The notes under the pieces: generated by a model
Databases searched by the model: none
What the model was told of the DNA's origin: nothing
The model's input: the letters and a program-made list of their open reading frames with translations, nothing else
NCBI RefSeq assembly: GCF_001422485.1
Contig: NZ_LMNF01000002.1
Span: forward strand, 445,949-509,948
DNA: 64,000 nucleotides
Source of the DNA: Agreia sp. Leaf283
GTDB lineage: Bacteria > Actinomycetota > Actinomycetes > Actinomycetales > Microbacteriaceae
Direction: 5' to 3'
Translations under genes and position numbers: made by a program
Shown here: piece by piece, positions 1-64,000 of the stretch
How the letters are laid out: each line of letters begins with the position of its first letter
How positions within the stretch are numbered: position 1 is the stretch's first letter

Positions 1-37
1 CCGCGCCCACCAGAAAGGTGCGACGATCCACGGTCAT
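1..37 (-). CDS. N-terminus of a Tat-type exported or lipoprotein gene (cut by window edge)
   Basis: Only the first 12 codons are in the window, read leftwards from an ATG at 37: MTVDRRTFLVGA. The RR-T-F-L-V pattern right after the start resembles a twin-arginine signal peptide, so the product is probably exported. A purine-rich CGGAG lies about 9 bases upstream of the ATG and could be its ribosome binding site. The gene runs off the left edge and its function cannot be told from this piece. Confidence 0.55.
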   Translation of the reverse strand, partial: MTVDRRTFLVGA

Positions 38-65
38 TGCATCTGCTCCGATACTCGGGCGCGCG

Positions 66-641
66 TCACTGCGCGGAGAGGTCGGGCAGCCTGATCGGAC
101 GAGACATGGGAGGGAGGTCGTTCACCCTCTCGAATGCGGGGCGGAGCTCCGACAGCCAGACGTCGTATCCGGCCTCGTTGAGATGCAGCCGGTCATCGGT
201 GTAGTCGGCCTTCAATTCGCCGTCGGCATCGGCCATCGCTGGCCACAGATCGAGATAGTGCACCCTCTGGGTTGCAGCGAACTGCCAGATGTGACGGTTG
301 ATCTCTCTGATGTTCTCTGCGTACTCGCGCCCACGGGGAAGGACGGACTGCAGCAGGATGCGTGCGTCCGGCAGCTCCTGGTGCAGGCGCACGAGGGCGC
401 TCTCGATGTTGCGGACGATGCGCTCGATGCCGCGACGCTCCGCCAGGTCGTTCGTTCCGATGAGGAGCACGACCGTCTGCGGGTCGCTCTCGATCAATGC
501 ATCGAGTCTCTCGAGAAGCCCATCGGTCGTCTCACCGTCGACTCCGAAGTTGCGGGCATCGACATCGGCGAACCACTCCTGCCAGGCTCCTGCTGCGGTA
601 ATGCTGTCTCCGACGAATGCGGTCACAGGCTTGTCAGTCAT
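66..641 (-). CDS. SGNH/GDSL-type hydrolase
   Basis: A 191-residue serine hydrolase of the SGNH fold, a family of esterases, lipases and deacetylases. Block I is GDSIT at residues 11-15, with Ser13 the expected nucleophile. Gly33 (NFGVDG) fits block II, GTND at 62-65 gives the block III Asn, and DDRLHLN at 149-155 holds the Asp150/His153 pair of block V. There is no signal peptide, so it is probably cytoplasmic. It has a conventional Shine-Dalgarno, GGAGG at 646-650, four bases before the ATG. The substrate cannot be predicted. Confidence 0.85.
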   Translation of the reverse strand: MTDKPVTAFVGDSITAAGAWQEWFADVDARNFGVDGETTDGLLERLDALIESDPQTVVLLIGTNDLAERRGIERIVRNIESALVRLHQELPDARILLQSVLPRGREYAENIREINRHIWQFAATQRVHYLDLWPAMADADGELKADYTDDRLHLNEAGYDVWLSELRPAFERVNDLPPMSRPIRLPDLSAQ

Positions 642-667
642 CGTGCCTCCGTAAGTGCTCTTCAGAC

Positions 668-673
668 ATGATA
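668..673 (-). promoter_or_regulatory. Candidate -10 for the SGNH hydrolase gene
   Basis: TATCAT on the minus strand. Transcription starting 6-7 bases downstream would give a leader of about 20 nt that carries the GGAGG ribosome binding site. No convincing -35 is visible. Confidence 0.3.
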
Positions 674-678
674 CGCGG

Positions 679-696
679 CACCCCTTTCAGGGGGTG
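679..696. terminator. Small hairpin across the 3' end of the SDR gene
   Basis: CACCCC (679-684) pairs with GGGGTG (691-696) around a 6-nt loop that contains the TGA stop (687-689) of the SDR/DUF2867 gene. There is no T-tract, so termination is only a possibility. Confidence 0.25.
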
Positions 697-2219
697 GGAA
701 CCACCTCCGGCGGAGACGACACTTCAGCGCCCCGATCACGGGTCGCCTTCTCCGCCGTCGCCGTGATGCGATTCGCCATGCCGTTGAAGATCACGCCGTG
801 GAACGGGAGGATGGCGAACCAGTACAGACGGCCTCCCAGGCCGCGGGGAAAGAACACGGCGCGCTGGTCGTAGACGGACCCGTGCCCGTCTTCGGCGGCG
901 GTGGCGCGCATCTCGAGCCAGGCGAGGCCGGGAACCTTCATCTCCGCTCGAAGCCGCAGGAGCGACCCACGGTCGATCGCCTCCACCCTCCAGAAATCGA
1001 GCGCGTCTCCGCTGTGCAGCTCCGTGGCACTGCGACGTCCGCGGCGCAGACCGACGCCGCCGACCAGCTTGTCCATCCAGCCCCGGGCGGCCCACGCGAG
1101 GGGGAATGAATACCACCCGTTGTCGCCCCCGATGCCCTCGATGACCTTCCAGAGCTCGGATGCGCTTGCGCCGCTCCTCCGCTGCTTGACATCGAGATAG
1201 ACCGTGTGACCGGCCCACTCCGGGTCAGAAGGCAGCGGGTCGCTCGCCGCGCCCCGCACGACGGCGTTCTGCCAGCTCGTCTCGACCTCGCCCGCCTTCA
1301 TCTTGCCGAGCGCGAGACGAACGGCACGCCGGTACGAGGTGAGTCCCCCCTCGGGATCGGGGATCAGCTTTCGGATGTCTTCGTCGTGCGCCACGCAGTC
1401 GAACTGCAGCGAGGCGATGATGGGCACGGCGAGAGCACGAGGAATCGGCGTGACGAGGTTCACCCACTGCGATGCGAGCCACGGGGTCATCACCGGCAGC
1501 GCGGCGATCGGCCGTTGCTTCAGGCCCGCCTCGAGGGCGTATCCGTTCATCATCTGGCCGTACCGCAGCACATCCGGCCCGCCGATGTCGAACGCCCGGT
1601 TGACCTCGGACGGCACGGAGGCAGCGTGGACGAGGTAGTAGAGCACGTCGCGCACGGCGATGGGCTGGATACGGTTGCGCACCCAGCGCGGGGCCGGCAT
1701 GTAGGGAAGCACGTCGGTCAGATGGCGCACCATCTCGAACGACGTCGACCCGGAGCCGATGATGACCCCGGCCTGCAGCGCGATGGTGGGCACGCCCGAG
1801 GCGAGCAGGATCTCGCCGACGCGCTTGCGGCTCTCCAGGTGCTCCGACAGGCGGCCCTCCACGGGGTGCAGACCGCCGAGATAGACGATGCGCTTCACGC
1901 CGGAGGCCTTCGCCGCGCGGGCGGTGTTCAGGGCTGCCCGCTCCTCCTGCTCGCGGAAGTGTCCGGGCCTGCCCATGGAGTGCACGAGGTAGTAGAGAAC
2001 CTCGACGCCCTCGGTGGCTGCGGGCAGCGTCGACGCATCGTCGAGGTCGCCCGTGGCGATCTCGACGTCTGAGGCCCAGGGAACGTCGGTGAGCTTGAGG
2101 GGGTCGCGCACCAGGACGCGCACGCGGAATCCGGCGTCGATGAGGCGGGGCACGAGCCTGCCCCCGACGTACCCCGTCGCGCCGGTGACGAGGACGAGGG
2201 GCAGAGCAGAGGAATCCAT
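687..2219 (-). CDS. NAD(P)-binding SDR-like protein with C-terminal DUF2867 domain
   Basis: 510 residues. The N-terminal half is an atypical short-chain dehydrogenase/NmrA-like Rossmann domain, with the dinucleotide-binding motif TGATGYVGG at 12-20 and a YLGGLHP stretch near 115. The second half, from about residue 300, matches the DUF2867 style (SRPBCC-like, ending in a short hydrophobic segment near LYWFAILPFHGVIFNG). This fusion is common in Actinobacteria and is usually annotated as an NAD-dependent epimerase/DUF2867 protein of unknown substrate. The ATG at 2219 is preceded by TACCGT with a 6-nt spacer and no Shine-Dalgarno, so it is probably leaderless. Confidence 0.85.
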   Translation of the reverse strand: MDSSALPLVLVTGATGYVGGRLVPRLIDAGFRVRVLVRDPLKLTDVPWASDVEIATGDLDDASTLPAATEGVEVLYYLVHSMGRPGHFREQEERAALNTARAAKASGVKRIVYLGGLHPVEGRLSEHLESRKRVGEILLASGVPTIALQAGVIIGSGSTSFEMVRHLTDVLPYMPAPRWVRNRIQPIAVRDVLYYLVHAASVPSEVNRAFDIGGPDVLRYGQMMNGYALEAGLKQRPIAALPVMTPWLASQWVNLVTPIPRALAVPIIASLQFDCVAHDEDIRKLIPDPEGGLTSYRRAVRLALGKMKAGEVETSWQNAVVRGAASDPLPSDPEWAGHTVYLDVKQRRSGASASELWKVIEGIGGDNGWYSFPLAWAARGWMDKLVGGVGLRRGRRSATELHSGDALDFWRVEAIDRGSLLRLRAEMKVPGLAWLEMRATAAEDGHGSVYDQRAVFFPRGLGGRLYWFAILPFHGVIFNGMANRITATAEKATRDRGAEVSSPPEVVPTP

Positions 2220-2225
2220 GTGCTC

Positions 2226-2231
2226 ACGGTA
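2226..2231 (-). promoter_or_regulatory. -10 hexamer TACCGT, leaderless start of the SDR gene
   Basis: Spacer GAGCAC (6 nt), then ATG at 2219. The start codon falls where transcription should begin. Confidence 0.5.
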
Positions 2232-2252
2232 CGACCCGCCGGCGGGCAGAGG

Positions 2253-2280
2253 CGAGGCATTGACACCGAGGCATTGACAC
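2253..2280. repeat. Perfect 14-bp tandem duplication
   Basis: CGAGGCATTGACAC occurs twice back to back (2253-2266 and 2267-2280) in the gap between the SRPBCC gene stop and the SDR gene start. Each copy contains TTGACA on the plus strand, a perfect -35 sequence, but no matching plus-strand -10 leads into a gene. Confidence 0.8.
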
Positions 2281-2757
2281 TCAGCCGCCGGGGCTCCGGT
2301 TCCACTCGACGGGTCTGCCCCGCAGCAGCTGCCCCAGATCGACGAGCCTGGCCCGCCAGAATGCGCGCACCGTGCGCTGCTCGTCTGCGGTGAGAAAGGA
2401 CTCGTGCCTCACGCGCACGACGCTCTCCGAGTTGCCCGCCGCCTCAAGAGCGCCGTCGTGCGCAGCCACTGTGAACTCGAGGAGCGTGTGGGGTGCGAAG
2501 CTCACGAGCAGTCGACCGTCGGGAACGATCTCTTCGATCGTTCCGAACCAGTCGGCCTCGTGCGGTTCGTGCGTGGGCCACACGACGGAATACCCGCCGC
2601 CCACGCGCTCGTCGATCAGGAGATGCGCGAGCCAGCCGTCGGCGAGCACGGGGTCGACGAAGCAGTGCCAGACGATCGACGGAGCGAACGGGAGCACGAC
2701 CGACTGGTCGACGACACGGCGGGGCCTGGGGGCGGCTGCGGACGCGTCGAACACCAT
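2281..2757 (-). CDS. SRPBCC (AHSA1-like) family protein
   Basis: 158 residues with the layout of the START-like AHSA1 fold. It begins with a basic strand (RRVVDQSVVLPFAPSIVWHC), continues with a WLAHLLIDERVGGGYSV segment and a GTIEEIVPDGRLLVSF strand, and ends in a C-terminal helix (RAFWRARLVDLGQLL). Members bind small hydrophobic ligands or act as co-chaperones, and nothing here points to a ligand. Nothing suggests export. It is transcribed in the same direction as the downstream SDR/DUF2867 gene but has its own leaderless-type promoter, TATCGT six bases before the ATG. Confidence 0.8.
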   Translation of the reverse strand: MVFDASAAAPRPRRVVDQSVVLPFAPSIVWHCFVDPVLADGWLAHLLIDERVGGGYSVVWPTHEPHEADWFGTIEEIVPDGRLLVSFAPHTLLEFTVAAHDGALEAAGNSESVVRVRHESFLTADEQRTVRAFWRARLVDLGQLLRGRPVEWNRSPGG

Positions 2758-2763
2758 GCCCTC

Positions 2764-2769
2764 ACGATA
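2764..2769 (-). promoter_or_regulatory. -10 hexamer TATCGT, leaderless start of the SRPBCC gene
   Basis: Spacer GAGGGC (6 nt), then ATG at 2757. The spacer contains GAGGG but is too close to act as a Shine-Dalgarno. Confidence 0.5.
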
Positions 2770-2827
2770 TCCGGCCCTTCCGACAGCACCCGTGCCAGGC
2801 TTTCACCGCATGGCGGGCGAGGTGCCC

Positions 2828-2833
2828 TAGGCT
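2828..2833 (+). promoter_or_regulatory. -10 hexamer TAGGCT, leaderless start of the ROK gene
   Basis: Spacer GGTTCG (6 nt), then GTG at 2840. This is one of six identical TAGGCT-N6-start arrangements in the window. Confidence 0.6.
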
Positions 2834-2839
2834 GGTTCG

Positions 2840-3817
2840 GTGCCAGCAGAGAGCCTGAATCCGACCGCGTCGATCTCCGAGCCGACGGAGCGTTCCACGG
2901 GCGTTGTGCTCGCCGTCGACTTCGGCGGGACAAAGGTCGAGTCGGCCCTGGTCGACGAGAACGGAACCCTTCTCGAGGGCAGCCGTTTCCGGCATCCGAC
3001 GGGCCGCGACCGTTCCGCCGATGAACTCGCAGAAGCCGTCTCCTCCGTGTGCAGGTCCTCGCTCCAGGCCCTGGATGAAGGGCTCACCATCCGCGGCATC
3101 GGAATCGGCGCTGCCGGGCCCATCGATCGCGAGAAGGGGCTCGTCTCCCCCGTCAACCTCCAGGTATGGCGCGACTTTCCGCTGCGCGACACCGTCGCCG
3201 CGGTCGCCCGCGAGTTCGGGCACTCGGCCCCGGCCGTGCTGCGCCTCGACGGCCTCTGCATCACCCTGGCCGAGAACTGGGTGGGCGCCGGCCGAGGCCG
3301 CGACAACATGATGGGCATGATCGTGTCGACCGGTGTCGGCGGCGGCGTCATCTCCGGCGGCTCCGTCGTCGCCGGGTTCTCCGGTAACGCGGGCCACATC
3401 GGGCAGCTCGAGGTTCCCGGTTTCACCGACGTGGATGCCCCATGCACGCTCGAGGAGATCGCCGCCGGTCCGCACACGGTCGCGTGGGCGCAGGCCCGAG
3501 GATTCGAGGGCGAGACCGGTGAGGACCTCGCCCGCGCCTACGCGGCGAGGGATCGCATCGCCGTGGCGGCCGTGACCCGCAGCGGAACGGCCATCGGCCG
3601 GGCTATTGCATCCGTCTCGACCCTGCTCGACCTCGAGGTCGTGGTGATCGGCGGCGGTTTCGCGCGCGTCTCCCCCGACCTGTTCGACATCATCCGCACG
3701 GCGATCGACCGCTACTCGCGCTTCGACTACGCGCGCCGCGTCGAGGTGCTTCCCACCGGCCTCGACACCGACGGTCCGCTGATCGGTGCCGCGGCCCTCG
3801 TGTACCGCTCGGTCTGA
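2840..3817 (+). CDS. ROK family protein (sugar kinase-like)
   Basis: 325 residues of the ROK (repressor, ORF, kinase) family without an N-terminal DNA-binding domain, so a kinase rather than a repressor is expected. The phosphate-binding loop DFGGTKVESALV lies at 27-38, and STGVGGGVISGG forms the second nucleotide loop. An LDG segment before LCITLAENW supplies the likely catalytic Asp. Unlike most ROK kinases, it lacks the zinc signature CxCGxxGCxE: the equivalent stretch reads VDAPCTLEEIAAGP, with a single Cys. The sugar substrate (glucose, N-acetylmannosamine or other) is not predictable. The GTG start is set by a leaderless promoter. Confidence 0.8.
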   Translation: MPAESLNPTASISEPTERSTGVVLAVDFGGTKVESALVDENGTLLEGSRFRHPTGRDRSADELAEAVSSVCRSSLQALDEGLTIRGIGIGAAGPIDREKGLVSPVNLQVWRDFPLRDTVAAVAREFGHSAPAVLRLDGLCITLAENWVGAGRGRDNMMGMIVSTGVGGGVISGGSVVAGFSGNAGHIGQLEVPGFTDVDAPCTLEEIAAGPHTVAWAQARGFEGETGEDLARAYAARDRIAVAAVTRSGTAIGRAIASVSTLLDLEVVVIGGGFARVSPDLFDIIRTAIDRYSRFDYARRVEVLPTGLDTDGPLIGAAALVYRSV

Positions 3818-3839
3818 TCGCACCCCGCCCACCTGCAAC

Positions 3840-3866
3840 GGCCTCGACCTGTCGACAGGTCAGGCC
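3840..3866. terminator. Strong inverted repeat between convergent ROK and ribF genes
   Basis: GGCCT-C-GACCTGTC pairs with GACAGGTC-AGGCC, a 13-bp stem with one bulged C around a continuous 16-bp palindrome at 3846-3861. It lies between two converging genes and covers the ribF stop codon, as expected of a bidirectional terminator. There is no T-tract on either side. Confidence 0.5.
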
Positions 3867-4789
3867 AGGAGACGCCTGACCTGCTGCACGTCGTCGTTCA
3901 TCTGCGCGATGAGCGGCCCGACGCCGGTGTACTTGACCATGCCCCGAATGCGATGGGTGAACTCGACGTCGACGACGTGGTCGTAGAGGTCGATGTCCTG
4001 GTCGAGGACGAAGGCCTCGACCTGCTTCTGCGGAACGCCGGTGAAAGTGGGGTTGTTTCCCACCGAGATCGCCGCCCTGTAGCGCACACCCTGGTCGGTC
4101 AGCCATCCGGCGTAGACGCCGTCGGCCGGGATCAGCCCCTGCGACTCTGGCGACAGGTTGGCCGTGGGGAATCCCAGTTCACGCCCGCGGGCGGCGCCGT
4201 GCACCACGACCCCGCGCACCGTGGGAGTGTGCTCGAGAAGGCCGGCGGCACCCTCGACATCGCCGTCGCGCAGCAGCTCCCTGATCCAGGTGGACGATAC
4301 GCGGCGGTCGTCCTCCAGCCGCACGTCCTCGATCAGTTCGACGGTGAAGTCGTTGGCCTCGCCGAGGCGTCGGAGGGCGTCGACGTCGCCGGTGCCGCGC
4401 ACGCCGAAGCGGAAGTCCCTGCCCACGAGCACGACCTTGGCGTGCAGGGCGTCGACGAGGATGCGGGAGACGAACTCCTCGGGTGTCTGGTCGGCGAACG
4501 GCCTGTCGAACGCCACGACCAGTGCCGCTTCGACTCCCGTCGACGACAGCAGTTCGAGCTTGCGCTCCGTGCCCACGAGAGTCGCGGGGCAACTGCCCGG
4601 CGCCAGAAGCTCGAGCGGGTGGCGGTCGAAGGTCACGACGACACTGCTGAGGTCGTTTCGTGCCGCCACGTCGAGGAGCTGCCGGATGACGGCCCGATGG
4701 CCGGCGTGCACCCCGTCGAACTTGCCTATCGTGACGGCTGAGCGCTCCCGGTCTATCGACACGGACTCAAGGTCGGTGAAGATCTTCAC
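3860..4789 (-). CDS. ribF: Bifunctional riboflavin kinase / FAD synthetase
   Basis: 309 residues. It converts riboflavin to FMN and then to FAD. The N-terminal FAD synthetase (nucleotidyltransferase) domain has GKFDGVHAGHRAVIRQ near residue 22 and GRDFRFGVRGTGDV near 120. The C-terminal flavokinase domain has GRELGFPTANL near 200 and GVYAGWL. Length is normal for the family. The GTG start overlaps the stop of the upstream membrane protein gene by four bases (GTGA), so the two are translationally coupled. The grouping truB-small membrane proteins-ribF is a variant of the widespread truB-ribF pairing. Confidence 0.95.
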   Translation of the reverse strand: MKIFTDLESVSIDRERSAVTIGKFDGVHAGHRAVIRQLLDVAARNDLSSVVVTFDRHPLELLAPGSCPATLVGTERKLELLSSTGVEAALVVAFDRPFADQTPEEFVSRILVDALHAKVVLVGRDFRFGVRGTGDVDALRRLGEANDFTVELIEDVRLEDDRRVSSTWIRELLRDGDVEGAAGLLEHTPTVRGVVVHGAARGRELGFPTANLSPESQGLIPADGVYAGWLTDQGVRYRAAISVGNNPTFTGVPQKQVEAFVLDQDIDLYDHVVDVEFTHRIRGMVKYTGVGPLIAQMNDDVQQVRRLLA

Positions 4790-5235
4790 GACGCGGTGCC
4801 CTTCGGCTCACGAGACGGCCGGTGCGCCCTCAGCCAGAGCATGCCGAGCACCGGCAGCACCAGGGGGATGAAGAGGTAGCCGTTGCCGAACCAGGACCAC
4901 ACCGACGGGCGGGCGAAGTACTCGGGGTGGGTGAGGCTCAGCGTTCCGACCACCAGCACGCCGACGAGCTCGAAAGTGATCGTCGTCCATGCGACCCGGT
5001 ACCACGCGCGGCCCGGCGCGATGAGGGCGATCGTCGCCACGATGTAGACGACGCTCGCGAGAGCCGAGAGCCAATAGGCGAGCGACACGGGCTCGGAATC
5101 GCGGACGAGACCGGCGATCTGCACGAACGATCTGCCCGTTGCTCCGAGGGCGAGGATGCCGTAGACCACGATGAGCACTCGTCCGACTCCTGAGGAGCGG
5201 CCTGTGCGTTGTGCGATTGTCTTGTCCTGTGCCAT
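4786..5235 (-). CDS. Small integral membrane protein, unknown function
   Basis: 149 residues with four predicted membrane segments (about 18-40, 52-74, 81-103 and 118-138), a basic N-terminus and a basic C-terminus (RAHRPSREPKG). No catalytic motif is visible. It overlaps ribF by four bases, which suggests one transcript, but there is no functional clue. TAAACT at 5245-5250 lies nine bases before the ATG, so the transcript would have almost no leader. Confidence 0.7.
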   Translation of the reverse strand: MAQDKTIAQRTGRSSGVGRVLIVVYGILALGATGRSFVQIAGLVRDSEPVSLAYWLSALASVVYIVATIALIAPGRAWYRVAWTTITFELVGVLVVGTLSLTHPEYFARPSVWSWFGNGYLFIPLVLPVLGMLWLRAHRPSREPKGTAS

Positions 5236-5244
5236 GGCCGATTC

Positions 5245-5250
5245 AGTTTA
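5245..5250 (-). promoter_or_regulatory. Candidate -10 TAAACT for the small membrane protein and ribF
   Basis: Nine bases separate the hexamer from ATG 5235. Transcription 6-7 bases downstream of the hexamer would leave a 2-3 nt leader. Confidence 0.4.
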
Positions 5251-5298
5251 CCGGTGCCGCGGCCCTGCCCGACGCGTCCGATGCGCCCGATGTGCCGA

Positions 5299-5667
5299 TC
5301 ACGCGAGCTGCACGAACCAGATGACGTTCATGCGGTAGACCATCACGGCGATGGCGAGGCAGACGACGCCCAGCACGACTGTGCTCCACCGGCTGCGCTC
5401 GACGAGCGCCCAGAAGCCGCCGGCGATCGGCAGCAGCAGCGCCGATACCAGATAGGTGTAGAACTCGAGAAGATCCCCGCTCGGCGGGTTGCCCACGGCC
5501 GGAGCCACGATCGCCACCACGAGCTGCACGACGAGCAGGAGCTCGACGAGGGCCGTCGCCCCGAGGGTGATGTCGTTGGGCGCGCGTTTGGCGAAGCCCA
5601 GCACAAGACACAGCACACCGGCGAGGACGGCGACGGCGACCTGCACCGTGGTGAACCACTCGATCAT
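5299..5667 (-). CDS. Small integral membrane protein, unknown function
   Basis: 122 residues with four hydrophobic segments (about 7-27, 36-57, 72-90 and 96-115) that cover most of the chain. Its start overlaps the truB stop by four bases (ATGA), so it is coupled to truB. No motif is recognised. Small membrane proteins of this kind are common beside truB and ribF in Microbacteriaceae, but no role is established. Confidence 0.7.
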   Translation of the reverse strand: MIEWFTTVQVAVAVLAGVLCLVLGFAKRAPNDITLGATALVELLLVVQLVVAIVAPAVGNPPSGDLLEFYTYLVSALLLPIAGGFWALVERSRWSTVVLGVVCLAIAVMVYRMNVIWFVQLA

Positions 5668-6632
5668 GCGTCGACCGGCTTGGTCTGGGGCTCGTCCGAG
5701 GGAAAATTGGCGAGGATCTTCGCGGTGCCGTGCGACACCGCCACCAGGCCCACCAATCTGCCGTCGGGCGCAATCGCGGCGACCGGGCCCGACGCATCCG
5801 GAACATCGCCCAACGCAAGCCTCTTGCCGTGCCCGAGGTCGATCGTCTGCTCCTCGCTCAGCCGCAGCGTCGGAAAGAGCTCCGACGCGGCCTGGGACGG
5901 CGATTGCAGTGCGTCGGCAACGACGACGGTATCGAGGTCGGCCGCCGCCTCGACAGAGAACGGGCCGATGCGAGTGCGGCGCAGCGCGACCAGGTGCCCG
6001 CCCGTGTCGAGGGATGTGCCGAGGTCCCTCGCGAGGGCACGGATGTAGGTTCCCGAGGAGCAGACGACGCGCACCTCGAGGTCGACCACAGGGGCGCCGG
6101 ACGCGCTCGTCGCGGATGTGCGCGAGAGCACCTCGAACTCGCTGACCGTCACGGGACGAGCCTTCAACTGCACGTCGACGCCCTCGCGAACGAGAGCGTA
6201 GGCGCGCTTGCCGTCGACCTTGATGGCGCTCACCGTACTGGGGACCTGCACGATGTCGCCCGTGAGCCGAGCGATCTGCATGTCGATCGTGTCGTCATCC
6301 AGCGCGGCCACGATGCCGGCCGCGGCGGTCGAGACCACCTCGCCCTCCGCATCGTCGGTCGTCGTCGCCTCGCCGAGCCGGATGGTGGCCAGGTACTCCT
6401 TGTCGAGGCCCACGACGAACGTCAGAAGACGCGTCGAGCTGTTGATGCCCAGCACGAGAAGTCCCGTGGCCATCGGATCCAGGGTGCCGGCGTGTCCGAC
6501 CTTGCGGGTGCCCGCCAGACGGCGGGTGGCGGAGACCACGTCGTGGCTCGTCATGCCGCCCGGCTTGTCGACGAGCAGGATGCCGCTGCGGGTGGACGGC
6601 TCGGCTCGGGGGCGGGTGAACGGATCTGGCAC
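5664..6632 (-). CDS. truB: tRNA pseudouridine(55) synthase
   Basis: 322 residues. TruB makes pseudouridine 55 in the T-loop of tRNAs. Family motifs include GILLVDKPGGMTSHDVV near residue 17 and GHAGTLDPMATGLLVLGI near 46, whose Asp is the catalytic nucleophile. VRVVCSSGTYIRALARDLG occurs near 207, followed by a C-terminal PUA-like region. The GTG start at 6632 is chosen because TAGGCT ends six bases upstream and no Shine-Dalgarno is present. The gene is followed by a four-base overlap with the small membrane protein gene. Confidence 0.95.
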   Translation of the reverse strand: MPDPFTRPRAEPSTRSGILLVDKPGGMTSHDVVSATRRLAGTRKVGHAGTLDPMATGLLVLGINSSTRLLTFVVGLDKEYLATIRLGEATTTDDAEGEVVSTAAAGIVAALDDDTIDMQIARLTGDIVQVPSTVSAIKVDGKRAYALVREGVDVQLKARPVTVSEFEVLSRTSATSASGAPVVDLEVRVVCSSGTYIRALARDLGTSLDTGGHLVALRRTRIGPFSVEAAADLDTVVVADALQSPSQAASELFPTLRLSEEQTIDLGHGKRLALGDVPDASGPVAAIAPDGRLVGLVAVSHGTAKILANFPSDEPQTKPVDA

Positions 6633-6638
6633 TCGACA

Positions 6639-6644
6639 AGCCTA
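6639..6644 (-). promoter_or_regulatory. -10 hexamer TAGGCT, leaderless start of truB
   Basis: Spacer TGTCGA (6 nt), then GTG at 6632. Confidence 0.6.
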
Positions 6645-6667
6645 GACGGAGTGTCTGGGCCGACCGC

Positions 6668-7288
6668 TCAGCAGCTGTCTGCGAAGACCCGTCGCGGGAG
6701 GTCGGGGTTCGTGGTGTCGACGATGGCCGTGGCCGCGAAGCGGGGTTCGGCCACGCCCGCGTAGTGGTCGAGCGCCTCGTCGAGAACGACATCGCGCGGT
6801 CGCTGCGGCGTCTCGAGATAGATCGTGTAGTTGAACGTGCCCTGCAGCTCCCGCCGCGCCAGGAACGGACCGGCGACGACGAGGATCGCGTCGGGCGGCG
6901 CCGTTCGCCAGACCGGCTCGATGCTGCGGGATGCCGCCTCGTCGAAGGCGGCCACGACGAACCCGGTGCTTCCGCCCAGCCGGAAGGGGTCGATGAGGAC
7001 CCGCCTGAAGGTCGCGTAGTCGTAACGCTGCTCGTAGTACTCCGACGGGGTCTGACGAGCCCCGACCAGGTCGGTTCGCGGTGTCACGAAATCGTCGATC
7101 GACGCGAACACGGATGCGTGCCCCGCCCGCACGAGGGCGGCCACCAGTTCGCGACCGAACTCCGCCGAACCGACAGCCCCGTCGACGGCGACGACTGCTC
7201 GGCCCCGCCCGTAGTTGTGGGCGATTTCCGAAGCCTGGGCGTCGAAGAATCCGCGGAGCGCTGCGGAGTCTGCGGAGTCTGTGGACAC
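6668..7288 (-). CDS. Uridine kinase-like protein with degenerate P-loop
   Basis: 206 residues with the overall look of the uridine kinase/P-loop NTPase family. It has a first strand plus turn (VVAVDGAVGSAEFG, residues 32-45), a SIDDFVTPR segment and an RYDYATFRRVLIDPF segment as in uridine kinases that read DDFY and DHP. It also has a VVAGPFLARREL strand. The Walker A sequence is broken: where GK[S/T] is expected it reads A42-E43-F44. ATP binding in the normal way is therefore doubtful. The GTG start is set by TAGAAT six bases upstream. It is divergent from mutY, with only 30 bases between the starts. Confidence 0.7.
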   Translation of the reverse strand: MSTDSADSAALRGFFDAQASEIAHNYGRGRAVVAVDGAVGSAEFGRELVAALVRAGHASVFASIDDFVTPRTDLVGARQTPSEYYEQRYDYATFRRVLIDPFRLGGSTGFVVAAFDEAASRSIEPVWRTAPPDAILVVAGPFLARRELQGTFNYTIYLETPQRPRDVVLDEALDHYAGVAEPRFAATAIVDTTNPDLPRRVFADSC

Positions 7289-7294
7289 GCCCCG

Positions 7295-7300
7295 ATTCTA
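7295..7300 (-). promoter_or_regulatory. -10 hexamer TAGAAT, leaderless start of the kinase-like gene
   Basis: Spacer CGGGGC (6 nt), then GTG at 7288. It lies back to back with the mutY -10 (7307-7312), only six bases apart. Confidence 0.6.
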
Positions 7301-7306
7301 CCGAAC

Positions 7307-7312
7307 TAGGCT
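7307..7312 (+). promoter_or_regulatory. -10 hexamer TAGGCT, leaderless start of mutY
   Basis: Spacer GTCACG (6 nt), then GTG at 7319. TGGACA at 7282-7287 is a possible -35 at 19-bp spacing, but it lies inside the first codons of the divergent gene. Confidence 0.6.
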
Positions 7313-7318
7313 GTCACG

Positions 7319-8242
7319 GTGACCCCGAACGCCTCTTCCGACGCCACGACCGAGGCGGCTGGCACGACGAGTGACTACGCGCGAGCGCTCATCGAGTGGT
7401 TCGACGCATCTGCCCGCGATCTTCCGTGGCGCGCTCCCGACTTCGGGGCCTGGGGCATCCTGGTCAGTGAATTCATGCTGCAGCAGACACCCGTGGCGAG
7501 AGTCGTTCCGCGACTGGCGGAGTGGCTCGAGCGCTGGCCGACACCCGCGGCCCTCGCCGCCGACTCCCCCGGTGAGGCCGTGCGCGCCTGGCAATCGCTC
7601 GGATACCCGCGACGCGCCCTGTGGCTGCACGCCTGCGCCGTCGCGATCACCGAGACGCACGGCGGCGTGGTTCCGTCCGACGTCGCGGCGCTACGGGCGC
7701 TTCCGGGCATCGGCGACTACACGTCGAGAGCCGTGGCCGTTTTCGCCTACGGCGACAGGCATCCGGTCGTCGACACGAATACCCGCCGCGTCATCGCCCG
7801 CTCGATCGAAGGACGCGACGATGCCGGGCCGCCGAGCGCGCGGCGAGATCTCGAGGCCATGGAGCGCCTGCTGCCCCACGACGAGCACGACGCCCGTCGA
7901 TTCAACGCGGCCATCATGGAGCTCGGCGCCGTGGTGTGCACGGCGCGCCGACCGGACTGCGACATCTGCCCCGTGCGCTCCTCCTGCGCCTGGCTCCAAG
8001 CAGGCTTCCCCGAGACGGGCGGGCCGAAGAAGAAGGTGCAGAAGAGGTTCGAGGGCTCCGACCGTCAGGTGCGCGGTCTGGTCCTCGCGCTCCTCCGCGC
8101 GAGCGACGGCGCCCACGGCGTCTCCGTCGGCGCGGTGGATGCGGTCTGGCACGACGGCGTGCAGCTCGAGCGGGCCGTCGACGGGCTCGTCCGCGACGGC
8201 CTTCTCGCTCGCACACCCGATGGCTTCGCCCTGCCGTCGTGA
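7319..8242 (+). CDS. mutY: A/G-specific adenine DNA glycosylase
   Basis: 307 residues. MutY removes adenine mispaired with 8-oxoguanine or guanine. The helix-hairpin-helix glycosylase core shows LVSEFMLQQTPVARVVPR with the catalytic Glu near residue 50, the HhH loop LPGIGDYTSRAV near 130, and VDTNTRRVI with the essential Asp. A [4Fe-4S] cluster site follows as CTARRPDCDICPVRSSCAW, spaced C-x6-C-x2-C-x5-C. The C-terminal 8-oxoG-recognising domain is short compared with E. coli MutY (350 residues), as is usual in actinobacteria. It is leaderless from the GTG. Confidence 0.95.
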   Translation: MTPNASSDATTEAAGTTSDYARALIEWFDASARDLPWRAPDFGAWGILVSEFMLQQTPVARVVPRLAEWLERWPTPAALAADSPGEAVRAWQSLGYPRRALWLHACAVAITETHGGVVPSDVAALRALPGIGDYTSRAVAVFAYGDRHPVVDTNTRRVIARSIEGRDDAGPPSARRDLEAMERLLPHDEHDARRFNAAIMELGAVVCTARRPDCDICPVRSSCAWLQAGFPETGGPKKKVQKRFEGSDRQVRGLVLALLRASDGAHGVSVGAVDAVWHDGVQLERAVDGLVRDGLLARTPDGFALPS

Positions 8243-8250
8243 GCGGCCGT

Positions 8251-8256
8251 ATGCTG
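8251..8256 (+). promoter_or_regulatory. Candidate -10 TATGCT for the lipoprotein gene
   Basis: Transcription would start near 8263, giving a leader of about 27 nt before GTG 8290. Only a weak ribosome binding site (GAAAG) is visible in it. Confidence 0.35.
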
Positions 8257-8289
8257 GCCACCAGGTCGATCCACGAAAGCGGTAACACA

Positions 8290-8952
8290 GTGAGAGCTCT
8301 CCTCGGCGTTTCGGTCACCCTTCTCGCGGTGGTGCTGACCGGATGCGCGGGGGAACCGTCGAACGGCCAGGCGACGACACCCCCGCCCTCGGCAGCAACC
8401 CCCACGTCGAGCGCCGAACCCGCCGTTCCCGAGACCACGCCCCCGGCTCCCGAGCCGGCCGCATACGCGATCCCGACCGACTGCGCCTCGCTCATCGCCT
8501 CCACGCCCTTCACGTCCACGTTCGGGAGTTGGCCGTTGAACGACCCTGCCGTGGTCGGAAGCCCGGATGGGCCGTACTACACGCCGTCCGGCTCCATCTC
8601 GCCGACCCCCGCACCGAGCGGTGCGACTCTGCTCGAGGCGATGCTGTCTGCGACCGAGCTCCGATGCGTGTGGAGAGACCCGCAGGCCGACATCACGAAC
8701 CTGTCGGTCGAGATCGGCGAGGTCGATCCCGCCATTTCGGCCCCCTACCTGCAGTCGCTGCCGGCCGAGGGGTTCAGCTGCACCCAGGATGGTTCCGCCG
8801 AGACGTGTGAGAAGTTCGAGACGGAGAGCAAGTACAACGTCGAGGTCGGTCAGACCGTGCTCGTGCGCGACGGCGTGTTCATCCGCGTGAACCAGGCCAA
8901 TGTCTCGACTCCACAGCTGATGGACACGCTTGTCACTGATGTGTGGGGCTAG
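8290..8952 (+). CDS. Secreted lipoprotein, unknown function
   Basis: 220 residues from GTG 8290. A lipoprotein signal peptide (RALLGVSVTLLAVVLTGCAG) places the lipidated Cys about 19 residues in, so the mature protein is anchored to the outer face of the membrane. A Pro/Thr/Ala/Ser-rich linker of about 45 residues follows. The globular part has three Cys in an extracellular setting (near DCASL, LRCVW and FSCTQD/ETCEK), probably forming disulfides. No family is recognised. The start is chosen because it gives a clean signal peptide; an ATG at 8252 in the same frame would add 13 non-signal residues. Confidence 0.75.
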   Translation: MRALLGVSVTLLAVVLTGCAGEPSNGQATTPPPSAATPTSSAEPAVPETTPPAPEPAAYAIPTDCASLIASTPFTSTFGSWPLNDPAVVGSPDGPYYTPSGSISPTPAPSGATLLEAMLSATELRCVWRDPQADITNLSVEIGEVDPAISAPYLQSLPAEGFSCTQDGSAETCEKFETESKYNVEVGQTVLVRDGVFIRVNQANVSTPQLMDTLVTDVWG

Positions 8953-8971
8953 GCCGGTGCACCCCAGCGCC

Positions 8972-8977
8972 TAGGCT
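8972..8977 (+). promoter_or_regulatory. -10 hexamer TAGGCT, leaderless start of panE
   Basis: Spacer GGCCGT (6 nt), then ATG at 8984. Confidence 0.6.
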
Positions 8978-8983
8978 GGCCGT

Positions 8984-9988
8984 ATGCGAATCGCCGTGAT
9001 CGGGGCCGGTGCGATCGGAGGCACCATCGCGGCTCTCCTCGACCGCGCCGGGCACGACCTCACCATCACCGCACGGGGCGACCAGCTCGAGGTTATCCGG
9101 GCATCCGGCCTGCAGATCTCGGGCGGCTGGGGCGATCACACGGCGCGCCCCCGCGCATCCGCCGTGCTCGACGAGGCACCGGAGATGGCGTTCGTGTGCA
9201 CGAAGGCGCAGGATGCGGCCGATGCGATCTCGGCGAACGCCTCCCGGCTCGCCGGAGTGCCCGTGGTCATCGTGCAGAACGGTCTCGACGGCGTGCGGAT
9301 CGCCGAGGAACTACTGCCCGGCTCCCCCGTCGTCGGCGCGATCGCCCTGTACGCGTCCAGCTACCTCCGCGCCGGGCACGTGGATGTCACAGCCCCCGGT
9401 CCCACGTTCGTCGGCGTCGACGACCCGGCGAGACAGGGCGTCGCCCGCGAGGTCGAGACGGTGCTCGGCTCTGCCATGCCGACGCGGCTCGTGCGCGACT
9501 TCCGCGGTGCGCAGTGGTCGAAGCTGATCGTCAACCAGGTCAACGCGATGCCCGCCATCACGGGCCTCTCCGCCCAGGCGACCCTGCGGCATCCGGTTCT
9601 CGGCGGCATCGTGGCCGCGAGCATGCGGGAGGCGGTGCGCATCGGATTCGCGTCGCACGTGCGCTTCGCTTCGCTGCAGGGTCTCAGCCAGCCCCTGCTG
9701 CGCGCGTTCTCGATCGCGCCGATCCCGATCGCGCGTGCTCTTCCGCGCGTGATGGCGAGGCGCATGGGCGACGCGCCCAATCCGGGATCGACTCTCCAGA
9801 GCATCCGGCGCGGGCAGCCGACCGAGATCGACTTCCTCAATGGCGCGGTGGTGCGCGCCGCACACGCCGCGGGAATGTCGGCTCCGCTCAACGAGATGCT
9901 GACCGAGCTGGTGCACCGGGTAGAGAAAAGCGGCGACTTCCTCGAAGTCGAGGAAGTCGCCGCTGTCTTTCGTGAACTGCTGAGCTAG
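8984..9988 (+). CDS. panE: 2-dehydropantoate 2-reductase family protein (ApbA/PanE)
   Basis: 334 residues of the ketopantoate reductase family, which makes pantoate for coenzyme A from 2-dehydropantoate and NADPH. The N-terminus is a Rossmann fold with GAGAIGG at 8-14. AFVCTKAQD and VIVQNGLDG follow, and QWSKLIVNQVNAMPAITG carries the conserved catalytic Lys. The helical C-terminal domain has the GSTLQSIRRGQPTEIDFLNG signature. The general fold is certain. The exact substrate is less so, since the family has many paralogues. Its stop shares four bases with the convergent rbfA stop. Confidence 0.8.
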   Translation: MRIAVIGAGAIGGTIAALLDRAGHDLTITARGDQLEVIRASGLQISGGWGDHTARPRASAVLDEAPEMAFVCTKAQDAADAISANASRLAGVPVVIVQNGLDGVRIAEELLPGSPVVGAIALYASSYLRAGHVDVTAPGPTFVGVDDPARQGVAREVETVLGSAMPTRLVRDFRGAQWSKLIVNQVNAMPAITGLSAQATLRHPVLGGIVAASMREAVRIGFASHVRFASLQGLSQPLLRAFSIAPIPIARALPRVMARRMGDAPNPGSTLQSIRRGQPTEIDFLNGAVVRAAHAAGMSAPLNEMLTELVHRVEKSGDFLEVEEVAAVFRELLS

Positions 9989-10476
9989 TGACGGGGAGCC
10001 GTCGCCGGCTCATCGAGCTCGTCGTCGCCGTCGAACTCGTCGTCATCGTCGTCGAGCTGGCGGGGCTTCACGTACGGGTCTGCGTCGCCGGCGAATTTCG
10101 CCTCGCGGGCGAGCCGGAGCGTTTCAGCATCACGCTGTTGCGCCTCGGCCAGCAGGCCGTCGATCAGCTGGGCGTTCTCGGGGATGCCATCCGGAATGAA
10201 CTCCAGACTCGGGGTGAGGCGGGCGGTGATGTTCTTGCCCACCTCGCTCCGCAGCATGCCCGTGGCCGACTTCAGAGCGGCCGCACTGTCTGCGCGCTCC
10301 TCGTCTGAGCCGTACACCGTGTAGAAGACCGATGCGTGCTGCAGGTCGCCCGTCACCTTCACGTCGGTGATGGTGACGAAGCCCAGGCGGGGGTCTTTCA
10401 ACCCCCGCTCGAGCGTCTTCGCCACGATGACCTGGATTCGCTCCGCCATTTTTCTGGCGCGGGCGGGATCAGCCAT
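9985..10476 (-). CDS. rbfA: 30S ribosome-binding factor A
   Basis: 163 residues. RbfA binds late 30S precursors and helps mature the 5' end of 16S rRNA. The KH-like domain reads from ARKMAERIQVIVAKTLERGL, through DPRLGFVTITDVKVTGDL, to LRSEVGKNITARLTPSLEFI. A low-complexity acidic tail (LDDDDDEFDGDDELDEP) follows, as is common in actinobacterial RbfA. It is the last gene of the nusA-ylxR-infB-rbfA run. Its TAG and the TAG of panE on the other strand share the palindrome CTAG (9985-9988). Confidence 0.93.
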   Translation of the reverse strand: MADPARARKMAERIQVIVAKTLERGLKDPRLGFVTITDVKVTGDLQHASVFYTVYGSDEERADSAAALKSATGMLRSEVGKNITARLTPSLEFIPDGIPENAQLIDGLLAEAQQRDAETLRLAREAKFAGDADPYVKPRQLDDDDDEFDGDDELDEPATAPRH

Positions 10477-10493
10477 GGTGCTTTCCGTTCTCT

Positions 10494-10508
10494 CGTCGGA
10501 AGCCGACG
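10494..10508. other. Small hairpin in the infB-rbfA gap
   Basis: CGTCGG and CCGACG flank a 3-nt loop, 18-32 bases upstream of the rbfA start. It could be a weak attenuator or a chance palindrome. Confidence 0.25.
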
Positions 10509-10528
10509 CTAATCTTTGTCCGTGAGGA

Positions 10529-13351
10529 CTAGACGCGCGGCTTCTCCTTCATCTCGATGGTCTCGATCTCGTCGCCGATCTGGATGTCGTTGAACTTGCC
10601 GAGACCGATACCGGCCTCGAAGTCCGTACGAACCTCGGTGACGTCGTCCTTGAAGCGACGCAGCGACTCGATGGCCAGGTTGTCGCCGACCACGACGCCG
10701 TCGCGGATGACCCGCGCCTTGGCGTTCCTCGTGATGGTTCCCGAGCGCACGATGACACCGGCGATGTTTCCGAACTTGGAGGAACGGAACACCTCGCGGA
10801 TCTCCGCCACACCCGACTGGACCTCTTCGAACTCGGGCTTGAGCATGCCCTTGAGCGAGTTCTCGATGTCTTCGAGCGCGGAGTAGATGACCGAGTAGAA
10901 ACGAACGTCGACGCCCTCACGAGCGGCGCGCTCGCGCGCCTTCGTGTCGGGTCGAACGTTGAATCCGATGATGATCGCGTTGTCGACCGTTGCCAGGTTG
11001 ACGTCGGACTCGGTGACGGCACCCACACCACGGTGGATGATGCGCAGCTGCACCGAATCGTCGACCTCGATCTTGAGCAGCGACTCCTCGAGTGCCTCGA
11101 CGGCACCGGAGACGTCACCCTTGATGATGAGGTTGAGCGACTCGACCTTGCCCTCTTCGAGTGCACGGGTGAAGTCCTCGAGCGAGATGCGCTTGCGGCT
11201 CTTGGCCAGCAGGGCGTTGCGCTCGACGGCCTCGCGCTTCTCGGCGATCTGCCGAGCGGTGCGGTCGTCTTCGGTGACAAGGAACGTGTCGCCGGCGCGG
11301 GGCACCGTCGAGAGTCCCTGCACCTGCACGGGGCGGGCGGGCGTGGCCTCGGTGACGATGTTTCCATCCTCATCGTGCATGGCCCGGACCTTGCCGTAGG
11401 CGGTTCCGGCGACGATCGGGTCGCCGACGCGCAGCGTTCCCGACTGGATGAGCACGGTTGCGACAGCACCGCGGCCCTTGTCGAGCTTCGCCTCGATGGC
11501 GACGCCGCGGGCGTCCTTGTTGGGGTTGGCCCGCATGTCGAGTCCGGCGTCTGCGGTCAGCAGCACGGCGTCGAGGAGTTCCTTGATGCCGATGTTGTTG
11601 AGCGCCGACACGTCGACGAACATCACGTCTCCGCCGTACTCCTCGGCGACGAGGCCGAATTCGGTGAGCTGCTGGCGCACCTTGGCGGGGTTCGCGCCGA
11701 CCTTGTCGACCTTGTTCACCGCGACCACGATCGGCACGTTCGCCGCCTGGGCGTGGTTCAGAGCCTCGACCGTCTGCGGCATGATGCCGTCGTCGGCCGC
11801 GACCACCAGGATGGCGATGTCGGTGACCTGCGCACCACGGGCGCGCATGGCAGTGAACGCCTCGTGGCCAGGGGTGTCGATGAAGGTGATCTTGCGATCG
11901 ATGCCCTCGTGCTCGGCAGAGACCTGGTAGGCACCGATGTGCTGGGTGATGCCACCGGCCTCACCGGCGACCACGTTGGCACTGCGGATGGCGTCGAGGA
12001 GCCTGGTCTTACCGTGGTCGACGTGGCCCATGACGGTGACGACCGGCGGACGGATCTCGAGATCCTCGTCGGTCTCGTCTTCGAGCTCCTGGTCGATGTC
12101 GATGTCGAAGCCGCTCAGCAGCTCGCGATCCTCGTCCTCCGGGGAGACCATCTGGATCTTGTAGCCGAGCTCTTCGCCGAGGATGTCGAAGGTCGCCTCG
12201 TCGAGGGACTCCGTGGCCGTCGCCATCTCACCGAGGTGGAACAGCACGGTTACGAGGTTTCCGGGGCTCGCGTCGATCTTGTCCGCGAAGTCGGTGATGG
12301 ATGCGCCGCGACGCAGTCGCACCACGGTCGAGCCGTCACCACGGGGAACGCTGACGCCTCCGAGCGACGGGGCTTCCCGCAGCTCGAATTCTGCCCGCTT
12401 CGTACGCTTCGACTTACGTGCCTTGGCACGACCGCCGCCGCGACCGAAGGCTCCGGCCGTACCGCCACCGGGGCCACGACCGCGGCCGCCACCACCCGCA
12501 GGACGGGGAGCGCCGAAACCGGGAGTCGCTCCGGGAGCGCCGCCGGGACGCTGGAAGCCGCCGCCCGCGGGACGGGCGCCGCCCGCTCCGCCGGGACGGA
12601 ATCCGCCGCCGGCGCCTGCGGGACGCTGTCCGAATCCGCCGGGACGTGCACCCTGGCCTGCGCCGCCGGGACGTGGAGCGCCCGGACGAGGTGCGCCGGG
12701 ACGGGGAGCCGCCGGACGCGGGATGGCGCCGGTCGAGCCGCCGCCGGTACCCGCTCTGGGTGCCGGGGTGGTGCCCATGCCCTGCTGGCTGGCGAAGGGG
12801 TTGTTGCCGGGGCGCGGGGCACCCGGACGCTGCATTCCCTGCTGGCTGGCGAAGGGGTTGTTGCCGGGACGCGGGGCACCCGGACGGGGCGCACCTCCGG
12901 CGGGTGCGGTCTCACCCGTGGAGACGGGGGCCGCGGGCTGGCTGGTCTCGACCGCGGGAGCGGGGGTCGGAGCTGCGGCGGGAGTCTCTGCCGGAGCTGC
13001 CGGAGCCGCCGGGGAGGCGGCTGGCGCGGGGGCGGCAGGGGTCTCCACGACCGGTGCGGCCGGGGTCGGCGCTGCCGGAGCGGCGGGACGAGCGGGGCCG
13101 GGGGTCGCCGTCGTGCGTGCTCCGCCGGGGCGGGCCGGCGACGGGGCGGCCTTGGCCGGGGCGGGCGTCGGCGTCGCGCTACCGGCACCGTCGGCGAGAA
13201 GGGCTTCCTTCAGGCGACGGGCGACGGGCGGTTCGATGCTCGACGAGGGGCCCTTGACGAACTGACCCATTTCTTTCAGCTTCGCGAGGGCGATCTTGCT
13301 GTCGACGCCGAGTTCGGCGGCGACTTCGTGTACGCGTGGTTTTGCAGCCAC
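10529..13351 (-). CDS. infB: Translation initiation factor IF-2
   Basis: 940 residues. IF-2 is the GTPase that brings initiator tRNA to the 30S subunit. A short N-terminal IF2_N domain ([24 protein letters not shown]) is followed by about 270 residues of Pro/Ala/Gly/Arg-rich low complexity with a 19-residue tandem duplication. A second IF2_N-like domain follows, then the G domain with [11 protein letters not shown] (G1), DTPGHE (G3) and NKVDK (G4). Domains II to IV complete the protein. It lies in the usual place between ylxR and rbfA. The large antisense reading frames here are shadows of its codon use. Confidence 0.97.
12777..12887. repeat. 57-bp tandem duplication inside infB
   Basis: Two copies 57 bases apart (12780 and 12837), encoding two copies of the 19-residue unit [19 protein letters not shown] in the disordered N-terminal region of IF-2. 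The copies are nearly identical at DNA level, which indicates a recent in-frame duplication. Confidence 0.8.
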
Positions 13352-13391
13352 AATTCTCCTGTCTGGGATCCGCTCCCAAACAGGGGCAGAC

Positions 13392-13448
13392 CATTAGTTG
13401 TGCGCGGGGCTCATTTGGAGCCGCTCATTAGTTGTCACTCATTAGTTG
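13392..13448 (-). repeat. Three CAACTAATG copies and a hairpin in the ylxR-infB gap
   Basis: On the coding (minus) strand, CAACTAATG occurs at 13448-13440, 13434-13426 and 13400-13392; the first contains the ylxR stop TAA. Between the second and third copies GGCTC-CAAAT-GAGCC (13422-13408) can form a 5-bp hairpin, extended by flanking GC pairs. The segment lies 40-100 bases upstream of the infB ATG. Confidence 0.6.
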
Positions 13449-13759
13449 GTCACGATGTACGTTTCAGCCTGTTCTGTAGAAACTGAATGTCTGCGGATTG
13501 ATGGATGAGTCGTCTCCCGCTCGAGGAATTCGAGGACAGGAGACGTGTCGAGAGCCGTCGTGACGCGCAACGCCCGGCCGAAGGCCTTGCGTGTTCGCGC
13601 TGTGTCGACGCACTCGATGCGGGGATGCACCCACGCGCCCCGGCCGGGCAGAACGGCCGTCTCATCGACGACCACGACTGGAATCCGGGCGACGACCCTC
13701 AGAAGTGAGGATCGATCGGCACGCGCGCGGCAACCGACGCACGTTCTTACGGGTTCCAT
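13442..13759 (-). CDS. ylxR: YlxR family RNA-binding protein (DUF448)
   Basis: 105 residues, in the standard slot between nusA and infB. It begins with RTCVGCRARADRSSLLRVV, the DUF448 signature with CxxC, followed by GRGAWVHPRIECV. The family is small, basic and nucleic-acid binding; in other bacteria it is linked to RNase P or global expression, which is not testable here. The start lies 40 bases after nusA, with a GGAGG-like run just upstream. Confidence 0.88.
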   Translation of the reverse strand: MEPVRTCVGCRARADRSSLLRVVARIPVVVVDETAVLPGRGAWVHPRIECVDTARTRKAFGRALRVTTALDTSPVLEFLERETTHPSIRRHSVSTEQAETYIVTN

Positions 13760-13799
13760 ACTACACCTCCCCCGAATCGATCCCTGTGATGACGCGGCC

Positions 13800-14819
13800 T
13801 CAGGCCTCGTCCATCACCGAATCGGGCTGGATGTCGATCTTGGCTCCCGTGAGCTTCGCGGCGAGTCGGGCATTCTGGCCCTCCTTGCCGATGGCGAGCG
13901 AGAGCTGGTAGTCGGGAACCAGGGCCCGCACCGCCTTCAACGACTCGTCGATGACGAACGCACTCGACACCTTGGCGGGAGACAGGGCGTTCGCGACGAA
14001 CGTCGGCAGGTCGGTCGAGAAGTCGACGATGTCGATCTTCTCGTTGCCCAGTTCGCTCGTGACGGCTCGCACCCGCTGGCCCAGTTCGCCGATGCACGCG
14101 CCCTTGGCGTTGATGCCGGGCTCGGTCGCACGCACGGCGATCTTGGTGCGGTGGCCGGCCTCTCTGGCGAGAGAGACGATCTCGACGGCGCCCGACGCGA
14201 TCTCGGGAACCTCGAGCGCGAAGAGCTTGCGCACCAGCGAGGGGTGCGTGCGCGACACGGTGATCGACGGGCCCTTGGTGCCCTTCGACACGCTCGTGAC
14301 GTAGACCCGGATGCGCGAGCCGTGCGAGTAGTCCTCGCCCGGCACCTGCTCCTCGGGAGGCAGGATGGCCTCGATGGTGCCGAGGTCGACGTGGATCATG
14401 CGCGGGTTGGGGCCCTGCTGGATGATGCCGGCCACAATGTCGCCCTCGCGGCCCTTGAACTCGCCGAGAACGGCGTCGTCGGCGATGTCGCGAAGACGCT
14501 GGTTGATGACCTGCTTGGCGGCGAACGCACCGATGCGGCCGAAGTCGCTCGGGCTGTCTTCGCTCTCGCCGATGACCGCGCCCTCGACGTCGACCTCGGG
14601 CACGTAGATGCTGACGTGTCCGCTCTTGCGATCGAGGTGCACCCGCGCGGTCTTGGCCACGGGCGCCGGGGTGTCCTTCGGCGCGTCGACCGGCAGAACC
14701 GGTGTCGTGTGCTTGATGTAGGCGGTCAGGATCGCCTGTTCGATGATCTCCACCAGTTCGTCGAACGGGATCTCCCGCTCGCGCTCCAAGAGCCTGAGCA
14801 CGCTGAGGTCGATGTCCAT
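13800..14819 (-). CDS. nusA: Transcription termination/antitermination factor NusA
   Basis: 339 residues from ATG 14819. NusA binds RNA polymerase and nascent RNA to modulate pausing, termination and antitermination. It contains the N-terminal RNAP-binding domain (LLEREREIPFDELVEIIEQA), then an S1 domain, then KH1 and KH2 (AREAGHRTKIAVR, ACIGELGQRVRAV, KIDIVDF, SLAIGKEGQNARLAAKLTG). There are no C-terminal acidic repeats, as in other actinobacteria. The start is chosen because GAAGGAGG lies seven bases upstream; a further ATG at 14882 would add 21 residues with no support. Confidence 0.95.
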   Translation of the reverse strand: MDIDLSVLRLLEREREIPFDELVEIIEQAILTAYIKHTTPVLPVDAPKDTPAPVAKTARVHLDRKSGHVSIYVPEVDVEGAVIGESEDSPSDFGRIGAFAAKQVINQRLRDIADDAVLGEFKGREGDIVAGIIQQGPNPRMIHVDLGTIEAILPPEEQVPGEDYSHGSRIRVYVTSVSKGTKGPSITVSRTHPSLVRKLFALEVPEIASGAVEIVSLAREAGHRTKIAVRATEPGINAKGACIGELGQRVRAVTSELGNEKIDIVDFSTDLPTFVANALSPAKVSSAFVIDESLKAVRALVPDYQLSLAIGKEGQNARLAAKLTGAKIDIQPDSVMDEA

Positions 14820-14856
14820 AACCCGGCCTCCTTCTTCTGTATTAAGTTCGTGGTCC

Positions 14857-14877
14857 CCCGACGCGGATGGCGTCGGG
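14857..14877 (-). other. Perfect 8-bp hairpin in the nusA leader
   Basis: CCCGACGC and GCGTCGGG surround a 5-nt loop, within the 62-nt leader predicted for nusA. There is no T-tract on the coding strand. It is a candidate site for autoregulation or RNA processing. Confidence 0.4.
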
Positions 14878-14888
14878 TCCAACAGACC

Positions 14889-14894
14889 AATTTA
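14889..14894 (-). promoter_or_regulatory. Candidate -10 TAAATT for the nusA operon
   Basis: Transcription would begin near 14882, just upstream of the hairpin at 14857-14877. No clear -35 is visible. Confidence 0.35.
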
Positions 14895-14930
14895 CCCGAC
14901 GGATCGACTCCGCGGTACCGCCCGGAGGAA

Positions 14931-16694
14931 TCAGCGGAGTCGGGAGACCAGCTCCGTGACCGCCACCTCGGTGCGCTCGCCCGATGCGCGGTCCCACAGC
15001 TCGACGACGCCGTCGACGGCGCCCCGGCCGACGATCACGATCGTCGGTACGCCGAGCAGTTCGGCGTCGCCGAACTTGACCCCGGGCGAGACCTTGGGAC
15101 GGTCGTCGTAGAGAACGTCGAGACCGGATGCCTCGATCGCCTCGACGATCGTCTCGGCGGTCTCGTAGACGGCCGTGTCGCGCCCGGTGGCGACGACGTG
15201 CACGTCGAAGGGGGCGACGGCCTTGGGCCAGATGAGACCCTTGGAGTCGTTGTTGAGCTCGGCGATGATGGCCAGGATGCGCGTGACGCCGATGCCGTAG
15301 GAGCCCATCGTCACGGTCGCGAGCTTGCCGTTGAAGTCTTGAACCTTCAGGCCGAGCGCCTCGGCGTACTTGCGTCCGAGCTGGAACACGTGGCCGATCT
15401 CCATGCCGCGTGCGAGCTCGACGGGTCCGGAGCCGTCGGGCGCCTCATCGCCGGCCAGCACCTGGGCGACCTCGATCGTGCCATCCGACGAGAAGTCGCG
15501 TCCGGCCACGAGACCGAAGACGTGACGCCCATGCTGGTTCGAGCCCGTGATCCAGCCGCTGCCGTCGGAGACCCGGGGGTCGAGCAGGTACCGGATGCCG
15601 GTGCTGCCGGTCGTGCCCAGCACGGGCCCGTCGACGGACCACGGTCCGATGTAGCCCTTGACGAGGCCGGGGTTCGCGACGAAGTCCTTCTCGATGGCCG
15701 CTTCGACCTCGGCGGGTGCGAAGGCCACCTCGGCGCGCTTGAGGTCGACCTCGCGGTCACCGGGAAGACCGACGACGACGAGTTCGCGGCTGCCGTCGAG
15801 GTTGCGCAGGGCGAGGACGACGTTCTTCAGCGTGTCCGCGGCGGTCCAGGAACGCCCGTCGGGGCGGGGGTGGTTGGCGTTCGCGACGTCGACGAGGGTC
15901 TGGATCGTGGGGGTGTCGGGGGTGTCGTGCACATCGGGAGGAGTGAGGCCGTCGTAGGAACGGGGTGCGGGAGGCGTGGTGGTGAACGCCTCGACGTTCG
16001 CCGCGTAGCCGCCGGCGCTGCGCACGAAGGTGTCCTCGCCGATGGGCGTGGGGTGCAGGAACTCCTCGCTCTTCGAGCCGCCCATCGCCCCGGCGTCGGC
16101 CTTCACGATCACGTACTCGAGGCCGAGCCTCGTGAAGATACGCTCGTATGCCGCGCGCTGGGCCTGGTAGGAGGCCTCGAGCCCCTCGTCGGTGACGTCG
16201 AACGAGTAGGCGTCCTTCATGGTGAACTCGCGCCCGCGCAGCAGACCTGCGCGCGGACGAGCCTCGTCGCGGTACTTGTCCTGGATCTGGTAGATCGACA
16301 GCGGCAGATCCTTATAGCTGTTCACCAGGTCTTTGACGAGGAGGGTGAAGACCTCTTCGTGCGTCGGGGCCAGAACGTAGCCGGCCTCGTGCCGGTCGTT
16401 GAGCCGGAACATGCCGTCGCCGTACTCGGTGTAGCGACCCGTGACCTCGTAGGGCTCCTTGGGAAGCAGCGCGGGAAAATGCACCTCGTGCGCGCCGGCG
16501 GCGGTCATCTCCTCGCGGATGATGTTCTCGATGCGGGCCTTGACCCGCAGGCCGATGGGCAGCCAGGCGAAGATGCCCGGCGCCTGCCTGCGGATGTAGC
16601 CGCCGCGCACGAGAAGGCGATGGCTGGCGACCTCCGCATCGGAGGGATCTTCGCGGAGGGTACGGAGGAAATAGTTGCTGAGGCGAACTGACAC
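14931..16694 (-). CDS. proS: Prolyl-tRNA synthetase
   Basis: 587 residues. It charges tRNA-Pro. It is the bacterial type with an inserted editing (YbaK-like) domain: class II motif 1 near [16 protein letters not shown], motif 2 near [19 protein letters not shown], the insertion at about 230-390, motif 3 near [10 protein letters not shown], and a C-terminal anticodon-binding domain. The GTG at 16694 (start MSVRLSNYF) is preferred over the GTG two codons upstream because TAGACT ends seven bases before it and there is no Shine-Dalgarno. Confidence 0.96.
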
Positions 16695-16701
16695 GCCCAC
16701 C

Positions 16702-16707
16702 AGTCTA
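16702..16707 (-). promoter_or_regulatory. -10 hexamer TAGACT, leaderless start of proS
   Basis: Spacer GGTGGGC (7 nt), then GTG at 16694. Confidence 0.55.
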
Positions 16708-16739
16708 TTGACCGACGCGGCGTAGACCCGCCAGCGGGG

Positions 16740-17885
16740 CTAGTTGCCCACCGAGCAGGTGACCTCGGCCGCCGTCTGACCCGTGAAGGAGTCGGGCAGA
16801 ACGGTGGCTCCCCCGGCATCCGGTGTCGCCGTGGCAGCAGGATCGGCTGCCGGGTCGGCCGCAGGATCCGTCGCCGGATCGGTGGCCGGGACATCGTCGG
16901 TGCCGTCGGCCGATGTCGCCGAGTCGGCCGTCGCGACCTGGCTGAGATCGAGCGGCGTGTCGTTCGCCAGGGCGAGGTTCAGGATCTCGGAGTCGGCCTC
17001 GTTCACCACGACCCGGTTGGGATCGTCGGGATCTCCGGCGACCGGATATCGCAGGAACGCGACCTTGTCGAGCTGCACGCCCTGCAGCGCCTTCGCGATC
17101 GAGACCATGGAGTCGACGGAGGCGAGCTGCGTCGAGAACTGCATGTTCGTCAGTGCAGAACGCGCGATGCCGTAGAGCGTGACCGGGTTGGTGAGCGTGT
17201 CGCTCGAGAGCAGCTTGCGCACGAGCGCCGACAGGTACACCTGCTGCGAGCTGATGCGGGCGAGGTCACTGCCGTCGCCGACGCCTTCGCGGGTGCGCAG
17301 GAAGGCCAGGGCCTCGGTTCCCGACAGCGTGTGCACGCCCGCGCTGAGCGACAGCTGGCTGTAGGGATCGTTGATGGCCTGCGAGACGCACACGTCGACT
17401 CCCCCGACGACGCTCGTCATGGCGGCGACACCGTCGAAGGCGATCACGCCCGCGTAGGGGATCGTGAGGCCGGTGATCTGCTCGACGGCCGACACCACAC
17501 AGGGAAGTCCTCCCTTGCCGAGGGCGGTGTTCAGCTGCTGGTAGTCCTGGGCGGGCTTGACCTCGCCGTCGCCCTGGTCGGTGCACTCGGGCATATCGAT
17601 CATCGTGTCGCGCGGAAAGCTGATGACGCTGACGTTCTGGTGATCCTGGCTGATGTGCATCAGCATCGTGACGTCGTTGCGGGCGCCGTCGGTGTCGTCG
17701 CCCGGGGTGGCCAGCTGATCGATGCGGGTGTCGCTGCCCACGATCAGAACGTTGACTCCACCCTCGATCGCTCCCACGTCGACGAGCTGCTGCACGTCGT
17801 CTTCATTGCCGAGATCGACCGTGTTCGCCTGCACCTCCGAGGCGAGGCTGTTCACGGCGATGGCCGCGATGGAGACCGTGCTCAC
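16740..17885 (-). CDS. LytR-CpsA-Psr (LCP) family cell-wall polymer ligase
   Basis: LCP proteins attach teichoic acid, arabinogalactan or capsule polymers to peptidoglycan outside the membrane. LCP landmarks are NVLIVGSDTRIDQ, ARNDVTMLMHIS, SVISFPRDTMIDMP (phosphate-binding Arg and Asp), LNTALGKGG, and AFLRTREGVGDGSDLARISSQQVYL. An Ala/Asp/Pro-rich repeat tail (ATDPATDPAADPAADP) follows and ends in a Cys. The conventional GTG at 17885 cuts the single membrane helix in half. The open frame continues upstream with a basic segment and the first half of that helix, but has no ATG/GTG/TTG (see the next entry). The true protein is probably about 40 residues longer, with a non-canonical start. Confidence 0.85.
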   Translation of the reverse strand: MSTVSIAAIAVNSLASEVQANTVDLGNEDDVQQLVDVGAIEGGVNVLIVGSDTRIDQLATPGDDTDGARNDVTMLMHISQDHQNVSVISFPRDTMIDMPECTDQGDGEVKPAQDYQQLNTALGKGGLPCVVSAVEQITGLTIPYAGVIAFDGVAAMTSVVGGVDVCVSQAINDPYSQLSLSAGVHTLSGTEALAFLRTREGVGDGSDLARISSQQVYLSALVRKLLSSDTLTNPVTLYGIARSALTNMQFSTQLASVDSMVSIAKALQGVQLDKVAFLRYPVAGDPDDPNRVVVNEADSEILNLALANDTPLDLSQVATADSATSADGTDDVPATDPATDPAADPAADPAATATPDAGGATVLPDSFTGQTAAEVTCSVGN

Positions 17886-18005
17886 GACACCGACGACGGC
17901 GACGATCGCGACGAGCCGAATGACGGTCCAGAAACTGGAGCGGTTGCCGAGGCGGCCGTGTCGCGGAGTGATGGATGAGGAGGAGCGTAACGAGCTGATG
18001 AGAAT
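17886..18005 (-). other. Upstream coding extension of the LCP gene without a standard start codon
   Basis: In frame with the LCP gene and open back to a stop near 18055. It encodes a Ser/Arg-rich stretch and then RHGRLGNRSSFWTVIRLVAI, leading into the hydrophobic run completed by the annotated start. This is exactly the cytoplasmic tail plus transmembrane anchor typical of LCP proteins. ATT at 18005 follows CACAGGAATCCG, an AGGA-type Shine-Dalgarno at 5 nt, and is the best initiator candidate. ATC at 17972 is the alternative. A start-codon mutation or sequence error is possible. Confidence 0.55.
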
Positions 18006-18050
18006 CGGATTCCTGTGTCGGGCCCCGGAGGGAGGTCGGCAAGATTCCCG

Positions 18051-18056
18051 AAACTA
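18051..18056 (-). promoter_or_regulatory. Candidate -10 TAGTTT for the LCP gene
   Basis: Transcription from about 18044 would give a leader of about 38 nt to the ATT at 18005, containing the AGGA motif. This fits a start near 18005 rather than at 17885. Confidence 0.35.
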
Positions 18057-18112
18057 GCGAGTGAACTTCGGAATTCCCTGTGTTCGCGGCGTGAGACCGC
18101 CCGGCACGTCGA

Positions 18113-18820
18113 TCACCAGGGCTTGTCGACGTAGTCCGGACTGCTCGGGGTGCGCTCCGCGGTCTGCTGGTCGCTGCGGTCCTGTCCGGCGTCGCGGAGC
18201 TTCTCCTCGAGCTGCTCCACGGTGGCGTCGCTCGGGGTTCCGTCGTCGGACGGCTGGTCGTCGCCGGTGTCGGATTCGTCCTCGGAGGGCTCCTCGAGCG
18301 CCTCCTTCTTGTCGGTGAGCCGCTGCTCCGAGTCCGACAGCTCGTCGTCGGTGCCGTCCTCCCCGTTCTCCGGCGGCCGGGTGCACGACTCGTCCGCCTC
18401 GTCGATGACCTCGAGCGCCTGGTCGTAGAACGCGGATGCCTCGTCGCGCTCGGTCGGATCGGCCGCGATCACCGCGTCGCCCTGCCGCTCGAGCACGAGC
18501 GAGAGGTTCACGCGCACGGGGCACTGGTCTGCGGGAGCGGCCATGCCGAGCGCCCGCTCGAACTCGGCCTGCGCATCCGCATCGAGGCCCTGGCCGGCGA
18601 GCCCGTCGCCGACGGCGAAGTGGGCCTTCCACGGCTCGATGACGTTGAGCACGGTCAACCACCGGGCCGACGATGTCGCGGAGACGTAGTCCTCCCGCTC
18701 GTATGCTGCGGCAACCTGCCCCGACACGAGCACAACGCCGATCAGCTTCACCGCCACCACCGTGGCGATCACCGTTGCGGGCAGGGCGATCAGGCCGGCC
18801 TTGGTGCGTCTGCGCATCAT
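18113..18820 (-). CDS. Membrane-anchored TPR-like protein of the MoxR-VWA operon
   Basis: 235 residues from the first of two adjacent ATGs (18820), which overlaps the preceding VWA gene by four bases. It has a basic N-terminus, one membrane helix (about 10-35, GLIALPATVIATVVAVKLIG) and a helical tetratricopeptide-like region (AYEREDYVSA, AEFERALGMA, EASAFYDQALEVI). A long Asp/Glu/Ser-rich disordered tail follows. In Bat/Batl-type operons the TPR protein (BatC-like) is the last member. The helical part here is too short to be sure of a true TPR. The catalytic role, if any, is unknown. Confidence 0.75.
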   Translation of the reverse strand: MMRRRTKAGLIALPATVIATVVAVKLIGVVLVSGQVAAAYEREDYVSATSSARWLTVLNVIEPWKAHFAVGDGLAGQGLDADAQAEFERALGMAAPADQCPVRVNLSLVLERQGDAVIAADPTERDEASAFYDQALEVIDEADESCTRPPENGEDGTDDELSDSEQRLTDKKEALEEPSEDESDTGDDQPSDDGTPSDATVEQLEEKLRDAGQDRSDQQTAERTPSSPDYVDKPW

Positions 18821-19824
18821 GCCCCGCTCCCCTGTCGATCCGCAGCCGCACGGATCTCGCGAAGCCGGCGCAGCACCATGACGGCCTCGGCTGCCACCAG
18901 CAGCACGAGTGCCGCGGCGGGAATCCAGTACAGCTCGATGACGCCGCCCCCGGATGGATCGGAATCGGAGCGGATCGACGACGCGCCGGCGTCGGCGAGC
19001 GGCGCACCCCCGGGAGCAGTCCGATGCGCGTACTCGACGCCCAGCTGGTCGGCGATGGCGCGCAGGTTCTGCTCGTCGATCACCGACCGTGCCGGCGAAC
19101 CCGAATCGTCGGTCACGTACCCGTCGTCGCTCTTGTCGTCGTCGTAGTACCCCGTCTGCTCTCGCATGGCGCCGCCGGCGTCGGTGCCGTAACCGAACAC
19201 GTATCCGCCGCTCACGAACTGCGCCGAGTCCTCGAAGCTCTCCACCGGGGCCGTCGAAGTCTGCTCGCCGTCGCCGAAGTAGTACACGATGCGGGAGCGG
19301 TCGGGCTCTGCCTGTTCGGCCCTCTCGAGGGTCGAGGCGAGCAGGTCGTTGGCCTGCGAGATGCTGCTTCCCGTCGAGTAGATGGTGATCTCGGGGGCGA
19401 GGACCTCGGATGCGTTCGCGATCGCGGTCGCGTCGGAGGTGAGCGGAACACGCACGATCGCCGAGCTGTCGAAAGAGAGGAGTGCGAACTTCGCTCCCGG
19501 GTAGGCCTCGACGAGGTCGACGATGTCGGACCTCACCCCGTCGAGTCGCGGGTCGGAGCCGTCGTAGTCCTCGGCCACGATGCTCGTCGTCGTGTCGACG
19601 ACGAAGAAGACGTCGACATCGGTCGTCGCCTCGACACCGCCGCCGCCCGAGACTCCGGGGCGCAGGGCGACCAACAGCAGGAGGACGACCATCGCGGCCC
19701 GAAGCGACCACGAGAGTCGGCGGCTGCGGTTGGCTCGCGACACGAGCTGCCACACCACGAACCCCAGGAGAACCACGAACACGGCGATGACGATCGGTAG
19801 CGGGAAGACGGGAGAGAGGGTCAC
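18817..19824 (-). CDS. VWA domain membrane protein (BatB-like)
   Basis: 335 residues from GTG 19824, which overlaps the previous gene's stop (GTGA). There are two N-terminal membrane helices (about 8-28 and 39-57), a von Willebrand A domain from about 70, and a C-terminal helix near 300-320. The metal site reads VVDTTTSI, a DxTxS form of the MIDAS DxSxS motif. Later parts include YSTGSSISQ and IVYYFGDGEQTS. The Asp-rich loop DDDKSDDGYVTDDSGS is unusual. The domain faces the outside of the membrane. Paired with the BatA-like protein, it probably forms a complex controlled by the MoxR ATPase. Confidence 0.82.
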   Translation of the reverse strand: MTLSPVFPLPIVIAVFVVLLGFVVWQLVSRANRSRRLSWSLRAAMVVLLLLVALRPGVSGGGGVEATTDVDVFFVVDTTTSIVAEDYDGSDPRLDGVRSDIVDLVEAYPGAKFALLSFDSSAIVRVPLTSDATAIANASEVLAPEITIYSTGSSISQANDLLASTLERAEQAEPDRSRIVYYFGDGEQTSTAPVESFEDSAQFVSGGYVFGYGTDAGGAMREQTGYYDDDKSDDGYVTDDSGSPARSVIDEQNLRAIADQLGVEYAHRTAPGGAPLADAGASSIRSDSDPSGGGVIELYWIPAAALVLLVAAEAVMVLRRLREIRAAADRQGSGA

Positions 19825-20801
19825 AGCCTGGCCCTCCAGACGACGACGAGCAGTGCCCCGAGAAGCACGATGGCGAGAATCGTGAAGATGACCGGCTGAT
19901 CCGTCACGAGCAGTTGAGGTTCGTCGTCGACCAGGGCCGCCTCCGTCGCCTCGATGCTGTCGACGATGGCGGGCACCGTGTCGGCCGAGTCGAGCACGAA
20001 GTAGTCGCCGTCTGTCGAGTCGACGACCCGCTGGAACTCTGCGGAATCCTCCGAGTCGCCCGGGTTCGAGACGCTCGGATCGATGCCGTACACCCGCACG
20101 TCGCGGGACTTCGCGAATGCACCGGCCTCGTCGAGGGTCATGATGGGGATGCCGTTGATGTCGTTGTCGGTGGCCAGAACCACGGAACGGGAGCGCTCCT
20201 CGTCGGTTCTGTCGAAAGTGAGCACGCACGAGGCGAGGCCGTCACCGATGAGCGACGCCCCCTCTCCGGTGAGCGTTCCGCCGAACGCGTCGCTGAACGT
20301 GCCGGTGCCGTCGAGGCTCGATCGCACCGCCTCGAGCTGCTCGGCGATGTAGTCGTAGTCGTCGGTCAGCGGAAACACCTGGGCGGCAGAGGAGTTGAAG
20401 ATGACGAGCGCCAAACGCTCCCCCTCGAAACCCTCGGAGAGCTCGGTGAACCGAGCGAGCACATCGATGTCGACATCGGTCATCGAGCCCGACACGTCGA
20501 GGCAGAGCACCACGTCTCGGGTGAACGTGGCCGGCTTCTCGGTCGAGGTCACGATGGGTCGGGCCGCGAGCACCGCCGCCGTCGCGCCAAGGAGGGAGAC
20601 CAGCACGATCGCCGTGATCGTGAGGGCACGCATCCTCGACACGGCGGCGATGAAGCCCGGGAGCCGGGTGAGGCGACCCGTGTGCGCGACCGGAACGGCG
20701 GCATCCGATGGTTGTCGACGACGCGCCAGTCGCGACGCGACGACGACCGCCACGACAACGGGGACGAGCCCGATGAGGATCCAGGCATTGGCTAGGCCCA
20801 C
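19821..20801 (-). CDS. VWA domain membrane protein (BatA-like)
   Basis: 326 residues with the classical layout: two N-terminal helices (about 5-24 and 57-80), a VWA domain and a C-terminal helix (FTILAIVLLGALLVVVW). The MIDAS motif DVSGSMTDVD is intact at about 103-112, followed by GERLALVIFNSSAA and VVLATDNDINGI. It overlaps both neighbours (10 and 4 bases), so the operon is tightly coupled. Function follows MoxR-VWA systems in general: a metal-dependent protein-protein scaffold, often linked to envelope stress or complex assembly. The partner is unknown. Confidence 0.85.
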   Translation of the reverse strand: MGLANAWILIGLVPVVVAVVVASRLARRRQPSDAAVPVAHTGRLTRLPGFIAAVSRMRALTITAIVLVSLLGATAAVLAARPIVTSTEKPATFTRDVVLCLDVSGSMTDVDIDVLARFTELSEGFEGERLALVIFNSSAAQVFPLTDDYDYIAEQLEAVRSSLDGTGTFSDAFGGTLTGEGASLIGDGLASCVLTFDRTDEERSRSVVLATDNDINGIPIMTLDEAGAFAKSRDVRVYGIDPSVSNPGDSEDSAEFQRVVDSTDGDYFVLDSADTVPAIVDSIEATEAALVDDEPQLLVTDQPVIFTILAIVLLGALLVVVWRARL

Positions 20802-21253
20802 GATTCGATCACCTGCCTCGCCCGCACGACGGAGGAGGAGATGTCGGTGCGGTCCTCCGGCTCGAATGCCGCCGGGTAGTACTCGGCGACCGCCGTGGTG
20901 ACGGTCGGCAGCGACACGGACTGCAGTTCGGTGAGCGTCATCACCGGGGCGTCGATGCCGCTGACGGCCCGTCCGAAGTCACGCACCACGGCACTGAGCC
21001 GATGGTGGGCACGCCGAGCCGACAGGGTGCCCGCCGCGAACTCCGCCTCGATGGCGCTGATTCTCGCGTGGTGATCCGCCTTGATTCCGGCGAGACCGCC
21101 CGGCCGCATCGGAGCAGGCGACGTCGCGGGCCGACGACGGCGCAGCAGTGCGATGAGCAGGATCGTGACGACGACAAGCACCAGCAGGACGATGCCGACG
21201 ACGAGCAGGCCGCCGCCGTAGCCGATGGGGGGAATGAGCTCGGTATCAGGCAC
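20792..21253 (-). CDS. Membrane protein of the MoxR-VWA operon, unknown function
   Basis: 153 residues with one strong membrane helix at about 14-36 (LLVVGIVLLVLVVVTILLIA), followed by RRRR and a cytoplasmic helical part. It occupies the slot of DUF4381-like proteins in MoxR-DUF58-VWA operons. No catalytic motif is seen. It overlaps DUF58 by eight bases upstream and the BatA-like gene by ten bases downstream. Confidence 0.7.
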   Translation of the reverse strand: MPDTELIPPIGYGGGLLVVGIVLLVLVVVTILLIALLRRRRPATSPAPMRPGGLAGIKADHHARISAIEAEFAAGTLSARRAHHRLSAVVRDFGRAVSGIDAPVMTLTELQSVSLPTVTTAVAEYYPAAFEPEDRTDISSSVVRARQVIESWA

Positions 21254-22115
21254 GGGACCGCGCCTTCAGCAGATGCAGAAGAGACGGGACGACGTCGTCG
21301 ACCCGGCCGATGCGGCGGTGCGAGACGCCGAGATCGTCGAACATCGCCTGCCGTGCACGGATCTCGTCGTCTATCGAGCGGGTGAGCTCGGCGGTGAGCC
21401 GCCGATCCGCTCGAAGGGCCTCGGGGATCCTCCAGCCGTCGTCGACGGCTGCGGCGCCCGCGTATCTCAGAGGGTCGATGTCGCCGACGGTGACCCAGAC
21501 CAGTTCGTGCTGGGCGCGCAGCCGCCGCACGAGCCTGGTCTGCTCCGGACCGAGCACAGTGTCGTCGGTGATCACCACGACGATCGCCCGCCGACGCACC
21601 GTGCGCGCGACGAGCCCGAGCGCACGATCGATGTCGCTCGGCGGGGCGTCGAGGCCGTGCGCCGCGTCGATCGCCCGTAGCACACGCTCGAGGTGGTTCT
21701 CGCTCGATCGCGCGGGAAGCCGGATCGTGCGCTCGGAGTCTCCGGACAGCAGCGAGACCTCGTCGCCGTGCCTCACGGCGAGGTAGCCGAGCACGCCCAC
21801 GATGGTGAGGGCCACCTCGCTCTTCGCCTCGCCGTCCGCCGCTCTGGCCGCCATATTGCGCCCGGTGTCGAGCACGAAGTGCACGGTCTGACGGCGGAGA
21901 GCCGTGTAGCGCCTGACCAGGGTAGAGCCGTGCCTGGCTGTGGCCTTCCAGTCGATATCGCGCACCTCGTCGCCCGCCACGTAGCTGCGCAGGTCTTCGA
22001 AGTCCATGCTGCGCCCCGTGACGAGCGAGCCGTATTCACCGTCGAGCAGATGCAACGCCTTGCGGTGCGCGTGGATGAACATCCGCGACTTGATTCGCAC
22101 GAGCAGACCGTCCAT
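21246..22115 (-). CDS. DUF58 domain-containing protein
   Basis: 289 residues from ATG 22115. DUF58 is a VWA-related domain nearly always encoded next to MoxR. The signature GRSMDFEDLRSYVAGDEVRD, with DWKATARHGSTLVRRY directly after it, is exact. A degenerate VWA fold follows (VVVITDDTVLG). The start is chosen four bases after the MoxR stop; an upstream in-frame start would overlap MoxR by 56 bases. It probably links MoxR to the VWA membrane proteins. Confidence 0.88.
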   Translation of the reverse strand: MDGLLVRIKSRMFIHAHRKALHLLDGEYGSLVTGRSMDFEDLRSYVAGDEVRDIDWKATARHGSTLVRRYTALRRQTVHFVLDTGRNMAARAADGEAKSEVALTIVGVLGYLAVRHGDEVSLLSGDSERTIRLPARSSENHLERVLRAIDAAHGLDAPPSDIDRALGLVARTVRRRAIVVVITDDTVLGPEQTRLVRRLRAQHELVWVTVGDIDPLRYAGAAAVDDGWRIPEALRADRRLTAELTRSIDDEIRARQAMFDDLGVSHRRIGRVDDVVPSLLHLLKARSRA

Positions 22116-22119
22116 CGGG

Positions 22120-23115
22120 TCAGGGCGTATGGACGGACGCGAAGACCGCGTCGATGACGGCCTCGGGACGCACACCCTCCGCGTCGGCCTCGAAGTTCAG
22201 AATGACGCGGTGCCGCAGCACGGCATGCCGGATGGCCTTGACGTCGTCGGGCACCACGTGGGCACGGCCCGACAGCAGGGCCAGCGCACGGGCGGCCTGC
22301 ATGAACGCGATCGTGCCTCGCGGGCTCGCCCCGTACTCGACGTAGCCCGCCAGCTCCTCGCCGATGTAGTTGAGCGGATTGCGAGTGACGTAGACGATCG
22401 ACACGATGTAGTTGCGGATCGCGTCGTCGACGTAGACACGGGACGCTGCGTCCTGCAGGAAGAGCACGTCGTCGAGCGACACGGACCCCTCGTGCTGGCT
22501 CGAGGCGTCGAAGACTCCGGCGTCGAGGCGGCGCAGCACCTCGAGCTCCTCCTCCATCGTCGGATAGTCGATGATCTCCTTGAGCAGGAACCGGTCCATC
22601 TGGGCCTCGGGCAGCTGGTAGGTGCCCTCCTGCTCGATGGGGTTCTGCGTCGCCATCACCAGGAACGGCTCCGGCAGGGGATGCACGGTGCCGCCGATGG
22701 TGGTCTGGCGCTCCTGCATCGCCTCGAGCATGGCGCTCTGCGTCTTCGCGCTCGAACGGTTGACCTCGTCGAGGAGCACGAAGTTGGAGTGCACCGGGCC
22801 CAGCTGGGTCTCGAAGGTGCTGGTGCGCGCGTCGTACACCTGCGTGCCCGTGATGTCGCTGGGCAGCAGGTCGGGGGTGCACTGGATGCGCGTGAACTGG
22901 GCGTGGATCGCCCGGGCCAGCGTCGTCGCCGCGGTGGTCTTCGCGAGCCCGGGAACGCTCTCGAGCAGCACGTGGCCGCCGGCGACGAGGGCGACGAGCA
23001 GGGCGCGGCGCAGGGTCACCTGACCGACGACGGTGGCCGAATACGACGATTCGATGGCGTGCACCACGGTGCCCGCCCGCTCCATCTCGGCCGGAGTGAG
23101 AGGCTCGTGCCTCAT
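22120..23115 (-). CDS. MoxR family AAA+ ATPase
   Basis: 331 residues from ATG 23115. MoxR ATPases are chaperone-like AAA+ proteins that work with VWA partners. Walker A reads VPGLAKTT, with Lys but an Ala before it as is typical for MoxR, near residue 58. Walker B is [12 protein letters not shown], sensor 1 is [22 protein letters not shown], and the ASPRG sensor 2 lies near 270. Its ATG overlaps the ispG TGA by four bases, so an isoprenoid gene and this operon appear to be translationally coupled. Confidence 0.93.
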
Positions 23116-24272
23116 CGGGCTCCGACGGTCACGACGGGGCTGCCTGTCGACGTGTCGGCCGGCGGCATCTCGGCCGCGAGCCGGTTCGCCTCCGCGATCA
23201 GCGTGGACACGATCTCGGACTCGGGCACGGTCTTGACGACCTCGCCCTTGACGAAGATCTGACCCTTGCCGTTGCCGGATGCGACGCCCAGGTCGGCGTC
23301 GCGGGCCTCGCCCGGTCCGTTGACGACGCATCCCATCACGGCGACGCGCAGGGGCACGGTCATGCCCTCGAGACCGTCGGTGACGTCGTTGGCGAGCTTG
23401 TAGACGTCGACCTGAGCGCGTCCGCAGCTGGGGCACGACACGATCTCGAGCTTGCGCTCGCGCAGGTTCAGCGACTGCAGGATCTGCAGGCCGACCTTGA
23501 TCTCCTGCGCGGGCGGTGCCGACAGGGACACGCGGATGGTGTCTCCGATGCCCTCGGAGAGAAGGATGCCGAACGCCGTGGCGCTCTTGATGGTGCCCTG
23601 GAACTCGGGGCCCGCCTCGGTGACTCCGAGGTGCAGCGGCCAGTCGCCGCGCTCGGCGAGCAGGCGGTAGGCCTTGACCATGATGATCGGGTCGTTGTGC
23701 TTGACCGAGATCTTGAAGTCGTGGAAGTCGTGCTCCTCGAAGAGACTGGCCTCCCAGACGGCGCTCTCGACGAGGGCCTCCGGCGTGGCCTTGCCGTACT
23801 TCTGCAGGAGCGAGGGCTCGAGCGACCCGGCGTTGACGCCGATGCGGATGGAGACGCCCGCGGCCTTGGCCGCCGCGGCGATCTTGCCGACCTGGTCGTC
23901 GAATTTGCGGATGTTCCCGGGGTTCACCCGAACAGCAGCGCAGCCCGCATCGATGGCGGCGTACACGTAGTTGGGCTGGAAGTGGATGTCGGCGATGACC
24001 GGGATCTGGCTCTTCTTCGCGATGATCGGCAGAGCCTCCGCATCGTCGCGGCTCGGCACGGCCACGCGCACGATGTCGCATCCCGACGCGGTGAGCTCGG
24101 CGATCTGCTGAAGAGTCGCGTTGATGTTCGGAGTCGGGGTGGTGGTCATCGACTGGACGCTGATGGGAGCGTCACCGCCTACGAGAACTTTGCCGACTTT
24201 GATCTGACGGGACTTGCGCCGAGGTGCGAGGGTCTCAGGCACTTTCGGCATTCCCAGATTGATAGCAGCCAC
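23112..24272 (-). CDS. ispG: 4-hydroxy-3-methylbut-2-en-1-yl diphosphate synthase
   Basis: 386 residues from GTG 24272. IspG carries out the penultimate step of the MEP isoprenoid pathway with a [4Fe-4S] cluster. The TIM-barrel half begins with [20 protein letters not shown] and includes [12 protein letters not shown]. The C-terminal half carries the cluster Cys in [12 protein letters not shown] and [17 protein letters not shown] 24272 (protein [10 protein letters not shown]) is preferred over GTG 24293, because TACACT ends seven bases before it and would be inside the gene otherwise. It overlaps moxR by four bases. Confidence 0.95.
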
Positions 24273-24279
24273 GTCATCC

Positions 24280-24285
24280 AGTGTA
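24280..24285 (-). promoter_or_regulatory. -10 hexamer TACACT, leaderless start of ispG
   Basis: Spacer GGATGAC (7 nt), then GTG at 24272. Confidence 0.5.
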
Positions 24286-24318
24286 GGCGTCACCCGAACG
24301 GCCCGAGCCTGCCTCGCC

Positions 24319-24987
24319 CTATCCGCCGCTCCAGCCGGTGCGGACGAGGTGTGTCTCGTAGGCCGTCACGACGAGCTGAACTCGGTCCCTGGCGCCGAGT
24401 TTCTGCATGATCCTCGACACGTGGGTCTTCGCTGTGAGAGGGCTGAGGAACAGCTTCGCCGCGATCTCCTCGTTCGTGAGACCGTGCCCGACCAGGGCCA
24501 GTACCTCGCGCTCCCGATCGGTGAGCACGGCGAGGGCCTCGGTGTCGACGACCGCCGACAGGCCGCCGGCGACCCGCCCCAGCAGCCGCTTCGTCACGCC
24601 GGGCGAGAGCAGCGCGTCGCCCGCCGCCACGACCCGCACCGCCCTGATGAGCTCGACCGGCTCGGTGTCCTTCACGAGAAAGCCCGAGGCGCCCGCGCGG
24701 ATCGCGTCGACCACGTAGTCGTCGAGCTCGAACGTGGTGACGATCACGATGCGGGTCGCCGCACTCTCGGGGTCGGCCACGATCTGCCGGGTCGCCCAGA
24801 TGCCGTCGCCGTCGGGCATCCGGATGTCCATGAGCACGACGTCGGGGCGCAGTCGCGTCACGAGCTCCACGGCCTCGGCGCCGGTCGAGGCCTCGCCGAC
24901 GACGTCGATGTCGGCCTCGCTCGCGAGGAGCGCCGCGAAGCCGGCCCTGATGAGCTGCTGGTCGTCGGCGATCACGACTCTGATCAT
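24319..24987 (-). CDS. NarL/LuxR-family response regulator
   Basis: 222 residues. The receiver domain has the acidic pair at D8-D9 ([12 protein letters not shown]), the phospho-acceptor Asp54 in [13 protein letters not shown], Thr near TTFELDDYV and Lys in LVKDTEP. The C-terminal LuxR-type helix-turn-helix reads [21 protein letters not shown], ending in [11 protein letters not shown]. It overlaps the histidine kinase stop by four bases (ATGA), forming one operon. Its target genes are not evident. Confidence 0.92.
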
Positions 24988-26309
24988 CGGGTGCCGGCCA
25001 TCGGAGAGGAGCGGTCCGTCGACCGGGGAATGGTGGCGGTGACGGCGAAGCCGTGCGGCTCGAGGGTGACCGCCTCGAGGCGTCCTCCGAGCAGCTCCGC
25101 CCTCTCCCGCATGCCCAAGAGTCCCTTTCCCGCCACGTCGCCGAGATCGTCGGCGACTCCCCTGCCATTGTCGCTCACCCGGAGGATCAGGTCGTCGCCG
25201 ACCTCCCGGAGTTCGACGCGGGCAGACGTCGCGCCGGAGTGCCTCACGATGTTCGTGAGGCACTCCTGGGCGATGCGGTACAGCGCGAGCTGCGCCGCCG
25301 CAGACGGAGCCGAGCGGAGATCGGAGTCGAGCTCGATGGAGAGGGAATCCGACCGGATGTTCTCGACGAGCCGGGGCAGGCTCGCGAGGTCGGCCTCCGG
25401 CACGAGCGGCGCCTCGGATTCGTCGGCGTCGCCGCGCAGGATCCCGAGCACGCTCCTGACCTCGTCGAGGGCCTGCTTGCTCGTCGCCTTGATCGCGGCC
25501 AGGGCCTCACCGGCCTTGTCGGGCTGGGACTCGAGGAGATGCAGCCCGACGCCCGCCTGCACATTGATCGACGACAGCGAGTGCGCAAGCACATCGTGCA
25601 GCTCGCGTGCGATCCTCACCCGCTCCTGCTGTGCCGCGTCGACGCGGCGCCGACTCTGCAGGGTCCGCAGCTGCGCGAAGCGCTCCCGTCTGGAGCGGAT
25701 CGACGAGCCGAATCCGAGCGAGACGACAAGCCCCGCCGTCAGCAGCACCAGCGGCACCGGCTCCCAGGCGATTCCGAGAAGCCCGGCCCCCACGAAGCTC
25801 GCGGCCCATCCCACGGTCACGGATGCGACGGCCCACACGCCGGCGCCGCGCACGACCGCGAGGGCCGCAGCGAACAGGACGGCCACGTAGGCGGAGAAGA
25901 CCGAGGGATCGACGAGCGCATCCGCAACCGCCACCACGGTCACGGCGACCACCGCCGGGCCGGCGAAGCGGCGTGCACCGATCAGGGCCGCAGGGCCGAG
26001 CACCGAGAGAAGGAGCGCGAGGGCGACACCCGCAGGCGGAACAGGGGGCGACGCCGCCGACAACTGAGCGGTGACGACGGCGAGCTGCACGACGAGAGAG
26101 ACGATGACCGGAAGCCAGAGCCGGGCCTGCGGCGGAACAAACGGGCCCCGTGGGCCGATGCCGTACGCGCCTCGCCATCCGGAATGCGGGCCGTGCGGAT
26201 GGCGTCGGCCGTCGCCGAACCGCCCATGGGGGCCGGGCGGCCAGGCCGGCGCGCCCCAGTCGTCACGACCCCGAGGATTCGGATCGTGCGGCGGTCGCTG
26301 CGGTCTCAT
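24984..26309 (-). CDS. Sensor histidine kinase (HisKA_3 type)
   Basis: 441 residues from ATG 26309. The N-terminus is Pro/His/Arg-rich (about 50 residues), followed by five to six membrane helices (about 65-195). Next comes a dimerisation/phospho-acceptor helix with ERVRIARELHDVLAHSL (His near 237), then a HATPase domain with ECLTNIVRHSG (N box) and DNGRGVADD and GKGLLGMRERAELLGG (G boxes). This is the class that pairs with NarL-type regulators. The signal is unknown; the short loops suggest sensing within or at the membrane. Its start is set by TAGCAT seven bases upstream. Confidence 0.92.
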   Translation of the reverse strand: MRPQRPPHDPNPRGRDDWGAPAWPPGPHGRFGDGRRHPHGPHSGWRGAYGIGPRGPFVPPQARLWLPVIVSLVVQLAVVTAQLSAASPPVPPAGVALALLLSVLGPAALIGARRFAGPAVVAVTVVAVADALVDPSVFSAYVAVLFAAALAVVRGAGVWAVASVTVGWAASFVGAGLLGIAWEPVPLVLLTAGLVVSLGFGSSIRSRRERFAQLRTLQSRRRVDAAQQERVRIARELHDVLAHSLSSINVQAGVGLHLLESQPDKAGEALAAIKATSKQALDEVRSVLGILRGDADESEAPLVPEADLASLPRLVENIRSDSLSIELDSDLRSAPSAAAQLALYRIAQECLTNIVRHSGATSARVELREVGDDLILRVSDNGRGVADDLGDVAGKGLLGMRERAELLGGRLEAVTLEPHGFAVTATIPRSTDRSSPMAGTR

Positions 26310-26316
26310 GGTCTCG

Positions 26317-26322
26317 ATGCTA
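26317..26322 (-). promoter_or_regulatory. -10 hexamer TAGCAT, leaderless start of the histidine kinase
   Basis: Spacer CGAGACC (7 nt), then ATG at 26309. Confidence 0.55.
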
Positions 26323-26410
26323 GCGAGCGGCTCCCCCGCCGTCGTCCGCCCGGCGGGGCGACCGCACCTACTCCCGCGGGAGTACAGCTCCCTCGGGAGT
26401 ACGACGGTCC

Positions 26411-27733
26411 TCAGCCGAAGAGATTGATCGGTTTGACGATGTCTGCGTAGATGAGAAGTGCGCTCATCGCACCCAGCACGATGACCACACCGAAGGTGAG
26501 CGGCATCAGCCGAGCCGTGTCGACGGGGCCGGGATCCCTGCGCTTGAACAGTTTGGCGAAGCCGCGTCGGATGCCCTCCCACAGGGCGCCGGCGATGTGT
26601 CCGCCGTCGAGCGGCATCAGCGGGACCAGGTTGATCACTCCGAGCGCGACGTTGAGGGAGCCCACCAAGCCGAGGAGGCTCGCCACCTTGGAACCCAGGG
26701 GCACCTGCTCGATGCTCGCGATCTCTCCCGCCGCACGCCCGACGCCGACCACGCTGATGGGGCCGTTCGGATCGCGCTCCCCCGGCCCGAATGCGGCGTT
26801 GGCCACGTCGACGAGTCTCTGCGGCAGGTGGAGGATGAGGTTCACGACATTGGCGATGTTCTCGCCCACGAAGGGCAGCACGGCGGCGGGGCTCTGCGGC
26901 ACGAGCTCCTGCTTCGGACCGATGCCCACGAAGCCGACCTCCTGCGTGACGGGCTGGCCGTCCGCGTCGAGCTTCTGCTCGCCGTCGGCGTTCTGCACGT
27001 AGCGCTCGGCGAGCAGGGGAACGACGGTCAGGGTCGTCTGCCCTCCATCGCGCTGCACCTCGACGGAGAGGGACTTGTTCGGCGACTTCTGGATGATGGC
27101 GGTCGACTCGTTCCAGTCGGCCACCGGAACGCCGTCGATGGCGGTGATGATGTCACCCTCCTGGAAGCCGGCCGTGACGCCCGGGCCCGGGGTGTCGGAT
27201 GCCTCGCACGTCTGCCGCTCACTGGTGGCGGGAAGCACGCACTGGCTGATCGACCCGATGGTGGTGGTCGACAGGCCGAAACCGCAGAGCACGATCGCGA
27301 AGACCACGATGGCGATGACGAAGTTCATGGCGGGGCCGCCGGCCATGATGATGATGCGCTTCCATACCGGGAGTCGATAGAACGACCGGTCGTCGTCGTC
27401 GCCGATCGTCTCTGCGCTCACCTCCCGGGCGTCCTGCACGAGGGTGTTGAAGAATCCGGTGCTGGCAGTGCGCACGGCGCCGCCCGTCTTCGCGGGCGGA
27501 AACATGCCGATCATCGAGATGTAGCCGCCCATGGGGATGGCCTTCAGCCCGTACTCGGTCTCGCCGCGGCGCCGGGACCACAGGGTGGGCCCGAAGCCGA
27601 TCATGTACTGCGTGACCTTGACCCCGAAGAGCTTCGCCGGAACGAGGTGTCCGACCTCGTGAAGGCCGATGGAGACGGCGAGGCCCAGGACGATGACGAG
27701 CACGCCGATGATGAACTGCAGGACCGTTTCCAC
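26411..27733 (-). CDS. rseP: Site-2 intramembrane zinc protease (M50, RseP/Rip1 type)
   Basis: 440 residues from GTG 27733. It cleaves membrane proteins such as anti-sigma factors within the bilayer. The zinc motif HEVGH lies in the first helix (SIGLHEVGHLVPAKLFGVKV, about residues 23-42). A PDZ domain covers about 170-260 (GFQEGDIITAIDGVPV), and the second zinc-binding region is INLVPLMPLDGGHIAGAL near 385. Gene order dxr-rseP-ispG is typical of actinobacteria; here a two-component system separates rseP from ispG. The start moves two codons in from GTG 27739 to fit TAACGT six bases upstream. Confidence 0.93.
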   Translation of the reverse strand: METVLQFIIGVLVIVLGLAVSIGLHEVGHLVPAKLFGVKVTQYMIGFGPTLWSRRRGETEYGLKAIPMGGYISMIGMFPPAKTGGAVRTASTGFFNTLVQDAREVSAETIGDDDDRSFYRLPVWKRIIIMAGGPAMNFVIAIVVFAIVLCGFGLSTTTIGSISQCVLPATSERQTCEASDTPGPGVTAGFQEGDIITAIDGVPVADWNESTAIIQKSPNKSLSVEVQRDGGQTTLTVVPLLAERYVQNADGEQKLDADGQPVTQEVGFVGIGPKQELVPQSPAAVLPFVGENIANVVNLILHLPQRLVDVANAAFGPGERDPNGPISVVGVGRAAGEIASIEQVPLGSKVASLLGLVGSLNVALGVINLVPLMPLDGGHIAGALWEGIRRGFAKLFKRRDPGPVDTARLMPLTFGVVIVLGAMSALLIYADIVKPINLFG

Positions 27734-27739
27734 GTGCAC

Positions 27740-27745
27740 ACGTTA
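27740..27745 (-). promoter_or_regulatory. -10 hexamer TAACGT, leaderless start of rseP
   Basis: Spacer GTGCAC (6 nt), then GTG at 27733. Confidence 0.5.
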
Positions 27746-27806
27746 CAGCGCCGTATCGTTCCACTGCTGGCGTTTCGCTGGACGCCGGCCGTGTTCCAGC
27801 CGTCAG

Positions 27807-28886
27807 TCAGCTCGCGATGAGCTCATCGGCGGTGCGCCGCGCCCACTCCTCCGTCGCCGCCAGCGAGTCGAGGGAGATCTCGGCCGGCGCGTCGTGCCGC
27901 TCGACGACGCTGCGGATGGTGTCGACGATGTCGAGGAATCCGATGCGGCCGGCGTGGAACGCCGCGACGGCCTGCTCGTTCGCCGCGTTGAAGACGGCCG
28001 GGTAGCTGCCCCCGGCCCTGCCCACCTCTTTCGCGAGCTCGACGGCGGGGAACGCCTCGGAGTCGAGCGGCTCGAATGTCCAGGTCTGCACCGACGTCCA
28101 GTCGAGGGGGCGGCCGACGCCGCGCACCCGGTTGGGCCAGTCGAGACCGAGAGAGATGGGCAGCTTCATGTCGGGCGGCGATGCCTGGGCGATGGTGGAA
28201 CCGTCGATGAACTCGACCATCGAGTGGATGATCGACTGGGGGTGGACGGTGACGTCTATCCGCCCGTAGGCGACGTCGAACAGCAGGTGCGCCTCGATGA
28301 CCTCGAGGCCCTTGTTCACCAGCGTGGCCGAGTTGGTCGTGATGACCAGGCCCATGTCCCAGGTCGGATGCGCGAGGGCCTCGCGGGGGGTCACGTCGAC
28401 GAGCGACGCCCGGCTCCGGCCGCGGAACGGCCCGCCCGAGGCGGTGAGCACCAGCCGCTCGACCTCTTCCGGAGAGCCTGCGCGCAACGCCTGGGCGATA
28501 GCGGAGTGCTCGGAGTCGACGGGTACGATCTGGCCCGGGCGGGCGAGATCCTTCAGCAGGTCGCCGCCCACGATGAGGCTCTCCTTGTTGGCCAGGGCGA
28601 GAACGCGTCCGGCTTTCAGTGCCGCGACGCTGGGCCCGAGCCCGACAGAGCCCGTGATTCCGTTGAGGACGACATCGGCATCGACGTCTCGCACGAGGTG
28701 CGAGGCCTCGTCGGCGCCCAGGGCGGTGTCGGCGACTCCGAACTCGGCGGCCTGCTCGTCGAGGAGCTCTCGATTGCGTCCGGCCCCGAGCCCGACCACC
28801 TCGAATCTCTCGGGATTCGAGCGAACGACGTCGAGCGCCTGAACGCCGATCGAGCCGGTTGAACCAAGGATGACTACGCGTTTCAC
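27807..28886 (-). CDS. dxr: 1-deoxy-D-xylulose-5-phosphate reductoisomerase
   Basis: 359 residues. It is the second enzyme of the MEP pathway and turns DXP into MEP with NADPH. NADPH is bound by GSTGSIGVQALDVV at 8-21. The metal and substrate site is covered by ALANKESLIVGGDLL, PVDSEHSAIAQAL and TASGGPFRGRSR. The C-terminal part includes TVHPQSIIHSMVEFIDGS and FNAANEQAVAAF. It begins with GTG preceded by GAGGA about seven bases upstream. It is in the same orientation as rseP and ispG. Confidence 0.96.
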   Translation of the reverse strand: MKRVVILGSTGSIGVQALDVVRSNPERFEVVGLGAGRNRELLDEQAAEFGVADTALGADEASHLVRDVDADVVLNGITGSVGLGPSVAALKAGRVLALANKESLIVGGDLLKDLARPGQIVPVDSEHSAIAQALRAGSPEEVERLVLTASGGPFRGRSRASLVDVTPREALAHPTWDMGLVITTNSATLVNKGLEVIEAHLLFDVAYGRIDVTVHPQSIIHSMVEFIDGSTIAQASPPDMKLPISLGLDWPNRVRGVGRPLDWTSVQTWTFEPLDSEAFPAVELAKEVGRAGGSYPAVFNAANEQAVAAFHAGRIGFLDIVDTIRSVVERHDAPAEISLDSLAATEEWARRTADELIAS

Positions 28887-28934
28887 ATCGCTATCCTCGC
28901 ACCTGGGTGCGAACGGCCCCGAGGGCGCGCGGTG

Positions 28935-29939
28935 CTACGCGGCGAGGATGTCGATGACGAACACCAGGGTGTCGGTGCCGGAGATGCCCGCCTGCGCCTG
29001 TCCCTGGTCTCCGTAGCCCTGCGCCGGCGGGATGGAGACGATGACCTGCGATCCCACGGTCTGGCCGGTGATCGCCGCTTCGAAGCCCTGCACTGTGCTG
29101 CCGGGCTGAACCGCGAACGGCGTCTTTCCCCAGCTCTGGTCGAACACCGCCTTGCTGCCCCAGATGCTGCCCTGGTACTGAACGATCGACGGCTGGCCCG
29201 ACTCGACGACCTTGCCGTCGCCCTTCTTCAGCACGGTGACGGTGAGGTCGGCCGGCGGCGCGGCGTCGGGAATGGTCACCGTCGGGGTGCCGTCCTCGGC
29301 ATCGACAACGGTCGGCACACCGTCGACGACCGGCTGCGCTGCGCCGTTCGCCTTGAGCTGGTCGGGGTCGGTGACCGAGACGACCTGGCCGAAGTCGACG
29401 ACGAACACGAGCGGGTCGGTGGCGGCGATGCCCAGCGAGGAGTTGCCCGCCTCGCCGAAGCCCTCCGAGGCCGGAACGGCCACGGCGATGCGCGAGCCCC
29501 CGTTGAGGCACTCGACGCCCTTCACCAGCCCGGGAAGGAACTGGGTCGCGTCGACGACCATGCTGAGCGCCGCTGAACCCTCGTCGTAGGTGGAGAAGAC
29601 CTCGTCGCCCGACGTTCCGTTGAAGAGGGTGAAGTTGAGGATGCCCAGATCGCCGACGTTGGCCTTGGAGCCGTCGCCCTCGGAGAGCACGCTGCGCTGG
29701 GTGGTGTCGAGGTCGACGGGCGAATCGAACGTCGCTTCTGCCTTCGCTCCCGCGTCGCCCGTGACGGAGATCGAATCGGAGGCGACGCCGCTCGGAGTGT
29801 CGGTGCACGAACCCGCCTCGGCCTGCGGCGCGCTCGTCGCGCCCGCTCCCGGCGTGGAGCTGGGCGACGGCGAACCGGAGCATCCAGCAAGGGTCAGGGC
29901 GAGGGCCGAGACGGCGAGGATGACGGGAAATTTGCGCAC
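28935..29939 (-). CDS. Lipoprotein with two FKBP-type peptidyl-prolyl isomerase domains
   Basis: 334 residues. A lipoprotein signal (RKFPVILAVSALALTLAGC) puts the lipidated Cys near residue 20, followed by a Ser/Pro/Gly linker. Two FKBP-like domains follow. The first, about 85-195, is diverged but retains LPGLVKGVECLNGGSRIAV. The second, about 220-334, is canonical, with VQYQGSIWGSKAVFDQSW, VQGFEAAITGQTVGSQVIVS and IPPAQGYGDQG. It probably assists folding of exported proteins. The GTG start has GAGG seven bases upstream. Confidence 0.9.
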   Translation of the reverse strand: MRKFPVILAVSALALTLAGCSGSPSPSSTPGAGATSAPQAEAGSCTDTPSGVASDSISVTGDAGAKAEATFDSPVDLDTTQRSVLSEGDGSKANVGDLGILNFTLFNGTSGDEVFSTYDEGSAALSMVVDATQFLPGLVKGVECLNGGSRIAVAVPASEGFGEAGNSSLGIAATDPLVFVVDFGQVVSVTDPDQLKANGAAQPVVDGVPTVVDAEDGTPTVTIPDAAPPADLTVTVLKKGDGKVVESGQPSIVQYQGSIWGSKAVFDQSWGKTPFAVQPGSTVQGFEAAITGQTVGSQVIVSIPPAQGYGDQGQAQAGISGTDTLVFVIDILAA

Positions 29940-30040
29940 GAGCGGGCCTCACAGGGTGACGGGGATGACGAGATCGCGCGGCACGGCGCGCGACGGATGA
30001 CTGTGGCCCAGTCTGGACCATCGAGCATGGGCGTTCCTGT

Positions 30041-31456
30041 TCAGCGGCTGGGAGGGATCTCGTCGAGCACCCCGGATGTCTTCTCCGGCGCATCCGAGCG
30101 GCGGGGATTCACGATGCCGATGCCCGAGACGATGCCACCGAGCACGAGGAGCACGCCGGTGACGATCGCGGCGCGGTGGAATCCGTCGACGTCGAGATTC
30201 GCTCCCACGATGAGCCCGGCGGCCGCGACCGAGATGAGGCCCGCGACCCGGGAGACCGCATTGTTCACGGCCGAGGCGATGCCCGCACGAGACTGCTCGA
30301 TGGAGCCGAGGATGGCGGAGGTGAGCGGCGCGACCGTGATGGTCATGCCCAGTCCGAACACGATGATCCCGGGAAAGACCTCGCTCCAGTAGTCGGCCGT
30401 GCTCGAGAGGCGCAGGAGCAGGAAGAACCCGGCGCCCGCGACGATCGGTCCGACGAGCATGAAGAATCGCGATCCGTACTTTCCGGCGAGCCGGCCGACC
30501 TGTGTCGAGAGGGCGATGCTGATGATCGTGGTGGGGAGCATGCTCAGGCCTGCCAGGGTGGCTGTGTACCCGGCCACCTGCTGCAGGAACACGGCGAGGA
30601 GGAAGGTTCCCAGCGAGAGCGCGCCGTACACGAGGAACGTCGAGACGTTGCCCACCGAGAAGTTGCGCACCCGGAACAGCGACAGCGGCATCATCGGCTG
30701 CGCCGTGCGCCGCTCGTGCACGATGAAGAGAACGAACGAGACGACACCGACACATGCGGGAACGATGATGACGGGACTCGTCCAGCCGAACCTGGACTGT
30801 TCGATGAGCGCGAAGACGGGCAGACCCAGGCCGACGATTCCGAGCACCGCGCCGATCACATCGACGCGGGATCCCGGCGCCGCCGGACGGTCGTGGGGAA
30901 GCCGGGCGAGGAAGAAGAGGGTCACGGCGATCGGGATCACGTTGATGGCGAAGACGAGCCGCCACGAGACGAGGTCGACAAGGAGGCCTCCGATGAGTGG
31001 CCCGGCGAGAAAAGCCGTGCTCGTCCACGCGGTCCACGACCCGATCGCCTTCGCCTGGGCCGGGCCCGAGAACGCGGAGAGGATCAGGGCGAGCGAACTG
31101 GGGACGAGGAGCGCCCCCGCGACTCCCTGGAGGGCCCGCGCCCCGATGAGGACCCCAGCGGTGGGAGCCACCGCGCAGATCAACGACGACACGCCGAACC
31201 CGACGACACCCCAGAACAGCACCCGCTTGCGCCCGAAGACGTCGGACAGCGAACCGGCCAGCAGGATGATGGAGCCGAGGGTGATGAGGTACGCGTCCAT
31301 CACCCACTGCTGCGTCACGATGCCGCCGCCGAGTTCTCGTGTGATGGCGGGGAGCGCGACCGTGATGACGGTACCGTCGAGGAACGCGACGAAGGCGGAG
31401 AGCACGGCGACGATCAGTACCAGGCGCTGCATGACGGGGGTGGGAGGTGTGGACAC
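30041..31456 (-). CDS. MFS multidrug-type exporter (DHA2-like)
   Basis: 471 residues and about 14 hydrophobic segments, the DHA2 drug:proton antiporter layout. Family marks are AFLDGTVITVALPAITREL in helix 1, LLAGSLSDVFGRKRVLFWG (motif A) and GALLVPSSLALI. GTG 31456 is chosen over an upstream GTG at 31519 because TTAGCT ends six bases before it. It is divergent from the Pls-like synthetase, with 126 bases between starts. Export of the synthetase product or self-protection is a reasonable guess but is not shown. Confidence 0.88.
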   Translation of the reverse strand: MSTPPTPVMQRLVLIVAVLSAFVAFLDGTVITVALPAITRELGGGIVTQQWVMDAYLITLGSIILLAGSLSDVFGRKRVLFWGVVGFGVSSLICAVAPTAGVLIGARALQGVAGALLVPSSLALILSAFSGPAQAKAIGSWTAWTSTAFLAGPLIGGLLVDLVSWRLVFAINVIPIAVTLFFLARLPHDRPAAPGSRVDVIGAVLGIVGLGLPVFALIEQSRFGWTSPVIIVPACVGVVSFVLFIVHERRTAQPMMPLSLFRVRNFSVGNVSTFLVYGALSLGTFLLAVFLQQVAGYTATLAGLSMLPTTIISIALSTQVGRLAGKYGSRFFMLVGPIVAGAGFFLLLRLSSTADYWSEVFPGIIVFGLGMTITVAPLTSAILGSIEQSRAGIASAVNNAVSRVAGLISVAAAGLIVGANLDVDGFHRAAIVTGVLLVLGGIVSGIGIVNPRRSDAPEKTSGVLDEIPPSR

Positions 31457-31462
31457 ATTCCT

Positions 31463-31468
31463 AGCTAA
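31463..31468 (-). promoter_or_regulatory. -10 hexamer TTAGCT, leaderless start of the MFS gene
   Basis: Spacer AGGAAT (6 nt), then GTG at 31456. AGGA in the spacer is too close to act as a Shine-Dalgarno. Confidence 0.45.
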
Positions 31469-31489
31469 CTCCACAGACGACGAATCCGT

Positions 31490-31501
31490 ACCCGTTCGGG
31501 T
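31490..31501. promoter_or_regulatory. Inverted repeat, candidate operator between MFS and synthetase genes
   Basis: ACCCGTTCGGGT, a perfect 12-bp palindrome. It lies 34 bases upstream of the MFS start and 82 bases upstream of the synthetase start, just upstream of both candidate -10 elements. It could bind a dimeric regulator of both genes. Confidence 0.35.
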
Positions 31502-31529
31502 CGTTAACCTCTCGTCCACCTCCGGCCTC

Positions 31530-31535
31530 TATGGT
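31530..31535 (+). promoter_or_regulatory. Candidate -10 TATGGT for the Pls-like synthetase
   Basis: Transcription near 31542 would give a leader of about 41 nt ending in the CAGGAG ribosome binding site at 31571-31576. Confidence 0.3.
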
Positions 31536-31582
31536 TCGAGCGCCGCGTGGGCGCGCGGCGACCGATACACCAGGAGACTGAC

Positions 31583-34500
31583 GTGACCGACTCCCCCGCC
31601 GACCGCGGACTCCTTCTGGGCAGCGAGCGAACGCCGCCGGAGCGCACCCTCGTCGACATCCTTCGGGAATCGGCCGACAGGCATCCGGAATCGGCGGCGC
31701 TGGCCGATGCGAACGGATCGATCAGCTACCGCGAGTTGATGCGGCTCGTCTCGCAGGCCGCCGTCGCGCTGTCGATCGCCGGAGTCCGTCAGGGCGACAG
31801 GGTCGGAATCCGCATCCCCTCGGGGGGGCGCACGCTGTACATCTCGATCCTGGCCGTGCTCGTGCTCGGCGCCGCCTACGTGCCCGTCGACGCCGACGAT
31901 CCGGAGGAGCGGGCCGAACTCGTCTTCGGCGAGGCCGACGTCGTGGGCTTCATCGGAGCGGATGGCACGATCGTGCCCAGGACCTCGGCCGACGGCACGC
32001 GCCGACTCGATACCCGACCGAGCGTCGGCCTCGAGCCCGTTCGCACCGGAACCGGAACCATCACCACGCTCGGCTCCCCCACTCCCGACGACGACGCCTG
32101 GATCATCTTCACCTCCGGCTCCACCGGAGTGCCGAAGGGGGTCGCCGTCACCCACCGCTCGGCCGCCGCCTTCGTCGACGCCGAGGCCCGCCTCTTCCTC
32201 CGCTCGGAACCGCTCGACGAGGGCGACCGTGTGCTCGCCGGCCTCTCCGTCGCCTTCGACGCGTCGTGCGAGGAGATGTGGCTCGCCTGGAGGCATGGGG
32301 CCTGCCTGGTTCCCGCGCCCCGCTCGTTGGTGCGCTCGGGCGCCGACCTCGGCCCATGGCTCATCGCGCACGGCATCACCGTCGTCTCGACGGTTCCCAC
32401 CCTGGCCGGGCTCTGGCCCGCCGAGTCGCTCGAGAACGTACGCCTGCTCATCTTCGGCGGCGAGGCGTGCCCGCCCGAGCTCGCGGCACGGCTCGCCACT
32501 CCGGCCCGCGAACTGTGGAACACCTACGGGCCGACAGAGGCGACGGTCGTCGCCTGCGGCGCGCTCCTCGACGGATCGACGCCCGTGCGGATCGGCCTTC
32601 CCCTCGACGGTTGGGACCTGGCCGTCGTCGATGCGGCCGGCGAACCGGTGGGCGAGGGCGAGGTCGGCGAACTGATCATCGGAGGCGTGGGACTCGCCCG
32701 CTACCTCGACCCGGCCAAAGACGCGGAGAAGTACGCGCCGATGCCCAGCCTCGGCTGGCCGCGCGCCTACCGCAGCGGCGACCTGGTGCGATTCGAGCGG
32801 GCGGGACTGGTCTTCCAGGGCAGAGCGGACGACCAGATCAAACTGGGCGGCCGAAGGATCGAGCTGGGCGAGATCGAGGCGGCCCTGCAGGCACTGCCGG
32901 GTGTCGCGGGCGCCGCGGCCGTCGTGCAGACCTCGGGCGCGGGCAACCAGGTGCTCGTCGGCTATCTCGCGCTCGACCAGAGCATCGCCGAGTCCGACTT
33001 CGACCGCGCGGCGGCCGTGGCCAGGCTCCGAGAGGAGCTGCCGGCCGCACTCGTGCCGGCGCTGGCCGTCGTCGAGTCCATTCCGACCCGCATCTCCGGC
33101 AAGGTCGACCGCTCCGCACTCCCGTGGCCCCTGCCCGCGAGCGGCGGCGCCGGTCAGCCCGGGTCGACTGCCGAGCTCACGGGAACCGCCGGATGGTTGG
33201 CAGAGCTCTGGACGAGCGTCCTCGGAACGGCCGTGTCCGACTCCTCCGACGACTTCTTCGCGGTCGGCGGCGGCAGCCTGGCCGCGGCCCAGCTCACGAG
33301 CATGATCCGGGCACGCTTCCCCGAGGCGCGGGTGTCCGACATCTACGACCACCCCCGCATCGGGGCACTGGCCACCGAACTCGACTCGCGCACTCCACGC
33401 GAGGCGGCCGAGCCCCGCACTGTCGTTCCCACGCCGCGTTCCACCCAGTGGGCCCAGACCCTCCTCGGCATCCCGCTCCACATCATCGTGGGTGCGCGTT
33501 GGAGCGTCTACCTGCTCGCGGCGAACCTCCTCCTCGCCGCATTCGCCGGCATCGACTGGCTGCCCGAGATCTCCTGGTGGTGGCTGATCATCGGGTTCCT
33601 CGTGCTCGTCACGCCCGTCGGCCGCATGGCCGTCTCGGTCGTCGCCGCCCGCATCCTGCTGCGCGGCGTGCGGCCGGGCTCGTATCCGCGTGGAGGGCAC
33701 GTGCATGTGCGCCTGTGGCTCGCCGAGCAGGTCGCCGGGCTCGTGGGTGCGGCCAGCCTCGCCGGTGCACCGTGGATCTCGTACTACGCGCGCGCCCTGG
33801 GAGCCACGATCGGAGAGGGCGTCGATCTGCACTCGCTGCCGCCGGTCACGGGAATGCTCAAGCTGGGAGCCCGAGTCGCCATCGAACCCGAGGTCGACCT
33901 CTCGGGGTACTGGATCGACGGCGACCTGCTGCACATCGGCACGATCACGATCGGAGCCGACGCGACGATCGGCTCGCGGAGCACGATGCTTCCGGGCGCC
34001 CGAGTCGGTCGAGGCGCCGAGATCGCCGCGGGATCATCGGTGTCCGGCCGAGTGCCCGGCGGCGAACGCTGGGCGGGCTCACCGGCCGAGCGGATGGGCA
34101 AGGCCCGCCCGGGCTGGCCGGCCGAACGGCCGCCGCGCGCATCCGGCTGGGTCGCGGCCTACGGCGCGGGCTCGGTCGTGCTGTCCCTTCTCCCCCTCGC
34201 GGCGCTCGCGGTCGGTGCGCTCGTCACGGGTGCGATGGTGCGGGGCTCGGATTCGCTCGGCGAACTCGCTCTGCGTGCCCTCTCGTCGGTTCCGCTCGCC
34301 ACGTTGGCCGCGGGCGTCGTGTTCGCGGCGCTCATCGTGGGCAGCGTGCGGCTCCTCGGCATCGGCCTCGCCCCGGGGCACTATCCGGTGCGTTCGCGCG
34401 TCGGCTGGCAGGTGTGGGCCACCGAGCGCCTGCTCGATCTCTCACGCACCATGCTCTTCCCGCTCTACGCGAGTCTCATCACCCCCGTCTGGCTCCGCCT

Positions 34501-35527
34501 GCTCGGGGCCAAGGTCGGGTCGAACGTCGAGGCGTCGACGGTGCTGCTGCTGCCCGCCATGACGACGATCGCCGACCACGCCTTCCTCGCCGACGACACG
34601 ATGGTGGCGTCCTACGAACTGGGCGGCGGCTGGATGCGCATAGATGAGGCCAAGATCGGCCGGCGGGCGTTCCTCGGCAACAGCGGCATGACCGGACCGG
34701 GGCGCACGGTGCCGAAGAACGGACTCGTGGCCGTGCTGTCGGCGACGCCGCGAAAGGCGAAGTCCGGATCGTCGTGGCTGGGCAATCCCCCGGTGCGCCT
34801 GCGCCGCGCCGTGGCCGAATTCGACGAGAGCCGCACCTACGAACCGTCGCGTGTTCTGAGAATCGCGCGGGCCCTGTGGGAGCTGGGCAGACTCGTGCCG
34901 GTCATGGTCACGGTGGCCATCGGGCTCGGCGTGCTGCTCGCTCTCGAGGCCGCGCTCGTCGCCTGGGGACTGGGGTGGACGATCGCCGTGTCCGGTCCCG
35001 TGCTGTTGGCGGCGGGAGCAGTCGCGGCCGCGGTCACGACCGTCGCGAAGTGGACGATCGTGGGCCGGATCCGCGCCACCGAGCATCCGCTCTGGTCGTC
35101 GTTCATCTGGCGCAACGAGGTCTCCGACACCTTCGTCGAGATGGTGGCCGCGCCGTGGTTCGCGCGGGCGGCGACGGGCACTCCTGCACTCGCCCTGTGG
35201 CTGAAGTCCCTCGGCGCACGCATCGGCGCGGGCACCTGGATCGAGACGTACTGGCTTCCCGAGGCCGACCTCGTCTCGCTCGGCGACGGCTCGACAGTGA
35301 ACCGCGGCTGCGTGGTGCAGACCCACCTCTTCCACGACAGGGTCATGTCGCTCGACAGGGTGGCGCTCGCAGCGGGCGCGACCCTCGGCCCGCACAGCGT
35401 GATCCTGCCCGCGGCGCGCATCGACGACGGCGCGACCGTCGGTCCCGCTTCCCTCGTGATGCGGGGCGAGGTCGTTCCGGCGGCCAGCCGGTGGAGGGGC
35501 AACCCCATCGCCCCGTGGAATACTTGA
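31583..35527 (+). CDS. Pls-type single-module NRPS (poly-amino-acid synthetase-like)
   Basis: 1314 residues from GTG 31583, which follows CAGGAG by six bases. One adenylation domain spans about 15-510: FTSGSTGVPKGVAVTH at 176-191, NTYGPTEATVV near 313, YRSGDLVRFE near 396, RADDQIKLGGRRIELGEIE near 413 and RISGKVDR near 503. One carrier domain follows (DDFFAVGGGSL, Ser565). There is no condensation or thioesterase domain. Instead, three pairs of membrane helices alternate with three tandem hexapeptide/left-handed-helix-like domains (about 715-850, 950-1070 and 1150-1314). This is the layout of epsilon-poly-L-lysine synthetase (Pls) and related enzymes. The amino acid used is unknown. It is followed eight bases later by an M1 peptidase. 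Confidence 0.9.
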   Translation: MTDSPADRGLLLGSERTPPERTLVDILRESADRHPESAALADANGSISYRELMRLVSQAAVALSIAGVRQGDRVGIRIPSGGRTLYISILAVLVLGAAYVPVDADDPEERAELVFGEADVVGFIGADGTIVPRTSADGTRRLDTRPSVGLEPVRTGTGTITTLGSPTPDDDAWIIFTSGSTGVPKGVAVTHRSAAAFVDAEARLFLRSEPLDEGDRVLAGLSVAFDASCEEMWLAWRHGACLVPAPRSLVRSGADLGPWLIAHGITVVSTVPTLAGLWPAESLENVRLLIFGGEACPPELAARLATPARELWNTYGPTEATVVACGALLDGSTPVRIGLPLDGWDLAVVDAAGEPVGEGEVGELIIGGVGLARYLDPAKDAEKYAPMPSLGWPRAYRSGDLVRFERAGLVFQGRADDQIKLGGRRIELGEIEAALQALPGVAGAAAVVQTSGAGNQVLVGYLALDQSIAESDFDRAAAVARLREELPAALVPALAVVESIPTRISGKVDRSALPWPLPASGGAGQPGSTAELTGTAGWLAELWTSVLGTAVSDSSDDFFAVGGGSLAAAQLTSMIRARFPEARVSDIYDHPRIGALATELDSRTPREAAEPRTVVPTPRSTQWAQTLLGIPLHIIVGARWSVYLLAANLLLAAFAGIDWLPEISWWWLIIGFLVLVTPVGRMAVSVVAARILLRGVRPGSYPRGGHVHVRLWLAEQVAGLVGAASLAGAPWISYYARALGATIGEGVDLHSLPPVTGMLKLGARVAIEPEVDLSGYWIDGDLLHIGTITIGADATIGSRSTMLPGARVGRGAEIAAGSSVSGRVPGGERWAGSPAERMGKARPGWPAERPPRASGWVAAYGAGSVVLSLLPLAALAVGALVTGAMVRGSDSLGELALRALSSVPLATLAAGVVFAALIVGSVRLLGIGLAPGHYPVRSRVGWQVWATERLLDLSRTMLFPLYASLITPVWLRLLGAKVGSNVEASTVLLLPAMTTIADHAFLADDTMVASYELGGGWMRIDEAKIGRRAFLGNSGMTGPGRTVPKNGLVAVLSATPRKAKSGSSWLGNPPVRLRRAVAEFDESRTYEPSRVLRIARALWELGRLVPVMVTVAIGLGVLLALEAALVAWGLGWTIAVSGPVLLAAGAVAAAVTTVAKWTIVGRIRATEHPLWSSFIWRNEVSDTFVEMVAAPWFARAATGTPALALWLKSLGARIGAGTWIETYWLPEADLVSLGDGSTVNRGCVVQTHLFHDRVMSLDRVALAAGATLGPHSVILPAARIDDGATVGPASLVMRGEVVPAASRWRGNPIAPWNT

Positions 35528-35534
35528 GCGACCG

Positions 35535-36869
35535 ATGCCGCACACACCTTTTCACCCCAGTCACGGGTCGCTCTCGATAGGCGACAGCTACGTTCCCTCG
35601 AGCGGCAACGGCGGATACACGGTCTCGTCGTACGATCTCGACCTCGACTACCGCGTCGCGAACAACCGTCTCGCCGCCACCGCCGTCATCACGGCCACGG
35701 CCACTCGTGACCTGAGCCGCTTCAGCCTCGACTTCTGCGGACTCGTCGCCACCCGCGTGACCGTCGACGGCGTCGCACCGTCGAAGCTCGTCGAGTCGGC
35801 GAGGAAGCTGACCATCACGTCGGCTCGCACGATCCCGCCCGGCGAGCAGTTCGTCGTCACCGTTCGCTACGGCGGCTCCCCTCATCCGGTGCGCAGCCCG
35901 TGGGGCGAACTCGGCTGGGAGGAGCTCAGCGACGGCGTGCTGGTCGCCTCGCAGCCGAGCGGCGCCGCGAGCTGGTTCCCGTGCAACGACCACCCGAGCG
36001 ACAAGGCCGCCTTCCGCATCCGCATCACGACCGAGTCGTCGTACTCGGTTCTGGCCAACGGCCGGCTCCTCTCGAAGGTGCGCCGGGCCAGCCGCACGAC
36101 GTGGACGTTCGAGACCGTCGAACCCATGGCCACCTACCTTGCCAGCATCCAGATCGGCGCGTATCGCGAGATCGTCCTCGCGCGCGTTCCCGTGCCGCAA
36201 TCCGTGTTCGCGCCGCCCGCGATCGTCTCACGGGCGCAGAGCGACTTCGCCGACCAGGAACGCATGCTCGCGCTCTTCGAGCGTTCGTTCGGTCCCTACC
36301 CGTTCGGCGAGTACTCGGTCGTCGTGACCGACGACGACCTCGAGATCCCCGTCGAGGCCCACGGGTTCGCCGTGTTCGGCAAGAACCACATCGACGGCCT
36401 CGGCGGCTCGGAGAGGCTCATCGCGCACGAGCTCGCCCACTCCTGGTTCGGCAACAGCCTCACCGCGACGACCTGGAAGGACATCTGGCTGCACGAGGGC
36501 TTCGCCTGCTACGCCGAGTGGCTGTGGTCGGAGGAGTCCGGAGGCCTGTCTGCCGACAGGCTCGCCCACCAGCACTGGGCCCGGCTGTCGCACCTGCCGC
36601 AGGACCTGACCATCGGCGATCCCGGCCCCGAGCTGATGTTCGACGACCGCGTGTACAAGAGGGGCGCCCTCACCCTGCACGCCCTGCGCCTCACCGTCGG
36701 CGACGACGCGTTCTTCGAGCTGCTGAGCTCGTGGGCGACGGAGAACCGCTACGGCAACGTCACGACCGAGGGCTTCTACCTTCACGCGAACGACCGCAGC
36801 CCGATCGACCTCGGCGAGCTGTTCGAGACGTGGCTCTTCTCCGAACGACTGCCGGTTCTGCCTCACTGA
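35535..36869 (+). CDS. M1 family zinc metallopeptidase
   Basis: 444 residues, shorter than classical aminopeptidase N (about 870) because only the N-terminal beta and catalytic domains are present. The zinc site is HELAH at 298-302, with Glu321 in LHEGF 19 residues later. Catalytic Tyr374 lies in RVYKRGALTL. The GAMEN exopeptidase motif is replaced by VEAHGF (273-278), so substrate binding may differ. There is no signal peptide. It begins eight bases after the Pls-like gene and is surely cotranscribed. Pls-type producers are known to carry a zinc aminopeptidase that degrades their own polymer, so a role in product turnover or trimming is inferred. Confidence 0.88.
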   Translation: MPHTPFHPSHGSLSIGDSYVPSSGNGGYTVSSYDLDLDYRVANNRLAATAVITATATRDLSRFSLDFCGLVATRVTVDGVAPSKLVESARKLTITSARTIPPGEQFVVTVRYGGSPHPVRSPWGELGWEELSDGVLVASQPSGAASWFPCNDHPSDKAAFRIRITTESSYSVLANGRLLSKVRRASRTTWTFETVEPMATYLASIQIGAYREIVLARVPVPQSVFAPPAIVSRAQSDFADQERMLALFERSFGPYPFGEYSVVVTDDDLEIPVEAHGFAVFGKNHIDGLGGSERLIAHELAHSWFGNSLTATTWKDIWLHEGFACYAEWLWSEESGGLSADRLAHQHWARLSHLPQDLTIGDPGPELMFDDRVYKRGALTLHALRLTVGDDAFFELLSSWATENRYGNVTTEGFYLHANDRSPIDLGELFETWLFSERLPVLPH

Positions 36870-36902
36870 CCTCGACCGTACAGGTCTCGGCGCCGTCTCC
36901 GA

Positions 36903-37481
36903 TTACTCGATCAGGTCGACGAGCACGGGGTCCGTGCCGAGCAGCACGACGCTGAGCACGAGGTCGGGGTCGTTCACGGCAACATCCACGATGACGGCGT
37001 CGACACGAGAACCGGATGCGAGATCGACGGTCGTGAGATCGAATCGCAGACCTCGGCCGGTCGCCTTGAGATAGGCCTCCTTGCGAGACCACAGCCGCGT
37101 GCGGAGCAGAGCGCGCGTCGCGGCCGGCTCGTCGTCGATCAGGTCGCGCTCCGCGTCGGAGAATGCCACCTCGTCGACCCGGGCCCTCGAGACGCTCGTC
37201 CGCGATTCCACATCGACCCCGAGATCTCGACCCGCGGCATCCATCGACACGGCGACCGCGACCAGACCGCCGGCCGAGCTCTTGCTCACCACGATCTCGG
37301 AGCCGTCCGGGGCTCTGGGCGACGACACCCGCGGCTTGCCGTGCGGCCTGCCGCAGTCGTCGCACGACGAGTCGATGACCACCTGCTCGGGTCGAACCCC
37401 GGCGATGGATGCGACGGCTCGTTCGAGCGCGTCGACCGCCGGTGCCGATTCCAGCACGACCCGTACATGGCTCGTCGTCAT
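36903..37481 (-). CDS. 4'-phosphopantetheinyl transferase
   Basis: 192 residues from ATG 37481. It transfers phosphopantetheine from CoA to carrier-protein serines. The Sfp-like signature is complete: CGRPHGKPRV at 43-52, LGVDVES at 87-93 with Asp90 and Glu92 as metal ligands, and WSRKEAYLKATGRGL at 131-145 with Glu135 and Lys139. It is convergent with the Pls-like/M1 pair, 33 bases from the M1 stop, and very probably primes Ser565 of the synthetase. It overlaps osmC by four bases, so it is coupled to it. Confidence 0.92.
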   Translation of the reverse strand: MTTSHVRVVLESAPAVDALERAVASIAGVRPEQVVIDSSCDDCGRPHGKPRVSSPRAPDGSEIVVSKSSAGGLVAVAVSMDAAGRDLGVDVESRTSVSRARVDEVAFSDAERDLIDDEPAATRALLRTRLWSRKEAYLKATGRGLRFDLTTVDLASGSRVDAVIVDVAVNDPDLVLSVVLLGTDPVLVDLIE

Positions 37482-37942
37482 CCGGCCCGCGGCTCGTGCA
37501 GCACGGGAAAGTTCACGGAGTTGGCGATGAAGCACTTCTCGCTCGCCTCGGCGTGAAGAGTCTGGGCGAGCTCGGCCTGGTCGGGATCGGCGAGCTCGAC
37601 CCTCGGGTGCAACGTCGCCGAGGTGAAGCGGCCACCGCCCGTGCGGTCGAGTGCCAGCGTGCCTGTCGCCTCGTCGGTGTATCCCGTGACCACGACGCCG
37701 TGCAGCACGGCGACGTGGAGATACGAGAGCATGTGGCACTGGCTGAGCGCAGCGAGCAGCATCTCCTCCGGATTCCAGCGGTCGATGTCGCCGTGGAAGG
37801 TGCGGTCGGCGCTGCCCTCGATCGGATGCTTGCCCTCGGCATGCACGAGATGCTGGCGCCCGTAGTCGCGGTAGCCGCTCGTGCCCGTGCCCCTATTTCC
37901 AAGCCACTCTACGGTCACCGTGTAGGAATGCTGCGCTTTCAC
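37478..37942 (-). CDS. OsmC family peroxiredoxin-like protein
   Basis: 154 residues of the OsmC/Ohr fold, thiol-dependent hydroperoxide reductases. The two conserved Cys are present, in ALSQCHMLSYLH (about residue 89) and EKCFIANSVNFPV (about 136). WNPEEMLLAALSQC is a strong family match. The GTG start is fixed by TAGGCT six bases upstream. Its ATGA overlap with the PPTase gene suggests one mRNA, though the two functions are unrelated. Confidence 0.9.
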   Translation of the reverse strand: MKAQHSYTVTVEWLGNRGTGTSGYRDYGRQHLVHAEGKHPIEGSADRTFHGDIDRWNPEEMLLAALSQCHMLSYLHVAVLHGVVVTGYTDEATGTLALDRTGGGRFTSATLHPRVELADPDQAELAQTLHAEASEKCFIANSVNFPVLHEPRAG

Positions 37943-37948
37943 GCGATC

Positions 37949-37954
37949 AGCCTA
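37949..37954 (-). promoter_or_regulatory. -10 hexamer TAGGCT, leaderless start of osmC
   Basis: Spacer GATCGC (6 nt), then GTG at 37942. The divergent gabT -10 begins 25 bases away. Confidence 0.6.
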
Positions 37955-37978
37955 ACCGGGCGCCCAGCGACCCGACGG

Positions 37979-37984
37979 TAAACT
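37979..37984 (+). promoter_or_regulatory. -10 hexamer TAAACT for gabT (near-leaderless)
   Basis: Ten bases separate the hexamer from ATG 37995, giving a leader of only about 3-4 nt and no room for a Shine-Dalgarno. Confidence 0.45.
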
Positions 37985-37994
37985 TGCCCTCATC

Positions 37995-39350
37995 ATGACT
38001 GACACGCTGAGTTCCTCCTACACCGTCGCCCAGGAGCGGAAGGTCGTCACGGCGATCCCCGGCCCTCGAAGCATCGCACTGCACGAGCGACGACTGGCCG
38101 TTGTGCCGGTGGGGGTCGGCACGGCTCTTCCCGTCTACATCGAGAAGGCCAACGGCGCCATCCTCGTCGACGTCGATGGCAATCAGTTCATCGACCTCGG
38201 AGCCGGCATCGGCGTGACCACGGTCGGCCACACCTCCGCCCGTGTCATCGAGGCGGCGACTGCCCAGCTGGGCAAGGTGACGCACACGCTCTTCACGGTC
38301 ACGCCCTACGAGGAGTACGTGCGCGTGGCCGAGCTGCTCGCGGAGCACACCCCGGGCGACTTCGCGAAGAAGACCGTCCTCGTCAACTCCGGAGCCGAGG
38401 CCGTCGAGAACGCGGTCAAGATCGCGCGCAAGTACACGCGCCGCACGGGCGTGGCCGTGCTCGAGCACGCCTACCACGGCCGCACGAACCTGACCATGGC
38501 CATGAACTTCAAGGCGGCGCCGTACGCCACCGGATTCGGCCCCCTCGCGGGAGCCGTCTACCGTGCGCCCAACTCGTATCCCTACCACGACGGCCTCACC
38601 GGCGCCGAGGCGGCGGAGCGCACCATCGGCTACCTCGAGAAGACCGTCGGCGCGTACGACCTCGCCTGCCTGGTGGTCGAGCCGATCCAGGGCGAAGGCG
38701 GCTTCGTCGTGCCTGCCGACGGCTACCTGCCCGCACTGCAGCAGTGGTGCACCGACAACGGCGTCGTCTTCATCGCCGACGAGATCCAGAGCGGCATGGC
38801 CCGCACGGGTGCGTACTTCGCGAGCGAGCACTTCGGCCTGGTGCCCGACATGGTGCTGAGCGCCAAAGGCATCGCGGGCGGTCTCCCCCTCGCCGGCGTC
38901 ACCGGACGCGCGGACATCATGGACGCAGCCCTTCCCGGTGGCCTGGGCGGCACATTCGGCGGAAACCCCGTGGCCGCCGCTGCAGCCGTCGCCGTCTTCG
39001 AGCAGATCGAGAACGACAACCTGCTGGCCGAAGCGACACGCATCGAACAGACGCTGGTCACCGGCCTCGAGACCCTCGCCTCGAAATACGACATCATCGG
39101 CGACATCCGGGGCGTCGGCGCCATGATCGCGATGGAGCTGGTGCAGCCCGGAACAGGAGCGACGACGAAGGAGCCCAACCCGAAGGCCGTCGACGCCATC
39201 GTGGCCTACGCCGCCGAGCACGGCGTCCTCGTGTTGAATGCGGGAACGTACGGCAACATCGTGCGCTTCCTCCCGAGTCTGGCCATCTCCGACGCGCTCC
39301 TCACCGACGCGCTCGGCGTGATCGACGAGGCCATGGCGACCCTGCGATGA
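37995..39350 (+). CDS. gabT: 4-aminobutyrate aminotransferase (class III)
   Basis: 451 residues. It moves the amino group of GABA to 2-oxoglutarate, giving succinate semialdehyde. Class III PLP enzyme marks are NSGAEAVENAVKIARKYT, AYHGRTNLTMAMNFK, VEPIQGEGGFVVP, FIADEIQSGMARTG and LSAKGIAGGLPLAG with the PLP Lys at 291. Length and the N-terminal RSIALHERR segment fit actinobacterial GabT. It overlaps the asparaginase gene by four bases. With the nearby Pot transporter it suggests use of putrescine or GABA as a nitrogen source. Confidence 0.92.
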   Translation: MTDTLSSSYTVAQERKVVTAIPGPRSIALHERRLAVVPVGVGTALPVYIEKANGAILVDVDGNQFIDLGAGIGVTTVGHTSARVIEAATAQLGKVTHTLFTVTPYEEYVRVAELLAEHTPGDFAKKTVLVNSGAEAVENAVKIARKYTRRTGVAVLEHAYHGRTNLTMAMNFKAAPYATGFGPLAGAVYRAPNSYPYHDGLTGAEAAERTIGYLEKTVGAYDLACLVVEPIQGEGGFVVPADGYLPALQQWCTDNGVVFIADEIQSGMARTGAYFASEHFGLVPDMVLSAKGIAGGLPLAGVTGRADIMDAALPGGLGGTFGGNPVAAAAAVAVFEQIENDNLLAEATRIEQTLVTGLETLASKYDIIGDIRGVGAMIAMELVQPGTGATTKEPNPKAVDAIVAYAAEHGVLVLNAGTYGNIVRFLPSLAISDALLTDALGVIDEAMATLR

Positions 39351-40327
39351 GCTCGGTGGCAGCGGGCGCCGTCACGATCGACGGGGCCGTCGAGCTGGCG
39401 GTCCTCGAGCGCAGCGGGTTCGTCGAGTCGCGTCATGTGGGCGCGGCCGTCGTGGTCGCACCGGACGGCGCGATCATCGACGAGCTGGGCGACGCCGGGG
39501 CGCCCGTGTTTCCGCGTTCCAGCCTCAAGCCCTTCCAGGCTCTGGCCATCCGCGAGGCGGGCGTGCACCTCAGTCCCCTGCAGACCGCCCTGTCGATGGC
39601 GAGTCACGGTGGCACGTCGGCGCACGTCGAGGTCGTGCGCGAGATCCTCGCACTCGCAGCTCTGGTCGAATCCGACCTCGGATGCCCGGCGGACTGGCCA
39701 GGTGACAGGGCCGCCCGCGACGCCGTGATCCGCGCCGACGCCGGAGTGCAGCGTGTCTTCATGAACTGCTCGGGCAAGCACGCAGCCATGCTGCTGGCGT
39801 GCGTTCAGCAGGGCTGGAGCACGACCGACTACCTCGACCCGGGCCATCCCCTGCAACTGCGCGTGCGCGAGGTCATCGAGCGGGAGACCGGCGAGACGAT
39901 CGTGGCATCGGGTGTCGACGGATGCGGCGCACCCGTGCACGCGATCTCGCTGCGAGGCCTCGCTCGCGGCGTGTCACGCATAGCGCAGCGCAGCACGCCC
40001 GATTCCGAATGGCTCGTCGACTCGGTTCTCGCCAACGGCTGGGCGGTCGACGCTCCCGGCGAGCAGAACACGCTGGTGATCGACGAGCTGCAGATCTTCG
40101 CGAAGCTCGGAGCCGAAGGGGTCATGGTCATGTCCACACTCTCCGGTGTGGCGGTCGCACTCAAGATCCTCGATGGCAGCCTGCGCGCGGCCGCGCTCGT
40201 CGCGCTCGAACTCCTCGTGCGCGCGGAAGCGATCGACCGCCGCGGCGTCGACACTCTTCTCGCTCGCTTCGACCTGACCGTTCTCGGCGGGGGCAAACCC
40301 GTCGGAGCGATCAGAGTCACCGCCTGA
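39347..40327 (+). CDS. Asparaginase (asparaginase II / PF06089 type)
   Basis: 326 residues from ATG 39347, which overlaps gabT (ATGA). The family hydrolyses asparagine to aspartate and ammonia. It has SSLKPFQALAIREAG near residue 50, SHGGTSAHVE, MNCSGKHAAMLLACVQ, DGCGAPVHAISLRGLARG and LGGGKPVGAIR at the end. This family is unlike the E. coli type I and II enzymes. Coupling to gabT points to a common nitrogen-scavenging role. Confidence 0.88.
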   Translation: MSSVAAGAVTIDGAVELAVLERSGFVESRHVGAAVVVAPDGAIIDELGDAGAPVFPRSSLKPFQALAIREAGVHLSPLQTALSMASHGGTSAHVEVVREILALAALVESDLGCPADWPGDRAARDAVIRADAGVQRVFMNCSGKHAAMLLACVQQGWSTTDYLDPGHPLQLRVREVIERETGETIVASGVDGCGAPVHAISLRGLARGVSRIAQRSTPDSEWLVDSVLANGWAVDAPGEQNTLVIDELQIFAKLGAEGVMVMSTLSGVAVALKILDGSLRAAALVALELLVRAEAIDRRGVDTLLARFDLTVLGGGKPVGAIRVTA

Positions 40328-40354
40328 CTCGGAGGCTCGCCGCCTACGCCGCGA

Positions 40355-41218
40355 TCACGAGAGCCGGTCGAGTCTCTTCTGCCGGGCCGCTCGACTGACC
40401 TGGCTCACCACGACGATCGCGATCGCGAGGATGAAGACGGCCGACGCGATGACATTCGCCTCGGCGGGGATCCCCCGGGCCGCCGCGATGTAGATGAACT
40501 TCGGGAAGGTGTCGACCGAGCCGGCGTTGAAGTTCGTGATGATGAAGTCGTCGAAGCTCAGCGCGAACGACAGCAGCGCCGCGGCCAGGATGCCCGGGAG
40601 CAGCAACGGGAAGGTGATGCGCCAGAAGACCTGCGCAGCAGATCCGTACAGGTCGCGTCCGGCTTCCTCGAGCGCAGGATCGAGCCCAGCCACCCGTGCC
40701 TTGACCGTCACGACGACGAAGCTGATGCAGAACATCGTATGGGCGAGGATCACCGTGACGATGCCCTTCTGCGTACCGAGGGCCAGGAACTGGGCGGCGA
40801 GGCCCGCGCCCAGCACCACCTCGGGTGTGGCCATCGGCAGGAACAGCAGCAGGCTGATGCTCGACCGGAACCGGAACCGGTACCGCACGAGGGCGATGGC
40901 GATCGCCGTTCCGAGCGCCGTCGCGAGCACCGTGGCCACGACCCCGACGAGGATGCTGTTGCCGAACGCCTCGCAGAGCCCGGGTTCGTTGCAGACGGTC
41001 AGCCACTTCTCGAGGGTGAAGCCGCGCCAGGCCAGGTTCGACTTCACGGAGTCGTTGAACGAGAAGACGAACGTGTATCCGATGGGAATGAGCAGGAACA
41101 CGAGAGCCAGGGCAACGTAGATGGGCAGTCCGAGACCGGACAGTCTGCGACGCGGTCGCCGCCCGGCTGCTGGATCGGGCCCGGCCTGATTCGCAGTGTC
41201 GAGGGGCAGGGCCGTCAC
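40355..41218 (-). CDS. potC: ABC transporter permease, PotC-like (polyamine uptake)
   Basis: 287 residues with six membrane helices after a basic N-terminus. The cytoplasmic EAA loop reads EEAGRDLYGSAAQVFWRIT (about 182-200), the coupling site for the ATPase. It is the last gene of the D-A-B-C operon and overlaps potB by four bases. It is convergent with the asparaginase gene, 27 bases away. Confidence 0.88.
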   Translation of the reverse strand: MTALPLDTANQAGPDPAAGRRPRRRLSGLGLPIYVALALVFLLIPIGYTFVFSFNDSVKSNLAWRGFTLEKWLTVCNEPGLCEAFGNSILVGVVATVLATALGTAIAIALVRYRFRFRSSISLLLFLPMATPEVVLGAGLAAQFLALGTQKGIVTVILAHTMFCISFVVVTVKARVAGLDPALEEAGRDLYGSAAQVFWRITFPLLLPGILAAALLSFALSFDDFIITNFNAGSVDTFPKFIYIAAARGIPAEANVIASAVFILAIAIVVVSQVSRAARQKRLDRLS

Positions 41219-42129
41219 AGCAGGTCCTCCGTTCCGCTGCGGCGCACGTAGACGCCGACGAGTATGAGAATCACGGCCATCAGGATGATGGAGAGCGCCG
41301 CCGCGACCGGGTAGTTCTGCAGGGTGAGGAAGTTGGCTTCGATCGCGTTGCCGAGCATCGCGGTCTTGCTCGAGCCCAGGAAGTCGCGGCTCGCGTTGAT
41401 GTAGTCGCCCGCGGCGGGAATGAACGTGAGCAGGGTTCCCGAGATGATTCCCGGCATCGACAGGGGAACCGTGACCTTGAGGAACGTCGTGGCAGGGCTC
41501 GCATAGAGGTCGTTTCCCGCCTCGAGGAAGCGGATGTCGAGGCGCTCCAGCGTTGTGTAGAGCGGAAGTGTCATGAACGGGATGAAGTTGTACGTCAGGC
41601 CGAAGATGACCGCGAAAGGTGTTCCCGTCAGGTGACCGTCTGCCGGCAGGATGGCCACGGCCTTGAGTGCGAGCACGACGGGCGACTCATCGGACAGGAT
41701 CTGCTTCCATGCGAGGGTGCGAAGCAGGAAGCTGATGAAGAACGGCGCGATCACCAAGGTGAGCATGAGGCTCTGGAGCAGTGGCCACCGGCGTGCCTTC
41801 ACCCCGATGAAGTACGCGATGGGATAACTGATGACGAGGGCGAACACGGTCGCCACCAGCGCGTATCCGAAGGCGCGGAGGATATGGGGCAGGTACTCGC
41901 TGGCGCTGTCGACGTAGTTCTGCCATTGCAGGCCCGGAACGTAGTCGCCGATGTCGCCGCCGGGCAGTTCAGCCTGGAACGATGTGATCACGAGCGAGAT
42001 CAGCGGCGTCAGGAAGAACAGCAGCATGTACAGGATGCCGGGCAGCAGCATCACGAGCGCGACCGTCGAGGCCCGCCTGGCCGGTTTCGTGACGACCGCG
42101 TCTGTCGAGGCGAAGGCGGCGAAGGCCAC
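41215..42129 (-). CDS. potB: ABC transporter permease, PotB-like (polyamine uptake)
   Basis: 304 residues and six membrane helices. The EAA loop is EAGNDLYASPATTFLKVTVP near 215. There is a long first periplasmic loop after FLTPLISLVITSFQAE, as in PotB and HisM-type permeases. It starts three bases after potA and overlaps potC by four. It forms the heterodimeric channel with PotC. Confidence 0.88.
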   Translation of the reverse strand: MAFAAFASTDAVVTKPARRASTVALVMLLPGILYMLLFFLTPLISLVITSFQAELPGGDIGDYVPGLQWQNYVDSASEYLPHILRAFGYALVATVFALVISYPIAYFIGVKARRWPLLQSLMLTLVIAPFFISFLLRTLAWKQILSDESPVVLALKAVAILPADGHLTGTPFAVIFGLTYNFIPFMTLPLYTTLERLDIRFLEAGNDLYASPATTFLKVTVPLSMPGIISGTLLTFIPAAGDYINASRDFLGSSKTAMLGNAIEANFLTLQNYPVAAALSIILMAVILILVGVYVRRSGTEDLL

Positions 42130-42132
42130 GGG

Positions 42133-43334
<1,202 letters not shown>

Positions 43335-43335
<1 letters not shown>

Positions 43336-44561
43336 CAGATGCCCAACAACACTTTCTGGAATTCGGTGCCCAAGGTCTTCTCTTCCTCTGCTGTCAATGT
43401 TCGGAATACGTGCGCGTCTCGAAGGGTCGTCTCGTCGGGGAAGATCAGCTGGTTGTCCGCCAGCTCGGGATCGATGGCCTCCATCGCCTCCTTGGCCCCG
43501 ACGACCGGAGTGATGTAGTTGACCCAGGCCGCCACCTCCGCGGCCACCTCGGGCTCGTAGTAGTAGTTCATGAGCGCCTCGGCGTTCGCCTTGCGGGTCG
43601 ATCCCATGGGCACGACGAAGGTGTCGTTCCAGAGGGTGCCGCCGGAGTCGGGGAGGATGAACTCCCACTTGTCGCCCGCCTCCGCATTGATGAGGGTGAT
43701 GTCGCCCGACCAGCAGATGGCCGCCAGGGTGTCCTCGTTCTGCAGGTCGTTGAGGTAGGCGTTGCCCTTGATGTTGCGCACCTGCCCGTCGTCGACCTGT
43801 TTGCGGAACAGATCGACGGCATCCATGAAGTCGTCTTCGCCCCAGTCGCCCGAGATGTCGGTGCCCTGCGACTGCATGATGACGCCGATCGTGTCCCGCA
43901 TCTCGCTCAGCACTCCGACTCGACCCTTGAGCTCGGGGTTCCACAGGTCGTCGACCGACTTGAGACCCTTCGGCAGACGTTCCTTGTTCCAGCAGATTCC
44001 CGCGAAACCGCCTTGCCAGGGAAGTGAGAAACTGCGGCCGGGATCGAAGTCCGGTTCGGCGAGCGACGGCAGCAGGTTCTTCTTGTTCGGGATGTTCGCG
44101 GCGTCGAGCTCCTGCACGTAGCCCTTGCGCACGAGGCGTGAGACCATCCATTCCGTGAGGCAGACCGTGTCGGCGCCGATGTCCTGTCCGAGGGCCAACT
44201 GGTCTTTGACCTTGCCGTAGTAGGTGTTGTTGTCGTCGACGGCGACGTTGTAGGTCACGCGGATTCCGGTCTGCTCCTCGAACCCGATCAGCGTCGGGTA
44301 TTTGCCGTCGTCGTCCTCGTCGAGGTAGGCCGGCCAGTTGTCCCACACGAGGCTCTTGTCGCTGTCGGACGAATCGACGGCGGCCAGCGGAGCAGGCCGC
44401 GGTCCGGTGGAACAGGCGGCGAGGGCGAGCGCCCCCAGCCCCATTCCCGCCCCCGCGAGCACGGATCGGCGCGAGAGCGAGAGCTGCTTCGCGCGCTGCA
44501 TGGATCGTGCGTAGGCGATCGCCTGCCGGATCATCGGGTCGTGCGGCAGTGGGGGGTTCAT
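43335..44561 (-). CDS. potD: Polyamine-binding lipoprotein, PotD-like
   Basis: 408 residues. A Tat-like and lipoprotein signal begins near residue 28 (LSRRSVLAGAGMGLGALALA) and ends at lipidated Cys50. The mature part is a periplasmic-binding fold of the spermidine/putrescine family: LVWDNWPAYLDEDDDGKYPT, GIRVTYNVAVDDNNTYYGKV, ICWSGDITLINAE and WNDTFVVPMG. It is the first gene of the operon. The exact ligand (putrescine, spermidine or related) is inferred from family and context. Confidence 0.88.
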
Positions 44562-44670
44562 GACGGGTGGGTCTCCGAACTCTGCTGTCGTCAGGGTGGT
44601 CTGATAGTGGCACAGCCGGTGGCCTCGTGGGGAAAAAGAGGGGCAGAACGTCGATCTCGAAACATGATCT

Positions 44671-47628
44671 TCACGAAATCCGCTTCGATTCCGGGAATCG
44701 GCGGACGGAAACCTCCGCGGGCTCTAATCGAGCGATCGAGCCGTCGGGGTCGACAAGCCATCCGGCGGGGCGGCCGGGCTCGACCGGAGGGGGCAGGTCG
44801 CGGCGGCGCGTGAGCGAGCGGAAGTCACCCAGTGTGCAGCCGTCGAAGTAGACGGGGATCGTCGTCTTCAGCACCGCGAACGTCGTCCAGGCAGCGAGCC
44901 ACGCATCGGGCGTGCCGACGATCCAGGCCTGCTCGCCACCGCGTGACGAGAACTCGGAGAGAGCCGCGCGATCGCCCGCGTCGATCAGCCGAGTCGCATC
45001 GGTGACGATGCCGTTGCTGCGATCGAGGAAGGGCGCGGGTCGGGGCGACACGACCAGCAGCTGCCGCGGTGACGATAGAGGACGAGGCGGCGGAGAGCCC
45101 ACGAGCGATCGGTGATCGTGCGCTGCTTCGGTTCGCGACCGGGGCACAGGGTCGGCGACGGCGACCTGCAGCCGCGCACCCCTCCAGTGTCCGCCCCCCG
45201 CGGCCAGTCGCGCGTCGTGATCGCGCGCGGCGCCCTCGGCGACGATGTACTCCTGCCGAGACGCGAAGCGAAGGTGGATGCGCTCGGGAAACAGCGGCGC
45301 GAGCGCGCTCAGCGGCGCCGCCAGTCGCTGCGCCGCGGCCACGAACGTGATGCCGCACGACGGTCCGTCGCGCAGGAGCATCGTGAGCGCTGCGGTCAGT
45401 TCGGTCTGGTACTCAGCATCGAAACGACGCAACACTGAATCGATGTCGTCGACGACGACGACGAGAGACGAGTGCTCCCCGCCCCGCGCCCGCCTCGCGT
45501 GGCACAGCTCGACGACCCGGTGCAGCGCGTCCCACGAGTCCTCGATCCCCGCCCCGACCACCATCGTCGCGGCCGACTGCCGACTGATCGTCTCGAGCAG
45601 GGTCGATTTGCCCGATTTCGACGATCCGAGCACCAGGAGGTGCCCGTGTTCGACAGGGTCGTACAGCGCGACCGGCTGGGTCTGCTCCTCGGGAAGGTCG
45701 AAGCGACCGATCGCGATGCCCGACGAGGATGTCGGCACGTCGGCGAGCCTGAGCAGGCGAGGCAGAGCCGGCAGCCAGGGCGCCCGCACGGTCTCACCCG
45801 GCGGGCCGGGGCGAGCGGCGATGCTGAACGGATCGGTGTGGGCGACCTGCACCTGAATCGGCGCACGACCCGCGGCGGAGACGAAGCACCGGCCACGAAA
45901 CTCGGCCGACAGGGTGGACGCTGCGTCGCTGCCGATGATCGCCAGGGAGTCGGCGGCGTTGTTCACCCGCAGCGACAGCCGGAGTTCGCAGTTTGCGAGC
46001 AGCGAATCCCGCACGACGCCCGATGGCCTCTGGGTGCACAGCACGAGGTGCAGTCCGAGCGAGCGCCCGCGTGCGGCGATGTCGGCGAACACGTCGTGCA
46101 GTTGCGGAAACTCGGACAGCATGGCGGCGAACTCGTCGACGACGATCACGAGGCGGGGCAATCGACCGACCATGCGGGTGTCGGAGATGTCCCGGGCTCC
46201 GGCATGCCGGAGCGTCGTCTCCCGCCGCCGAATCTCGGCCCTGAGGCTGGAGAGCGCGCGTCCGGCGCCCTCAGGGTCGAGATCGGTGATGAGACCCACG
46301 CACTGCTCGAGCCCGGTCAGCGCATCGAAGGCGGAGCCGCCCTTGAAGTCCACGAGCAGAACCGTGAACTCTGACGCGTCGTAGGCGCGGGCGAGCGAAG
46401 CGACCCAGGTGACGAGGAGTTCGCTCTTGCCGCTCCCCGTTGTTCCCGCGACCACGGCATGGGGTCCCTCTTCGACGAGGTCGAGCCTGAAGACCTCGCC
46501 GTCCTCCCCCACTCCGAGCGCGGCGCTGAGGCCCGCCGATGACGGCGGCCCCGTGCGGGCCCCGCGCGCATCCGGCATACTCTCGAGCTCGATGGACGAG
46601 ATACGAGCAGGCAGTCCGGCGGCGGGAAGGGCCGCGCTCGCCTGTCGCCGTAGCCGCCCGGTGAACGCCTCGGCCTGAACGACAGACACGAACTCGCCCG
46701 TGATGGCGAGTGGCGACGCGAGCATCGGGTGGCGCAGAACCGTCACCCCGGCAATCGAATCCGCGGCCACGACGACGGTCGCCTCGGGCGGAACCTCGTC
46801 GAGCGCGGTGGCCACCACCACGAACGTCGGAGGAAGCGGGGCCCGCGCTTCGCCGACAGCCCCGAGTCGCACCTCGTCATGGCCGAAATGCGGCAGAGAA
46901 CGAGCCCAACCCCAGTGCTCGGAATTCTGGTCGCGATGTGCCGATGTCGTCACGAAGGCGGCCGCGGGCGGCGACAGGGCAGCGGCGAGCTGCACGGCGT
47001 AGCCGCGAGCCACGGCATGCGCGAGGGGTCTCGCACCGACCACGGCGATGCGCACGGGCGGCGATGCGAGCACGGGTGCTCGAGCCAGCACCAGTGCATC
47101 GCTGCGCAGTCGTCGCCCGTCGGGATCGTCCTCGTCGAGCCCTCCCTCCACACGGATCCCACTCCTGACGGGCCCGGAACCGAGGGCGACGGCAGCCTGG
47201 CCCGGCGCGGTGGCGGTGAACGGGTTCGCCGGGCGCTCCAGAATGGTGCGGGCAGACGGTGCTCGTCGATTCAGGGAATCGATCTCTTGCGCGTGGAACG
47301 CGGCCACCCTGCCTCCGAACACCTGCCGCCTTCGAGCGAGCTCGGCGTCGTCTCGTCGTCTCGCCCGCCGTGCGCCCACCCGTCGATCGAGGAGTCCGGC
47401 CACGGCCATGACGGGCGACAGGAGCGCGAAGAGGAATGCGAGCGGCGACTGAAGAACGAGCCACACGAGGAGGGCGACCGCCAGGGGTGCAAGCGAACCC
47501 ACAAGGGGAAAGGGTGCGGTCGGAGGCGGGTCGGCTCGCCGCGGAATGACGAGCACCTCGTCGACGTCGACCACCTCGTCACGGGGCGTGGGCTCGTCGC
47601 CGGACGGGAGACGGGAACGCCGGGTCAT
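44671..47628 (-). CDS. EccC/FtsK-SpoIIIE-type ATPase (type VII secretion-like)
   Basis: 985 residues. A short acidic N-terminus precedes two adjacent membrane helices (about 43-82). Two FtsK/SpoIIIE ATPase domains follow: the first has Walker A GTTGSGKSELL near 393 and Walker B LVIVVDEFAAML, the second has SSKSGKSTLLE near 668 and Walker B VVVVDDIDSVL. A C-terminal region from about 860 lacks a P-loop. This resembles EccC motors of type VII secretion but with two rather than three ATPase domains. No WXG100 substrate or EccB/D/E gene is in the window. Neighbouring FHA and PP2C genes suggest phospho-regulated secretion or cell-wall work. Confidence 0.85.
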   Translation of the reverse strand: MTRRSRLPSGDEPTPRDEVVDVDEVLVIPRRADPPPTAPFPLVGSLAPLAVALLVWLVLQSPLAFLFALLSPVMAVAGLLDRRVGARRARRRDDAELARRRQVFGGRVAAFHAQEIDSLNRRAPSARTILERPANPFTATAPGQAAVALGSGPVRSGIRVEGGLDEDDPDGRRLRSDALVLARAPVLASPPVRIAVVGARPLAHAVARGYAVQLAAALSPPAAAFVTTSAHRDQNSEHWGWARSLPHFGHDEVRLGAVGEARAPLPPTFVVVATALDEVPPEATVVVAADSIAGVTVLRHPMLASPLAITGEFVSVVQAEAFTGRLRRQASAALPAAGLPARISSIELESMPDARGARTGPPSSAGLSAALGVGEDGEVFRLDLVEEGPHAVVAGTTGSGKSELLVTWVASLARAYDASEFTVLLVDFKGGSAFDALTGLEQCVGLITDLDPEGAGRALSSLRAEIRRRETTLRHAGARDISDTRMVGRLPRLVIVVDEFAAMLSEFPQLHDVFADIAARGRSLGLHLVLCTQRPSGVVRDSLLANCELRLSLRVNNAADSLAIIGSDAASTLSAEFRGRCFVSAAGRAPIQVQVAHTDPFSIAARPGPPGETVRAPWLPALPRLLRLADVPTSSSGIAIGRFDLPEEQTQPVALYDPVEHGHLLVLGSSKSGKSTLLETISRQSAATMVVGAGIEDSWDALHRVVELCHARRARGGEHSSLVVVVDDIDSVLRRFDAEYQTELTAALTMLLRDGPSCGITFVAAAQRLAAPLSALAPLFPERIHLRFASRQEYIVAEGAARDHDARLAAGGGHWRGARLQVAVADPVPRSRTEAAHDHRSLVGSPPPRPLSSPRQLLVVSPRPAPFLDRSNGIVTDATRLIDAGDRAALSEFSSRGGEQAWIVGTPDAWLAAWTTFAVLKTTIPVYFDGCTLGDFRSLTRRRDLPPPVEPGRPAGWLVDPDGSIARLEPAEVSVRRFPESKRIS

Positions 47629-47733
47629 GCACCGAGTACACCTCGTGCGGGCCGGCCGTCGGCCAGCGGCACCACCGACCGTGGAGAACGCGCGATGAAT
47701 CGCCGCTGTGAAGAGGCGTTGGCCGGAGCGGCG

Positions 47734-48252
47734 TCAGAGAACGTCGAAGAACTGCTCGCCGATGCGGATGCGGGTCCCCCGCACGACGCCGTACCGTTCG
47801 CCCGGCACGGTGTCCAGCGACTCCTCGCCCGGCACCGAGATGGACGTGCCATTGCCCGAGTGCCTGTCACTGACCCAGAACAGGCCGTCCTCGATCCCGA
47901 ACTCGACGTGCGTCTTCGACACGCTCAGTTGGGGATCGACGATGCGCACGATCTCCGGCGACCCGTCCGCCGAACCAGGTACCGGATTGCGTCCGATCAG
48001 ACCGGGGCCGGAGACGACGACGTTCTCCCCCGTGCTGAAGACGAGACGGAACAGCGCCCTGGCCGCGCTCGCCCTCGCCGGCACACGGGCGGGCGCGGTC
48101 AGTGCCTCACGACGAGCTGCGACGGGAAGAGGCTCCACGTGCTGGGTGTCGCTGAGCGCGGACGCCGCGAGAACGGAACTGCCGCACTCGCCGCAGAACA
48201 TCGCCCCCTCGGGAAGCGTCGTGCCGCAGGTCTTGCATCTCACGGCAGTCAT
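47734..48252 (-). CDS. Zinc-ribbon FHA domain protein
   Basis: 172 residues. An N-terminal zinc ribbon CKTCGTTLPEGAMFCGECG (two CxxC pairs, residues 6-24), a linker of about 40 residues, then an FHA phosphothreonine-binding domain from about 75: GLIGRNPVPG, SVSKTHVEF and SGNGTSISVPG (Arg, Ser, His and Asn-Gly of the binding loops). It overlaps the PP2C gene by four bases. It probably reads a phospho-signal that the adjacent phosphatase erases, in service of the EccC-like ATPase. Confidence 0.85.
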   Translation of the reverse strand: MTAVRCKTCGTTLPEGAMFCGECGSSVLAASALSDTQHVEPLPVAARREALTAPARVPARASAARALFRLVFSTGENVVVSGPGLIGRNPVPGSADGSPEIVRIVDPQLSVSKTHVEFGIEDGLFWVSDRHSGNGTSISVPGEESLDTVPGERYGVVRGTRIRIGEQFFDVL

Positions 48253-49073
48253 CGTGTGCGCTCGCTGGGCCGTGTCGACTCGACCTCGTCGACCGCCAGC
48301 GCCACATCCAGCACGAGCACCGTCACGTTGTCCCTGCCGCCGTTGGCGAGAGACGCGGCGACGAGTTCGCTGGCCGCGCGCTCCGCCGACTCCGTTGTCG
48401 CGAGGTAGTGCCGGATGCCGTGGTCGGTGAGCTCCTTCGTCAGTCCGTCGGAACAGACGAGGATGCGCTGGCCGGGCTCGACGGGGATGAGCGAGTAGTC
48501 GGGCACCGGCTTCTCGTGGAAACCGACGGCCCGGGTGATCACGTTGCTGTCGGGATGGACGTCTGCCTGCTCCCGAGTGATGAGACCCGCGGCGACCATC
48601 TCCTGCACGACGGAGTGGTCGGTGGTGACCTGCTCCAGCACCTCATCGGCGTAGAGGTAGACCCGGGAGTCGCCGATGTTGAAGACGGCCCATTGCGCCG
48701 TGTCGTCGACGATCGTCAGGGCGACCCCGGTGACCGTCGTTCCCGTGCCGAGCAGGCTCTCGTCGCCCACGCGGTCGATGTCGGCGAGCGCGGACTCCAG
48801 CGCCTGGTCGATCGTGTCGGCGTCGATGTAGGCCCTGCCGGTGATGTCTCCGAGACGGGTCACCACCGCGGCACTGGCGATGTCGCCCGCGGAATGGCCG
48901 CCCATACCGTCGGCTACCGCGAACAGAGGCGGATTGGCGACGACGCTGTCCTCGTTGACGGCACGTTTGTTGCCCCGGTCGGACTGGAAGGACCAGGTCA
49001 GGGTCAGCGTCGTATCGGCGGTGCCGGGAAGGACAACGCTCACGTGGGCGTTGCTGTCACCGATCTGGGTCAC
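48249..49073 (-). CDS. PP2C-family serine/threonine phosphatase
   Basis: 274 residues from GTG 49073, which follows GAGGAGAAGA by about 5-9 bases. An in-frame GTG at 49118 would add 15 residues without such a site. PP2C motifs are SDRGNKRAVNEDS, FAVADGMGGHSAGD, VFNIGDSRVYLY, DHSVVQEMV and GGRDNVTVLVLD, with the metal-binding Asp residues intact. There is no membrane helix, so it is cytoplasmic. No Ser/Thr kinase gene is in the window; the kinase it opposes must be elsewhere. Confidence 0.9.
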   Translation of the reverse strand: MTQIGDSNAHVSVVLPGTADTTLTLTWSFQSDRGNKRAVNEDSVVANPPLFAVADGMGGHSAGDIASAAVVTRLGDITGRAYIDADTIDQALESALADIDRVGDESLLGTGTTVTGVALTIVDDTAQWAVFNIGDSRVYLYADEVLEQVTTDHSVVQEMVAAGLITREQADVHPDSNVITRAVGFHEKPVPDYSLIPVEPGQRILVCSDGLTKELTDHGIRHYLATTESAERAASELVAASLANGGRDNVTVLVLDVALAVDEVESTRPSERTR

Positions 49074-49146
49074 GGGACTCTTCTCCTCGACATGCTGTTC
49101 TCGCACAGGCACGGGCACCTGCGCTGGTGCGGGCCGTCATCCACGG

Positions 49147-50175
49147 TCAATCCGCTCCCGGAAGGATCTCGATGACAGTGCCGTCACCGATCTCGATCCG
49201 ACTGTACGGGGGAAGAACGATCGAGTCCCCCTGCGACAACTTTATCCGAGGGGAACCGGGCAGAGTGACGGCCGTGCCGTTCGTGGACTTCAGATCGGTG
49301 ACGACGACCTCCCTGCCGCGCTGCTCGATGAGAAGGTGGGATGCCGAGACCTCGCGGGTGGGCGACGGCACCTCGATGAGCATCACCTGGTCTCCGCCGG
49401 TCTGCCGGGGCCCCCGGGGTCGTCGGCCGATGTACACCGGGACGTGCAGTTCGAACGGGGCCTGCGATCCGATCCGCACCCGGCAGGGTCGCGCCCGCGT
49501 CGGCTTCGGCGCCGGCGGACTCGCCTCTTCCGACGGTCCGCCGTGCCGAGCGCGACGCCGCCCGGGAGCCCGTTCGAGGGTGATCTCGATGTCGTCCCGC
49601 GCTGTCTCGCCCGGCGGTGGCCCAGAAGACCCGCCCCGCGCCCCGGGATCGACGACCGCGTGACGGTCGTCGAGCATCCAGAGCACCGATGAGGCGGATG
49701 CCGCGCCGAACACGAGAGGAAGCTCGGCTCCCGAGACCGTCGGCGCATCGGCGACCGGATCGATCGAGGCGCCCGATGCGAATCGGATGCCGACGACTCG
49801 CGAGAACGATGCGAGGTGCCACGGCTGGAGTCCCTGCGAGGAGAATCTGCGGGGCGGCCGGTCTTCCGAATACAGGTCGACGACCGAGTCGCCTCGGGCG
49901 ACGACCGAGACGAGCAGAGGATGCGCGTCGCCGCCCTCGAGCGCGGCGACGGCGAACGAGGCCACCCCGTCGTGCCCGAGCAGGGGAATCGACTCCACGA
50001 CCTTCTCGAGCGACGGAGACGAGCTCGACATCTCCGCCCACACGCGGGACAGCACGGCCGGCGTGCAGTCGCCGCCGAGCACAGCGACAAGACCCGGGGC
50101 CACGAGGAGCACTTCCCGTCGCGACGAGGCCGGCTCGTACACGACCCTGCCGACCGGCTCTGGAACTGCTGTCAC
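49147..50175 (-). CDS. FHA domain protein, long form
   Basis: 342 residues. The first 180 residues form an unrecognised alpha/beta region; a Pro/Arg-rich linker follows (about 185-245), and a C-terminal FHA domain starts near 245: VYIGRRPRGPR, SASHLLIEQ and LKSTNGTAVTLPG. It is the first gene of the FHA-PP2C-FHA-EccC set. GTG 50175 is set by TAGGCT six bases upstream; that hexamer includes the TAG stop of the upstream dehydrogenase gene. Confidence 0.82.
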   Translation of the reverse strand: MTAVPEPVGRVVYEPASSRREVLLVAPGLVAVLGGDCTPAVLSRVWAEMSSSSPSLEKVVESIPLLGHDGVASFAVAALEGGDAHPLLVSVVARGDSVVDLYSEDRPPRRFSSQGLQPWHLASFSRVVGIRFASGASIDPVADAPTVSGAELPLVFGAASASSVLWMLDDRHAVVDPGARGGSSGPPPGETARDDIEITLERAPGRRRARHGGPSEEASPPAPKPTRARPCRVRIGSQAPFELHVPVYIGRRPRGPRQTGGDQVMLIEVPSPTREVSASHLLIEQRGREVVVTDLKSTNGTAVTLPGSPRIKLSQGDSIVLPPYSRIEIGDGTVIEILPGAD

Positions 50176-50181
50176 CCGTTG

Positions 50182-50187
50182 AGCCTA
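50182..50187 (-). promoter_or_regulatory. -10 hexamer TAGGCT, leaderless start of the FHA gene
   Basis: Spacer CAACGG (6 nt), then GTG at 50175. The TAG of the hexamer is also the stop codon of the aldehyde dehydrogenase gene. Confidence 0.6.
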
Positions 50188-51621
50188 ATCGCCGATGAAC
50201 GACATCACGTGCTTGATCCTGGTGTAGTCCTCGAAGCCGTAGACAGACAGGTCCTTGCCGTAGCCGGAGTGCTTGAACCCGCCGTGGGGCATCTCGGCGA
50301 CGATCGGAATGTGGGTGTTGATCCACACGCATCCGAAGTCGAGTCGTCGAGCCATGCGCATCGCGCGAGAGTGGTCGGTGGTCCAGACGCTCGACGCGAG
50401 GGCGTAGTCCACGCCGTTCGCATGCCTGATCGCCTCGGCCTCGTCGACGAAGGACTGCACGGTGATCACGGGGCCGAACACCTCGTTCTGAATGATCTCG
50501 TCGTTCTGGTGGAGCCCGGACACGATCGTCGCCTCGTGGAAAAAGCCCGTGTCGCCCTGTCTGCGGCCGCCGAGCTCGACGGTCGCGTGGTCGGGCAGCC
50601 GATCGAGGAATCCCTCGACCTGCGCGAGCTGTGATGCATTGTTGACGGGGCCGAACAGAACGTCGTCGCGATCGGGAGCACCCGTGAGCGCGTTCGCGCG
50701 GGCATGCTCGCTGAGCGCGGCGACGAACTCGTCGTGGATCCCCTCCTGCACGAGCAGCCGGGTCGCCGCCGTGCAATCCTGCCCCGCGTTGAAGTACCCC
50801 GCTGCGACGATGCCCGCGACGGTCTTGGGGATGTCGGCGTCGTCGAACACCACGACGGGCGCCTTGCCCCCGAGCTCGAGGTGCACCCGCTTCAGGTCGA
50901 CGGCGGCGGCCTTCGCCACCTCCATTCCCGCTCGCACCGAGCCCGTGATCGAGACCAGTTGCGGAACCCGACTCGCCACCATCGCGGCACCGGTCGATCT
51001 GTCGCCCAGCACGACGTTCAGCACTCCCGGCGGAAGGAACTCCGCGGCGACCTCCGCCAGAAGCAGGGTCGAGAGCGGCGTCGTGTCCGACGGCTTGAGA
51101 ACGGTCGTGTTTCCTGCGGCGATGGCGGGCGCGAACTTCCAGACGGCCATGTTCAGCGGGTAGTTCCAGGGCGTGACCTGCCCCACGACCCCGATCGGCT
51201 CGCGACGCACGAATGACGTGTGGTCGGTCATGTACTCGCCCGCACTGCGGCCCTCGAGGTGCCGAGCGGCACCGGCGAAGAATCGGATCTGATCGACCGA
51301 GAGCAGGATCTCGTCGGCGACGAGGGTTCCACGGGGCTTGCCTGTGTCGAGCGATTCACGATCGGCGAACTCGTCGGCGCGCGCTTCCATCGCGTTGGCT
51401 ATCCGCAACAGCGCGAGCTGACGTGTCGACGGCGTGCTGTCGCGCCATCCATCGAATGCATCGGATGCCGCGCGATAGGCGCCCTCGATCTCTCGCTCCG
51501 ACGAGATGGGCGTCGTTCCGTAGACGCGCTCGGTGGAAGGGTCTACCAGTTCGAGGCGCTCGTCGCCCGACGGCTCCGTCTCACGGCCATTGACGAAGTT
51601 CTTCAGCTCGTACGTGTCCAT
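50185..51621 (-). CDS. Aldehyde dehydrogenase, gamma-aminobutyraldehyde type
   Basis: 478 residues from ATG 51621. It is an NAD-dependent aldehyde dehydrogenase with Asn153 in TPWNYP, Lys176 in LKPSDTTPLS, Glu249 in LELGGKAPVV and the nucleophile Cys283 in FNAGQDCTAATR. The GQDCTA form is typical of aminobutyraldehyde and betaine-aldehyde dehydrogenases, so oxidation of 4-aminobutanal to GABA is likely. It is divergent from an Lrp regulator and a class III aminotransferase that could make that aldehyde. An upstream in-frame start (51696) is rejected: it would run through the divergent promoter and the palindrome at 51665-51678. Confidence 0.88.
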   Translation of the reverse strand: MDTYELKNFVNGRETEPSGDERLELVDPSTERVYGTTPISSEREIEGAYRAASDAFDGWRDSTPSTRQLALLRIANAMEARADEFADRESLDTGKPRGTLVADEILLSVDQIRFFAGAARHLEGRSAGEYMTDHTSFVRREPIGVVGQVTPWNYPLNMAVWKFAPAIAAGNTTVLKPSDTTPLSTLLLAEVAAEFLPPGVLNVVLGDRSTGAAMVASRVPQLVSITGSVRAGMEVAKAAAVDLKRVHLELGGKAPVVVFDDADIPKTVAGIVAAGYFNAGQDCTAATRLLVQEGIHDEFVAALSEHARANALTGAPDRDDVLFGPVNNASQLAQVEGFLDRLPDHATVELGGRRQGDTGFFHEATIVSGLHQNDEIIQNEVFGPVITVQSFVDEAEAIRHANGVDYALASSVWTTDHSRAMRMARRLDFGCVWINTHIPIVAEMPHGGFKHSGYGKDLSVYGFEDYTRIKHVMSFIGD

Positions 51622-51627
51622 CGGACC

Positions 51628-51633
51628 ACTGTG
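51628..51633 (-). promoter_or_regulatory. -10-like hexamer CACAGT before the dehydrogenase gene
   Basis: Spacer GGTCCG (6 nt), then ATG at 51621. It matches the xANNNT pattern but is weaker than the others. Confidence 0.35.
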
Positions 51634-51664
51634 CCACGCGCCCCTCAACGATTCAACCGATTTC

Positions 51665-51678
51665 GCGGCTGCAGCCGC
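51665..51678. promoter_or_regulatory. Perfect 14-bp palindrome, candidate Lrp operator
   Basis: GCGGCTGCAGCCGC lies midway between the divergent dehydrogenase and Lrp genes, 44 and 54 bases from their starts. A dimeric regulator bound here could control both. Confidence 0.45.
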
Positions 51679-51719
51679 AAAGAACGACGGATTCATTTGC
51701 CGACAGGGCGAACGACTGA

Positions 51720-51725
51720 CAGAAT
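51720..51725 (+). promoter_or_regulatory. -10 hexamer CAGAAT, leaderless start of the lrp gene
   Basis: Spacer CGAGCC (6 nt), then ATG at 51732. Confidence 0.45.
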
Positions 51726-51731
51726 CGAGCC

Positions 51732-52199
51732 ATGGCCCCGAAGTCGCGACAGATCCATCTCGATGACACGTCCAAGGCGATCATCGAGCAGCTGCAGGTG
51801 GACGGCAGACGCTCGTATGCCGAGATCGGCAAGGCCGTCGGTCTCAGTGAGGCTGCGGTGCGTCAACGTGTGCAGAAGCTCACCGACTCGGGGGTGATGC
51901 AGATCGTCGCCGTCACAGATCCCTTGCAGCTCGGGTTCTATCGGCAGGCGATGATCGGGCTCAAGGTCTCGGGCGACACGCGCATCGTGGCCGATGCCCT
52001 CGCGGCGATTCCGGCCGTCGACTACGTGGTTCTCACCGCAGGCACCTTCGACATCATGGCCGAGGTCGTGTGCGAGAGCGACGACGATCTCATCAGCCTG
52101 CTCAATTCGCAGATCAGGCATCTGGAGGGCGTCATCTCGACCGAGACGTTCGTCTATCTGAAGCTGCACAAGCAGCTCTACAACTGGGGTACCCGATGA
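51732..52199 (+). CDS. Lrp/AsnC family transcriptional regulator
   Basis: 155 residues. The N-terminal winged helix-turn-helix (about 14-60) reads IIEQLQVDGRRSYAEIGKAV, then SEAAVRQRVQKL. A C-terminal RAM ligand-binding domain follows (about 70-145). Such proteins sense amino acids or related small molecules. It overlaps the aminotransferase gene by four bases and is divergent from the dehydrogenase gene, so it most likely controls this polyamine/amino-acid catabolic unit and itself. Confidence 0.92.
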   Translation: MAPKSRQIHLDDTSKAIIEQLQVDGRRSYAEIGKAVGLSEAAVRQRVQKLTDSGVMQIVAVTDPLQLGFYRQAMIGLKVSGDTRIVADALAAIPAVDYVVLTAGTFDIMAEVVCESDDDLISLLNSQIRHLEGVISTETFVYLKLHKQLYNWGTR

Positions 52200-53587
52200 A
52201 CAACGAAGCCTTTTCCGACGCCGACGAGGCCGAACTGCAGCGCAAAGCCGCGGAGCACCTCTGGATGCACTTCAGTCGGCAGTCGGTCATGGAGTCCGAT
52301 GCCGGAGTTCCCATCATCACGCGTGGTGAGGGTCATCACATCTGGGACAGTCGTGGCCGAAAGTACATCGACGGCCTGTCGGGTCTGTTCGTGGTGAACG
52401 CCGGCCATGGTCGAAAGAGACTGGCCGAGACGGCCGCGCGCCAGGCCGAGGAACTGGCCTTCTTCCCGATCTGGTCGTACGCGCACCCCAACGCCATCGA
52501 GCTCGCTGAACGACTGGCCCACTACGCACCGGGAGACCTCAACCGGGTGTTCTTCTCCACCGGCGGCGGCGAGGCCGTCGAGACAGCGTTCAAGCTGGCG
52601 AAGCAGTTCTGGAAGCTGCAGGGAAAGCCGAACAAGCACAAGGTCATCTCTCGGGCCGTGGCCTATCACGGCACCACCCAGGGCGCACTGGCCGTGACCG
52701 GAATTCCGGCGATGAAGTCGATGTTCGAGCCGGTCACGCCGGGCGGTTTCCGCGTGCCGAACACGAACTTCTACCGAGCGCCCGAGCACGGCGACGATCC
52801 CGTCGCCTTCGGCATCTGGGCCGCGGACAGAATCGAGGAAATGATCCAGTTCGAGGGACCGGACACGGTTGCGGCCGTCTTCCTCGAGCCCGTTCAGAAT
52901 TCCGGCGGCTGCTTTCCCCCGCCGCCCGGCTACTTCCAGCGGGTGCGCGAGATCTGCGACCGCTACGACGTGCTGCTGGTCAGCGACGAGGTCATCTGCG
53001 CGTTCGGGCGCATCGGGCACATGTTCGCGTGCGACGAGTACGGCTACGTGCCCGACATGATCACCTGCGCGAAGGGGATGACGAGCGGGTACTCCCCCAT
53101 CGGCGCGACAATCGTGAGCGACCGCGTCTACGAGCCGTTCCGCCACGGTTCGACCTCGTTCGCGCACGGCTACACTTTCGGTGGACACCCCGTGTCGGCC
53201 GCCGTCGCACTGGCGAACCTGGACATCTTCGAAGACGAGAAGCTCAACGAGAACGTGCGTACCCACTCGCCGCTGTTCCGGTCGACGTTGGAGAAGCTGA
53301 CCGACCTGCCGATCGTGGGCGACGTGCGCGGCGACGGATACTTCTTCGGAATCGAACTGGTGAAGGACAAGTCGACCAAGGAGACGTTCGACGACGAGGA
53401 GTCCGAGAGGCTGCTCAGGGGCTTCCTCTCGAAGGCCCTCTTCGAGGCCGGCCTCTACTGCCGGGCCGATGACAGGGGCGATCCGGTCATTCAACTCGCG
53501 CCTCCCCTGACGATCGGTCCCCCCGAATTCGACGAGATCGAGCAGATCCTGCGGGGAGTGCTCACCGAGGCGTGGAGCCGACTCTGA
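52196..53587 (+). CDS. Class III aminotransferase, putrescine/omega-amino type
   Basis: 463 residues from ATG 52196. It is PLP-dependent: FFSTGGGEAVETAFKLAKQF, AYHGTTQGALAVTG, VFLEPVQNSGGCFPPP, LVSDEVICAFGRIGHMF and DMITCAKGMTSGYSPIG with the PLP Lys at 293. It resembles putrescine-pyruvate and other omega-amino acid transaminases that are encoded with aldehyde dehydrogenases. Given the neighbours, putrescine to 4-aminobutanal is the best guess. The start overlaps the lrp stop (ATGA). Confidence 0.85.
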   Translation: MNNEAFSDADEAELQRKAAEHLWMHFSRQSVMESDAGVPIITRGEGHHIWDSRGRKYIDGLSGLFVVNAGHGRKRLAETAARQAEELAFFPIWSYAHPNAIELAERLAHYAPGDLNRVFFSTGGGEAVETAFKLAKQFWKLQGKPNKHKVISRAVAYHGTTQGALAVTGIPAMKSMFEPVTPGGFRVPNTNFYRAPEHGDDPVAFGIWAADRIEEMIQFEGPDTVAAVFLEPVQNSGGCFPPPPGYFQRVREICDRYDVLLVSDEVICAFGRIGHMFACDEYGYVPDMITCAKGMTSGYSPIGATIVSDRVYEPFRHGSTSFAHGYTFGGHPVSAAVALANLDIFEDEKLNENVRTHSPLFRSTLEKLTDLPIVGDVRGDGYFFGIELVKDKSTKETFDDEESERLLRGFLSKALFEAGLYCRADDRGDPVIQLAPPLTIGPPEFDEIEQILRGVLTEAWSRL

Positions 53588-53594
53588 TCGCCGT

Positions 53595-54680
53595 CTAGTT
53601 CGGCGACCTGCCGATCCAGTCGGGCACCCGGCCTGTTCTCATCAGCTGTTCGAAGAGTCGGGCCAGTTCGTACCCCGGTCCGATCGAGAGGGCCTCGTCG
53701 AGGTAGTCCCCCGCGGCCGAGCCCTGGCCCCGGGCCCACTCGAACCAGGCGAGCATGGTGAGGGGTGCAAGCTGCCAGGGGCGCGGAGCCAACGACACCA
53801 GATGTCTGAGAAGCCGCACGGCTCCTTCGAGGCGCAGCCCGTCGGGCGCGGTGCGGCCGTCGCCGACGAACGTCTCGAGAATGGAGCCGGACGGCACGGG
53901 AACCCCTCGCTGCAGCAGCTGCGTGTCGACCGATGCCCGGTCGCCCGCGTCTGCACCCCATGCCAGGAACATCAGAACGCAATCGCGCACCGCTTTGTCT
54001 CGGATGCTCCACAACAGGGCCGCCATCGCCGCAGGCGGGAGGTCGCACGGGGCGGATTCGATCGCATCGGACCAGAGCGTGGATGCCTCGGGCCACTCCC
54101 ACAGTCGCTCCCGCTCGTGAACGTCGTGCGTGATCGCCGTGGCCGCCTCGGCAACCTCCGTGCGCTGCTCCGGCGGCATGGGAGCTATCGGCTGAGCTCC
54201 CTGCGTGATGCCGACGACATCGTGCGGCGCGCCAGCGGCGTCGAGCTCGGTCGAGATCCGGGATGTCTGCTGCTCGTCGATCACGCCGTGTTCGGCATCG
54301 AGGTACGACGCCCACGCACCCGGGGAACAGCACATCGCGTCGACGATGCCGAGGCCGGCCGATGCCATCCGCGTGACGATCGACTCCACGACCGCCGCGT
54401 GCGGAAGCCGATCAGGCCGATCCCACTCCTCATCGGTGTAGATCAGCACGAGCACGGCATCGATGCCCGGCACGCGGCTGATCAATCTGATGATGGCGTC
54501 GGCAACGGCGGTCGGATGGGAGGATCTCTCGTCGGGGGGAAGGTCTACCCGCAACGAGGCGGCGGTGCGTCTGCTCTGGAACGTCTGCACGACGATGCTG
54601 TTCGTGGGCGTGTAGCCCAGGATTCGCGGCAGCGCGATCAGGAGGTCTGCCGGATTCTTTGCCTTAACCACTGAAGTCAT
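53595..54680 (-). CDS. DUF4192 domain-containing protein
   Basis: 361 residues from ATG 54680. The DUF4192 hallmark begins the protein (KNPADLLIALPRILGYTPTN), followed by SIVVQTFQSRR. The family is actinobacterial and has no known function. The C-terminal part is helical and repeat-like (WFEWARGQGSAAGDYLDEAL), similar to a TPR turn. There is no signal peptide or membrane segment. It is convergent with the aminotransferase gene (seven bases between stops). CATCGT lies six bases before the ATG. Confidence 0.85.
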   Translation of the reverse strand: MTSVVKAKNPADLLIALPRILGYTPTNSIVVQTFQSRRTAASLRVDLPPDERSSHPTAVADAIIRLISRVPGIDAVLVLIYTDEEWDRPDRLPHAAVVESIVTRMASAGLGIVDAMCCSPGAWASYLDAEHGVIDEQQTSRISTELDAAGAPHDVVGITQGAQPIAPMPPEQRTEVAEAATAITHDVHERERLWEWPEASTLWSDAIESAPCDLPPAAMAALLWSIRDKAVRDCVLMFLAWGADAGDRASVDTQLLQRGVPVPSGSILETFVGDGRTAPDGLRLEGAVRLLRHLVSLAPRPWQLAPLTMLAWFEWARGQGSAAGDYLDEALSIGPGYELARLFEQLMRTGRVPDWIGRSPN

Positions 54681-54686
54681 GGGGCA

Positions 54687-54692
54687 ACGATG
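54687..54692 (-). promoter_or_regulatory. -10-like hexamer CATCGT, leaderless start of the DUF4192 gene
   Basis: Spacer TGCCCC (6 nt), then ATG at 54680. The rest of the 190-base gap to tag holds only a GCGCATGCGC palindrome (54702-54711) and the tag promoter. Confidence 0.4.
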
Positions 54693-54856
54693 GACCGCTC
54701 GGCGCATGCGCATTGCTCCGAGCCGACTCGCTGGGGAGAGATCATCGACAACCACCGAGGTGGAGGAGCGCGTGCACAGAGTTCCACACGTGCTGGCCCC
54801 GGGCTGGCCTCTGCACGGTTGATCGGGTGGCCCACCTCGATCGCGATGTCCGGCGA

Positions 54857-54862
54857 TACTGT
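54857..54862 (+). promoter_or_regulatory. -10 hexamer TACTGT, leaderless start of tag
   Basis: Spacer CGGAACC (7 nt), then ATG at 54870. Confidence 0.5.
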
Positions 54863-54869
54863 CGGAACC

Positions 54870-55475
54870 ATGACACGAGAACTGATCACGACCGCCGCCG
54901 ACGGCGTTGCACGATGCGGCTGGGTCTCCGACGACCCCGAGTATCGGCGATACCACGACGAGGAATGGGGGGCACCGCTCCACGGCGATCAGGCCCTGTT
55001 CGAGACGATCGCGCTCGAGGGCTTCCAAGCCGGACTCTCGTGGATCACCATCCTTCGGCGGCGAACGGCCTTCCGATCCGCCTTCGACGACTTCTCGATC
55101 GAGCGTGTGGCCCAGTACGACGAGCTGAAGGCCGACGAACTCGCAGGCGACCCCACGATCATCCGCAATCGTCAGAAGATAGTGGCCACCATCTCGAACG
55201 CGAGAATAATTAACAACCTCATCTCAGGCGATCCGGGTGCCCTCGACAGCCTCGTGTGGGGCCACGCACCGGCCTCGCACGCACGCCCCGAGACCATCGA
55301 TCAGGTTCTCTCGGTCACCGCCGAATCGACCGCCCTCAGTACTTCGCTCCGCCGCCTCGGCCTCAAGTTCGTCGGACCGACGACGATGCACGCACTCATG
55401 CAGGCTGCCGGTCTCATCAACGACCACGCCGTCGGTTGCGCTCGAGGAGACGAGCTGGCGGCGGGCCGACGCTGA
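54870..55475 (+). CDS. tag: DNA-3-methyladenine glycosylase I
   Basis: 201 residues. It removes 3-methyladenine from alkylated DNA. Family marks are RCGWVSDDPEYRRYHDEEWG (zinc ligands Cys and His), LFETIALEGFQAGLSW, IRNRQKI and LGLKFVGPTTMHALMQAAG. The C-terminal zinc ligands are in NDHAVGCARG. All four zinc ligands of the E. coli enzyme have counterparts. It is convergent with the DUF5684 gene, with one base between their stops. Confidence 0.93.
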   Translation: MTRELITTAADGVARCGWVSDDPEYRRYHDEEWGAPLHGDQALFETIALEGFQAGLSWITILRRRTAFRSAFDDFSIERVAQYDELKADELAGDPTIIRNRQKIVATISNARIINNLISGDPGALDSLVWGHAPASHARPETIDQVLSVTAESTALSTSLRRLGLKFVGPTTMHALMQAAGLINDHAVGCARGDELAAGRR

Positions 55476-55476
55476 G

Positions 55477-56031
55477 TCAGTACGTCGGGTTCTGCGGGCC
55501 CTGCGGGTTCTGCGGACCCTGAGGCGGCTGAGGCGCGTAGACGGGTCGAGCCTGCGGCACGTAGCGGAGGATTGCGCTCGTGGGCCTGGCCCAATCCGGA
55601 GCCACGAAGATGCCCGCAAGCGGCTGCGGGTTCCAGACAGACCGGTCGAACGCGAGGATGCCCCACCACACGTACGGAACGAGGATGTACATGACCACCC
55701 ATGCCCCGGACTTGGCGAATCGCAGACCGATGTTGTAGGCGGCTATGCAGAGGAACACCGTCGACGCGAGGCCCACGAACGGCACGAACGCCACCAGTGC
55801 CCACCACCCCGCCTGGCCGCCGAGCTCCAGGAAGGTCCACGAGTTGTAGACGGGCACCCAGCCCTTCCACGCAGGCTCACCCGCCTTCACGAAGATCTTG
55901 CTCAGAAACCACGACGTGACCACGTAGACGGCCGCGAAGATCAGCACGTAGAACGCGGAGAACAGAATGGTGATGAGCAGAGCTGCGGCAGCGCCTGACG
56001 CGGAACCGTCGGAGTCATAGGTCGAGATCAT
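55477..56031 (-). CDS. DUF5684-type integral membrane protein
   Basis: 184 residues with about four membrane helices (about 15-45, 75-95, 98-108 and 112-125). The conserved pattern FVKAGEPAWKGWVPVYNSW, followed by FVPFVGLASTVFLCIAAYNI, is seen in DUF5684 and similar proteins. The C-terminal tail is a Pro/Gln/Gly/Asn repeat (PQPPQGPQNPQGPQNP) whose DNA is a short tandem repeat. Function is unknown. The ATG is fixed by TAGTCT six bases upstream. Confidence 0.78.
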   Translation of the reverse strand: MISTYDSDGSASGAAAALLITILFSAFYVLIFAAVYVVTSWFLSKIFVKAGEPAWKGWVPVYNSWTFLELGGQAGWWALVAFVPFVGLASTVFLCIAAYNIGLRFAKSGAWVVMYILVPYVWWGILAFDRSVWNPQPLAGIFVAPDWARPTSAILRYVPQARPVYAPQPPQGPQNPQGPQNPTY

Positions 56032-56037
56032 GCAGCA

Positions 56038-56043
56038 AGACTA
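56038..56043 (-). promoter_or_regulatory. -10 hexamer TAGTCT, leaderless start of the DUF5684 gene
   Basis: Spacer TGCTGC (6 nt), then ATG at 56031. Confidence 0.55.
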
Positions 56044-56087
56044 GCGTCACCGCGAATCCGACAACGAAGAGTGCGCGGAGATGATCC

Positions 56088-56840
56088 TCAGGGGGCGGGG
56101 GCGTAGAGGAGAACCTCACCCGGTTCGCCGCGCTCCATGCGCATGCCGGCCGCGCGCGCCACGGCGATCACCTCATCGATCGACTCCAGATCTCGAGCGT
56201 GCAGCAACAGAGCCCGAGTGAGGAGCCCTTTCGACTTCTTATTGAAGTGGTTGAGAGCACGCACGCTGCCGTCGTCGGACTCCGTCACGACGCGCAGGAA
56301 CCAGGAATTCGACCGGCCCGTCAGCGGCGACAGCGCGACGTAGGCCTCCGAGCGACAATCGAGCACGAGCTCGGCACCGGCGCCGATCTCTGCCGGAACG
56401 AGGGGAGCCCACGTCTTGGCCAGGTGCACGCCGGGCAGCTTCGAATCATGGGAGAGGCGGTACGCCGGAATCTGGTCCAGGCCGCCGATGGGCCCGAGCA
56501 GGGCGGATTGGATCACGAGGTGGGACGCCGCAAAAGACCGCGCCTCCGCAGTCAGACTCTGCGCATCCAGGGCGTCGAAGACGACCCCGGTGTAGCGGTC
56601 GATGGCCGGCATGGTCGGAGAGGTCGTCACGCTGCGGTTCCGCGCCACCTCTGGCAGCTGGCGGACGCTGAGCTTCAAGGCCTTCACGCTCGCGGCCTCG
56701 TCGCGGGACAGAGTGCGCACCTCCCGCAGGATGCGTCGCCTCGTGGCGGTCAACGAGGGAAACCGCAACCGCGATACGTCGAGGGGCCCCTCCTCACCCC
56801 CCTCCCGCTTGGTCTCGGACGGCGGAAGGAGGATGAGCAC
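56088..56840 (-). CDS. yaaA: YaaA family peroxide-stress protein
   Basis: 250 residues of the YaaA/DUF328 family. In E. coli YaaA lowers free iron and protects DNA during peroxide stress. The start LILLPPSETKREGG is diagnostic, with RYTGVVFDALDAQSL near 90 and VRALNHFNKKSKGLLTRALL near 205. It begins 21 bases after the atpC stop, in the same direction, so read-through from the ATP synthase operon is possible. A candidate -10, TAACCT, overlaps that stop. Confidence 0.88.
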   Translation of the reverse strand: MLILLPPSETKREGGEEGPLDVSRLRFPSLTATRRRILREVRTLSRDEAASVKALKLSVRQLPEVARNRSVTTSPTMPAIDRYTGVVFDALDAQSLTAEARSFAASHLVIQSALLGPIGGLDQIPAYRLSHDSKLPGVHLAKTWAPLVPAEIGAGAELVLDCRSEAYVALSPLTGRSNSWFLRVVTESDDGSVRALNHFNKKSKGLLTRALLLHARDLESIDEVIAVARAAGMRMERGEPGEVLLYAPAP

Positions 56841-56858
56841 GAGGTGGACTGCCTGCTT

Positions 56859-56864
56859 AGGTTA
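56859..56864 (-). promoter_or_regulatory. Candidate -10 TAACCT for yaaA, overlapping the atpC stop
   Basis: The TAA of the hexamer is the atpC stop codon (56864-56862). The hexamer ends 18 bases before GTG 56840, so a leader of about 12 nt would result. Confidence 0.3.
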
Positions 56865-57125
56865 AACGAGTGCCGCGTTGCGCGCGACGATGGTGATGGT
56901 GTTGTTCTCGACCGACAGGAATCCGTCGTCGGCCTGGGCCGTGATGCGAGCTCCCGACGCCTGGGTCACGCGGACCTCGCCCTCGGCCAGGATGGCCAGG
57001 AGAGGTTCGTGCCCGGCCAGGATGCCGATCTCGCCTTCGACGGTCTTGGCGATGACCATGGTCGCCTCGCCCGACCAGACTTCCTGGTCGGCCGATACGA
57101 CACTCACGCTGAGCGGCGAAGCCAT
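56862..57125 (-). CDS. atpC: ATP synthase epsilon subunit
   Basis: 87 residues from ATG 57125, two bases after the atpD stop. It is the central-stalk subunit of F1. It consists of the N-terminal beta-sandwich (LSVSVVSADQEVWSGEATMV, GEIGILAGHEPLLAIL, FLSVENNTITIV). The C-terminal helical inhibitory domain found in most bacteria is missing, a short form common in this family. An in-frame GTG/ATG upstream would overlap atpD and is rejected. Confidence 0.93.
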   Translation of the reverse strand: MASPLSVSVVSADQEVWSGEATMVIAKTVEGEIGILAGHEPLLAILAEGEVRVTQASGARITAQADDGFLSVENNTITIVARNAALV

Positions 57126-57127
57126 GA

Positions 57128-59511
<2,384 letters not shown>

Positions 59512-59514
59512 AAG

Positions 59515-61152
<1,638 letters not shown>

Positions 61153-61212
61153 CGTTTTTCCTTTTTCTGCCGAAGGATTCGCTCCGGCGTGTAGCAAGCC
61201 AGCCACAAGGGG

Positions 61213-62010
61213 CTAGCCAGCGAGCTGAAGTCTCAAATCGTTGATGCGGGCGGAGACGCTGCCGTCGATGACATCATCTCCCACCTGGATGCGAAGACCG
61301 CCGATGAGGGCGGGATCGATCTGCTGGTTCACGGACAGCGGACGTCCGTACAGCGTCGACAGACCCTTCTCGAGTCGCGCCAGCTGTGCGGGAGCGATAG
61401 GAGCGGCACTGGTGACTGTGGCGATCGACTTGCCGGCCTGGTCGGCCACGATGCCGGCCGCCACCCGGAGCAGCTCGCCGATGCGACGACCTCGAGGCTG
61501 GGCGACGAGCTGGCGAACGATCGCGACCGTCTGGGGCGATGCTTTGCCCTGGAGCAGAGCGTCGACCAGCGAGAGCTTCGCATCGACGGCGCCGAGCTTC
61601 GACCCGAGCGCGAGCTCGAGTTCGTCGCTGGTGGAGACCGCCTCGCCGAAACGGGCGAGCTCCGCCTCGATCGATTCGGCACTCGTGGCCGAGTCGGCGA
61701 GCACACGGAAACCGAGCTCCTCGATGGCCTCGAGCAGATCGTCGTGGGTGGACCAGCGGCTTGCCGCGACGTCGCTGAGGATGCGAACAGCCTCGGCGTC
61801 GAGCTTGGAGCCGAAGAGTTCGGCCACGACGCCGGCCTTCGATGCCTGGTCGGCCGACGGATCTGCCAGAAGCGACAGCAGCGCCGACGAACCTCCGATG
61901 GCACGACCCGCGGAAAGCAGCTGCTCGCCCGTGGCGAGGGTGGCGGAACCGCCCTGCCCGGCCAGTCTGGCCCGGACTCCGGCGATCGCTTCTCTGGTCG
62001 CTGATCCCAT
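61213..62010 (-). CDS. atpH: ATP synthase delta subunit
   Basis: 265 residues, the longer actinobacterial form (E. coli 177). It is the peripheral-stalk connector of F1. The C-terminal OSCP-like part is recognisable: TSAAPIAPAQLARLEKGLST and IDPALIGGLRIQVGDDVIDG, then SVSARINDLRLQLA. It lies four bases after atpF. Confidence 0.93.
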   Translation of the reverse strand: MGSATREAIAGVRARLAGQGGSATLATGEQLLSAGRAIGGSSALLSLLADPSADQASKAGVVAELFGSKLDAEAVRILSDVAASRWSTHDDLLEAIEELGFRVLADSATSAESIEAELARFGEAVSTSDELELALGSKLGAVDAKLSLVDALLQGKASPQTVAIVRQLVAQPRGRRIGELLRVAAGIVADQAGKSIATVTSAAPIAPAQLARLEKGLSTLYGRPLSVNQQIDPALIGGLRIQVGDDVIDGSVSARINDLRLQLAG

Positions 62011-62014
62011 GTGC

Positions 62015-62584
62015 TTACTTGTTTCCGGCGCTCGGGGCAGATGCCTCGGACGCCTCGAGGTCTGCGAGGAAACGATCGACGATGCCTGCCGCCTTCGCGT
62101 CGTCCTTCACGGACTCCCCGATGACTCCCGACGCGAGGTCGAGTGCAAGACTGCCGACCTCTGCACGCAGCGACACGACTGCCGCCTGGCGCTCGGCCTC
62201 GATCTGGCTGGTGGCCTGCGCCTGGATGCGACCAGCGTCGACCTGGGCCTGCTCCTTGATCTCTGCAGCGATCTTCAGGGCGTCGGCACGCGCCTGCTCG
62301 CGGATCTTGCCGGCTTCGGCACGACCCTCGGCAAGCTGCGCCGTGTACTCCTCGAGTGCTGCCTCAGCCTGCGCCTGCGCGGCGTCGGCCTTGGCGATGT
62401 TGCCCTCGATCGCGGCGGACCGCTCGTCGAGCATCGTCTTGACCCTCGGAAGCACCATGCGCCAGAAGAAGAACAGGATGATGATGAAGCAGAGCAACGA
62501 CCAGACGATGTCGTAGATCTCCGGGATGAGCGGGTTCGTCGACTCGGCCGTTTCCTCTGCGGCAGCTAGAACTGCGTGAAGCAT
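62015..62584 (-). CDS. atpF: ATP synthase b subunit
   Basis: 189 residues. One membrane helix at about 25-45 (IVWSLLCFIIILFFFWRMVL), then a long charged coiled coil (LDERSAAIEGNIAKADAAQ onwards), as expected of the peripheral stalk. It ends in an Ala/Ser-rich tail. It follows atpE by 31 bases, with GAGG in that gap. Confidence 0.95.
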   Translation of the reverse strand: MLHAVLAAAEETAESTNPLIPEIYDIVWSLLCFIIILFFFWRMVLPRVKTMLDERSAAIEGNIAKADAAQAQAEAALEEYTAQLAEGRAEAGKIREQARADALKIAAEIKEQAQVDAGRIQAQATSQIEAERQAAVVSLRAEVGSLALDLASGVIGESVKDDAKAAGIVDRFLADLEASEASAPSAGNK

Positions 62585-62615
62585 TCCAGCCTCCTATCTC
62601 TTGAGCGAAGCGCGA

Positions 62616-63687
<1,072 letters not shown>

Positions 63688-63705
63688 GTTCAGAGCGTTA
63701 GCTAA

Positions 63706-63720
63706 CAGCGCTATCTCCTG
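63706..63720 (-). promoter_or_regulatory. Shine-Dalgarno CAGGAG followed by CTG, candidate atpB start
   Basis: CAGGAG, six bases, then CTG, in frame with atpB. The frame has no ATG, GTG or TTG at this spacing. Confidence 0.45.
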
Positions 63721-63815
63721 GTTCGGGGCGTGGAGCGAAGCTCTCGCGACGACGAATGATGGGGGGTGCTGCCAGCGGGTGAGAACCCGAAGGAGGCAGC
63801 GGAACGATCGTCATA

Positions 63816-63821
63816 ACCCTA
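63816..63821 (-). promoter_or_regulatory. Candidate -10 TAGGGT for the ATP synthase operon
   Basis: It lies in the 180-base gap between the atpI-like stop and atpB. It would give a leader of about 100 nt. No clear -35 is visible and the call is weak. Confidence 0.25.
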
Positions 63822-63892
63822 TCAAGAGTTAGGGGTGCCTGACCAATCGAGGGCCGGATTCACGCCGCAGAGGGGCTCTCGGCGGCCGATTG

Positions 63893-64000
63893 TCACTCTC
63901 CGGGCAGAGTCACGTCGCTCACATAGCCCATTCGGGATGTAGCGACGACCACGACGTCGACGACGAGTGAGCCGAGCACGCCGGCGATGATGCAGATGAA
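63893..64000 (-). CDS. C-terminus of an AtpI-like membrane protein (cut by window edge)
   Basis: The last 35 codons of a gene entering from the right edge. A hydrophobic helix (CIIAGVLGSLVVDVVVVATS) is followed by RMGYVSDVTLPGE and a stop. Its place directly upstream of atpB and this ending fit the small AtpI-like membrane protein found there in Actinobacteria. Only the end is visible, so the identification is tentative. Confidence 0.6.
   Translation of the reverse strand, partial: FICIIAGVLGSLVVDVVVVATSRMGYVSDVTLPGE

Follow-up and report, generated by a model that had tools for sequence, protein, structure and literature searches.

Positions 31457–37942 of the window (the whole 64,000-nucleotide stretch of Agreia sp. 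Leaf283 DNA analysed here) are predicted to hold an operon for the synthesis and degradation of epsilon-poly-L-lysine (epsilon-PL), of the pls-pldII type, with a 4'-phosphopantetheinyl transferase (PPTase) gene as its neighbour, and we put the probability of this reading at about 0.9. The locus belongs to a 3.98-Mb genome in 4 contigs. Its synthetase gene, pls (31583..35527, forward strand), encodes an adenylation-carrier-membrane polymerase of 1314 aa, a predicted epsilon-poly-L-lysine synthetase, and opens with a GTG at 31583 that is preceded by an AGGAG sequence. The gene for a pldII-like M1 zinc peptidase (35535..36869, forward strand, 444 aa; PF01433 and PF17900) starts 7 bp past the pls stop codon. 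Convergent with this pair lies the gene for the Sfp-type PPTase (36903..37481, reverse strand, 192 aa from its ATG; PF01648), and a gene for a DHA2/EmrB-type MFS transporter (30041..31519, reverse strand; 254.9 bits against TIGR00711, cut-off 230.2) is divergent from pls, 63 bp ahead of its start codon.

Reading frames and family assignments bear out the layout given in an earlier note on this DNA, which placed the peptidase in one operon with pls, the PPTase convergent and the MFS gene divergent. The interval that it delimited, 31457–37942, does contain the pls locus but covers the MFS gene only at its start, and its gene list was incomplete, since a whole OsmC-like gene (37478–37942, reverse strand), whose stop has a 4-bp overlap with the PPTase ATG, went unmentioned. 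A match to the OsmC-like gene occurs near pls in 8 of 82 loci, the window included. Beside the poly-lysine genes, at 37995–42129, a GABA transaminase gene is followed by genes for polyamine-type ABC permeases, a stretch which looks like putrescine or GABA catabolism; the transaminase gene is found near pls in some close relatives also. Neither the synthetase nor the M1 peptidase matched the anti-phage defence models.

Conservation was surveyed in two sets of loci. The family sample comprised 199 genomes of the host's bacterial family, of which 80 were pls-positive, defined as having a TIGR02353 match above cut-off. Apart from the window's own genome, 79 were pls-positive, and neighbourhoods were fetched from 78 of them, together with 3 second copies; the remaining genome (G076) was left out of the synteny set because its pls match is split over two reading frames (G076:C1:2188642-2190701), a possible frameshift or assembly error, and by coordinates it too has an M1 match directly 3' of pls. 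The named loci, the best 80 out of at least 592 relatives, share organisms with the family set. The clustering of neighbouring genes drew on ORFs called in 162 loci, with positions from the 157 in which the ORF of pls itself was called (leaving out L085, L089, L105, L106 and L131). Among clusters present in at least 8 loci, that of the M1 peptidase was found in 133 loci and that of the PPTase in 78, all others occurring in 28 or fewer. As the ORF caller missed genes, including the PPTase of the window, the adjacency counts given below come from a separate synteny search. Associations at the level of whole genomes are raw counts, which ignore kinship and genome size.

The domain structure of the synthetase is that of a Pls enzyme. 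Pfam identifies AMP-binding (residues 27–373), AMP-binding_C (430–507) and a single PP-binding domain (538–598), in which the carrier serine is Ser565, and a Pfam scan at E 0.001 found no condensation or thioesterase family in the protein. Hydropathy places three pairs of hydrophobic segments at 634–652/669–687, 865–883/912–930 and 1107–1125/1130–1148; the same script also flagged 84–102, in the adenylation domain, and 895–913, which overlaps 912–930. In an AlphaFold2 model of residues 612–1314 (mean pLDDT 82.7, pTM 0.87, built from 37 sequences) the membrane part reads as three repeats, each made up of a pair of long helices plus short helices and strands, which agrees with the model described for PosA in PMC10522769. 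Hydropathy and model together predict six transmembrane helices between the three C-terminal repeats. The architecture claimed earlier (one adenylation domain, one carrier domain with Ser565, no condensation or thioesterase domain, six membrane segments) thus stands. So does the assignment to the Pls type, for which a search of the C-terminal domains against the Pls terminal-domain family had been proposed as a check: residues 624–1309 score 728.7 bits with TIGR02353, the model of the Pls/PosA terminal domain (cut-off 423.1), the best PDB sequence match of the protein is 7wew, an epsilon-poly-L-lysine synthase, and the modelled membrane part has the three repeats. The gene is the sole TIGR02353 match above cut-off in its genome, and the closest named relative among the matches listed, with 91% identity, is from Agreia sp. 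VKM Ac-1783.

When the C-terminal model was searched against the PDB with Foldseek, the top matches were single beta-helix acyltransferases and acetyltransferases (e.g. 3ftt, E 9.4e-05). The query-normalised TM score was at most 0.18 across the 50 matches listed, so that no listed PDB fold match spans the whole C-terminal domain. In this part of the protein, 54 columns, among them those of Gln1246, His1248 and Asp1252 of the third repeat, show at least 97% constancy in 162 sequences and are identical in three divergent paralogues described below. Some beta-helix acyltransferases use a histidine, and by analogy with these we offer, purely as a hypothesis, that the condensation site may sit in the third repeat.

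The predicted substrate follows from the adenylation pocket. At the ten classical pocket positions, placed on the sequence by GrsA numbering, the residues read DAESIGTVVK, and all ten are identical in the aligned 7wew. Comparison with characterised Pls-like enzymes, another check proposed in the earlier note, therefore returns the lysine type, and the amino acid that the note gave as unknown is indicated by a pocket equal to that of epsilon-poly-L-lysine synthetase. The same code occurs in 157 of 162 loci, window included (the named loci being the best 80 of at least 592), with DAESVGTVVK in two (L094, L103) and DFECLSVVTK in three (L108, L111, L112). According to the portion of PMC10522769 covered, code position 2 is Ala in poly-lysine, Met in poly-ornithine and Phe in poly-diaminopropionate and poly-diaminobutyrate (PDAP/PDAB) enzymes, Ala at this position being a determinant of chain length and Glu at position 3 of the side-chain amine, and the pocket code of a beta-lysine enzyme is DGESISVVNK.

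The three loci with DFECLSVVTK are second pls-like genes in the genomes G134, G071 and G187, respectively, approximately 30% identical to the Pls of the window. In each, a diaminobutyrate transaminase gene (EctB/Dat type, above cut-off) lies upstream on the same strand, and no M1 peptidase match was found at these loci. To judge from sequence, they are likely poly-diaminobutyrate synthetases, and their pocket code together with the upstream transaminase suggests that other products probably exist in this bacterial family.

The strongest linkage is that between pls and the M1 peptidase. The peptidase has the zinc motif HEXXH at residues 298–302 (His298-Glu299-x-x-His302) with Glu321 as third ligand (HEXXH-18-E), and its closest solved relative by sequence is 6a8z, a zinc metalloprotease. 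It follows pls directly on the 3' side in 159 of 159 lysine-type loci, made up of 78/78 fetched family loci, 80/80 named loci (best 80 of at least 592) and the window, and adjoins none of the three divergent paralogues (0/3). At E < 1e-100, homologues were found in exactly the 80 pls-positive of the 199 family genomes, and the best match in any of the 119 pls-negative genomes was 9.2e-59. PldII presumably belongs to peptidase family M1, and in operon position, family and size the gene of the window matches pldII. The stretch L-E-I-P-x-E-A-[QH] at residues 269–276, in which Leu269, Ile271, Pro272 and Glu274 are constant in 159/159 homologues (named loci again the best 80 of at least 592), we take to stand roughly at the place of GxMEN in canonical M1 aminopeptidases, and it is perhaps an adaptation to isopeptide substrates. 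PldII is described, in the part of PMC9223678 covered, as the main epsilon-PL-degrading enzyme, an endo-type aminopeptidase located outside the membrane, whereas no signal peptide was recognised by eye in the M1 protein of the window. The earlier suggestion was that this enzyme trims the product; by analogy, self-protective degradation of poly-lysine, as postulated for PldII, is a better reading of its role.

The PPTase is a frequent neighbour of pls. It is one of just two PF01648 matches in its genome, the other lying in a 121-residue, AcpS-sized frame, and the PF00668 condensation domain was not found in that genome. Of the 78 fetched family loci, 69 have a PPTase gene no more than 4 kb from pls (64 convergent, and 5 on the pls strand, upstream of it), as do 34 of the 80 named loci (best 80 of at least 592). 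It was missing within this distance from the other 9 family loci, 2 of which have less than 2 kb of downstream sequence, and from 46 named loci, 5 of them with less than 4 kb downstream, and is thus not a universal part of the locus. Many of the misses among named loci belong to Rhodococcus, Nocardia, Mycobacterium and relatives, and some are Microbacteriaceae (L115, L131, L132, L151, L155). Two or more PF01648 matches are present in 62/80 pls-positive compared to 15/119 pls-negative genomes, and 18/80 pls-positive genomes have a single match. We found no description of a PPTase neighbour of pls in those parts of the literature searched; the portion of PMC4361855 covered mentions PPTases solely in a gene-ontology result, and a word search of the main text of PMC8117764 returned neither 'phosphopantetheinyl' nor 'transporter'.

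The MFS transporter is a lineage-specific neighbour outside the conserved unit. The earlier note saw in it the exporter of a self-contained system for making, trimming and exporting a polymer, and the corresponding explanation, in which the divergent MFS protein is a polymer exporter or self-resistance pump completing a four-gene cassette, would account for the close homologues that lie no more than 100 bp from pls and divergent to it, as they do in the window, L038, L043, L061 and L113. These loci are all of the window's genus, within which match scores are around 960 bits, whereas divergent matches outside it are weak (L122 at 679 bp and L118 at 1477 bp, with 129 and 125 bits). A close homologue is also found in L068 and L115 (Subtercola lobariae), in these cases convergent and downstream of the peptidase, so that the transporter adjoins pls in two arrangements, and this too speaks for the exporter. 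Weak or moderate matches in other orientations occur near pls in L042, L084, L092, L099, L102, L107, L144 and L176. Homologues at E up to 1e-100 are present in 122/199 genomes, and are more frequent in pls-positive (69/80) than in pls-negative genomes (53/119), but most are far from pls by coordinates and the counts are raw, with genome size and kinship ignored. We therefore consider the exporter explanation unlikely, and reject the MFS gene as a conserved part of the locus outside the genus, where no close homologue lies divergent beside pls. For the Agreia lineage, a cassette to make, activate, export and degrade poly-lysine, with the MFS protein as dedicated exporter or self-resistance pump and the PPTase as an activator dedicated to Pls, appears quite unlikely. 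Of the four genes proposed as co-conserved, then, the M1 peptidase is always present and the PPTase often, but a close divergent MFS gene only in the window's genus, and a self-contained set with its own exporter appears unlikely, given that outside the genus no close homologue is divergent beside pls and that 53 of the 119 pls-negative genomes carry a homologue. The Pls literature names no epsilon-PL exporter in the parts covered, and the covered part of PMC9205021 has no words beginning with 'export'.

Two further explanations concern what the synthetase makes, if anything. It could produce another isopeptide polymer or a short oligomer, from ornithine, diaminobutyrate, diaminopropionate or beta-lysine, as enzymes for all these substrates occur in the same protein family (PMC10522769, in part) and as the three paralogues with DFECLSVVTK and an upstream diaminobutyrate transaminase suggest. 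PosA, the delta-poly-L-ornithine synthetase of Acinetobacter baumannii, is a member of that family and also has a predicted three-repeat membrane domain. However, the pocket code of the window equals that of 7wew, with Ala at position 2, and differs from the beta-lysine code DGESISVVNK, from the Met of PosA and from the Phe of the poly-diaminobutyrate and poly-diaminopropionate synthetases (PMC10522769, in part); the gene context of these last two is unlike pls-pldII (PMC8117764, in part). A product other than poly-lysine is therefore very improbable. Alternatively the locus may be silent or inactive, its genes intact yet unexpressed or its enzyme dead. The part of PMC8117764 covered reports that the pls of Corynebacterium variabile, which is intact and has the same operon context as the window, yields epsilon-PL when expressed in Streptomyces coelicolor from the S. 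albulus pls promoter, that epsilon-PL and the Pls protein were undetectable in the C. variabile culture tested, and that the gene gave no epsilon-PL in C. glutamicum either. The pls of the window may be silent too on this analogy. C. variabile belongs to another bacterial family than the window's host. Against a silent or inactive locus stand the open frames, the conserved pocket, the carrier serine, the invariant C-terminal residues and the retention of pls together with the peptidase in 80 genomes, and a silent or dead locus seems to us distinctly unlikely.

The nearest known counterpart of the predicted poly-lysine operon is the Pls-PldII system of Streptomyces albulus, which is like the window in architecture, in pocket residues (7wew) and in having the peptidase directly downstream. 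There, pldII overlaps pls by 4 bp within one operon (PMC4361855, in part), compared to the 7-bp gap of the window, and the window differs also in that a PPTase gene adjoins the pls-M1 pair. Corynebacterium, Brevibacterium, Arthrobacter, Microbacterium and others are recorded as having Pls homologues whose pockets equal or closely resemble those of confirmed Pls enzymes, and the pls-peptidase operon is recorded in Corynebacterium (PMC8117764, in part). The earlier claim of an undescribed system thus gives way, as Pls homologues were already known from coryneform actinobacteria including Microbacterium, and the operon from both Streptomyces and Corynebacterium (PMC8117764 and PMC4361855, each in part).

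Protein families, substrate pocket and gene linkage are established for this locus. By comparison with characterised homologues, the PPTase would attach phosphopantetheine to Ser565, and the adenylation domain would use ATP to activate L-lysine, which it would then couple to the carrier through a thioester bond. The polymer might then exit through or beside Pls, or via another carrier, and the M1 peptidase would hydrolyse it and so shield the producer.

As a gene pair for making and breaking epsilon-poly-lysine, a natural preservative, has been described already, the locus, though real, represents a known kind and reveals no new system. Its interest lies in the regular tie between pls and the peptidase in an environmental actinobacterial family, with a peptidase match at E < 1e-100 in 80/80 genomes with pls and 0/119 without, and in the frequent PPTase neighbour of pls that the survey highlights. 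Many Pls enzymes from outside Streptomyces are now on offer for tests of chain length.
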